From an uncultured Alphaproteobacteria bacterium (lineage in GTDB: Bacteria; Pseudomonadota; Alphaproteobacteria; RF32; CAG-239): a stretch of 34,633 bases of DNA. Numbering within the stretch: the stretch's first letter is position 1; every line of letters begins with the position of its first letter. The translations under genes were made by a program, and so were the position numbers. Shown here piece by piece: positions 1 through 34,633 of this stretch. Location: contig CALXTJ010000010.1 in the NCBI GenBank assembly GCA_944391375.1, forward strand, positions 1 through 34,633, given 5' to 3'. Below the pieces are notes generated by a model. That model saw nothing but the letters and a program-made list of their open reading frames with translations, did no database searches and was not told where the DNA came from.

Positions 1-10
1 TAAAAAATTA

Positions 11-48
11 TCCCGAAAATTGCTATCGCAATCTTCGGGACTTTTTTT
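11..48. terminator. Bidirectional hairpin terminator
   Basis: Arms 11-23 and 28-40 pair with one mismatched position around a TATC loop. The plus strand continues into seven T (42-48). The minus strand also continues into a T-rich stretch (positions 10-1), so it can end transcripts from either side. It lies downstream of the minus-strand gene pair 100-656. A second inverted repeat, ACTGTCC at 49-55 with GGACAGT at 66-72, sits between it and those genes. Confidence 0.75.
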
Positions 49-99
49 ACTGTCCAACTTTCGGGGGACAGTTCAAATATCGGGGTTTTGATTTTAAGT

Positions 100-408
100 T
101 TACAACTCATCGGTAAACACATTTTTTTTAACATGTTTAACATAAACCTCGTAATCTTTAACAACCTCTTGCAAATCATCATCAATTTCAAATATTACGG
201 CCTTTTCCGCCTCTTGCAACAGAGGAATTACTTTTTCGTTTAAGTAGTCAAACAAAACCGTTTCATGCTCACTGCGATAAAATGTGGCATGCTCGCCGCC
301 GTCATACAAAATAAACGGATTATTAGGCTCTCCGTCTCGGGTTTTTACCACAAAGACCAACGGGCCTTCGGCGGTAATTATAACATTATAATCGTATTCA
401 TGTTCCAT
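100..408 (-). CDS. Small acidic protein of unknown function (102 aa)
   Basis: I do not recognise a family. The protein is soluble and acidic, with no signal peptide or membrane segment. It has a beta-rich first half (around VIITAEGPLVFVVKTRDG) and a helical acidic second half. A longer frame opens at a GTG at 420, but the ATG at 408-406 shares one base with the TAA stop of the upstream gene (TAATG). That arrangement suggests translational coupling, so I chose the ATG. The gene is co-transcribed with 408-656 and ends before the hairpins at 11-72. The two proteins may act together, but nothing in the sequence states a function. Confidence 0.7.
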   Translation of the reverse strand: MEHEYDYNVIITAEGPLVFVVKTRDGEPNNPFILYDGGEHATFYRSEHETVLFDYLNEKVIPLLQEAEKAVIFEIDDDLQEVVKDYEVYVKHVKKNVFTDEL

Positions 409-656
409 TATCTTGTCCACTCTTTACCGCGGGTGATTAAATTTTTTTCCAAAGTTCCGACACCTTTTTTTAATGTTCCGAACAGGGCTTCGCCTATTCC
501 CAGTTTGGGAGCTTTCACAAACTCATTGGCCAGATTAACCGCTCCGTTTAAAACAACTTCGGAAGCCGATAATCCCCATCTGGCGAGCTTGGCCGCCACA
601 CCTAACCCTAAAACCGTGCAGCCCAACGCTTTTTTGGCTAATTTTACTTTATCCAT
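408..656 (-). CDS. Small basic protein of unknown function (82 aa)
   Basis: No family is recognised. It is a lysine-rich, alanine/glycine/leucine-rich small protein whose first half (residues about 8-30) is moderately hydrophobic and could be an amphipathic helix or weak membrane anchor. The start is firm: GGAGGA lies five bases before the ATG, and a good promoter (678-706) lies just upstream. Its stop codon overlaps the start of the next gene by one base, so the two form a small operon. Upstream is miaA, whose stop is only a few bases from the -35 element. Confidence 0.72.
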   Translation of the reverse strand: MDKVKLAKKALGCTVLGLGVAAKLARWGLSASEVVLNGAVNLANEFVKAPKLGIGEALFGTLKKGVGTLEKNLITRGKEWTR

Positions 657-677
657 ATTTTTCCTCCATATATTGCC

Positions 678-706
678 ATTCTACAATAATAAAGGCTTTA
701 AGTCAA
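678..706 (-). promoter_or_regulatory. Sigma-70-type promoter for the 656-100 gene pair
   Basis: On the minus strand, TTGACT (706-701) and TAGAAT (683-678) are separated by 17 bases. Each hexamer matches five of six consensus positions. The predicted start near 671 leaves about 15 bases before the ATG at 656, with a GGAGGA ribosome site in between. Confidence 0.7.
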
Positions 707-713
707 AAGCAAA

Positions 714-1643
714 TTAGAGCATCTTTACAATCTCTTGCCAAATAGTTTGAGTTCCGCTTTTATAGCAACTATTTAAGACAACATCAGCCTTGAGTTTGTT
801 TTTAAACCAAGTCCGCTGCCGTTTGGCGTATTGACGGGTATGGAGCTTGGCATTATCAACAGCATCAACATAACTTACCTCACCTTTCAAATAGCTCATA
901 AGTTCGGGAACACCCAATGCTTTCATGGCCGGCAAACTTTCATCCAAATTCAAGGAATGCAAGTATTTAACCTCTTCTAAGGCTCCTTCTTGCATCATTT
1001 TATCAAAACGTATATAGCAACGCTTATCTAACTCCTGAGTTTGAGGGCAGATTTTAACGGTTATAAATTCAGCCTGCGGCAATTTTTTTATCATCGGCTT
1101 TTTGTACCAGTCCGATAATTTTATGCCGGTATCTTTCAGTACCTCACAAGCTCTCACGATTCGCGTGGTATCATTAACATTAAGCTTGCTTGCGGTTTGA
1201 ACATCTTCTTGTTGCAGTAAAGCATACAAAGCTTCATTGCCTTTGGTTTTAAGAAGTTCTGCCACCTCTTGCCTAACCTGCAATGAAGTTTCGGGAATAG
1301 GGGTTGTGCCGTTAATCAAATTATCAATATAAAGCCCGGTTCCGCCGACAACTACGGGAATTTTATTTTCCGCCCACAACTCGGTAATTATTTGTTGTGC
1401 TTTATTAAGCCAGTCTACCACATTACCCCGAAAAGAAGGTTCGTATATTTCAAACAGGTAGTGAGGAATTTGTTTTTTTTCCTCCGAGCTCGGGCAAGCA
1501 CTGATAATCGGCATATGCTTATAAACCTGCATGGAGTCACAATTAACCACCGCCGAGTTAAGAGCTTTAGCCACATCAATCGCCAGTGCCGATTTTCCCG
1601 ACGCCGTAGGTCCGGCAATAACAATTACCCTATTTTCCGACAC
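714..1643 (-). CDS. miaA: tRNA dimethylallyltransferase MiaA
   Basis: MiaA transfers a dimethylallyl group to N6 of A37 in tRNAs reading U-starting codons. The product is the substrate of MiaB, also encoded in this window (29668-30999). Visible signatures are the P-loop GPTASGKS (residues 11-18), the catalytic-region motif DSMQVY starting at D36, and GGTGLY further on. At 309 aa it has normal family length. The frame extends to a GTG at 1670, but the GTG at 1643 has GGTGGAG eight bases upstream and puts the P-loop near the N-terminus, so I chose 1643. It overlaps the end of ddl by 19 bases, which suggests coupled translation. Confidence 0.95.
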   Translation of the reverse strand: MSENRVIVIAGPTASGKSALAIDVAKALNSAVVNCDSMQVYKHMPIISACPSSEEKKQIPHYLFEIYEPSFRGNVVDWLNKAQQIITELWAENKIPVVVGGTGLYIDNLINGTTPIPETSLQVRQEVAELLKTKGNEALYALLQQEDVQTASKLNVNDTTRIVRACEVLKDTGIKLSDWYKKPMIKKLPQAEFITVKICPQTQELDKRCYIRFDKMMQEGALEEVKYLHSLNLDESLPAMKALGVPELMSYLKGEVSYVDAVDNAKLHTRQYAKRQRTWFKNKLKADVVLNSCYKSGTQTIWQEIVKML

Positions 1644-2539
1644 TTGGCATTCTCCACCAACATTGTACACAATTGTTCATATGAAATACCGATATATTCG
1701 GCCTGCTCCGGAACTAAAGATAACGGAGTTAAACCCGGATTGGTATTTACCTCCAAAAAGACCACGCCGTCGGTTTCGTTATACCTAAAATCGGAACGCG
1801 ATACGGTATTGCAATTTAAAACTTCATGTACCGTTTGAGCATAAGTTAAGGCTTGATTATAAATATCTTCCGGTATATTGGCCGGCAAAACATGCTCGGT
1901 CATACCGTTGGTATATTTGGCCTTATAATCATAAAAATCAACTTTGGGGCACAACTCCGTAACACCGCAGGCTTTGCCGTTGATAACCGCCACGGTCAGT
2001 TCGTGTCCGGCAATATACTTTTCAACCAGCAACAACCTTTGCTCATCATCATAGGTAACTTGCTTTTTATCATTATCGTCACGAACAATAAATACCCCGA
2101 CACTGGAACCGTCTTGACAGGGTTTAACCACATACGGATACAAAAGTTCGGTACCGTTATTTTTAAATTGTTCATAAGTCATCAGCTCATAATCGGCAGT
2201 TTTAATTCCGTAACTTTGACAGATTTTTTTAGTTAAAAACTTGTTCATGCCAATCAGTGAAGCCTCCAGCCCCGAATGAGTATACGGAATTTGCAGCATA
2301 TCCAAAAAGCCCTGAATTTCGCCGTCTTCGCCCCAATTACCGTGCAAAGCGTTAAAAACAACATCGGGTTTTTCCTTTTCCAAAGTTGCCAGTAAATTTT
2401 TAACCGAGATTAAGTCGTGATAAACAACCTCATAACCCTGTTGTTTTAAGGCTTTTTCAACCCCTTTTCCGCTTACCAAACTTACCTCGCGTTCGGCAGA
2501 AAATCCTCCGGCCAGTATCAAAATTTTTTTAGGCATCAT
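1625..2539 (-). CDS. ddl: D-alanine--D-alanine ligase
   Basis: This is an ATP-grasp ligase that joins two D-alanines for peptidoglycan precursors in the cytoplasm. Visible features are the N-terminal LAGGFSAEREVSL loop, HGNWGEDG in the first third, a central VVKPCQDGSSVGV ATP-binding segment, and C-terminal EVNTNPGLTPLSL with the metal and substrate ligands. The 304 aa length is typical. The start is the first of two adjacent ATGs, with AAGGA a few bases upstream. In many proteobacteria ddl lies in the mur/fts cluster, but here it pairs only with miaA. A TATACT element at 2575-2570 could be its -10, although I see no good -35. Confidence 0.95.
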   Translation of the reverse strand: MMPKKILILAGGFSAEREVSLVSGKGVEKALKQQGYEVVYHDLISVKNLLATLEKEKPDVVFNALHGNWGEDGEIQGFLDMLQIPYTHSGLEASLIGMNKFLTKKICQSYGIKTADYELMTYEQFKNNGTELLYPYVVKPCQDGSSVGVFIVRDDNDKKQVTYDDEQRLLLVEKYIAGHELTVAVINGKACGVTELCPKVDFYDYKAKYTNGMTEHVLPANIPEDIYNQALTYAQTVHEVLNCNTVSRSDFRYNETDGVVFLEVNTNPGLTPLSLVPEQAEYIGISYEQLCTMLVENAKCRKIG

Positions 2540-2606
2540 TTTTTCCTTTATTCTTGCAAAATTTTTGATAGTATAGGCCCAAACTTTTAAGAAAGCATAA
2601 AACTAC

Positions 2607-3380
2607 ATGAAAAACTTAATCTTTTTTTTATTTTTAAGCATATTTCCGAGCCTTGTTTATGCTGCCGGTATTGAGCATAACTTAAATGTGCGTATCGGCC
2701 TTTTTGATGCGGCCCGAGTTAATATGAAATATAAGCTTGATAAAAACAACTATCAATTTACTTCTCAGGTTGCCACGGCCGGAATATTCGGTAAATTATA
2801 TTTTTTTGATGCAACTTATTCATCATCCGGGTTAATTAAGGACAATAAAATCATAACCCAAGATTACAGTTATAAAACCAAATCCAGTTCACACGACCGC
2901 ACCAAGCAGTTAGTGTTTGAAAACGGAATTTTGGACCACCGCCTAAGTTCACTTGACGGCACACCCAAAAGGGTGGAAATTACTTTGCCCGAAACTCCTT
3001 TTGATGCCAGCGATATGCAAAGTATATTTGCTCTATTGGCCTCACAGGTAACTCAAAACAAGTTTTGCGATATGGAAAAAACTATTTTTGACGGCAAAAA
3101 ATTATATCAGGTAATAATTAAAGACGAAGGCAAAGAATATTTTCAAGATGAAGAAGTACCTTATTCCGGAATGTCTTTAAAATGCTCCATTTACATTCAT
3201 AATTTGGATGAGGAAGCCGATAACGATTTATTGCTAAGCACCACTTCCGAAAGACCGGTATATTTTTGGATATTGGAAGACAAACAAACTAAAATGCCGT
3301 TTCTAGGTAAAATAGAAATAGCCTCAACGCCCTTAGGTACACTCAAGGCCTATACCACGGCAATTTCTGCGGAGAAATAA
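2607..3380 (+). CDS. DUF3108-type exported protein
   Basis: Residues 1-19 form a signal peptide (lysine, hydrophobic core FFLFLSIFPSLVYA), with likely cleavage after AYA/AA, so the mature 257-aa precursor product should be periplasmic. The mature part is beta-strand-rich, and its YKLDKNNYQFTSQVATAGIFG opening resembles DUF3108 proteins, which are widespread in Alphaproteobacteria and lack an assigned biochemical role. It is divergent from ddl and ends one base before the start of the U32 gene, so the two are probably co-transcribed. The family call rests on recalled sequence resemblance, not a search. Confidence 0.75.
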   Translation: MKNLIFFLFLSIFPSLVYAAGIEHNLNVRIGLFDAARVNMKYKLDKNNYQFTSQVATAGIFGKLYFFDATYSSSGLIKDNKIITQDYSYKTKSSSHDRTKQLVFENGILDHRLSSLDGTPKRVEITLPETPFDASDMQSIFALLASQVTQNKFCDMEKTIFDGKKLYQVIIKDEGKEYFQDEEVPYSGMSLKCSIYIHNLDEEADNDLLLSTTSERPVYFWILEDKQTKMPFLGKIEIASTPLGTLKAYTTAISAEK

Positions 3381-3381
3381 A

Positions 3382-4794
3382 ATGAAAAAATCGGAATTAC
3401 TGTTACCTGCCGGATCATTGGTAAAATTAAAAACCGCTTTAATGTACGGAGCCGACGCCGTATACGCCGGTACGCCGGATATGAGCTTGCGTACGCAATC
3501 TGCCTTTAGCTTGGAAGATTTATCCGAAGGTATAGAGCTTGTACACAAACAAGGTAAAAAGATTTACCTTACATTGAACTTGTACATACATAACGAAGAG
3601 GCCGAAAAGTTGCCGCATTTTATTGATACTTTGCGGCAGTTAAAACCCGATGGAGTATTGGTAGCCGATCCCGGAGTATTTTATTATTTAAAAGAAAACG
3701 CTCCGGAATTAAACCGTTTTGTATCAACGCAAGCCAACATCTGTTCGGCCCAAACCGTAAAGTTCTGGCAATCTATGGGAGCCAAGCTCTGCGTTTTGGG
3801 TAGAGAAGTAACTTTTAACGAAATGAAGCAGATTCGCAAACAATGCCCGGATATATTGTTGGAAACCTTTGTCCATGGTGCAATGTGTATGTCTTATTCG
3901 GGGCGGTGCTTAATTTCCAACTTTTTGGCCGACCGCAGTGCCAATAAAGGCAAATGTGCTCACTGTTGCCGCTGGCATTATAAACTGCATTTACGGTTAA
4001 AAGACGGCACGGTTAAAGATTTGGAAATAACTCCGGAAAATAAAAACGCTTTTGAATTTTTGTTAGAGGAAGATTTTCGTCCCGGAGAATATTATGAAGT
4101 AGTGGAAGACGAGCATGGCAGTTATTTGTTAAACTCCAAAGATATGTGCTTAATACCCCGTTTGAATGATATTTTAGCCATCGGGATGGATTCGCTCAAA
4201 GTTGAGGGCCGCAATAAAACCGAATATTATGCCGGCACCGTTGCCCGAGCCTACCGCCAAGCCATTGACGATTACTATAAAAACCCCAAAGAGTGGGATT
4301 GGCAAAAGTATATGCCGGAATTAAACACTTTGCAAAATCGCGGATACTGCTTAGGTTTTCATGACGGAAAATTAACCAACATCAGCCAAAATTACGAATA
4401 TACCCGTACCTTGGGCGATTGGCTGTTTGCCGGATCTATTGTTCAATGGGAAGGCGATGAGGCGATTTTTGAAATCCGTAATTATATTAACGGCGGAGAA
4501 GAGTTTGAATTTTTAATCCCCGGCGGATTGGAAACTTTAAAACTGATTTTGAATGAATTTGAGGATGCCGTAAGCGGCGAAATTACTCCCAAAGTTTCGG
4601 CCGGGCAAGGAAAGAAAATCCGGATTCGCCCGCAAGCTTGGAACAAACCGATTGACGAGATTAAAAAGTTGTTGCCGCAATATGTAATTGCCCGCAAATT
4701 TAGTCCGCTAAAAGGCGAAAATCAAACCATGCACGAGCACAAACTGCAAGAGTTTGATATACTGTGCCAACACAAGGATAATATGCTAAAATAA
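3382..4794 (+). CDS. trhP: tRNA hydroxylation protein P (peptidase U32 family, TrhP/YegQ type)
   Basis: This U32 family protein resembles E. coli YegQ (TrhP), which is needed for 5-hydroxyuridine formation at U34 of certain tRNAs. Visible features are the N-terminal LLLPAGSLVKLKTALMYGAD, the FVHGAMCMSYSGRC signature, and four cysteines matching the family iron-sulfur ligands (C169, C176, C192, C196). YEVVEDEHGSYLLNSKDMC and SLKVEGRNKTEYY also match. The 470 aa length fits TrhP better than the longer RlhA group. UbiU/UbiV are shorter. It starts one base after the DUF3108 stop. Its end overlaps the convergent mntP by nine bases. Confidence 0.85.
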   Translation: MKKSELLLPAGSLVKLKTALMYGADAVYAGTPDMSLRTQSAFSLEDLSEGIELVHKQGKKIYLTLNLYIHNEEAEKLPHFIDTLRQLKPDGVLVADPGVFYYLKENAPELNRFVSTQANICSAQTVKFWQSMGAKLCVLGREVTFNEMKQIRKQCPDILLETFVHGAMCMSYSGRCLISNFLADRSANKGKCAHCCRWHYKLHLRLKDGTVKDLEITPENKNAFEFLLEEDFRPGEYYEVVEDEHGSYLLNSKDMCLIPRLNDILAIGMDSLKVEGRNKTEYYAGTVARAYRQAIDDYYKNPKEWDWQKYMPELNTLQNRGYCLGFHDGKLTNISQNYEYTRTLGDWLFAGSIVQWEGDEAIFEIRNYINGGEEFEFLIPGGLETLKLILNEFEDAVSGEITPKVSAGQGKKIRIRPQAWNKPIDEIKKLLPQYVIARKFSPLKGENQTMHEHKLQEFDILCQHKDNMLK

Positions 4795-5343
4795 CATATG
4801 TTCGCACAGAACTTTTACACCGAGCAATATTAAAATAACTCCTGCGGCAATTTCCATTTTTTGCTGCGGGAGTTTTTTAAAGAAGCGATTCAAGAAAAAG
4901 GCCGTTAAAGAGCAAACAAAAGTTGTTAAACCGATAATCAAAGCGGTTTTAAAAATGGCCACTTTGGCAAAATATAAACTAACTCCGGTAACCATGGCAT
5001 CAATACTTGTAGCAAGCCCTAACATAAAAAGTACCGGAAGGGTGAGTTTTTTTTGCAAGTTTTCTTGCTTAGGTGACACGGCGTTAATAATAACATTAAG
5101 TCCTAAAACACCAAACACGGCAAAGACCAACCAATGATCAAAACTGGCCACATATTTACTGACCGGAGCGGTACAAAACCAGCCGATAACGGGCATTATA
5201 AATTGCCCTCCGCCAACAGCCAAAGCCAACTTTAAGGCATTTATCAAACGGTTCTTTTTAATAATCAACCCGTAAGAAAAAGAAACCACAAAAGCATCAA
5301 CCGACAAAGCCAACGCCAAAAGCAAAACATCTAAAATCGTCAT
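4786..5343 (-). CDS. mntP: Manganese efflux pump MntP
   Basis: This is an inner-membrane exporter of Mn(II) in the MntP/YebN family. The 185-aa protein has about six hydrophobic segments and the two family repeats, each with an aspartate in the membrane: ALSVDAF (D16) and LATSIDAMVTG in the second half. A longer frame opens at 5388, but the ATG at 5343 has AAGGA six bases upstream and gives the usual N-terminus, so I chose it. Many mntP genes have a yybP-ykoY manganese riboswitch. There is no room for one here, because only about 60 bases separate the start from the terminator at 5404-5426. Confidence 0.93.
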   Translation of the reverse strand: MTILDVLLLALALSVDAFVVSFSYGLIIKKNRLINALKLALAVGGGQFIMPVIGWFCTAPVSKYVASFDHWLVFAVFGVLGLNVIINAVSPKQENLQKKLTLPVLFMLGLATSIDAMVTGVSLYFAKVAIFKTALIIGLTTFVCSLTAFFLNRFFKKLPQQKMEIAAGVILILLGVKVLCEHMLF

Positions 5344-5403
5344 CTGATATCCTTGATAAAAAGTTAGGAGTAATTTAGCAAGATACAAGCAAAAAGCAAT
5401 AAA

Positions 5404-5426
5404 AAAACCGGCAAAAAACCGGTTTT
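5404..5426. terminator. Hairpin terminator between the 5442-5855 gene and mntP
   Basis: AAAACCGG (5404-5411) and CCGGTTTT (5419-5426) form a perfect eight-base inverted repeat around a seven-base loop, extended by flanking A and T runs. It lies 16 bases past the stop of the 5442 gene and should isolate mntP from it. Confidence 0.75.
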
Positions 5427-5441
5427 AATCAATACAGATCT

Positions 5442-5855
5442 TTAGCACAGGTACACATACAAGGCCCAAGCCCTAAGAGTACCAATACCCATAGCCTCCT
5501 GCCCCGTAGCAAAATCAACAGCCTTAACATGACGCAGGCTACCGTTGGCAGGACAAACCCAGCAAACGCCGTCAGCGGGAATTTCAAAATGAGCTCCGGC
5601 CGACTTGAGCATGGCATTGAGTTCTTCTCGCCTTTCTCTTACCAGCCCCAATTCCTCTTCCGTTATAAGCCTCAGACGATGTTCATAAGGCTCCGAACCA
5701 CGGAAAGAGGCCTCATAATCCATAGCCTCCCTAATAAAGATTCGGGAAGAAAGAATTGTCCAACGCGAAAGCTGGATACCCAGCAAGGTAACATCTTTGC
5801 CGAACTCCTTGGATTCATATATGAATCGCAAGGGAAATTGATACTTTTGTCTCAT
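5442..5855 (-). CDS. Protein of unknown function (137 aa)
   Basis: No family is recognised. The protein appears soluble, with a charged middle (EEELGLVRERREELNAMLKS) that is probably helical and a CWVCP motif near the C-terminus that could bind metal or form a disulfide. The frame is open to 5900, but a promoter (5884-5912) overlaps that stretch. I therefore place the start at the ATG at 5855, about 20 bases after the predicted transcription start. I see no clear ribosome binding site. It stands alone between two terminators. Confidence 0.6.
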   Translation of the reverse strand: MRQKYQFPLRFIYESKEFGKDVTLLGIQLSRWTILSSRIFIREAMDYEASFRGSEPYEHRLRLITEEELGLVRERREELNAMLKSAGAHFEIPADGVCWVCPANGSLRHVKAVDFATGQEAMGIGTLRAWALYVYLC

Positions 5856-5875
5856 AATATTAGAATTATAAATTG

Positions 5876-5900
5876 ATGGCTTGATTATTAACCAAGCCAT
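5876..5900. repeat. Perfect inverted repeat overlapping a promoter
   Basis: ATGGCTTG (5876-5883) and CAAGCCAT (5893-5900) flank a nine-base AT-rich centre that contains the predicted -10 element (5884-5889). The arms are exact. A dyad over a -10 box fits an operator, although a hairpin at the 5' end of the mRNA is also possible. Confidence 0.55.
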
Positions 5901-5912
5901 TTATTTTGTCAA
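5884..5912 (-). promoter_or_regulatory. Sigma-70-type promoter for the 5442-5855 gene
   Basis: On the minus strand, a consensus TTGACA (5912-5907) is 17 bases from AATAAT (5889-5884, five of six matches). The predicted start is near 5878, about 23 bases upstream of the chosen ATG. Confidence 0.65.
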
Positions 5913-5932
5913 GTTTTTTAAAATAAAAAATA

Positions 5933-6487
5933 TTATTCGGCTACCGTAATTTCAAAATCAAGGGGCGGAAGAGTTCTGTAACGAGCTTTCATGCCGTGCA
6001 TACGGATTCGCAGTCCGTCAATTTGTTTACAAACAAACGGCGAAAGAAAAGTTAAAGTTCCGACATTAACCACGGAGCCTTCACTAAAAGTCCGATTATC
6101 GTCAATCAGATTAGAGCCATAGATTCGTCTTTCCTCACTTTTACCTTTATAATAAAAAGTAACCCGTGTTCCATCAACGGACTTTGCCCAATCTTTTTCA
6201 CCTCTTTGAGCAACTTTATAGATGCTAAACGGCACTTTAATATCGGTGATTCGGTCATTGGAAAGGCACCAAGACGAGCTAGGCAAAATATTACTGATAT
6301 CAATGGTAACTTCCACATTATCTTGAGGATAAAAAGCCCTGACAGATGAAGTTCCCCGCATGGCAACTTCCCAGTCCGGACTATTATTTTCCAGTTTTAA
6401 ATTACCTCCGGCCTGACTTGCCAAATCAGCAAAAGCCGGCAAGGAAAAAGTTCCAAGTAAAAACAATGCAAGCAATATTTTTTTCAT
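5933..6487 (-). CDS. Exported protein of unknown function (184 aa)
   Basis: The N-terminus KKILLALFLLGTFSLPAFA is a clear signal peptide with an AFA-D cleavage site, so the product should be periplasmic or secreted. The mature part is beta-rich and has two cysteines (in SSWCLSN and PFVCKQ) that could form a disulfide. I do not recognise the family. The frame starts two codons earlier, but GGAGG lies six bases before the ATG at 6487, so I chose that one. A weak promoter candidate lies at 6517-6545. The gene is transcribed away from the ribosomal terminator at 6626-6658. Confidence 0.7.
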   Translation of the reverse strand: MKKILLALFLLGTFSLPAFADLASQAGGNLKLENNSPDWEVAMRGTSSVRAFYPQDNVEVTIDISNILPSSSWCLSNDRITDIKVPFSIYKVAQRGEKDWAKSVDGTRVTFYYKGKSEERRIYGSNLIDDNRTFSEGSVVNVGTLTFLSPFVCKQIDGLRIRMHGMKARYRTLPPLDFEITVAE

Positions 6488-6516
6488 CCCCATCCTCCGC
6501 TTGATAAATTACTTAT

Positions 6517-6545
6517 AATTTAGAAAGAAAAGCCTTCAGGTGCAA
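6517..6545 (-). promoter_or_regulatory. Possible promoter for the exported protein gene
   Basis: TTGCAC (6545-6540) and TAAATT (6522-6517) are 17 bases apart on the minus strand. The hexamer matches are only partial. Confidence 0.35.
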
Positions 6546-6625
6546 GCAAAAAGTAAAATTAGAACGAGTGATAATTTAAAACCTAAAAGAAACCCAACAG
6601 TCTGGCCGGTAGTTTTCTTGTTATA

Positions 6626-6658
6626 AAAAAACGAACCGGTAATTTCGGTTCGTTTTTT
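6626..6658. terminator. Terminator after rplQ
   Basis: Arms 6626-6638 and 6646-6658 pair perfectly over 13 bases (core ACGAACCG/CGGTTCGT) around a seven-base loop. The minus strand ends in a T-rich tract. It lies about 30 bases past the rplQ stop and closes the ribosomal region. Confidence 0.85.
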
Positions 6659-6687
6659 CTCAAAGCCTATTACATCAAAAAATCTGC

Positions 6688-7239
6688 TTATTCGGCATCG
6701 GCCTTTTTAGATTTTCTGGTTTTTTTCTCAGTTTTTTCTTCTTTTTTGGCTTCAGATTTCTTTTCGGCTTTCTTCTCGGCCTTAGGAGCAGCTTCTACCG
6801 GAGCTTCTTGAGCCTCTTGAGCTGCAGCGGCAGCCTTTTCGGCGGCAACGCGGGCCAAATCTTTAGCACCCTTAGCATTAACATCACGATCAACCAATTC
6901 AATAATAGCCATCGGAGCACAATCGCCATAACGGAAACCGGCTTTAATAACTCTGGTATAACCACCGTTACGATCTTTATAACGTTCGGCTAAAGTAGAA
7001 AAAAGCTTAGAAACAACTTCATTATCGCGTAAGAAAGCCAAGGCCAAACGGCGACTGTTCAAATCACCTTTTTTAGCATAAGAAATCATACCATCGGCAA
7101 AAGTTCTTAATTCTTTGGCACGCGGTAAGGTAACATTGATTTGTTCATGCATCAAGAGAGCGTTAGTCAAATTAGAAAACAAAGCTCTGCGTTGACTTTT
7201 GGGCATATTAAATCTTCTATGTTTATCACCATGTCTCAT
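6688..7239 (-). CDS. rplQ: 50S ribosomal protein L17, with a long Lys/Ala/Glu tail
   Basis: L17 is a large-subunit protein near the peptide exit tunnel. The N-terminal two thirds is standard: MRHGDKHRRFNMPKSQRRAL, a helical core, then GGYTRVIKAGFRYGDCAPMAIIEL. The frame continues upstream to 7293, but family alignment and AAAGGAA before the ATG at 7239 fix the start there. At 183 aa it is longer than the usual 115-140. The extra residues, from about 120 on, are low-complexity Ala, Glu and Lys and probably disordered. Unusually, it is separated from rpoA by 745 bases that include a repeat array. Confidence 0.96.
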   Translation of the reverse strand: MRHGDKHRRFNMPKSQRRALFSNLTNALLMHEQINVTLPRAKELRTFADGMISYAKKGDLNSRRLALAFLRDNEVVSKLFSTLAERYKDRNGGYTRVIKAGFRYGDCAPMAIIELVDRDVNAKGAKDLARVAAEKAAAAAQEAQEAPVEAAPKAEKKAEKKSEAKKEEKTEKKTRKSKKADAE

Positions 7240-7496
7240 ATTAAATTCCTTTCTTTTTTCCTGTGCTTTGCCGGGCAAAGCGTATAAAAACAACGATTTT
7301 TACCACGGTTTCCTGTTATAAACAGCAGGCTCATGCGTAAAAACCCAACTTTCGGAAGACTTCTAACACATAAAAAACATAAATGCAAGCAGAATCTTAT
7401 CCGATTACAAACCATTATCATAAATTTTACCGACACTACCCAATACCGACTTATCAGCTATAACAATGTATAACAAACTCTTTTGTAAACATTATA
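7240..7496 (-). other. rplQ leader region with two small hairpins
   Basis: No gene is supported here. On the minus strand this is the 5' flank of rplQ. GCTTTGC and GCAAAGC (7265-7281) form a seven-pair stem with a three-base loop about 26 bases before the start codon. Further upstream is a CTGTT-TAT-AACAG dyad near 7310-7325. Neither is followed by a T run, so they are not terminators. They could be part of an rplQ leader. I could not choose a convincing promoter. Confidence 0.35.
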
Positions 7497-7921
7497 CCGC
7501 TTAAAAAGTTCGGAGAACGAATTAAATACGCCGCAAGCCCTGTTGCTCGGAACGGAAGTTCAAAGAATTAGACAGATACGAAAAAAGCTTTCTTGCGACA
7601 CTCACCCCACCACCCACACAAGCCGCTTAAAAAGTTCGGAGAACGAGTTAGATACGCCGCAAGCCATGTTGCTCGGAACGGAAGTTCAAAGAATTAGGCA
7701 AATACGCAGAAAGCTTTCTTGCGACACTCACCCACCATCCAAACAAGCCGCTAAAAGTTCGGATAATGTGTCAGATACGACGAGCCCCTTTTTACGGAAC
7801 GGAAGTTCAAAGAATTAGACAGATACGCAGAAAGCTTTCTTGCGACGACTCACCCACCATCCAAACAAGCCGCTTAAAAAGTTCGGATAATGTGTCAGAT
7901 ACGACGAACCCCTTTTTACGC
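7497..7921. repeat. Tandem array of about 123-base palindromic units between rpoA and rplQ
   Basis: Copies begin with CCGCTTAAAAAGTTCGG (or a close variant) at 7497, 7623, 7748 and 7870. Unit lengths are 126, 125 and 122 bases, and the fourth copy is cut after about 50. Each unit holds two diverged half-units, both starting AAGTTC and containing AGATACG or AAATACG about 18 bases later. The second half carries a short palindrome around AAAGCTTT (in CGCAGAAAGCTTTCTTGCG). In copies 3 and 4 the end of the first half is replaced by CCCCTTTTTACG. Unit length is not kept at a multiple of three, so the short open frames across it are not genes. It is not CRISPR-like, because there are no unique spacers. 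Confidence 0.85.
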
Positions 7922-7988
7922 AGTGTACCAAAAATAGTACATAAGTAAAAAGGGGTTCAAGTAGATGACTATTAGACGAACTTTTTAG
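7874..7988. repeat. Nested inverted repeat at the rpoA stop codon (MITE-like)
   Basis: An inner 14-base perfect inverted repeat, GAACCCCTTTTTAC (7906-7919) and GTAAAAAGGGGTTC (7945-7958), encloses TGTAC/GTACA arms (7924-7928, 7937-7941). An outer pair, TAAAAAGTTCG near 7875 and CGAACTTTTTA near 7977, encloses both. The right outer arm starts at the TAA stop of rpoA. The left outer arm is the first element of the fourth tandem copy. There is no T tract, so it is not an intrinsic terminator. Inverted ends without an open frame fit a miniature inverted-repeat element, but no target-site duplication is clear. Confidence 0.6.
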
Positions 7989-8995
7989 AAGTGATCGTCA
8001 CACTTCTTAATCAACTCCTCAATGTTCTCCGGGGGCCAACCAGGGGTTTCCATACCCAGATGAATGCCCATTTTGGCCAATACTTCTTTGATTTCATTCA
8101 AAGATTTACGACCAAAGTTCGGAGTACGCAACATTTCGGCTTCGGTCTTTTGGACCAAATCACCAATGTAAACAATGTTGTCGTTCTTTAAGCAGTTTGC
8201 CGAACGAACCGAAAGTTCAAGTTCATCAACTTTCTTTAACAGATTGCGGTTAAACGGCAATTCTTCCTTAACATCTTCAACTTCATTTTCCGGTTCATCA
8301 AAGTTAATGAACGGTTTTAATTGATCTTGCAAAATACGAGCTGCATAAGCAACTGCATCTTCAGGAGTAACAACACCGTTGGTTTCAACAACCATTGTCA
8401 ATTTATCATAATCGGTAATCTGACCGACACGAGTATTCTCTACTTTGTACGAAACTTTCTTAACCGGAGAATAAATTGCATCAACGGCAATCAAGCCGAT
8501 GGGAGCATCTGCCGGTTTGTTTTGATAAGCCGGTACATAACCCTTACCGGTATCAACCGTCAATTCCATGGAGATTTTGGCACCTGCATCCAAGTTACAA
8601 ATAACATGGTCAGGGTTCATAATCTCAACATCATGACCGGTATCAATCATAGCTGCGGTAACCACACATGGACCTTCAGCTTTTAAGGTCATCAACTTCT
8701 GACCTTCATTATGAACAGCCACAGCCAAGCCCTTAACGTTTAAAACGATGTCGGTAACATCTTCTCTAACGCCGGGAATAACTGAAAATTCATGCAAAAC
8801 GCCGTCAATTTTAATAGCCGTTACGGCACCACCTTGCAAAGAAGACAACAAAACTCTTCTTAAAGCGTTGCCCAAAGTCAGACCGAAACCTCTCTCCAGG
8901 GGTTCTACCACTATCTTAGCTTTATTTCCGCCTTCGCCGGAAGTAACTTCTAAATTAGTCGGTTTAATAAGTTCTTGCCAATTTTTTTGAATCAC
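7985..8995 (-). CDS. rpoA: DNA-directed RNA polymerase subunit alpha
   Basis: This is the assembly platform of RNA polymerase. The N-terminal domain (about 1-230) contains [20 protein letters not shown], the dimerisation region. The C-terminal domain (about 255-325) contains [15 protein letters not shown] and [16 protein letters not shown], used for UP-element and activator contacts. Its 336 aa length is normal. The start is GTG, with AGAGGG seven bases upstream. It is the last gene of the rpsM-rpsK-rpoA unit, about 100 bases after rpsK. Immediately past its stop begins the nested inverted repeat, and rplQ is displaced by 745 bases. Confidence 0.98.
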
Positions 8996-9040
8996 CGGTA
9001 TACCCTCTTTCTAGTTTAGTTATATATGCATATATTTGTA

Positions 9041-9080
9041 AAAAAAACACAAACTTGCGGAGACTATAACAGCCCCCGCA
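9041..9080 (-). promoter_or_regulatory. Possible attenuator between rpsK and rpoA
   Basis: In the 101-base gap, TGCGG (9056-9060) and CCGCA (9076-9080) can pair across a 15-base loop. The minus strand then runs into an eight-T stretch (9048-9040) about eight bases later. The stem is short, so this is at most a weak terminator or pause site tuning rpoA relative to rpsM-rpsK. Confidence 0.3.
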
Positions 9081-9096
9081 TTGTATAGACTCAAAT

Positions 9097-9489
9097 TTAG
9101 ACGCGACGTCTCTTTCTCAAACGACAACCGTTGTGAGGAATCGGAGTAACATCACGAATGGAAGTAATTGTAAAGCCAACAACCTGCAATGCTCTGATTG
9201 CCGATTCTCTTCCGGAACCCGGACCTTTAACTTCAACTTCCAAAGTTTTCATACCGCATTCCTGAGCTTTTTTACCGGCTTCTTCTGCTGCAACTTGTGC
9301 GGCATAAGGAGTGGATTTGCGGGAACCTTTAAAGCCTTGCGCACCGGCCGTTGACCAAGCAACTGTATTCCCCTGAGCATCAGTAATGGTTATTCTTGTA
9401 TTGTTAAATGTAGAATTCACATGGGCAACACCGGATGTGATATTCTTTTTTTCTTTTTTCTTAACACGTTGTGTAACTGCTTTTGCCAT
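9097..9489 (-). CDS. rpsK: 30S ribosomal protein S11
   Basis: S11 sits on the platform of the small subunit near the mRNA exit. All family signatures are present: [51 protein letters not shown] and [18 protein letters not shown] at the C-terminus. It is 130 aa, the usual length. A GAGAGG-type ribosome site precedes the ATG. It follows rpsM by 13 bases and precedes rpoA. Confidence 0.98.
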
Positions 9490-9502
9490 TGCTACCTCTC
9501 AA

Positions 9503-9871
9503 TTACTTCTTCTTATTAGCAACAGTTTTACGCTTACCTTTACGGGTACGAGCATTTTGTTTAGTGCTCTGTCCGCGAACCGGCAAACCTTTACGATGCC
9601 TTAAACCTCTGTAACATCCCAAGTCCATAAGTCTTTTGATGTTTACGCCTACTTCACGACGAAGCTCACCTTCCACTAAGTAATCCTTGTCAATTACCTC
9701 ACGGATTTTTGCTACTTCTTCATCGCTCAAATCTTGGACGCGACGGTCAACAGAAATACCTGATTTTGCACAAATATCTTGAGCAGTTTTTCTTCCGATA
9801 CCGAAAATATAAGTCAGTGCGACTTCAATTCTTTTAGCGGTAGGAATATTTACGCCAGCTATACGAGCCAA
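9503..9871 (-). CDS. rpsM: 30S ribosomal protein S13
   Basis: S13 is a small-subunit head protein that contacts P-site tRNA and the large subunit. [26 protein letters not shown] at the start, the helix-two-turn-helix core, [24 protein letters not shown] and the basic [16 protein letters not shown] tail are standard. The 122 aa length is normal. The start codon is TTG, with GGAGAG five bases upstream. It is the first gene of the unit driven by the promoter at 9941-9968. Confidence 0.98.
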
Positions 9872-9940
9872 ATTAACTCTCCATTTTCTAATAAATTAAA
9901 CCATTCAAAAAGTTGATCACCACTTTTCAAAATTAAGCGG

Positions 9941-9968
9941 ATTATATTCTAATATTTCTCAGAGTCAA
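9941..9968 (-). promoter_or_regulatory. Strong promoter for rpsM-rpsK-rpoA
   Basis: On the minus strand, TTGACT (9968-9963) and a perfect TATAAT (9946-9941) are 16 bases apart. A- and T-runs lie upstream of the -35 like an UP element (9970-10012). The predicted start near 9934 leaves a leader of about 60 bases. The leader contains AAAAGT and ACTTTT arms separated by eight bases. This breaks the usual continuous adk-rpsM transcription. Confidence 0.8.
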
Positions 9969-10011
9969 TAGCGTTTTAACAAAATTTGCAATTTTTTAGC
10001 AATTTTTTTAT

Positions 10012-10701
10012 TTACTCTTGTGTTTCCGGCTCTTGCAAGCCCAAAACCTTAGCAATTTTTTGAGCTGTTGCCTCAATGGTACCCGTACCGTCAACGCAAC
10101 TTAGCAAACCTTTTTTTTCAAAATAGGGAATTGTCGGATAAGTCAGCATCCGATAATTGACCAACCGATTCTGTACCGTGACCCGATTATCATCGGCTCT
10201 TCTGGCAAACTCGGTACCGCCGCATATATCGCAAACACCGTAAACTTTGGGTTTTTGGAATTTGTCATGATAACCCTGACCGCACTTCATGCACGAATAT
10301 CTGCCCAAAATGCGTTCCATAATAATCTCGTCGGGAACTTGAATTTCAATTACCCGATTTAACTCTATGTGCTTTTCATGCAAAATTTTTTCCAAAGCTT
10401 CGGCCTGCGGCAAGGTTCGCGGAAAGCCGTCCAAAATAAAACCGTTTTGGCAATCCGGTTCATCAATTCTTTTGGAGACCATTTCAATAATCATTTCATC
10501 GGTGGCAAACTCACCTCGGTCAAGAGCTGCTTTTAATTCGCGTCCCAAAGGAGTGTCTTTGGCGGCTTCCGCTCTCAACATTTCACCGGTGGAAAGATGA
10601 CTGATATGAGCTCTTTCTTTCAGGATTCTGGCCTGAGTTCCCTTACCGCAGCCCGGAGCTCCGGTAAGGACAACTCGTAAACCTTTTGTATATTCGGCCA
10701 T
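10012..10701 (-). CDS. adk: Adenylate kinase, zinc-type LID
   Basis: This cytoplasmic enzyme converts ATP and AMP to two ADP. Visible features are the P-loop GAPGCGKGT (14-22), LSTGEMLRAE, the AMP-site FILDGFPRTLPQA, and a LID domain with four cysteines (C137, C140, C157, C160) that should bind zinc. The 229 aa length is that of the long-LID form. It starts two bases after the secY stop, so secY and adk are co-transcribed, as in most bacteria. Confidence 0.97.
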   Translation of the reverse strand: MAEYTKGLRVVLTGAPGCGKGTQARILKERAHISHLSTGEMLRAEAAKDTPLGRELKAALDRGEFATDEMIIEMVSKRIDEPDCQNGFILDGFPRTLPQAEALEKILHEKHIELNRVIEIQVPDEIIMERILGRYSCMKCGQGYHDKFQKPKVYGVCDICGGTEFARRADDNRVTVQNRLVNYRMLTYPTIPYFEKKGLLSCVDGTGTIEATAQKIAKVLGLQEPETQE

Positions 10702-10703
10702 GA

Positions 10704-12053
10704 TTATTTTCTTTTCTTATGAACTAATGCCGCTTTTTTAATCAAGCCCTCGTACTGATAAGCAATCAAGTGCGATTGAACTTGTGTCATAAAGTCCATA
10801 GTAACCTGTACTACGATGAGCAAGGTTGTGCCGCCCAAAACAAACGGTACGGAAAGTTTGGAAATTAAAATTTCCGGCAAAATACACAAAGCCGTCAAAT
10901 AGGTAGCACCCAATACCGTCAAACGAGTAATAACATAATCCAAATACTCTGCGGTATTTTTACCGGGACGAATACCGGCAATAAAGCCTCCGTGTTTTTT
11001 CAAATTATCGGCCGTTTCTTCTGGATTAAATACCACTGCGGTATAGAAAAACGAGAAGAAGATAATTAAAAATGCATACAAAGCCAAATACAGCGGTTGG
11101 CCGTGTCCGAGCCATTGGCTCATGGTTTGAGCCCAAGAAGGTCCGTCCTGAGCCGACAAGTTGGCAATAGTAATCGGCAGCAACAACAAAGAGCTGGCAA
11201 AAATCGGAGGAATAACGCCGGTCGGGTTAATTTTTAACGGCAAGTGCGAACTTTCGGCCGCAGTCATACGCATACCCATCTGACGCTTCGGATATTGAAT
11301 AATGATTTTGCGTTGAGCTCTTTCTACAAAAACGATGATATAAATCAAAGCCAGAGCCATAACCAGCAACATGGCAATCACGCCCAAAGACATGGAACCG
11401 ATACGGCCCAATTCAAAAGTTTGAGCCAAGGCATTAGGAATGTTGGCAATAATACCGACAGTAATGATTAAAGACGAACCGTTACCAACGCCGCGGGAAG
11501 TGATTTGGTCACCAAGCCATACCACAAACATGGTACCGCCGACCAAAGAAACAATGGTCGTAAATTTAAACACAAAGCTCGGAATAACAACTGCGGAAAC
11601 ACCCATACCGTTGCTCATGCTCTCCAAGCCGACGGCAATACCGTAACCTTGGATAATGGTAATCAAAACAGTTAAAATTTTGGTATAGTGTGTAACTTTA
11701 CGATGTCCGGCCTCACCTTCTTTTTTCAGAGCCGCCAGAGAAGGAATAACCGACTGGCCGAGTTGAATGATAATGGAAGCCGAGATATACGGGAAAATAT
11801 TAAGAGCAAAGATGGTCATACGCGACAACGCACCACCGGAGAACATATTAAACATACCCAAAATACCGCCCGAATGCTGAGCAAAGACATCTGACAAGAC
11901 TGCCGCATCAATACCCGGCAACGGAATAAAGGTTCCTAAACGGAACACTATTAAAGCTAAAATCGTAAACCACAATCTTCTTTTAAGTTCGTCAGCTTTA
12001 CTAAATGCGGACATATCCATATTTGCCGCCATTTTTTCTGCTAATGATACCAT
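10704..12053 (-). CDS. secY: Preprotein translocase subunit SecY
   Basis: SecY is the protein-conducting channel of the inner membrane. There are about ten hydrophobic segments. FRLGTFIPLPGID, the plug-region FNMFSGGALSRMTIFALNI, QLGQSVIPSL and the cytoplasmic FVERAQRKIIIQYPKRQMG loop are family hallmarks. The frame extends seven codons upstream to a GTG, but the ATG at 12053 has AAGGAAG five bases before it, so I use 449 aa. Normally secY follows rplO. Here 2.4 kb with three unrelated genes intervene, and secY appears to have its own promoter (12124-12151). Confidence 0.97.
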   Translation of the reverse strand: MVSLAEKMAANMDMSAFSKADELKRRLWFTILALIVFRLGTFIPLPGIDAAVLSDVFAQHSGGILGMFNMFSGGALSRMTIFALNIFPYISASIIIQLGQSVIPSLAALKKEGEAGHRKVTHYTKILTVLITIIQGYGIAVGLESMSNGMGVSAVVIPSFVFKFTTIVSLVGGTMFVVWLGDQITSRGVGNGSSLIITVGIIANIPNALAQTFELGRIGSMSLGVIAMLLVMALALIYIIVFVERAQRKIIIQYPKRQMGMRMTAAESSHLPLKINPTGVIPPIFASSLLLLPITIANLSAQDGPSWAQTMSQWLGHGQPLYLALYAFLIIFFSFFYTAVVFNPEETADNLKKHGGFIAGIRPGKNTAEYLDYVITRLTVLGATYLTALCILPEILISKLSVPFVLGGTTLLIVVQVTMDFMTQVQSHLIAYQYEGLIKKAALVHKKRK

Positions 12054-12094
12054 TTTTTCTTCCTTAAAAAACACAAATTTAAAAACAACCGATT

Positions 12095-12112
12095 ACGGCT
12101 ACAAAAAGCCGT
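12095..12112 (-). promoter_or_regulatory. Hairpin in the secY leader
   Basis: ACGGCT and AGCCGT (12095-12100, 12107-12112) form a six-pair stem with a six-base loop in the predicted secY 5' leader. There is no T tract after it. Its role is unknown. Confidence 0.4.
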
Positions 12113-12123
12113 TTGGCAATAAT

Positions 12124-12151
12124 CTAATACACAAATAAAAAATTATTGCAA
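12124..12151 (-). promoter_or_regulatory. Candidate promoter for secY-adk
   Basis: TTGCAA (12151-12146) and TATTAG (12129-12124) are 16 bases apart on the minus strand. Each matches four of six consensus positions. A promoter is expected here because rplO is terminated upstream and the intervening genes have separate promoters. Confidence 0.45.
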
Positions 12152-12184
12152 CAATTTTCTCTTTATCCTCAAGTTTTTGCAAAA

Positions 12185-12700
12185 TCAATCTTCGGACTGC
12201 TTGCCTTTTTCCAGAGCCAGGCGGATAAGTTTGGGATCGGCACCGATAATTTCCCGATACGAGGCTCCCGGCATAATGGTAAAATCTAAAGCATTGCCCA
12301 AAAAGATATATTTATAATGTCCTTTGGGAATCACAAACTTTCGGCAACCCTCCAAAAACAATTTTTCAACCGCGGTTCCCTCCGCTATTGTAAAATTTTG
12401 TGCCCCGCTTAAATTAAGTTCACTGCTTTTGATAATAGGTAAGTTCGTATTACGGGAGGAGGTCAGAATCAAACTGCCGATTTTAGCTTCAGCATCAATT
12501 TGTGCCGAATCCGCATTATCCAAAAAGACTCTTTCATACTTACCTTGAGGAATTGCCGCCTTAAGAGTTTCGTTTAAAATTAAAATTTTTATTTTGACGC
12601 CCGGTTCAATAAAAAAGCCCTTAGCCCGACTTAAATCAATCCGTTCGTACTCACCTTTTTCTACTGTTGCTCCAAAGCTGTCTTGTAAACTTAACTTCAT
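12185..12700 (-). CDS. Repeat protein with four exact 37-residue repeats, probable beta-solenoid
   Basis: No named family is recognised. The 171-aa protein has no signal peptide or membrane segment. It consists of four repeats with a period of exactly 37 residues, starting at residues 16, 53, 90 and 127. Each splits into two similar units of about 18 residues with the pattern Y-x-x-I-x-L-x-x-A-x-x-F-x-I-x-x-G. Alternating hydrophobic residues and a turn glycine every 18-19 residues suggest a beta-solenoid of about eight coils. AAGGTGGTG lies seven bases before the ATG, and a strong promoter is at 12725-12752. It sits between the pilin-like gene and secY. Confidence 0.75.
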   Translation of the reverse strand: MKLSLQDSFGATVEKGEYERIDLSRAKGFFIEPGVKIKILILNETLKAAIPQGKYERVFLDNADSAQIDAEAKIGSLILTSSRNTNLPIIKSSELNLSGAQNFTIAEGTAVEKLFLEGCRKFVIPKGHYKYIFLGNALDFTIMPGASYREIIGADPKLIRLALEKGKQSED

Positions 12701-12724
12701 TACTAATCACCACCTTACAGGAGT

Positions 12725-12752
12725 ATAATACAAAAAGAGTTAGTTGCGTCAA
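12725..12752 (-). promoter_or_regulatory. Promoter for the repeat-protein gene
   Basis: TTGACG (12752-12747, five of six) and TATTAT (12730-12725, five of six) are 16 bases apart on the minus strand. The predicted start is about 20 bases before the ATG. Confidence 0.65.
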
Positions 12753-12766
12753 CAGATTTTAAAAAT

Positions 12767-13387
12767 TTAAAACCAATCAAAACTAAAAGAAGATATTCCA
12801 CCGGGATTTTGACTATCATCTTGTACTTTACATACATTTTCAATATCCAATAATTTAATATCCTTCAGGCACTTACGATTTTCCGTACAATAATCGTCTC
12901 CATAATAATTAAGTTGTCCGCCGTTAGGCAATGTTACCGTAAAGTAAGATAATTGTCCGCTAAATTCTTTAGCCGCCGTCAACAAATTTTGGCATATGGG
13001 AAATCTGAAATCGGTATTTTCAATATAATAACGCAACCCCCATTTATAAGCTGTAGAATATAATGTAGAGCTTTGCAATATGATATATGAATTAAACATA
13101 TCATATATTCTGCTATTTCCGCTTTCTTCATATCTAAATCCGTCCGGAATTATATTTAATTTATCAAACAGGTAAGTCATATTTGTCATTCCGTCCGCTA
13201 TGGGCAGATTAGAGGTAAATTGTAAAGCATTTTGCAATAAAAAATTCATGCCGGATACATGCACATTAAGTTTGTGTTTCATCATAGCTTTGGAATATCC
13301 GGCGATAGCCCCAACGGAGAGCACACCGATAATTGCCAAAACGCCGAGCATTTCCACCATAGAACGACCTTTATCATTTACATACAT
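12767..13387 (-). CDS. Type IV prepilin-like / pseudopilin protein (206 aa)
   Basis: The N-terminus has a short charged leader ending in Gly7, then RSMVEMLGVLAIIGVLSVGAI. This is the class III signal for a prepilin peptidase, with the conserved glutamate at +5 and a hydrophobic helix of about 20 residues. The +1 residue is arginine rather than the usual phenylalanine or methionine. The C-terminal domain is globular with several cysteines (in FPICQN, DDYCTENRKC, ENVCKV) that could form disulfides, as in minor pilins. The frame extends upstream to 13453, but that part overlaps a terminator. I chose the ATG at 13387, which has an AGGG ribosome site. No pilus assembly genes are nearby. Confidence 0.82.
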   Translation of the reverse strand: MYVNDKGRSMVEMLGVLAIIGVLSVGAIAGYSKAMMKHKLNVHVSGMNFLLQNALQFTSNLPIADGMTNMTYLFDKLNIIPDGFRYEESGNSRIYDMFNSYIILQSSTLYSTAYKWGLRYYIENTDFRFPICQNLLTAAKEFSGQLSYFTVTLPNGGQLNYYGDDYCTENRKCLKDIKLLDIENVCKVQDDSQNPGGISSFSFDWF

Positions 13388-13417
13388 TTTCAACACCCTT
13401 ATAAAAATCAATTTAAA

Positions 13418-13604
13418 CAAAAACCCACTTATTAAGTGGGCGGATGTTGACAACCGTATATACTCAAACGGCTCGGCCTATTGGCATAGAGCTTATTTAG
13501 CCGACATCCGTCCGTACGGATAGAAGTCGGCACCTATTTAAAGTCGCGTGCACACGACTGAGCATATAAAGGTTGTCACGCCCTTGATATAAATCTATAT
13601 CAAG
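13418..13604 (-). ncRNA. Candidate structured RNA: four-way junction plus terminator
   Basis: On the minus strand this starts at a predicted promoter (13609-13637) and ends at an intrinsic terminator (13440-13419). A nine-pair hairpin (13604-13583, loop of four) opens it. The closing stem pairs 13578-13571 with 13455-13448 (eight pairs) and 13568-13559 with 13466-13457 (ten pairs, one G-U). Inside are three hairpins: 13558-13543 with a TGCA loop, 13531-13500 with 12 pairs and an ACGG loop, and 13492-13471. The length of about 187 bases suits a small RNA. Only 31 bases separate the terminator from the pilin-like gene, so a regulatory leader is equally likely. It matches no riboswitch class I know. 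Confidence 0.55.
13419..13440 (-). terminator. Intrinsic terminator ending the candidate RNA
   Basis: On the minus strand CCCACTT (13440-13434) and AAGTGGG (13430-13424) pair around a three-base loop. Five T, a G and three more T follow. It lies 31 bases upstream of the pilin-like start codon, with no obvious promoter in between. Confidence 0.75.
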
Positions 13605-13608
13605 CAGG

Positions 13609-13637
13609 AGTGTATACATATAATTGATAAAAGTAAA
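13609..13637 (-). promoter_or_regulatory. Promoter for the candidate RNA / pilin-like gene
   Basis: TTTACT (13637-13632) and TACACT (13614-13609) are 17 bases apart on the minus strand. Each matches four of six consensus positions. The predicted start near 13602 coincides with the first hairpin of the RNA. Confidence 0.5.
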
Positions 13638-13702
13638 GTTAAAAGCTTTTATTACACAAAGCAAATATAAGACAAAGCTTTTTATTCAGAGAATATAAAA
13701 CC

Positions 13703-13732
13703 AAAAAGCAGAGAGTGTAAAAACTCTCTGCT
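13703..13732 (-). terminator. Terminator after the 13737-14330 membrane protein gene
   Basis: AGCAGAGAGT (13707-13716) and ACTCTCTGCT (13723-13732) form ten perfect pairs around a six-base loop. The minus strand continues with TTTTGG and four T. It lies five bases past the stop codon. Confidence 0.8.
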
Positions 13733-13736
13733 TAAT

Positions 13737-14330
13737 CTATTTTTCTTCTCTGCAAAATATGACTTCACCATCGCGTAACACTAGCGTTACGGTATCACCC
13801 TTATGGTAATGCCATGTTTTTGCCGCCCGAGGCGATATTTTATAGATGCCGTCATCCGTGGAAATATAGATTTCCTTATCAGATTTCACATCTACTTTTT
13901 GCAGAACAACCGTTTCTCCGGGTTGTTTTGCAAGTTCAGCCTGCCACAGGCCCTGACCTATATTCCGAATGGCAAACACCCAAAACCCGAGTGTCATAAT
14001 AAATATAATCAGACTATATGTCCTATGCCAATCAAAAATAAACCACAGGAGTCCAACGACACCTGGGATTATAACTTGAGCAGCCACACTTAGGTTAAGC
14101 TCCTCGGCGTATAACGAAATAACAGCCACAGCCGGCAGAGCGACACCAAATATGCCGCGGATTGGGCGATTTATCTTAAATACATTAAGCACCGCAATGG
14201 CAATTATCGCCCAAAATAGGGTTTTTCCATCCAAAAGTGGTGGAACATTGTTGCCGTACATCAAACAGGCAACAATAATGAGGATCATCGCTAAAATGAC
14301 CTCCCAATTTTTTCTAATAAGTTCTCCCAT
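13737..14330 (-). CDS. Membrane protein of unknown function (197 aa)
   Basis: No family is recognised. The first 120-130 residues hold four or five hydrophobic helices (for example VILAMILIIVACLMYG, TLFWAIIAIAVLNVF and LIIFIMTLGFWVFAI). The last 70 or so form a charged, beta-rich domain (DKEIYISTDDGIYKIS through HKGDTVTLVLRDGEVIF) that may be a small barrel. The frame runs on to 14405, but that part contains a TTGACA promoter (14365-14392). I therefore place the start at the ATG at 14330. A Shine-Dalgarno site is not evident. It is transcribed alone, between two strong terminators. Confidence 0.68.
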   Translation of the reverse strand: MGELIRKNWEVILAMILIIVACLMYGNNVPPLLDGKTLFWAIIAIAVLNVFKINRPIRGIFGVALPAVAVISLYAEELNLSVAAQVIIPGVVGLLWFIFDWHRTYSLIIFIMTLGFWVFAIRNIGQGLWQAELAKQPGETVVLQKVDVKSDKEIYISTDDGIYKISPRAAKTWHYHKGDTVTLVLRDGEVIFCREEK

Positions 14331-14364
14331 AATTATAATAATTAAAAATTTATATTCTGCGTTT

Positions 14365-14392
14365 AATGTACTATTTTTTACAATTTTGTCAA
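14365..14392 (-). promoter_or_regulatory. Promoter for the membrane protein gene
   Basis: A consensus TTGACA (14392-14387) and TACATT (14370-14365, four of six) are 16 bases apart on the minus strand. The predicted start near 14358 gives a leader of about 28 bases to the ATG at 14330. Confidence 0.6.
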
Positions 14393-14418
14393 CAAAAAAC
14401 ACCAAAGCTCTTCATACC

Positions 14419-14451
14419 AAAAAGCCCGCCATCTGAAATGGTGGGCTTTTT
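14419..14451. terminator. Strong terminator after rplO
   Basis: Arms 14419-14432 and 14438-14451 form 14 pairs (one G-T) with a GC-rich core GCCCGCCAT and A/T-run flanks, around a five-base loop. It ends the S10-spc transcript 23 bases past rplO and separates it from the inserted genes and secY. Confidence 0.88.
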
Positions 14452-14474
14452 AGCACTTACTCTAAGCTCTCGGC

Positions 14475-14930
14475 TTAGGCAATAATGTTTACTTTGCCGC
14501 CGGCTTTTTCAACTGCTTCAACCGCAGCTTTGGAAGCTGAGTTGACCGAAATGGTTACAGCACTGGTAACCGCACCGCGAGCCAACAGGCGAACACCGTC
14601 TTGCTTGTTGCTGATAATGTTAGATTTCAATAAAGCATCAATATCAATAGCGGCAGCATCTAACTTACCGGCATCAATAGCTTTTTGAATGGTATCTAAA
14701 TTAACAACTGCAAAATGAACGGCAAACGGATTTTTAAAACCACGTTTCGGCAGACGACGGTAAATCGGCATTTGGCCTCCTTCAAAACCGTTGACTGCAA
14801 CACCGGAACGAGACTTCTGACCTTTTACGCCGCGGCCGCAGGTCTTGCCCTTGCCGCTGCCGATACCGCGACCAACGCGGATACGGTCTTTGGTAGCTCC
14901 CGGATTGTTTTTTAATTCATTAAGTTTCAT
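14475..14930 (-). CDS. rplO: 50S ribosomal protein L15
   Basis: L15 is a late-assembly large-subunit protein. The Gly/Arg/Lys-rich extended N-terminus ([25 protein letters not shown]) and [18 protein letters not shown] are diagnostic, followed by a compact C-terminal domain ending [10 protein letters not shown]. The 151 aa length is normal. It is the last gene of the long operon from rpsJ, and it is separated from rpmD by 109 bases with a large inverted repeat. SecY, its usual downstream neighbour, is displaced. Confidence 0.98.
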
Positions 14931-14986
14931 TGTTTTTCACCTAATCTTTGGTTAAATCACTATTCAAGTTTCATCTCAAAATCCGT

Positions 14987-15031
14987 AAAGGGCCGGGCGA
15001 TAAATCTATTTTAAGAATCTCTCGGCCCTTT
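14987..15031. repeat. Inverted repeat between rpmD and rplO
   Basis: AAAGGGCCG (14987-14995) and CGGCCCTTT (15023-15031) are perfect nine-base arms around a 27-base AT-rich loop. This is the only sizeable gap inside the S10-spc gene run apart from rpsJ-rplC. No T tract follows on the minus strand, so it is more likely a processing or regulatory stem than a terminator. Confidence 0.6.
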
Positions 15032-15039
15032 AACAAATT

Positions 15040-15222
15040 TTACTCTTCAACTTTTACAAGGTGGCTTACTTTGTTAATCATACCGCGAACTGCCGGAGTA
15101 TCCTCCAACACAGCCGTACGATTCATTTTGTTTAAACCTAATCCGATTAAAGTTGCTCTTTGATCTTTCGGTTTGCCGATAGGGCTGGCGATTTGAGTAA
15201 CTTTTATTGTCTTCTTAGCCAT
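15040..15222 (-). CDS. rpmD: 50S ribosomal protein L30
   Basis: At 60 aa this is the short bacterial L30, with the typical [20 protein letters not shown] opening and a GLGLNKMNR core. It ends with SHLVKVEE. It starts four bases after the rpsE stop, inside the spc part of the operon. Confidence 0.97.
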
Positions 15223-15225
15223 GGA

Positions 15226-15786
15226 TTAAGCCTCCTCTTTTTCCATTTTAACATTTGAAGAATTTTCGCGACGACTTACAATATCTCCAACTTTTTTGCC
15301 GCGTTTGGCAGCAATCATTCTCGGAGAATTGGTAGCTTGCAAGGCGTTAAAGGTAGCCTTAATCAAGTTGTAAGGGTTGTTGGAACCCAACGACTTGGCA
15401 ACCACATCTTGTACGCCCAAAACTTCAAATACGGCACGCATCGGACCACCGGCAATAACACCGGTACCGGCCGGAGCTGTTCTTAAAACAACTTTTCCGG
15501 CACCGAAACGTCCGTGAACATCGTGATGAAGTGTTCTGCCTTCACGAAGCGGAATACGAACCATGTTCTTTTTGGCTTCATTGGTGGCTTTAACGATAGC
15601 TTCCGGAACTTCGGCAGCTTTGCCGGAACCAAATCCGACACGACCTTTCTGGTCACCGACAACAACCACTGCGGCAAAAGACATTGTGCGTCCGCCCTTA
15701 ACCGTTTTGGCAACACGATTAACATGAACCAGTTTTTCAACTAATTCTTCGGTTTTTTCTTTTTTATTATGACGATCTACAGCCAT
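15226..15786 (-). CDS. rpsE: 30S ribosomal protein S5
   Basis: S5 helps form the mRNA entry channel and affects decoding accuracy. The double-stranded RNA-binding N-terminal domain ([20 protein letters not shown], then [14 protein letters not shown]) and the C-terminal domain ([21 protein letters not shown]) are both present. The 186 aa length is within the alphaproteobacterial range. It is nine bases after rplR and directly before rpmD. Confidence 0.98.
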
Positions 15787-15796
15787 TTCTTATCTC

Positions 15797-16159
15797 CTAG
15801 AATTTCAATCCGGCTTCACGAGCGGCATCAGCCAAAGCCTTAACACGACCATGATAAATGTAGCCGCCTCTGTCAAATACGACTTCACTTACACCTGACT
15901 TTACTGCTCTTTCAGCAATTAACTTACCAATGAAGCTGGCTGCTTCAACTGTAGATGATTTTTTGATGCTGTTGCGAACTTCTTTATCCAAAGTAGAGGC
16001 AGAAGCAACCGTTGCACCTTTGGCATCATCAATAATCTGCGCGTAAATGTGCTTTCCGCTGCGGAAAACCGACAATCTCATTTTTCCGTTTGCTGCAGCT
16101 TTTAAAGCTGTTCTTACGCGGGATCTTCTCTTTTCAAACAATTTTCTTGGTGTATTCAT
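15797..16159 (-). CDS. rplR: 50S ribosomal protein L18
   Basis: L18 binds 5S rRNA in the central protuberance. [24 protein letters not shown] at the N-terminus and [28 protein letters not shown] at the C-terminus are typical. The 120 aa length is standard. AGGGA lies upstream of the ATG. Confidence 0.98.
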
Positions 16160-16170
16160 TTTAAGTATCC

Positions 16171-16707
16171 CTATTTCTTCTTGCCTTCTTTACGACGGAT
16201 ATATTCGCCTTCATATTTTACACCTTTACCTTTGTAAGGTTCGGGTTTTCTGTATTTGCGAATTTCTGCCGCAACTTGTCCGACAAGTTGTTTATCCACA
16301 CCGAAAATCTTGATTTGTGTCGGTGACTCGCAAGAAATTTTAATTCCTTCCGGAGCCGGGAAATTTACATCATGTGAAAAGCCTAAAGAAAGAACTAACT
16401 TAGTGCCTTCCATGTGTGCCTTATAACCAACACCGACCAATTCCAAATTTTTGGTAAATCCTTCGCTGACACCTTTTACCAAAGTATTGATGTTAGCACG
16501 GGTGGTGCCCCACAAAGCACGAGCTGCCAAGCTCTGTGAATGCGGAGTTACAACAACTTTATTGTCTTCAACTTTAGCTGCAATATGACCATCGTCAAAA
16601 GAACAGCTGAGTTCACCTAATTTTCCTTTAACGGTAACAACATTACCTTCAATTGCAACCGTTACGCCGGCCGGGATATTAACCGGATATTTTCCTACTC
16701 TTGACAT
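16171..16707 (-). CDS. rplF: 50S ribosomal protein L6
   Basis: L6 lies near the factor-binding site of the large subunit. The two related domains are visible: the first opens [16 protein letters not shown], and the second includes [24 protein letters not shown] and the C-terminal signature [20 protein letters not shown]. At 178 aa it is normal. It lies between rpsH and rplR with gaps of about 12 bases. Confidence 0.98.
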
Positions 16708-16719
16708 CCGTTTTCTCCC

Positions 16720-17118
16720 TTAGAATACCTGACACAAAATTTCACCGCCGACATTGGCTTTACGAGCATCGTTATCGCTCATAACACCTTGCGGGGTAGA
16801 AATAATGGAAATACCTAATCCGTTATAAACTCTGGGTAAATCTTTAACGCTTGAATAAACGCGACGACCCGGAGTGGAAACGCGGTAAATTTCCGTTATA
16901 ACCGAAGCACCCTCATGGTACTTTAATTTAATGTGAAGTTCATCAATACCGGGCTTTACATTTTTCTTTTCAAAATCTTCAATGTAGCCTTCTTTTTTCA
17001 AAACTTCCAACACATTTTCACGCAAGCGAGAAGCAGGTGATACAACATCACTTTGTTTCGCTCTTTGTGCGTTTCTAATGCGTGTGAGCATATCGCCCAA
17101 AGGATCTGTCATAGACAT
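16720..17118 (-). CDS. rpsH: 30S ribosomal protein S8
   Basis: S8 is a primary 16S rRNA binder and, in E. coli, the repressor of the spc operon. MTDPLGDMLTRIRNAQ and the C-terminal GLGISIISTPQGVMSDNDARKANVGGEILC are family signatures. A second ATG two codons in is possible, but GGAGGAG is well placed for the first. The 132 aa length is normal. I did not identify an S8 operator. Confidence 0.98.
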   Translation of the reverse strand: MSMTDPLGDMLTRIRNAQRAKQSDVVSPASRLRENVLEVLKKEGYIEDFEKKNVKPGIDELHIKLKYHEGASVITEIYRVSTPGRRVYSSVKDLPRVYNGLGISIISTPQGVMSDNDARKANVGGEILCQVF

Positions 17119-17131
17119 TTATATCTCCTCC

Positions 17132-17437
17132 TTACCAGCTTGATTTTACCAATCCCGGAATTTCGCCGAAGCTGGCCATGTTTCTTAATTCAACACGACC
17201 CAAACCGAACTTCCGGTAATAACTACGAGCACGACCGGTCAATTTGCAGCGGTTTCTTACTCTGATTTTTGCAGAGTTACGCGGCAATGCGGCCAACTTT
17301 AATGTTGCCTGAAATCTCTCTTCCGGAGAAGCGTTTTTATCCATAACAACATTTTTTAATTTTTGACGGCGATTAGCATACTTCTCGGCCATCTTTTTTC
17401 TTTTCAAGTTTCTATATACTGAACTTGTCTTTGACAT
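17132..17437 (-). CDS. rpsN: 30S ribosomal protein S14, zinc-free form
   Basis: The 101-aa long form lacks the paired CxxC motifs of zinc-type S14, as is usual in Proteobacteria. RVRNRCKLTGRARSYYRKFGLGRVELR and the end IPGLVKSSW are diagnostic. It sits between rplE and rpsH. Confidence 0.98.
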   Translation of the reverse strand: MSKTSSVYRNLKRKKMAEKYANRRQKLKNVVMDKNASPEERFQATLKLAALPRNSAKIRVRNRCKLTGRARSYYRKFGLGRVELRNMASFGEIPGLVKSSW

Positions 17438-17451
17438 AGTAAAATCTCCGC

Positions 17452-17991
17452 TTATTTCTTGTAAGGCAGGTTAAATGAGGTCAGCAAAAATTTTGCTTCT
17501 TCATCTGTTTTTGCCGATGTGCAAATGACAATATCCATTCCGCGGACTTCATCTACTTTTTCATAGTTGATTTCCGGGAAAATGATCTGCTCTTTAATAC
17601 CAAAAGCGAAATTGCCTTTACCATCAAAGTTTTTACCCGATATACCGTGGAAGTCTCTGATACGCGGCAAAGCCATATTGATAAGTCTTTCCAAAAATTC
17701 ATACATTTTGGTAGATCTTAAGGTAACTTTGCAGCCAATGGGCATACCTTCTCTTAATTTGAAGGTAGCAATAGACTTACGAGCGGTTGTCATAACCGGT
17801 TTTTGACCGGCAATCAAAGCCAACTCTTCCATGGCACTGTTAAGTTTCTTTTTATCCGTAACGGCGTCGCCGACACCCATGTTCAACACAATTTTGGTCA
17901 GCTTAGGTATCTCATGTGGGTTCTTGTAACCGAATTTTTCCACAAGAGATTTCTTTATGACGTCGTTATATAATGTTTCAAAATTTGCCAT
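17452..17991 (-). CDS. rplE: 50S ribosomal protein L5
   Basis: L5 binds 5S rRNA and contacts P-site t[48 protein letters not shown] and [11 protein letters not shown] are standard. At 179 aa it has the usual length. It lies 11 bases after rplX. Confidence 0.98.
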
Positions 17992-18002
17992 AAAATTTTC
18001 TC

Positions 18003-18317
18003 CTATTTATCGATTACTTCACCGGATTTACGGGCGATACGAACTTTTGTTCCTTTGTCATCTTTGTAACCGACTTTGGAAGCTTTACCTTCCGAAGTTA
18101 CTATGGCAACATTGGAAACATGAATTGCGGCTTCTTTGGTAACAATTCCGCCGGGAGTAGTTTGGCTGGGCTTGGTGTGTCTTTTTACCAAATTAACACC
18201 TTGTACAACAACTTTACTCTCTTTGGGCATTGCTTTCAATACTTCGCCTGTTTTACCTTTGTCATCACCAGACAAGATAATAACTTTATCACCTTTTTTA
18301 ATTTTCATTTTTGGCAT
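18003..18317 (-). CDS. rplX: 50S ribosomal protein L24
   Basis: L24 initiates large-subunit assembly. The N-terminal KOW motif ([22 protein letters not shown]) and [10 protein letters not shown] are diagnostic. It is 104 aa. It starts one base after the rplN stop, and its GGAGG ribosome site lies inside the rplN end, which implies coupled translation. Confidence 0.98.
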
Positions 18318-18318
18318 A

Positions 18319-18687
18319 CTATAATACCTCCGGTGCTAATGAAATGATTTTCATAAATTTCTTTGCACGCAACTCTCTGGTAACGGGGCCAAAGATACGA
18401 GTACCAATCGGCTCACCGTCTTTGTTGATAAGAACTGCGGCGTTGCTGTCAAAACGGATAACACTGCCGTCTTTGCGTCTGATGTCGCTGGCGGTTCTTA
18501 CAATAACCGCTTTGCATACATCACCTTTTTTAACACGACCTTTCGGCATTGCGTCCTTAATTGAAACAACAATAACATCACCTACGGAAGCATGCATTCT
18601 CTTGGACCCGCCAAGAACTTTAATGCACTGCACCTGACGTGCTCCGGAATTATCCGCAACATCTAGGTTGGTTTGCATCTGTATCAT
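18319..18687 (-). CDS. rplN: 50S ribosomal protein L14
   Basis: L14 contacts the small subunit at an intersubunit bridge. [21 protein letters not shown] and the C-terminal [13 protein letters not shown] are family signatures. The 122 aa length is standard. It follows rpsQ by 19 bases. Confidence 0.98.
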
Positions 18688-18706
18688 TTTTTAATTCCTT
18701 CTTTTC

Positions 18707-18943
18707 TTAGGCGTTATCAACTACAACAGTCCAAGCTTTGGTTTTGGAATAAGGTTTAGATTCAATAATGGAAACCTGATCCCCTACTTTGAACTGATTA
18801 TTTTCGTCGTGAGCGGCATATTTTTTGCTTCTTTTCACGAACTTTTTATAAACAGGATGCATAACCTGACGCTCTACTCTGACCACGACGGTTTTATCCT
18901 GTTTGTCACTTACAACAACACCTTGAAGAATTCTTTTAGGCAT
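18707..18943 (-). CDS. rpsQ: 30S ribosomal protein S17
   Basis: S17 is an OB-fold primary rRNA-binding protein. [39 protein letters not shown] and the [16 protein letters not shown] segment are diagnostic. It is 78 aa and has normal spacing to rpmC. Confidence 0.98.
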
Positions 18944-18954
18944 AGTCTTTTCTC

Positions 18955-19152
18955 CTAACTATTCTTCTTGCGCTCAGTAATGAGCGTGTTGATTTTGGCT
19001 ATTTCGCGACGAACTTTACGAACCTGAGCGGTATTGTTAAGTTGGCCGGTTGATTGTTGAATACGCAAGTTAAATTGCTCTTTTTTGCATTCCATCAATT
19101 TAGCTTCCAATTCATCAATCGTCATAGCGCGTAAATCTTTTGTTTTAACCAT
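18955..19152 (-). CDS. rpmC: 50S ribosomal protein L29
   Basis: L29 is a two-helix protein beside the exit tunnel that helps dock SRP and trigger factor. [24 protein letters not shown] and the second helix [16 protein letters not shown] are typical. At 65 aa it is standard. Its ATG overlaps the rplP stop by one base (TAATG). Confidence 0.97.
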
Positions 19153-19580
19153 TATGCTTCTCCTTTATCTGAATTCAAGCGCTGAACAAACTTGCTTTTA
19201 ACCGGCAATTTTGCAGCACCGAGAGCAAATGCTCTGCGGGCGGTTTCTTCATCAATACCTTCCGCTTCAAACATGATGCGTCCCGGTTTAACTCTTGCAA
19301 CCCAGAATTCAATAGAGCCTTTACCTTTACCCATACGAACCTCGGCCGGTTTATCCGACACCGGAACATCCGGGAAAATTCTGATCCATAATCTTCCGGC
19401 TCTTTTCATCTCACGAGTAATGGCACGACGAGCAGCTTCAATTTGACGAGCTGTTACGCGTTCCGGAGTGAGAGCCTTCAATCCATATGAACCGAAACTC
19501 AAAGTTGATCCGCCTTTAGCCAGGCCGTGAATACGACCTTTATGCTGTTTACGGAACTTCATACGTTTTGGACTTAACAT
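19152..19580 (-). CDS. rplP: 50S ribosomal protein L16
   Basis: L16 lies near the peptidyl-transferase centre and A-site t[43 protein letters not shown] and [17 protein letters not shown] are diagnostic. The 142 aa length is slightly over the usual 136-138, because of a short C-terminal extension. It lies between rpsC and rpmC. Confidence 0.98.
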
Positions 19581-19599
19581 TTTATTCTAACCTCATTTA

Positions 19600-20271
19600 T
19601 TATTTCTGTTCAGCCAGCTTTTTGTCCTGTGCCATCGGATCGTGAGCCATAATTTCGCCCTTATAAATCCAAACTTTTACGCCACAGGCACCATAAGTGG
19701 TATGAGCCGTAGAGGTAGCATAATCAATGTCGGCACGCAAAGTGTGCAACGGAACGCGTCCTTCACGGTAGTATTCGGTACGAGCAATTTCGGCTCCGCC
19801 CAAACGACCGCTGCAGCATACTTTGATACCTTCGGCACCCAAACGAAGTGCAGACTGCATAACTCTCTTCATAGCACGGCGGAAAGCAACACGTCTTTCC
19901 AATTGCTGAGCTACTGAATCAGCAACAAGTTTGGCATCCAATTCAGGTTTTCTTACTTCCAAAATGTTCAGTTGAACTTCGGAAGCAGTTAATTTTTGAA
20001 TTTCCTTACGCAAATTCTCAATATCCTGACCTTTTTTGCCAATTACGACACCAGGTCTTGCAGAGTGAATTGTAACTCTGGCTTTTTTAGCCGGACGTTC
20101 AATAACGATACGGCTGATACCGGCCTGAGCCAATTTCTCTTTCAAGAATTCTTTAATTTTTAAATCTTCGTGGAGATAATCGGTAAACTTATCATCATCA
20201 GCATACCAACGAGAGTCCCAAGTGCGATTAACGCCCAAACGAAGACCTGTAGGATTTACTTTCTGTCCCAT
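19600..20271 (-). CDS. rpsC: 30S ribosomal protein S3
   Basis: S3 forms part of the mRNA entry helicase site. [22 protein letters not shown], the KH domain ([20 protein letters not shown]) and [30 protein letters not shown] are standard. The frame extends five codons upstream, but the ATG at 20271 matches the family start and has GGGGAG seven bases before it. The result is 223 aa. It starts just after the rplV stop. Confidence 0.98.
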
Positions 20272-20275
20272 TTCC

Positions 20276-20650
20276 TTACTCCCCACGCTCAGTTACGACA
20301 ACGGTCAGGCTGGAGAAGGGTTTTAATACCCGAGCTCCGCGTCCGCGACCGCGTGCGTGCATACGTTTCATTACTAAACCTTTACCGACAAATGCTTCGC
20401 TTACGAATAATTTATCAATGTTAAGGTTGTGGTTATTTTCGGCATTAGCGATTGCAGATTGCAATACGGCCAATGCGACCTTGGCAATTCTTCTCTTAGA
20501 GAAAGTAAGTTCAGCAACAGCTTTCTCTGCTGCCAGACCGCGGATGGTTTGAGCAACTAAGTTCAGTTTACGCGGGCTGGTGCGAATAGAGTTGCATACG
20601 GCCATAGCCTGATTATTAGCTACTCTTCTTGCATCTTTAGTTTTTCCCAT
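20276..20650 (-). CDS. rplV: 50S ribosomal protein L22
   Basis: L22 lines the exit tunnel with its extended loop. [32 protein letters not shown] and the loop [20 protein letters not shown] are diagnostic. It is 124 aa and starts two bases after the rpsS stop. Confidence 0.98.
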
Positions 20651-20652
20651 AA

Positions 20653-20931
20653 TTAACCTCTCTTAGCTGTTTTATCTGCGGCGTGACCGTAGAAAGTACG
20701 GGTCGGTGCAAATTCACCGAACTTATGACCAACCATATCCTCGGTAACCAATACCGGAACAAATTTGTGGCCATTGTGAACGCCGAATGTTAATCCAACG
20801 AACTGCGGCAACATTGTTGAACGACGTGACCAAATTTTAATCACTTCATTACGACCTGAAGCTCTAGCTGCATCAGCCTTCTTAAGAAGATAGCCATCAA
20901 CAAAAGGTCCTTTCCATACGGAACGTGTCAT
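20653..20931 (-). CDS. rpsS: 30S ribosomal protein S19
   Basis: S19 pairs with S13 in the subunit head. [38 protein letters not shown] and [27 protein letters not shown] are unmistakable. The 92 aa length is standard. Confidence 0.98.
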
Positions 20932-20946
20932 TAGCGTTTCTCCTTA

Positions 20947-21780
20947 TTATTTCTTGTTATCATGACGAGATCTCATAATAAAGCGATCTGTCTTCTTGTT
21001 AGAACGAGTTTTAGCACCCTTAGTCGGTTTACCCCAAGGTGTAACCGGATGACGGCCACCGGAGGTTCTGCCTTCACCACCACCATGCGGGTGGTCAACC
21101 GGGTTCATTGCAACACCGCGGACAACCGGTCTGATACCCAACCAGCGGGAACGACCTGCTTTACCGAGTGATTTGTTTTGATTATCCGGATTGGATACGG
21201 CACCAACTGTTGCCAAACATTCCTCACGAACGATTCTCAGTTCGCCGGAACTTAATTTTAATTGAGCATAGCCTGCGTCTTTACCTACAACTTGAGCATA
21301 GCAACCGGCCGAACGAACCAATTGTCCGCCCTTGCCTGCTCTTAACTCAACATTGTGTACAATGGTACCAACCGGCATACTCTTCAAAGGCATAGCATTA
21401 CCGGGTTTGATATCAGCTTTTGCCGAAGCAATTACTTTATCACCGGCTTTTAGTCTTTGCGGAGCCAAAATATAAGCCAATTCGCCATCTTCATACTTAA
21501 TTAAAGCAATAAAAGATGTACGGTTTGGATCATATTCAATACGCTCAACCGTTGCCTCGCAATCAAATTTATTGCGTTTGAAGTCGATAACTCTCAGCTT
21601 GCGTTTATGTCCGCCGCCGATTCTCCGACTTGTAACATGTCCAAAATTATCACGCCCACCGGTTTTGGTCAAACCGACTGTCAATGTTTTTTCCGGTGCA
21701 CCTTTGTACAATTCGCTTCTGTCAACAATAATCAGCTGACGAAGTCCCGGAGATGTGGGCTTAAATGTTTTTAAAGCCAT
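20947..21780 (-). CDS. rplB: 50S ribosomal protein L2
   Basis: L2 is essential for subunit association and peptidyl-transferase formation. The SH3-like and OB domains and the C-terminal [20 protein letters not shown] motif with the conserved histidine are present, followed by a basic tail. At 277 aa it is normal. It starts two bases after rplW. Confidence 0.98.
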
Positions 21781-21782
21781 GA

Positions 21783-22103
21783 CTAAATTCCTGTTGTAAC
21801 ATCAATGTTTTGACCATCAGCAAGCGTCACAACGGCTTTTTTATAATCAGAGCGAACGCCCTGACGGCCGCGGAATACTTTTACCTTGCCGAACTGACGA
21901 ATGGTATTTACCTTATTTACCTTAACGTTGAAGATATTTTCAACGGCTGATTTGACTTCATCTTTGGTCGCAGATAACGGCACCATAAAGGTAACCTTGC
22001 CGGCTTCTGATGAAACCATGGATTTTTCGGTAATTACCGGACGAACCAATGTATCGTACATTTTTGCGGTAACATTGTTTGATTTCTTAAGATTTTTTAC
22101 CAT
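21783..22103 (-). CDS. rplW: 50S ribosomal protein L23
   Basis: L23 is the exit-site docking protein for trigger factor and [38 protein letters not shown] and [11 protein letters not shown] are typical. The frame opens seven codons upstream at 22124, but the ATG at 22103 has GGAGAG six bases before it, so I use 106 aa. It overlaps the end of rplD by seven bases. Confidence 0.97.
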
Positions 22104-22720
22104 TTCAATCTCTCCTTCAAGCATTCAACCGCATCCGTGGTCAACACCAGTTTGTCTCTTCTCAAGATGTCATATACATTGGCACCGATTGTCGGCAGAA
22201 CGTCAACGCCTGCGATATTGCGGCTGGCCAACGCAAAGTTTACATCTACTTCCTTGCCGTCAATGAACAAGCAGTTTTTCAAACCGCAAACATCCAACTT
22301 CGCTTTCAAGTCTTTTGTTTTCGGTGCTGACAACTTTGCTTGGTCAATAATAACAAGGTTGCCCTCTTTGGCTTTCGCAGAGAGAGCCGTTTTCAAACCG
22401 AGTTTTCTGAATTTTTTGGTCAAATCGTGCGAATGGTCGCGGACAACCGGACCGAACACGATACCGCCCTTGCGGAACTGCGCTCCTTTACGGGAACCTT
22501 GACGCGCATTACCACTGCCTTTTTGCTTAAACGGCTTGGCCGGCGTCAAAGCAACATCGGAACGTCCTTTGGTCTGGTGAGTACCAGCCTGCTGGCGGGC
22601 GAGTTGCCAAACAACAACACGGTGTAAAATATCAGCACGAACTTCAAGCCCGAAAATCGAGTCGTCAAGTTCAATTGTACCGACACTTTTATTATCTAAA
22701 TTTAAGATGTCCTGTTTCAT
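22097..22720 (-). CDS. rplD: 50S ribosomal protein L4
   Basis: L4 reaches into the exit tunnel and, in E. coli, represses the S10 operon. [42 protein letters not shown] and GGIVFGP are diagnostic. A TTG three codons upstream (22729) is possible, but the ATG at 22720 with AAGGA nine bases before it is better. The product is 207 aa. Confidence 0.97.
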
Positions 22721-22740
22721 AATTTTCAATCCTTACAATC

Positions 22741-23469
22741 TTATGCATTTTCAGCCGGAGCAACTTCTTCGGCTTTAACTGCAACAGGTTCATCAACTTT
22801 TTTCAATCCGGCCGGCATCGGCAGCTGCACATTGGCAGTTTTTTTCACGGCATCGGTAACGCGAACCCAAGTGTTTTCAGACCCCGGAACGGCACCTTTA
22901 ACCATAATCAAACCTCTGGCAGCATCAATAGCAACAACTTTAAGGTTTTGCACGGTAACCCGTTCTGAACCCATATGTCCAGCCATTTTTTTGCCTTTGA
23001 ACACTTTGCCGGGATCTTGTCTATTTCCCGTAGAACCGTGAGAACGGTGCGAAACCGAAACGCCGTGCGTGGCCTCCAAGCCGGCAAAGTTGTGGCGTTT
23101 CATAGCGCCGGCAAAACCCTTACCGATGGATGTGGCACAAACATCAACATACTGCCCCGGCACAAAGTGCTCAACCGACAGTTCGTTTCCGACCGAAAGC
23201 AGACAATCTTCAGAAACTCTGAACTCACCCAACTTTTTCTTCGGTTCAACATTGGCTTTTGCAAAATGTCCCTTCATCGGCTTGGATACATTTTTAGCCT
23301 TAACAGCGCCCGTCCCTAATTGAACGGCTGTATATCCATCCTTTTCCATCGTTTTAACGGCAACAACCTTCAACCCGTCTACACTTAAAACCGTAACCGG
23401 AACATGAACGCCGTTCGCCTCAAAAATGCGGGACATTCCCAATTTTTTTGCGATCAGACCTGTACGCAT
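22741..23469 (-). CDS. rplC: 50S ribosomal protein L3
   Basis: L3 is an early-assembly protein near the peptidyl-transferase centre. [13 protein letters not shown] at the start, [33 protein letters not shown] and [20 protein letters not shown] are family signatures. At 242 aa it is longer than the usual 205-220, because the C-terminus carries an Ala/Glu/Val tail (about the last 25 residues). It is preceded by a 64-base gap holding a seven-pair stem (23494-23500 with 23516-23522). Confidence 0.98.
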
Positions 23470-23533
23470 TATTATTTTTTCCTTTTCTAATTGGTTGACG
23501 CCTCATATTTCAAAACGCCAACATTAAAATTTA

Positions 23534-23845
23534 TTACAATTTAATTTCTACATTAACGCCGGCAGCCAAATCCAATTTCATTAAAGCATCAACTGTCTGC
23601 GGTGTAGGATCTACAATATCAAGAAGTCTTTTATGTGTGCGAATTTCAAACTGCTCACGAGATTTCTTGTTAACATGAGGAGAACGGTTTACCGTAAACT
23701 TCTCAATTCTGGTCGGCAGAGGAATAGGTCCTCTTACATTTGCCCCGGTTCTTTTGGCTGTGTGTACAATCTCTTTGGTGGAGAGATCTAACAAACGATG
23801 GTCAAAAGCCTTGAGGCGAATTCTTATATTTTGGGTTTCCATCAT
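23534..23845 (-). CDS. rpsJ: 30S ribosomal protein S10
   Basis: S10 is a subunit-head protein that also serves as NusE in antitermination. [48 protein letters not shown] and [11 protein letters not shown] are standard. Two ATGs lie side by side, and I keep the first because AGGGAA is closer to it. It heads the operon, with no tuf or fusA upstream. Confidence 0.98.
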
Positions 23846-24011
23846 TTTTTTATTATTCCCTATAACTAAACGGCAAAAACCACCTTAACGGCGTCCTGCC
23901 ATTTAACTTGTTAAAACAATAGCAAAACATTCTATAGCAACGCTTTGCTCTATATTTTATATTTAACATCACTGAGGCTTGTTAAAGGCCCCAAACAAAC
24001 GTTGTAGGCCG
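23846..24011 (-). promoter_or_regulatory. Leader of the S10 operon
   Basis: The predicted rpsJ mRNA leader is about 160 bases. It contains AGCAA/TTGCT (23936-23949, four-base loop) and a weaker GAGGC/GCCCC pair (23974-23978 with 23988-23992). In E. coli a leader in this position is the target of L4. No sequence here is close enough for me to call the same motif. Confidence 0.4.
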
Positions 24012-24040
24012 CTTATAACACATGATTTTAGACTTTGCAA
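24012..24040 (-). promoter_or_regulatory. Strong promoter of the S10-spc operon
   Basis: TTGCAA (24040-24035) and TATAAG (24017-24012, five of six) are 17 bases apart on the minus strand. Long A- and T-runs (24044-24070) lie directly upstream of the -35, like an UP element. Confidence 0.7.
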
Positions 24041-24362
24041 GCAAAAAATTAACAAAAAATCAAAAAAAAGTTAATACCGCAAACCCTTGCCCAGACTCTC
24101 TTTGAATCCTTTTGCCTATCCCTCTTATTAACCTTTTTGAGTCTAAAAATATACATCCTTACTTTATTTATATAACTATTTATTAGTGTCTCATACCCCT
24201 TTATATTCCAATCTCCGACATTATATCTGTTTATTATTATTTATTCTTCTCTTATTCAACTTTTAGAAAAAATATGCTATTTTGAAAATTAAAGGTTGCA
24301 TATTTGATTTTTCTATTATAAATATATAAACAAAACATAATCAACTTTTTGTGGAGGTAAAC
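24041..24362. other. AT-rich intergenic region, no gene seen
   Basis: Between the S10 promoter and the RHH gene I see no supported open frame. The plus strand is pyrimidine-rich at 24070-24240. An AGACTC/GAGTCT pair (24093-24098, 24139-24144) is far apart and may be chance. TTGCAT near 24296 followed by TATAAA about 15 bases later is a possible but poorly spaced promoter for the RHH gene. Confidence 0.4.
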
Positions 24363-24677
24363 ATGACTAAACTCGCCAATCGCGTTATTTCCGTTTTTAA
24401 CCGCAAAACCAGTATGCGGCTGGCCATGCCCGAATGGACCGCTGTTGATGATATTTGCAAACGCGAACACATCAAACGCAAAAAACTTTTTGAACTGATT
24501 GAAAGCAACAAAGACCCCAAGCTCGGCTTTACCTGTTCGGTAAGGTTATTTGCCATAACTTATCTGCACCATAATTTGCTAAATTCAGCTTACGGACAAC
24601 CCGACAGCAATTTTAAAAAACCTGCCGACAAGGATGCCTATCCCAACATTGCTAAAACCTTTCAGATTATGTCATAA
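24363..24677 (+). CDS. Ribbon-helix-helix domain protein (RHH_4 type)
   Basis: The N-terminal half, around TSMRLAMPEWTAVDDICKREHIKRKKLFELIES, fits the RHH_4 fold common in Alphaproteobacteria. It comprises a short strand for DNA contact, a first helix, and a second helix ending before SVRLFAITYLHH. Such proteins are usually small DNA-binding regulators. GGAGG lies five bases before the ATG at 24363, which I prefer to the earlier frame start at 24351. The 104-aa protein has no membrane segment. It precedes a proline-rich exported protein gene by 77 bases. A regulatory target cannot be read from the sequence. Confidence 0.72.
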   Translation: MTKLANRVISVFNRKTSMRLAMPEWTAVDDICKREHIKRKKLFELIESNKDPKLGFTCSVRLFAITYLHHNLLNSAYGQPDSNFKKPADKDAYPNIAKTFQIMS

Positions 24678-24754
24678 ACCACAACCTAAGTTTTATTTAA
24701 AGCGGCTTAGCATATTATATATTATGAGCAGCAATTTGAGAAAAGGATAGTTTG

Positions 24755-25273
24755 ATGAAAAAAATTATGATATTAGCTCTGTTATACAGCTTCCCGGCCT
24801 TGGCTCAGACACAAGAGAGCATTATTCCCCAAGGAACGGAACCAACCATTGTTTACGGTTCGGCAGCCACCGCTTCCGGAAAGAACGACACTTACACGGT
24901 TGAGCAACCCGCCGATGCTCCTAATCCTTTGGGCAACCCGATTGTTCCCGATGCAAATCCGCAGCCTGTATACCCCGATAACGCTCCGGAAGGAACATCG
25001 CCTACGAATTCCTCCGCAACTACCGATACCAATACCATGGGGCCTGACGAAACTCCCGATACTTTATCGCCGATGAGTATTGTCAATCAAAGTGCCGAGC
25101 AAAATCCCGCTCCTTTTTCGGAAAGTCCCGAGCAACAACAAAATCAGATTCAAAACACTTTATATCAGGGCGGTAATCGTATATATGATGTCCAATCGTT
25201 TCCGGTAAATGACATAAATGAAATTACCGAACCCAATATTCAACCGACGATTACCACTTACCCCGAATATTAA
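24755..25273 (+). CDS. Exported proline/asparagine-rich protein of unknown function
   Basis: KKIMILALLYSFPALAQ is a signal peptide with likely cleavage after ALA. The remaining 150 or so residues are low-complexity, rich in Pro, Asn, Thr, Gln and acidic residues, with no cysteine or membrane segment, so probably disordered in the periplasm or envelope. AAAGGA lies seven bases before the ATG at 24755, and the in-frame TTG just before is less likely. No family is recognised. A terminator follows six bases after the stop. Confidence 0.68.
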   Translation: MKKIMILALLYSFPALAQTQESIIPQGTEPTIVYGSAATASGKNDTYTVEQPADAPNPLGNPIVPDANPQPVYPDNAPEGTSPTNSSATTDTNTMGPDETPDTLSPMSIVNQSAEQNPAPFSESPEQQQNQIQNTLYQGGNRIYDVQSFPVNDINEITEPNIQPTITTYPEY

Positions 25274-25278
25274 CAAGC

Positions 25279-25304
25279 AAAACCCCGTGTTCTCACGGGG
25301 TTTT
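25279..25304. terminator. Bidirectional terminator between convergent genes
   Basis: AAAACCCCGTG (25279-25289) and CACGGGGTTTT (25294-25304) form eleven perfect pairs with a TTCT loop. It serves the exported protein gene on plus and trmB on minus. Confidence 0.88.
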
Positions 25305-25318
25305 AACTATACAAACCA

Positions 25319-26044
25319 CTAAATGCGGCGATAATCAAAAAATACCGGTTTTCTGCCTTCGCGGATGGCTTTTTGCTGATACTTGGTTTCCACCCAATCG
25401 GCCGGAGGATTACGCCAGTCATTTGAGCATCTTGCCGTCCATACAAAATCCGGACAATCGTGCATAATTCTTAAAGTCCAGGCTTTATAAATTTTATGAT
25501 CGGTTGCCACTCTTAAAAGTCCACCCGATTTTATAATTCTGGCCAATTCTTTCAAATTATCCGGATTTATAAAACGACGCGAAGCATGCTTTTTTTTCGG
25601 CCACGGATCAGGGAACAACAAAAAAACCTTATCCACAAATTCGTCGGGAATTTGCTTAAACAAAAGCCGTACATCATCATCAAAAACTCTTATATTATCG
25701 GCTCTTTGAGGCAGTAAGGTAATATTTTGGGCAATATCTTTACCTTCCTTAACGCCGGTAATCAAAGTTAAAAGATTGGCTACTCCGTTTTTAAAAACTT
25801 CCACCCCGATAAAACCTTTATCCGGATTTTTTAAAGCCTGTCCTGCCAAGTGAGCCCCGTCTCCGAAACCTATTTCCAGATATACTTCCTTAACCGGCTT
25901 GCCGAACATGGTATTTTTATCAAATACCGTATCGGTACCGATTTTAATTTTCGGCAAAAACTTTTCCAACAAAGTACTTTTGGTCTTGCGGATAATGCGT
26001 CCTTTGCGGCGTCCGAAAAATTTTGGCGTATTATTTTCCTGCAT
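25319..26044 (-). CDS. trmB: tRNA (guanine-N7-)-methyltransferase TrmB
   Basis: TrmB methylates N7 of G46 in the tRNA variable loop, using SAM. The Rossmann methyltransferase signature EIGFGDGAHL, then GVEVF, and the tRNA-binding LFPDPWPKKKHASRRF are family hallmarks. The C-terminal DWVETKYQQKAIREGR matches the usual tail. The 241 aa length is normal. The start codon follows directly on a hairpin and six T, and its only ribosome-site-like GGGA lies inside that hairpin. In related bacteria metK often lies between the XRE gene and trmB, but it is absent here. Confidence 0.95.
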   Translation of the reverse strand: MQENNTPKFFGRRKGRIIRKTKSTLLEKFLPKIKIGTDTVFDKNTMFGKPVKEVYLEIGFGDGAHLAGQALKNPDKGFIGVEVFKNGVANLLTLITGVKEGKDIAQNITLLPQRADNIRVFDDDVRLLFKQIPDEFVDKVFLLFPDPWPKKKHASRRFINPDNLKELARIIKSGGLLRVATDHKIYKAWTLRIMHDCPDFVWTARCSNDWRNPPADWVETKYQQKAIREGRKPVFFDYRRI

Positions 26045-26077
26045 AAAAAAGTTCCCATACTGTTACAATATGGGAAC
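26045..26077 (-). promoter_or_regulatory. Hairpin directly before the trmB start codon
   Basis: GTTCCCATA and TATGGGAAC (minus 26077-26069 and 26059-26051) form nine perfect pairs around a nine-base loop. Six T follow, then the ATG. It has the form of an intrinsic terminator for the upstream XRE gene. It also covers GGGA, the only plausible Shine-Dalgarno for trmB. Either role is possible. Confidence 0.6.
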
Positions 26078-26110
26078 ATGATTAAACTAAAACTTTACAA
26101 TAATCAAGGA

Positions 26111-26602
26111 TTATTCGTCAGCCATAGTTGAGTTTGATTTTGACATAGAAACAATTAAATCAAACAAATGTTTGGCAATCTGCCGATTGGAAATGGCATA
26201 ATAAGCCTTCACCAATTCCAAAGTTTCCTTTTTTTTCATCGGATCCAAATCCATTTCCTGTTCATCTTCGGCAAACAAGCTAAATTCTTCATTATCGGGA
26301 ACGGTGAGCATCATCGGGCTATGATCAACGGTTTCTTTATCCATATCTTCAAAAAAGAAATCCATCGGCACTCTTAAAACCTTACTGATATCCCACAAAC
26401 GGCTGGCTCCCACACGATTGCAACCTTTTTCATATTTTTGCACTTGCTGAAAGGTCAGTCCCAACTTACGAGCCAGATATTGCTGACTGTACCCCAAAAT
26501 GGTACGACGCAAGCGAATACGATTTCCGACATGGACATCCACCGGATTAGGTTCACCGCCCGGAATTCTGCCGCGTAAAGATCTTTCTTTAGTAAAATCC
26601 AT
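26111..26602 (-). CDS. XRE-family helix-turn-helix regulator
   Basis: Residues about 20-80 form a Cro/CI-type HTH: VGNRIRLRRTILGYSQQYLA, GLTFQQVQKYEKGCNRVGAS, then LWDISKVLRVPMDFFFED. It closely resembles the alphaproteobacterial XRE regulators found beside lnt and metK. The C-terminal half is acidic and helical (LVKAYYAISNRQIAKHLFDLI). The 163 aa length is typical. It has its own promoter (26633-26662) 30-60 bases upstream. A possible terminator follows (26045-26077). Confidence 0.9.
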   Translation of the reverse strand: MDFTKERSLRGRIPGGEPNPVDVHVGNRIRLRRTILGYSQQYLARKLGLTFQQVQKYEKGCNRVGASRLWDISKVLRVPMDFFFEDMDKETVDHSPMMLTVPDNEEFSLFAEDEQEMDLDPMKKKETLELVKAYYAISNRQIAKHLFDLIVSMSKSNSTMADE

Positions 26603-26632
26603 TATCTTTCCCCTCTAAAAACAAACTAATTC

Positions 26633-26662
26633 TATATAACCGTTTATAGCCTCAAGAGTCAA
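26633..26662 (-). promoter_or_regulatory. Promoter for the XRE regulator
   Basis: TTGACT (26662-26657, five of six) and TATATA (26638-26633) are 18 bases apart on the minus strand, or 17 to an overlapping TTATAT. It lies immediately past the lnt stop codon. Confidence 0.55.
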
Positions 26663-26669
26663 TGCTTTT

Positions 26670-28193
26670 TTAATTTTTAACAGACCGTCTTTTATATACA
26701 CCCCAAAATACTAAAATCAACAGCATCACCAGAGCCATAATTTTGCCGCCGATTTGAGCATAAACTGTCGGCACTTTGGTAATAAGCGGTAATTTAACAT
26801 CCAAAGTTTGCTTTGCATATAAGGGAATTTGGGCTTTTATTTTACCGACCGGATTGATTACGGCACTAATACCAGAATTGGCACTTCTTACCACGGTTAT
26901 ACCTTCTTCCACGGCACGCATTTGGGCCGCAACCAAGTGTTGATAAGGGCCAAAGCTTTTACCGTACCAACCGTCGTTAGTTAAAACCACCAGCCATTGC
27001 GGCGGATTGTTACGATTTACCACCGCATCGGGAAAGATAATTTCGTAACAGATTAAAGCTCCGAAAGGCGGGTAATCGGGTAAAGCAATATTTTTATAAG
27101 GTTCGCCGACACCGAATTCAGCCACGACATTGGCCACCGGACGCACCCATTCGGGTAAATATTTCCGAAGCGGTACATATTCTCCGAAAGGGACTAGATG
27201 ATGCTTATCATAATAAGCGACGGTATTTCCGTTATCATCAATCACATACATGGAGTTATACGGTTGATAATCATTACTTTCGTCATCATGACGCACCAAA
27301 CCGGTAATTAAGTACCCTTTAGGCGGCACGGCCTTTATAATTTCCTGCCGATAAAAAGGCTCATAATCCAAATCAAACGGTGTGGCGGTTTCGCCCCAAA
27401 TAACAAAATCGGCTTTTTCCCAACCGGGGGCTTGGCTCATTTCAATATACTTATAGAAATTGTCTTCCAAAGACAATCTGTCCCATTTCATTTTCTGACT
27501 GATACTGGGTTGTACCAAACGCACGGTAATTTCCGAATCATAATTTTTATAGCCGAAAAACCGCCAACTGCCGAAAATCAGCAACAAAAACGGTATCAGC
27601 AAAAATATAGCGGCATTTTTATTGCTGTAATTTTGCATATAAGCATAAAAAGATCCTGCCCACAACAGCATAATAAAAGACAGCCCGTAAGTTCCCCAAA
27701 GGCTGGCCGTTTGAATAAAGACCGGATGAAAAGCCCAAGTCGTCCCCAACAAATTCCACGGGAAGCCGGTAAATATAAAGCTTCTGACAAACTCCATAAG
27801 CACCCATGATGCCGCAAAACCGAACACTTTATGCCATATACCGACGCCTTTTTTCCATAACCAAAAAGGAATAATCGTAAACAAACCGAAAAAGGCCCCG
27901 CTTCCCAAAAGAGTAATCGGATACAACCAGCCGAAAGTTTTTACATCAATCAATAAGGCATTTCCTATCCAATAAAATCCGGCGGCAAACAGACCAAAAC
28001 CGTACCAGTAGCCGATTGCAACCGCTTGACGACTTGAGGATACCTTGTCAGCAATATTCCAGACCAAAACTAAAGACAACAATAAAACATACCACCAATA
28101 AAGCGGCGGAAAAGCCGATGAGGAAAGAGCTCCGGCAATCAAAGCCGCAGTCTTGTAGTGCTTAGTAATATTATCAAACCATCTAGTTTTCAT
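26670..28193 (-). CDS. lnt: Apolipoprotein N-acyltransferase Lnt
   Basis: Lnt is an inner-membrane enzyme that adds the third acyl chain to lipoproteins before their transport to the outer membrane. Six or so hydrophobic helices fill residues 15-215. A periplasmic nitrilase-like domain follows, with the catalytic triad E268 (in WGETATP), K330 (in YDKHHLVPFGEY) and C382 (in ICYEIIFPD). A C-terminal helix anchors the end. At 507 aa it is the expected length. Its ATG overlaps the ybeY stop by one base, so it is translationally coupled. Confidence 0.97.
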   Translation of the reverse strand: MKTRWFDNITKHYKTAALIAGALSSSAFPPLYWWYVLLLSLVLVWNIADKVSSSRQAVAIGYWYGFGLFAAGFYWIGNALLIDVKTFGWLYPITLLGSGAFFGLFTIIPFWLWKKGVGIWHKVFGFAASWVLMEFVRSFIFTGFPWNLLGTTWAFHPVFIQTASLWGTYGLSFIMLLWAGSFYAYMQNYSNKNAAIFLLIPFLLLIFGSWRFFGYKNYDSEITVRLVQPSISQKMKWDRLSLEDNFYKYIEMSQAPGWEKADFVIWGETATPFDLDYEPFYRQEIIKAVPPKGYLITGLVRHDDESNDYQPYNSMYVIDDNGNTVAYYDKHHLVPFGEYVPLRKYLPEWVRPVANVVAEFGVGEPYKNIALPDYPPFGALICYEIIFPDAVVNRNNPPQWLVVLTNDGWYGKSFGPYQHLVAAQMRAVEEGITVVRSANSGISAVINPVGKIKAQIPLYAKQTLDVKLPLITKVPTVYAQIGGKIMALVMLLILVFWGVYKRRSVKN

Positions 28194-28708
28194 TATTCTT
28201 CCCGATACGGATTTGCTATGTTAAGCTTAGCAAGTACCTCAATTTCTCTTTGTTCCATCTCGGCGGCCTCTTCCGGTTCCATATGGTCATAGCCTAAAAT
28301 ATGCAACAATCCGTGTGCCCACAAGTGGCAAAAATGATCATAAAAAGAAATGCCCTGTTCCAAAGCTTCTTTTTGCATGGTTTCAAAGGCGATAATAATA
28401 TCTCCCAGTTCAATTTCGGTTTCATTTTCCAACACTTCATCAAACATTTCGTCATCAATATTGGCAAACGATAACACATTGGTCGGTTTATCCATGTTGC
28501 GGAATTCTTTATTGAGATTATGCACGGACGCATCATCGCTCAAGCACAGATTAACCGTAAAAGACTTATCATCACTTAAAAAATCAACTTCACCTGCAAC
28601 CCGTTTTACAACCTCGTCTTTGACCTTATCAACGACGGCAGCAATATCTGCTATTGCCGCCGTCCAACGAGAATCTTCAACATCAACAAAAACTTTAAGA
28701 TTACTCAT
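28193..28708 (-). CDS. ybeY: Endoribonuclease / rRNA maturation factor YbeY
   Basis: YbeY is a zinc metalloprotein involved in 16S rRNA 3' maturation and ribosome quality control. The signature HGLLHILGYDH supplies the metal ligands (H132, H136, H142), and ELGDIIIAFET and NVLSF also match. The frame runs to 28750, but the ATG at 28708 gives the normal N-terminus (171 aa) and overlaps the end of phoH by eight bases. The hlyC/corC-type gene that often follows ybeY in Alphaproteobacteria is absent. lnt follows directly. Confidence 0.94.
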   Translation of the reverse strand: MSNLKVFVDVEDSRWTAAIADIAAVVDKVKDEVVKRVAGEVDFLSDDKSFTVNLCLSDDASVHNLNKEFRNMDKPTNVLSFANIDDEMFDEVLENETEIELGDIIIAFETMQKEALEQGISFYDHFCHLWAHGLLHILGYDHMEPEEAAEMEQREIEVLAKLNIANPYREE

Positions 28709-29666
28709 GTTCTTGCATTCTCTTATTTTTTTCTTCATAAGCTTTAACAATTTTGGCTACCAAACCATGACGAACAACATCGGCGGCACTAAATGTAACC
28801 GAACTGATGTTGCTGACATTTTTTAAGGTATCCAAAGCATCACGCAAGCCCGAAACCGTACCTCTTGGCAAGTCTACCTGACTTAAGTCGCCGTTTACTA
28901 CCATGCGTGAATTTTCACCCAAACGGGTTAAAAACATTTTCATCTGCATCGGGGTAGTGTTTTGGGCTTCATCCAAAATAACAAAAGCGTTTGAGAGTGT
29001 ACGACCTCTCATAAAGGCCAAAGGTGCAATTTCAATTTCGCCGAGGGCCAGCTTTTTATCAACCTGTTCGGCAGGGAGCATTTCGTACAAAGCGTCATAT
29101 AACGGACGCAAATACGGATCAACTTTTTCTTTTAAGTCGCCTGGCAAAAAGCCTAAGTTTTCACCGGCTTCAACGGCCGGACGCGATAAAATAATTTTAT
29201 CTACCGCCCCTTCAAGCATCATGGAAACCGCCAACGCCACCGCCAAATAAGTTTTACCGGTACCGGCAGGACCTAAGCCGAACACCAACTCATTTTTCAT
29301 CATTTCCTGAATATACTTGGCTTGGGTTGCCGAACGCGGATAGATGTATCTTTTTTTGGTTTTCAAAACGATTTCATTTAAGTTTTGCACTTCGTTGTCA
29401 TCATGACAATCGCTGCAAATTCTGACAGCGGCTTTAACTTCTTGCTCACCGACTTCAATATTTTTACTTACTTTATCATACAAAACATTGATAGCCGCTT
29501 TTGCCTCTTCAATTTCTTTCGGACCGCCTTTAATGGTAATCTGATTACCAAAGCTTAAAATTTCCACATTAAGCATTTTTTCAATCAGACGCAAATTGGC
29601 ATCCGATGCTCCTACCAGCTGTTGCACTAACTGATTGTTATACAATTCAAAACTTATTTCTGCCAT
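28701..29666 (-). CDS. phoH: PhoH-like ATPase
   Basis: This is a cytoplasmic P-loop protein often linked to YbeY in RNA metabolism. Its exact activity is still debated. An N-terminal KH-like region (SDANLRLIEKMLNVEILSFGN) precedes the Walker A GPAGTGKT (132-139) and the Walker B-type VILDEAQN. The segment MKMFLTRLGENSRMVVNGDLSQ is typical. It is 321 aa. A CSDC pair (C84, C87) in the linker is unusual. It starts one base after the miaB stop. Confidence 0.94.
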   Translation of the reverse strand: MAEISFELYNNQLVQQLVGASDANLRLIEKMLNVEILSFGNQITIKGGPKEIEEAKAAINVLYDKVSKNIEVGEQEVKAAVRICSDCHDDNEVQNLNEIVLKTKKRYIYPRSATQAKYIQEMMKNELVFGLGPAGTGKTYLAVALAVSMMLEGAVDKIILSRPAVEAGENLGFLPGDLKEKVDPYLRPLYDALYEMLPAEQVDKKLALGEIEIAPLAFMRGRTLSNAFVILDEAQNTTPMQMKMFLTRLGENSRMVVNGDLSQVDLPRGTVSGLRDALDTLKNVSNISSVTFSAADVVRHGLVAKIVKAYEEKNKRMQEHE

Positions 29667-29667
29667 T

Positions 29668-30999
29668 TTAAATTACCTTTCCGCTTAAAGAATTAGTTGT
29701 TGCCTGTTCAACTTTAACATCAACAATTTTATTTAACATATTTATATCTGCTTTTGCATGCAGATTTTGCATATAAGGCGTACGCCCGATAAGTTGTCCT
29801 TTATGGCGGCCTTGTTGTTCAAACAAAACCTCAAATGTTTTGCCCACACAAGCCTCATTAAATTTGGTTTGATAATCAAACAACAAAGTTTGCAATTCAT
29901 CAAGCCTTTCCTTTTTAACTTTTTCTTCCACCTGATTAGGCATAACGGCCGCCGGCGTCCCCGGTCTGCGGCTATATTTAAAAGAAAATGCCTGAATATA
30001 TTTAACTTCATTGACAAGACTTAAAGTCTGTTTAAAATCTTCATCGGCCTCTCCCGGAAAGCCGACAATAAAATCTGACGAAAATCGCAGTTTATCGTTA
30101 GCTTTTTGAAGTTTTTCAATAACTTCCAAATATTGCGTGCGATTATGTCTTCTGTTCATGGCTTTTAAGATTTTATCCGAGCCCGACTGTACCGGCAAAT
30201 GCAAATAGGGCATAAGCTGAGGCAAATCCCGATGACAGTTTATTAAATCATCATCAACATCGGCCGGATAAGAAGTGGTATAGCGAAGCCGTTTCAAGCC
30301 GTACAACTCGGCAAGTTTTCTTAATAGATAGGCCAAATTGCGTTCTTTGCCGTTTTCATCTTCGCCATGGTAGGAATTAACATTTTGCCCCAAAAGATTA
30401 AGTTCCAAAGTTCCGGTCGCAATTAACTTTTTAGCCTCCTCAACAACTTCTTTTACCGGACGGGAATACTCAGCCCCACGGGTATAAGGCACTACGCAAT
30501 AAGTGCAAAAATTGTTGCAACCTTCCTGCACGGCCAAAAACGAGCATCCGCCTTCAGATTTATTTTCCGGCAAAAAGTCAAACTTAGCCTCGGCCGGAAA
30601 ATCGGTATCAATAACCGTTTCGCCTCTTTTTCTTCTGATTTTGGTTAAAATTTCCGGTAAACGATGATAAGTCAGCGGCCCTAAAGCAAAATCCACATAC
30701 GGGGCTCGTTTGGCTATTTGCTCATCTTCGGCCTGCACTACGCAACCGGTCACCCCGATAATGGTATTTTTACCCTCTGCGGCCCGTTCCTGTTTAATAA
30801 GATAAGCTCTACCCAAATCGGAAAAGACTTTTTCGGCAGCTTTTTCTCTTATATGACAAGTATTAAACAGCACCAAGTCGGCATCTTTTTGATTATCGGT
30901 TGCCTCATAGCCGAAATTTTCCAAAATAATGGCCATCCTGTGTGAATCGTAAACATTCATTTGGCAGCCGAAAGTTTTTATAAAATATTTTTCTGACAT
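29668..30999 (-). CDS. miaB: tRNA-2-methylthio-N6-dimethylallyladenosine synthase MiaB
   Basis: MiaB is a radical SAM methylthiotransferase that acts on the i6A37 made by MiaA. The N-terminal cluster ligands are C12, C48 and C86. The radical SAM motif CNNFCTYC supplies C161, C165 and C168. LNLLGQNVNSY and HLPVQSGSDKILKAMNR are family signatures, and a TRAM domain fills the last 65 residues. At 443 aa it is normal. It heads miaB-phoH-ybeY-lnt, with a candidate promoter at 31034-31062. The ribosome site (AGGA) is rather far, about 12 bases, from the ATG. Confidence 0.97.
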   Translation of the reverse strand: MSEKYFIKTFGCQMNVYDSHRMAIILENFGYEATDNQKDADLVLFNTCHIREKAAEKVFSDLGRAYLIKQERAAEGKNTIIGVTGCVVQAEDEQIAKRAPYVDFALGPLTYHRLPEILTKIRRKRGETVIDTDFPAEAKFDFLPENKSEGGCSFLAVQEGCNNFCTYCVVPYTRGAEYSRPVKEVVEEAKKLIATGTLELNLLGQNVNSYHGEDENGKERNLAYLLRKLAELYGLKRLRYTTSYPADVDDDLINCHRDLPQLMPYLHLPVQSGSDKILKAMNRRHNRTQYLEVIEKLQKANDKLRFSSDFIVGFPGEADEDFKQTLSLVNEVKYIQAFSFKYSRRPGTPAAVMPNQVEEKVKKERLDELQTLLFDYQTKFNEACVGKTFEVLFEQQGRHKGQLIGRTPYMQNLHAKADINMLNKIVDVKVEQATTNSLSGKVI

Positions 31000-31033
31000 T
31001 TATTTTTATTTTCCTGTTTTTTATGTACCGATT

Positions 31034-31062
31034 ATGGTAAGACAATCGTTAATATTTTTCAA
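31034..31062 (-). promoter_or_regulatory. Candidate promoter for miaB-phoH-ybeY-lnt
   Basis: TTGAAA (31062-31057) and TACCAT (31039-31034, four of six) are 17 bases apart on the minus strand. It is divergent from the promoter at 31099-31126. Confidence 0.45.
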
Positions 31063-31098
31063 ACACTTTTTTAGTTTTACAAAAAATATCTTTTTTGG

Positions 31099-31126
31099 TT
31101 GAAAAAAAGCGAAAATTCGTTATGAT
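31099..31126 (+). promoter_or_regulatory. Promoter for the TerB-to-YqaA operon
   Basis: TTGAAA (31099-31104) and TATGAT (31121-31126, five of six) are 16 bases apart. A-rich sequence lies upstream. The predicted start near 31133 leaves about 22 bases before the ATG at 31156. Confidence 0.65.
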
Positions 31127-31155
31127 ATGGGCATTGATACAGCGGAGTAAAAAAT

Positions 31156-31596
31156 ATGACATATACCGAAACTCTGGAAATGAATGAATTTGTGTTAAAA
31201 TTAAATCAGGAACAAAAACTCATTTTTTTAAAAGCCCTCACCTTTTTAGCCAACTTGGACGGCAAGTTTGACCGCGATGAATTAAAATTTATCCAAGAAG
31301 CGGCCAAAACCTATGGTATTGAAGAACCGGATGTAATTTTTAAGCCCTGCAGTGAGGAGGAAATACTTGCCTCATTAAAGAAACTTAACGACCGCCGCAC
31401 CTGCTTGGAGCTCATTAAAGAACTGTGCTTATTAGGCCATACCGACAGCGATTTAACAGATGAAGAGACTTTATTTATCGGGCATGCCGGTCAGACCATG
31501 GGTATAGAAATTGACAAGATTGAAGAAATCAGCAATTGGGTAATTGATAAAATTATCTGGCTTGAACGCGGCAAAATTATTTTTGAAGATGCATAA
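31156..31596 (+). CDS. TerB-like helical protein
   Basis: Two matching helical halves with acidic loops resemble the TerB fold: FLKALTFLANLDGKFDRDELKFI, then LIKELCLLGHTDSDLTDEETLFI. TerB-type domains are found in stress-related and membrane-associated proteins, and the biochemical role is not settled. The 146-aa protein has no signal peptide. GGAG precedes the ATG, and a good promoter lies just upstream. It is the first gene of a plus-strand run and is followed by the unknown gene at 31617. No other tellurite-resistance genes are nearby, so a tellurite role is not implied. Confidence 0.68.
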   Translation: MTYTETLEMNEFVLKLNQEQKLIFLKALTFLANLDGKFDRDELKFIQEAAKTYGIEEPDVIFKPCSEEEILASLKKLNDRRTCLELIKELCLLGHTDSDLTDEETLFIGHAGQTMGIEIDKIEEISNWVIDKIIWLERGKIIFEDA

Positions 31597-31616
31597 TCGG
31601 CAAAAGGAGAAAAAAT

Positions 31617-32585
31617 ATGGAAAATACCGATAACTCCGAAGAAAATGTTCGTAAAGAAAAGGAAAGCGAAATCATTAAGCGAGCCTTGAGGATGGCCGAC
31701 AATGTAAGCGAACAGCAACTTCGTCAAACCACACGCGAAACTATTTTTGCTCCGGCCGGTCGCAAGGTAAAGATGGGCGGACGCGAAGTCAATGCCGAAG
31801 ATTTGCGTTTTCATGTTGCCAAAACCATTGAAAACATGGGCTCACAAAAAACTCTGGAATTAACCGACGATTCCAGTTTACGAGAAGCCTTAAGCATTGA
31901 ACGGATAAACAGTGAAACCTCATCCTCACAAGAGTATTTCCGCTGGCTGGATGAAACTTCGGATATTTTAAAAAACATGAATGACGGCTTTGTAACCGAA
32001 GAAGACTTAAAAGATCGTAATGCTTTTTTGGATTTATCGCATCAACGCGAAGCCGAACTTATGGTTTGCTTAGGATTGTTACAACACAGCAAAAGCCCGC
32101 AGGCTCAGGAAGAATTTAAAAAGTTGCAATACAAACTCACCAAATTAAGAGAGATGCGTTCGGCAATAAAAAACCGTACTCGCAATCAGGTAGATGTTGA
32201 AATATCTCGCAGCGAATATGAAATGGCCGTTCCTTACTACAAATATTTTAAAGCTTTACGCAAGCTACCTTTCGGTTATGATTTAAAAAGGGAGCAAAAG
32301 CGTCAGGCCGGACTTGAGTTTGATGATGACGATGACGACGAGTTGGAATATTATGACAGTCTGTTAAATGTTATTTTAGATCAAATGGAAGATGAAGACA
32401 GAGCCTATATTGCTCAAGAATATCAGCTTGCCAAAGATTTATCAAACGAAGACCATGTAAAACATATACAGAATATCTCTGATAAACTGCAAGAATTATC
32501 TGGACGAAAGAATTCATTTCGTGTAAAGTACGACATATTAAACCAAAAAAGAGCCATGACGCTCGGGAATGATTTAGAACGTTAA
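31617..32585 (+). CDS. Charged helical protein of unknown function (322 aa)
   Basis: I do not recognise a family. There is no signal peptide or membrane segment. Most of the protein looks helical and charged, with probable coiled-coil stretches around residues 155-190. An acidic run of six aspartates and a glutamate lies near residue 238. GGAG lies about eight bases before the ATG, 20 bases after the TerB-like stop. Co-transcription with the TerB-like gene suggests the two act together, but this is inference from position only. Confidence 0.75.
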   Translation: MENTDNSEENVRKEKESEIIKRALRMADNVSEQQLRQTTRETIFAPAGRKVKMGGREVNAEDLRFHVAKTIENMGSQKTLELTDDSSLREALSIERINSETSSSQEYFRWLDETSDILKNMNDGFVTEEDLKDRNAFLDLSHQREAELMVCLGLLQHSKSPQAQEEFKKLQYKLTKLREMRSAIKNRTRNQVDVEISRSEYEMAVPYYKYFKALRKLPFGYDLKREQKRQAGLEFDDDDDDELEYYDSLLNVILDQMEDEDRAYIAQEYQLAKDLSNEDHVKHIQNISDKLQELSGRKNSFRVKYDILNQKRAMTLGNDLER

Positions 32586-32610
32586 ACTAACTTATATAAG
32601 GAGAAAAACC

Positions 32611-32910
32611 ATGGGAATGTTACTGGTTCCTGTATTTGATACATTAGCCCTTGTGGTAGATTTATATTTTAAGATTGTAGTGGTAGAAATAATTTTATTC
32701 TGGCTGTTACATTTTCAAATTATCAACATCACCAACAAATATGCCCAAAAATTTATGGACATATTAAAAATGTTGACCGAGCCGGTTTACAAAAAAATCC
32801 GCTCTAAAATTCCGCCCTTTGCCGACTTTGACGCATCGCCGTTTATCTTGCTGTTGGCTTTATTTTTCATTGCCCGCTTAATTTATGTTTTGCGTGAAAT
32901 GGTATTGTAA
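32611..32910 (+). CDS. YggT family membrane protein
   Basis: The 99-aa protein has two hydrophobic segments (IVVVEIILFWLLHFQII and FILLLALFFIARLIYVL). Between them is the family linker, with LTEPVYKKIRSKIPPFADFDASP. YggT proteins are small inner-membrane proteins of uncertain function, often next to DUF167 genes as here. AAGGAG lies a few bases before the ATG. Confidence 0.85.
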   Translation: MGMLLVPVFDTLALVVDLYFKIVVVEIILFWLLHFQIINITNKYAQKFMDILKMLTEPVYKKIRSKIPPFADFDASPFILLLALFFIARLIYVLREMVL

Positions 32911-32915
32911 TAAAA

Positions 32916-33224
32916 TTGAGTTTTTTTAGTAAAACATCTGAGGGTTATGTTATAAGAGTTAGGCTCACGCCTAATTCTTCTTCATGTAGAGTAGTTGGCA
33001 CCATTAACAATGCCGAAGCTCAAACTTTTATTAAAATAAATGTAACGGCAGTCCCCGAAAAAGGCAAAGCCAATAAGGAATTGTTAGAATTTTTAAGCAA
33101 ATATTTAAAAATTTCCAAAAGTTTTATGGAAATTGTCAGCGGAGAGCTTGACCGCTGGAAAAAAGTTGTTATAAAAACAGATAACGATTTAACCGATAAA
33201 CTTTCAAAATTGGCGGAGGAATAA
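32916..33224 (+). CDS. DUF167 (YggU family) protein
   Basis: This small soluble protein has the DUF167 pattern: VIRVRLTPNSSSCRVVG, IKINVTAVPEKGKANKELLEFLSKYL, then a C-terminal strand VVSGELDRWKKVVI-like. The family function is unknown. The start is a TTG five bases past the yggT stop, without a clear Shine-Dalgarno, so translation may depend on coupling. The stop codon is immediately followed by the folD ATG. Confidence 0.85.
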   Translation: MSFFSKTSEGYVIRVRLTPNSSSCRVVGTINNAEAQTFIKINVTAVPEKGKANKELLEFLSKYLKISKSFMEIVSGELDRWKKVVIKTDNDLTDKLSKLAEE

Positions 33225-34070
33225 ATGACGGCAGTAGTTATAAACGGCAAACAAATGGCCGCCGATATAATAGCCGAATTAAAAAGCAAAATCAAACAGT
33301 TGCCCACACCTCCGGTATTAGCAGTTATTCAAGTCGGGGACGATGAAGCCAGCACCATTTATGTAAAGCACAAACAAAAAGCGGCAACAGAGGTTGGTAT
33401 ATCAACTTGTTTTTACGGATTTGCCAAAGATTGCTCACAAAAGGAGTTATTGGATTTAATTCATACCCTCAACAAAGATCCGGAAGTAAGCGGAATTTTA
33501 GTTCAGCTGCCGCTGCCGGAACAATTAAATGAACAGGAAATTCTGGATAGCATTGATTATAAAAAAGATGTGGACGGCTTCCACCCTTACAATGTCGGGT
33601 TATTACAAAACGGTTATAAAAAAGCTTTACTGGCGGCAACTCCGAAGGGGATTATGCATATTTTAGATACCGTAAGCCCTGATTTAAGCGGCAAACATGC
33701 TTTGGTACTAGGCTGTTCGGTAATTGTCGGTAAACCGACTGCCATGTTATTGTTGCAAAGAGGCTGCACGGTAACTTTAGCTCATGATAAAACCGTCAAT
33801 TTGTCGGAGCTTACCAAGCAAGCCGATATTTTAGTTGTAGCCTGCGGATGTCCGGAAATGGTTAAAGGCAGTTGGATAAAAGACGGAGCAATAGTTATTG
33901 ATGTGGGAATAAATCGTTTAAATGGCCGATTATGCGGCGATGTAGAATTTACCGCCGCTTGTAACAAGGCCTCATATATTACTCCGGTTCCCGGCGGTGT
34001 TGGTCCTTTAACGGTTGCCATGCTTTTAGAAAACACTTTTGAAGCTTACAAAGCTCAAAACAATTTATAG
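33225..34070 (+). CDS. folD: Methylenetetrahydrofolate dehydrogenase / cyclohydrolase FolD
   Basis: This bifunctional one-carbon enzyme converts 5,10-methylene-THF to 10-formyl-THF. The catalytic YxxxK is Y46/K50, VQLPLP and DVDGFHP (D117) follow, and GCSVIVGKP (163-171) lies in the nucleotide site. PVPGGVGPLTVAMLLENT is near the end. The usual PCTP segment reads AATP (137-140), so the proline and cysteine are replaced. The 281 aa length is normal. GGAGG precedes the ATG, which abuts the DUF167 stop. Confidence 0.96.
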   Translation: MTAVVINGKQMAADIIAELKSKIKQLPTPPVLAVIQVGDDEASTIYVKHKQKAATEVGISTCFYGFAKDCSQKELLDLIHTLNKDPEVSGILVQLPLPEQLNEQEILDSIDYKKDVDGFHPYNVGLLQNGYKKALLAATPKGIMHILDTVSPDLSGKHALVLGCSVIVGKPTAMLLLQRGCTVTLAHDKTVNLSELTKQADILVVACGCPEMVKGSWIKDGAIVIDVGINRLNGRLCGDVEFTAACNKASYITPVPGGVGPLTVAMLLENTFEAYKAQNNL

Positions 34071-34080
34071 GGATAACAAA

Positions 34081-34633
34081 TGCAATACTTTCATAATTTA
34101 GTTCATAAAACATATGATAAAATGCTCTCATTATCGGCCAGCAAGAATGCCATGATATTTTTATTTATCGTCGCTTTTGCCGAAAGTTCGTTTTTTCCGA
34201 TACCGCCGGATGTAATGATTATCCCGATGGTTTTGGCCATGCCCGATAAAGCATGGAAAATAGCAGGACTTGCCACTTTTGCCAGCGTTGCCGGCGGCTT
34301 TTTCGGCTATTTAATCGGCAGTTGCTTTTTTGATTTAATTGCCAAGCCGATATTGGAGATGTACAACGCCATGGAAAAATTTCAAGAATTTGAGGAATAT
34401 TACCATTTATACGGAGCCTGGATTGTTTTTATTGCCGGCTTAACGCCTTTTCCGTATAAAATAATTACTATAGCCAGCGGCGTAGTACACCTTGATTTGG
34501 TGGTATTTACCGTAGCCTCGGTTATCGCCCGTGGTATGAGATTTTTCCTTGTAGCGTGGCTGTTAAAGAAATACGGAGCCCCCATGAAAGACTTTATAGA
34601 TAAAAATTTAGGATGGTTATCCGTACTTTTTGT
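34081..34633 (+). CDS. YqaA-type (DedA/VTT superfamily) membrane protein, cut by the window end
   Basis: The first 184 codons are present and no stop is reached. FIVAFAESSFFPIPPDVMIIPM near the start and GLTPFPYKIITIASGVVHL in the second half match YqaA-type proteins, alphaproteobacterial members of the SNARE-associated/DedA superfamily. Several hydrophobic helices are visible. The function of this subgroup is not established, and DedA relatives include lipid scramblases. It starts ten bases after the folD stop, so it is probably the last gene of the plus-strand run that I can see. Confidence 0.85.

Follow-up and report, generated by a model that had tools for sequence, protein, structure and literature searches.

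A predicted two-state leader RNA of uncultured gut Alphaproteobacteria and its likeness to sRNA-Xcc1

Riboswitches that act through both a terminator and the ribosome-binding site have a shared 3' strand that toggles between the sensor fold and the terminator or an anti-Shine-Dalgarno helix. Riboswitches for c-di-GMP also occur before surface and pilus genes. Another RNA, sRNA-Xcc1 (Rfam RF02221), is said in the title of a 2011 report by Chen to act in trans. The parts of the literature available to us describe sRNA-Xcc1 as an 88-nt RNA in Xanthomonas (PMC2996969), place it upstream of symE in integron cassettes with a divergent mechanism suggested (PMC12444791), and report seven homologues in Xylella with targets predicted in trans, including plant targets (PMC12189769). 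A table in the portion of PMC12189769 at hand gives RF01394 for isrK and, for Xylella fastidiosa De Donno, places C4, isrK and sRNA-Xcc1 in a span of about 400 bases; as tabulated there, this cluster of C4 antisense RNA, isrK and sRNA-Xcc1 would fit a set of leaders stacked ahead of an antirepressor operon. RF02221 is among the structure updates in the available part of PMC11701678, and the accessible passages of PMC6557892, PMC8876359 and PMC4909258 only cite sRNA-Xcc1 work. Among the matches listed in the open-licence literature, in the text that could be consulted, there was neither a description of the RNA reported here, which we call the gut RNA, nor a reading of sRNA-Xcc1 as a cis leader that sequesters a ribosome-binding site.

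The gut RNA can be compared with each of these systems. It resembles the terminator and ribosome-binding-site riboswitches in a 3' strand that is predicted to toggle and differs from them in that the window gave no match at threshold to any of 4227 Rfam families; it likewise differs from c-di-GMP riboswitches in having no Rfam match to them. The likeness to IsrK, the leader of the anrP antirepressor operon of Gifsy-1, lies in a structured RNA before an antirepressor operon, in terminator read-through and in an mRNA silenced by its own leader, as the available part of PMC4825925 describes. IsrK differs in that, by that account, it relies on an upstream ORF and on a short form acting in trans. 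No match to RF01394 (IsrK) was obtained in Rfam scans of the window, other copies and phage records.

The window is a 34,633-nt stretch of DNA from an uncultured Alphaproteobacteria bacterium (assembly GCA_944391375.1, contig CALXTJ010000010.1). An earlier note, made from the letters alone, had proposed a structured RNA at 13418-13604 on the minus strand, on which all features named below also lie. This is a real structured RNA. The minimum free energy (MFE) of the 187-base RNA is -77.8 kcal/mol compared to a mean of -46.3 (sd 4.2) for dinucleotide shuffles (z = -7.54), and none of 200 shuffles was as good. The MFE fold contains the 9-pair 5' hairpin and the three enclosed hairpins that the note described, including one with 12 pairs (6+3+3), as well as a terminator hairpin. 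The closing stem had been drawn with eight and ten pairs; the eight were recovered, and the ten proved to be nine, with two further outer GG/CC pairs. The 5' hairpin, P0 (13583-13604 in the MFE fold), is variable in sequence, and 186 of 208 copies have a perfect stem there that is 5 bp or longer, compared to 32% of shuffles.

The intrinsic terminator predicted in the note was also found. It spans 13418-13441 in the MFE fold, was placed at 13441-13423 by a terminator scan, and has an equivalent after 200 of 208 distinct copies, with none after the other eight. The upstream gene ends in a terminator-like hairpin of its own (13733-13706), so the RNA seems to form a unit of its own. The promoter claimed in the note fared less well in the window, where a consensus scan found none directly 5' of the RNA and the nearest match on the same strand was at 13721-13692. 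Across the 208 copies, however, TATAAT-like hexamers (5 of 6 bases) peak 37-34 nt before the GGGC that opens the core (52 matches) and TTGACA-like hexamers peak 58-54 nt before it (31 matches), which makes it likely that the RNA has a promoter of its own. The position of the family peak suggests a possible -10 region (TATGTA / TATACA) at 13611-13620 that the consensus scan of the window did not pick up.

Behind the terminator is an open frame (12767-13453) whose first possible start is a TTG. We chose the ATG at 13387 because of its Shine-Dalgarno region, GGGUGUUGA (13390-13398), in which GGGUG begins 11 nt before the ATG. This start yields a pilin-like protein of 206 aa (12767-13387) beginning MYVNDKGRSMVEMLGVLAIIGVLSVGAIAGYSKAM, with an N_methyl match (PF07963) of 16.1 bits that is under the cut-off of 21.2. 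The RNA and this gene sit between the gene for ribosomal protein L15 (14475-14930) and secY (10704-12074), and inside this stretch a single unrelated ORF flanks them on each side. A copy in another genus (L030) also lies near the L15 gene and precedes a different exported protein.

The earlier note had suggested a covariance-model search of related genomes, and this search found homologues that keep the pairing. In BLAST searches the element matched at three places in the window's own genome, and 20 of the 55 genomes covered had a match. A covariance model, R1, was built from an alignment (A1) of 31 copies, one of which is the window copy; it matches the window core (GGGCGU ... CAUCCGCCC, 13438-13583) with 128.2 bits over model positions 1-149 of 149. 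R1 detected the RNA at six places in the window's own genome and, across the 153 genomes of the window's family, in 131 (98 of the 110 of good quality). Four genomes that were rescored more deeply had 19, 30, 31 and 54 places. A class-wide sample of 385 genomes included 22 with the RNA, and 18 of these do not belong to the window's family. A pattern scan of named genomes gave at least 102 stretches, mostly labelled uncultured Alphaproteobacteria and many from animal gut samples, with 'Azospirillum sp. CAG:239' among the matches listed. The model also matches 101 of the 102 stretches listed; the stretch from Rubrivivax (L123), without a model match, was rejected as a chance hit. From these searches we assembled 212 distinct copies, entering places found twice only once, and removal of one weak copy and of identical cores left 208 distinct cores. 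The copy with the lowest R1 score (L070) was kept out of the alignments, and weak matches on the opposite strand (two in one scan, four in another) were not used.

We examined the anatomy of the core in 99 diverse copies aligned to a second model, R2 (alignment A3). This alignment was fitted to P1, P1b, P2, P3, X1:X2 and a small hairpin, and not to PK1, X2:X3, PK2 or P6. Taking P1, P1b, P2, P3, PK1 and X2:X3 together, 93.2% of cells were paired compared to 73.3% when shuffled and 28-43% when slid, and 631 cells were double-changed compared to 178 shuffled, with double changes in 31 of 33 pairs. These shuffles, like the swap tests below, take the copies as they are and leave relatedness in. We also used a home-made tree-based null with a sequence-only alignment of the 208 cores; among the proposed helices only pairs of P1b, P2 and P6 reached E<0.05 in this test. 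Four column pairs that are not part of the proposed helices also passed, two of them one off from P1b and two short-range.

The outermost helix, P1, joins GGGC (13580-13583) to GCCC (13438-13441), which is also the 5' arm of the terminator. It is paired in 97.7% of cells, and two of its four pairs are double-changed, each in a single sequence. The suggestion in the note that these bases could extend the closing stem into the terminator describes a plausible switch, in which P1 competes with the terminator. Inside P1 are P1b, in which GACAACC (13571-13577) pairs with 13449-13455 (92.8% paired, double changes in 7/7 pairs, three pairs with E<0.05 in the tree-based test), and the sequence-variable P2, in which 13560-13567 pairs with 13458-13465 (97.6% paired, double changes in 8/8 pairs, four pairs with E<0.05). 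The P3 hairpin AGUCG/CGACU (13542-13559) is paired in 95.3% of cells, and covariation indicates that GCAC in its loop (13548-13551) can pair with GUGC (13530-13533) to form PK1 (69.6% paired, double changes in 4/4 pairs, in a loop where the alignment is poor). A CCGU/ACGG hairpin, P6 (13454-13471), encloses the 3' strand of P2 and is paired in 96.9% of cells; GC changes to AU in 15 sequences, and one pair has E<0.05. Positions 13454-13455 are common to P6 and P1b.

Three short strands in the core point to two alternative arrangements. X2 (UCGGC, 13500-13504) is complementary both to X1 (GCCGAC, 13526-13531), its local partner in hairpin P4, and to X3 (GCCGA, 13473-13477), its long-range partner. 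X1:X2 is paired in 97.6% of cells and double-changed in 6/6 pairs (49 cells), for five of which A3 had been fitted. X2:X3 is paired in 98.7% of cells over four pairs and 98.3% for the fifth, with double changes in 5/5; in the tree-based test its pairs had E values of 0.15, 0.375 and, for another, about 11. The three strands change together in several types of copy (CTGA/TCAG/CTGA, CCAA/TTGG/CCAA and CCGG/CCGG/CCGG), and in a few copies X1:X2 is broken where X2:X3 holds. Next to X2 is CGGAUG (13505-13510), an internal partner of the anti-Shine-Dalgarno strand; this helix, PK2, pairs with 13441-13446 in 99.0% of cells and has double changes in 4/6 pairs. The tree-based E values for PK2 were about 22-43, not significant because these columns barely vary, and what speaks for PK2 is a small number of changes specific to single lineages, together with the closing helix of the Rfam model of sRNA-Xcc1. 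These comparisons support two conserved folds, one with the local X1:X2 hairpin and the other with long-range X2:X3 and the pseudoknot. The stem with three hairpins described in the note shows just one of these two folds.

The strand that closes PK2 has a further predicted partner outside the core. In the window, UCAACAUCC (13442-13450) is complementary to the Shine-Dalgarno region GGGUGUUGA, with which it would form a helix of 9 bp (one G-U) at -12.3 kcal/mol. Its ACAUCC motif is complementary both to the internal GGAUGU and to a Shine-Dalgarno of GGAUGU(U), and the three strands (internal, anti-Shine-Dalgarno, Shine-Dalgarno) co-vary as GGGUGC/ACACCC/GGGUGU and GGAUUU/AAAUCC/GGAUUU. The further changes GGAAG/CUUCC/GGAAG and GGAGG/CCUCC/GGAGG weigh less because they are also ordinary Shine-Dalgarno sequences. 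We compared each copy with swapped partners in 206 copies, leaving out L152 and L262; 190 had a recognisable Shine-Dalgarno and 16 had none. The duplex with the copy's own Shine-Dalgarno had a mean of -10.5 kcal/mol compared to -9.1 when swapped, and none of 5000 swaps was as low. Among the 26 copies with a non-standard anti-Shine-Dalgarno, 20 pair better with their own Shine-Dalgarno than with the average one, and in the other six (L021, L126b, L204, L206, L261 and L265) their own is no better. The base just outside the motif pairs in 122 of 190 copies, whereas 1000 permutations gave 99.7 on average and 117 at most. By the same crude measure, GGATGTT precedes 30 of 143 ORFs linked to the RNA and none of the 746 other ORFs in these loci.

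Based on these results, we consider it highly probable that the gut RNA is a cis-acting two-state leader, a 5' UTR switch with control points in both transcription and translation. Conservation, covariation, the terminator, the Shine-Dalgarno complementarity and the placement before gene starts support this reading; which fold means ON, the operation of both control points and an effector that tips the balance are what we infer. Transcription would start just before P0. In the predicted ON fold P1 joins GGGC to GCCC, the flanking strands form P1b and P2, X3 is the partner of X2, and PK2 forms between the internal CGGAUG and CAUCCG. Strand CAUCCGCCC would thereby be occupied, so that the terminator could not form and the Shine-Dalgarno would stay free. 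In the OFF fold X2 would be back on X1, PK2 and P1 would open, and GCCC would nucleate the terminator; any read-through transcripts would have their Shine-Dalgarno GGGUGU covered by ACAUCC. Because CAUCCGCCC can be used either by PK2 and P1 or by the anti-Shine-Dalgarno helix and the terminator, the pseudoknotted fold is the putative ON state. The effector, which could be a small molecule, a protein or an RNA, would tip the balance between the two. The note had proposed control by terminator read-through, which is plausible and incomplete, as it missed sequestration of the Shine-Dalgarno.

The genes behind the RNA are varied. By a simple rule (signal peptide, lipobox or prepilin signature), export signals were present in 148 of the 190 distinct first genes that encode 60 aa or more, a count inflated by paralogous families, and in 156 of 521 control ORFs (at least 150 aa, same loci). 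Several of the 42 first genes with none by this rule plainly have signal peptides by eye, and 14 further copies had no first ORF of at least 60 aa. We searched Pfam with 79 chosen gut proteins of 153. The 25 families listed of 54 included BspA-type leucine-rich repeats (10), outer-membrane barrels (5), opacity porins (4), PEGA (4) and APH (4), with single matches to restriction, methylase, glycosyltransferase and pilin families. These counts suggest that the target theme is accessory, mostly cell-surface genes, and not only exported ones. As proteins of many kinds, most of them exported, are encoded behind this RNA, the link to a pilin drawn in the note is incidental, and a pilin-specific regulator was rejected because other copies precede unrelated genes.

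We wished to place the gut RNA relative to sRNA-Xcc1. By score the window copy is not a member of RF02221: it does not reach the gathering score of 53 and gave no match even at E<=5, where the window had seven chance-level matches to other families. With sensitive settings, six of ten other loci gave full-length matches of 28.9-36.3 bits and four gave none. The matches in gut loci fall on the 3' half of the RNA; the best score in the window's own genome was 31.7 bits, and L032 searched alone had an E value of 7.4e-5. Among 372 genomes of the class, RF02221 matched in 47, seven of them above threshold. The Rfam model has a closing helix, a middle helix and a 3' hairpin, which in L032 align to PK2, X2:X3 and P6, so that all three Rfam helices are present in the gut RNA. 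The two differ in that the gut RNA has a core of about 150 nt with a 5' half that is absent from the Rfam model, and in that Rfam and the papers, in the parts available, label RF02221 an sRNA. BLAST of the RF02221 consensus against plasmids gave four partial matches.

Intermediates connect the two RNAs. A model built from gut copies, R3, matches 17 of 30 RF02221-positive bacterial loci at the RNA's place. Among the seven loci above the RF02221 threshold, three matched full-length (L273 with 59.6 bits and E 2e-13, L271 with 1.8e-7 and L269 with 1.3e-5), and R3 did not match L267, L268, L270 or L272. On phage and viral loci R3 matched two of 20 (L297 and L340), weakly, with E about 0.02. Several RF02221 loci have, by eye, P1b, P2, X1, a terminator and Shine-Dalgarno complementarity in their flanks. 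The clearest with a gut-type 5' half is L273, with the pairings UUAGAACC/GGUUCUAA and UCCUGAA/UUCAGGA by eye, X1/X2/X3 of GCUGCC/GGCAGC/GCUGC, PK2, a terminator, and CUCCC with a Shine-Dalgarno of GGGAG. In bacterial and phage RF02221 loci the duplex with the own Shine-Dalgarno was -17.1 compared to -14.8 swapped, and 3 of 5000 swaps were as low (n=24 of 34, the ten loci without a recognisable gene being left out). Because of the matches through intermediates, we take the gut RNA and sRNA-Xcc1 as one superfamily. By these comparisons the gut RNA is an extended, sub-threshold relative of sRNA-Xcc1, and in our reading sRNA-Xcc1 corresponds to the stable 3' half of a leader of this type. The statement in the note that the RNA matches no known riboswitch or small RNA thus has to be amended, even though the window copy itself has no RF02221 match.

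The phage and viral members point in the same direction. The RF02221 consensus matches 15 phage records. In the four that we examined (H5, H7, H8 and H10) RF02221 scores 71-86 bits, and the RNA lies 36-38 nt before a gene annotated as Ant, KilA-N, anti-repressor Ant or hypothetical; the gene order in Aaphi23 is q, RNA, ant. A motif scan of viral contigs gave at least 120 stretches, and the 80 listed together with L297-L300 made 75 distinct sites. An ORF with a Shine-Dalgarno starts 70-119 nt after the motif at 62 of these, and 13 had none by the rule used. We searched Pfam with 46 of the 62 proteins after removing similar ones and found antirepressor-type domains (AntA, KilA-N, Bro-N, P22_AR, Phage_pRha, ORF6N) in 40, two of which (L323 and L377) are under Pfam's cut-off; the six proteins without such a domain are 84-139 aa long. 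With such genes behind the motif, sRNA-Xcc1 itself probably serves mainly as a leader in cis.

In the phage type the Shine-Dalgarno would be covered by the 3' strand of P2/P1b and not by ACAUCC. Duplexes of the own 3' strand with the Shine-Dalgarno had a mean of -22.5 at viral sites compared to -15.2 swapped, with none of 5000 swaps as low. The viral Shine-Dalgarno region repeats at least 8 bases of the P1b/P2 5' strand at 23 of 62 sites, compared to 4.8% swapped, so the same 3' strand can cover it. This suggests a wiring unlike the gut version with a similar logic. Of the 75 phage-type sites (L297-L300, L301-L380), 64 have a run of at least five T's between the 5' strand and the sRNA-Xcc1 motif, some 20-110 nt ahead of the latter and often after a hairpin that is GC-rich by eye, suggesting an additional early terminator that we did not notice in the gut version.

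The trigger of the proposed leader could be of several kinds. An orphan riboswitch, whose conserved fold would serve as the aptamer and whose ligand, a metabolite or a second messenger, would stabilise the ON fold, is a serious candidate, though we think it has less than an even chance; it names the trigger of the leader model and does not exclude that model. The compact pseudoknotted fold with conserved unpaired AAUAAG segments, the 3' strand common to the fold and to the terminator and Shine-Dalgarno helices, and the many copies before genes of mostly one theme agree with a riboswitch, and a conserved fold coupled to a 5' UTR expression platform is what sequence comparison finds. However, surface proteins, APH, restriction genes and phage antirepressors would be an unusual range for one metabolite. 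As a ligand c-di-GMP is unlikely, since the RNA occurs in 10 of the 13 family genomes that have no GGDEF match at E<=0.001 (12 of the 13 belong to genus g4 and some are incomplete); the window's own genome has two GGDEF matches. With no Rfam match either, a c-di-GMP riboswitch was rejected.

Control of RNA by RNA, as in IsrK, is a rather unlikely trigger by comparison. Terminated short leaders would act in trans on read-through transcripts from their own or sister loci, and the many copies within a genome would cross-talk. For IsrK the available part of PMC4825925 describes a short form together with a read-through mRNA that is translationally silent, and phage members of the family precede antirepressor genes as IsrK does (for example in Aaphi23). 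The GGGUGU/ACACCC version is common to ten copies of two genomes (G109 and G113), which speaks for this reading, but other copies in these genomes keep ACAUCC (e.g. L057, L059 and L179), and the copy-specific stems P2 and P0 favour action in cis.

That the RNA is an independent small RNA acting in trans, with an incidental neighbour gene, is improbable. It would account for the likely own promoter and terminator and for sRNA-Xcc1 having been mapped as an 88-nt RNA of about 100 nt on northern blots, as the accessible text of PMC2996969 reports; set against this are the narrow distance and fixed orientation to the start codon, seen also at the 62 of 75 phage-type sites, and the complementarity of each anti-Shine-Dalgarno to the Shine-Dalgarno of its own copy in particular. 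A MITE or other repetitive or mobile DNA with a fold that is fortuitous is very improbable. The 54 copies in one 1.5 Mb genome might suggest it, and it was rejected because copies of the RNA lie before gene starts, carry compensatory changes and have diverged from one another.

Returning to the two-state leader, a broader reading can be put forward tentatively, and we would not be surprised to see it fail. One ancient, modular leader class may stand behind the sRNA-Xcc1 label and serve as a general on/off module for accessory genes, including the antirepressors of phages, the symE cassettes of integrons and, in gut Alphaproteobacteria, regulons with as many as 54 genes, mostly for surface proteins; it would answer to one intracellular signal and could travel together with its target genes. 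Were a single signal to open all of these leaders, prophage antirepression, integron cassettes and host-facing surface variation would share a common cue. With sRNA-Xcc1 more likely a cis leader than trans-acting, its mutants and targets would have to be read differently. The expansion in the gut points to a large surface-protein regulon in uncultured animal-gut bacteria.

Some copies are of interest in themselves. Two weak copies in the window's own genome (L167 on contig C1 and L169 on C5) have no recognised downstream ORF and are possibly decayed. Closely spaced copies on the same strand occur in L051 (1501-1654 and 1742-1906), L256 (749-902 and 1501-1659) and contig C48 of genome G147 (5989-6137 and 6293-6447) and are reminiscent of tandem riboswitches; the upstream copy in L051 has no terminator. 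The genome with 54 copies in 1.5 Mb (G140; L207-L250 and others) has many of them before secreted proteins with similar N termini, which looks like a large surface-protein repertoire under one type of leader.
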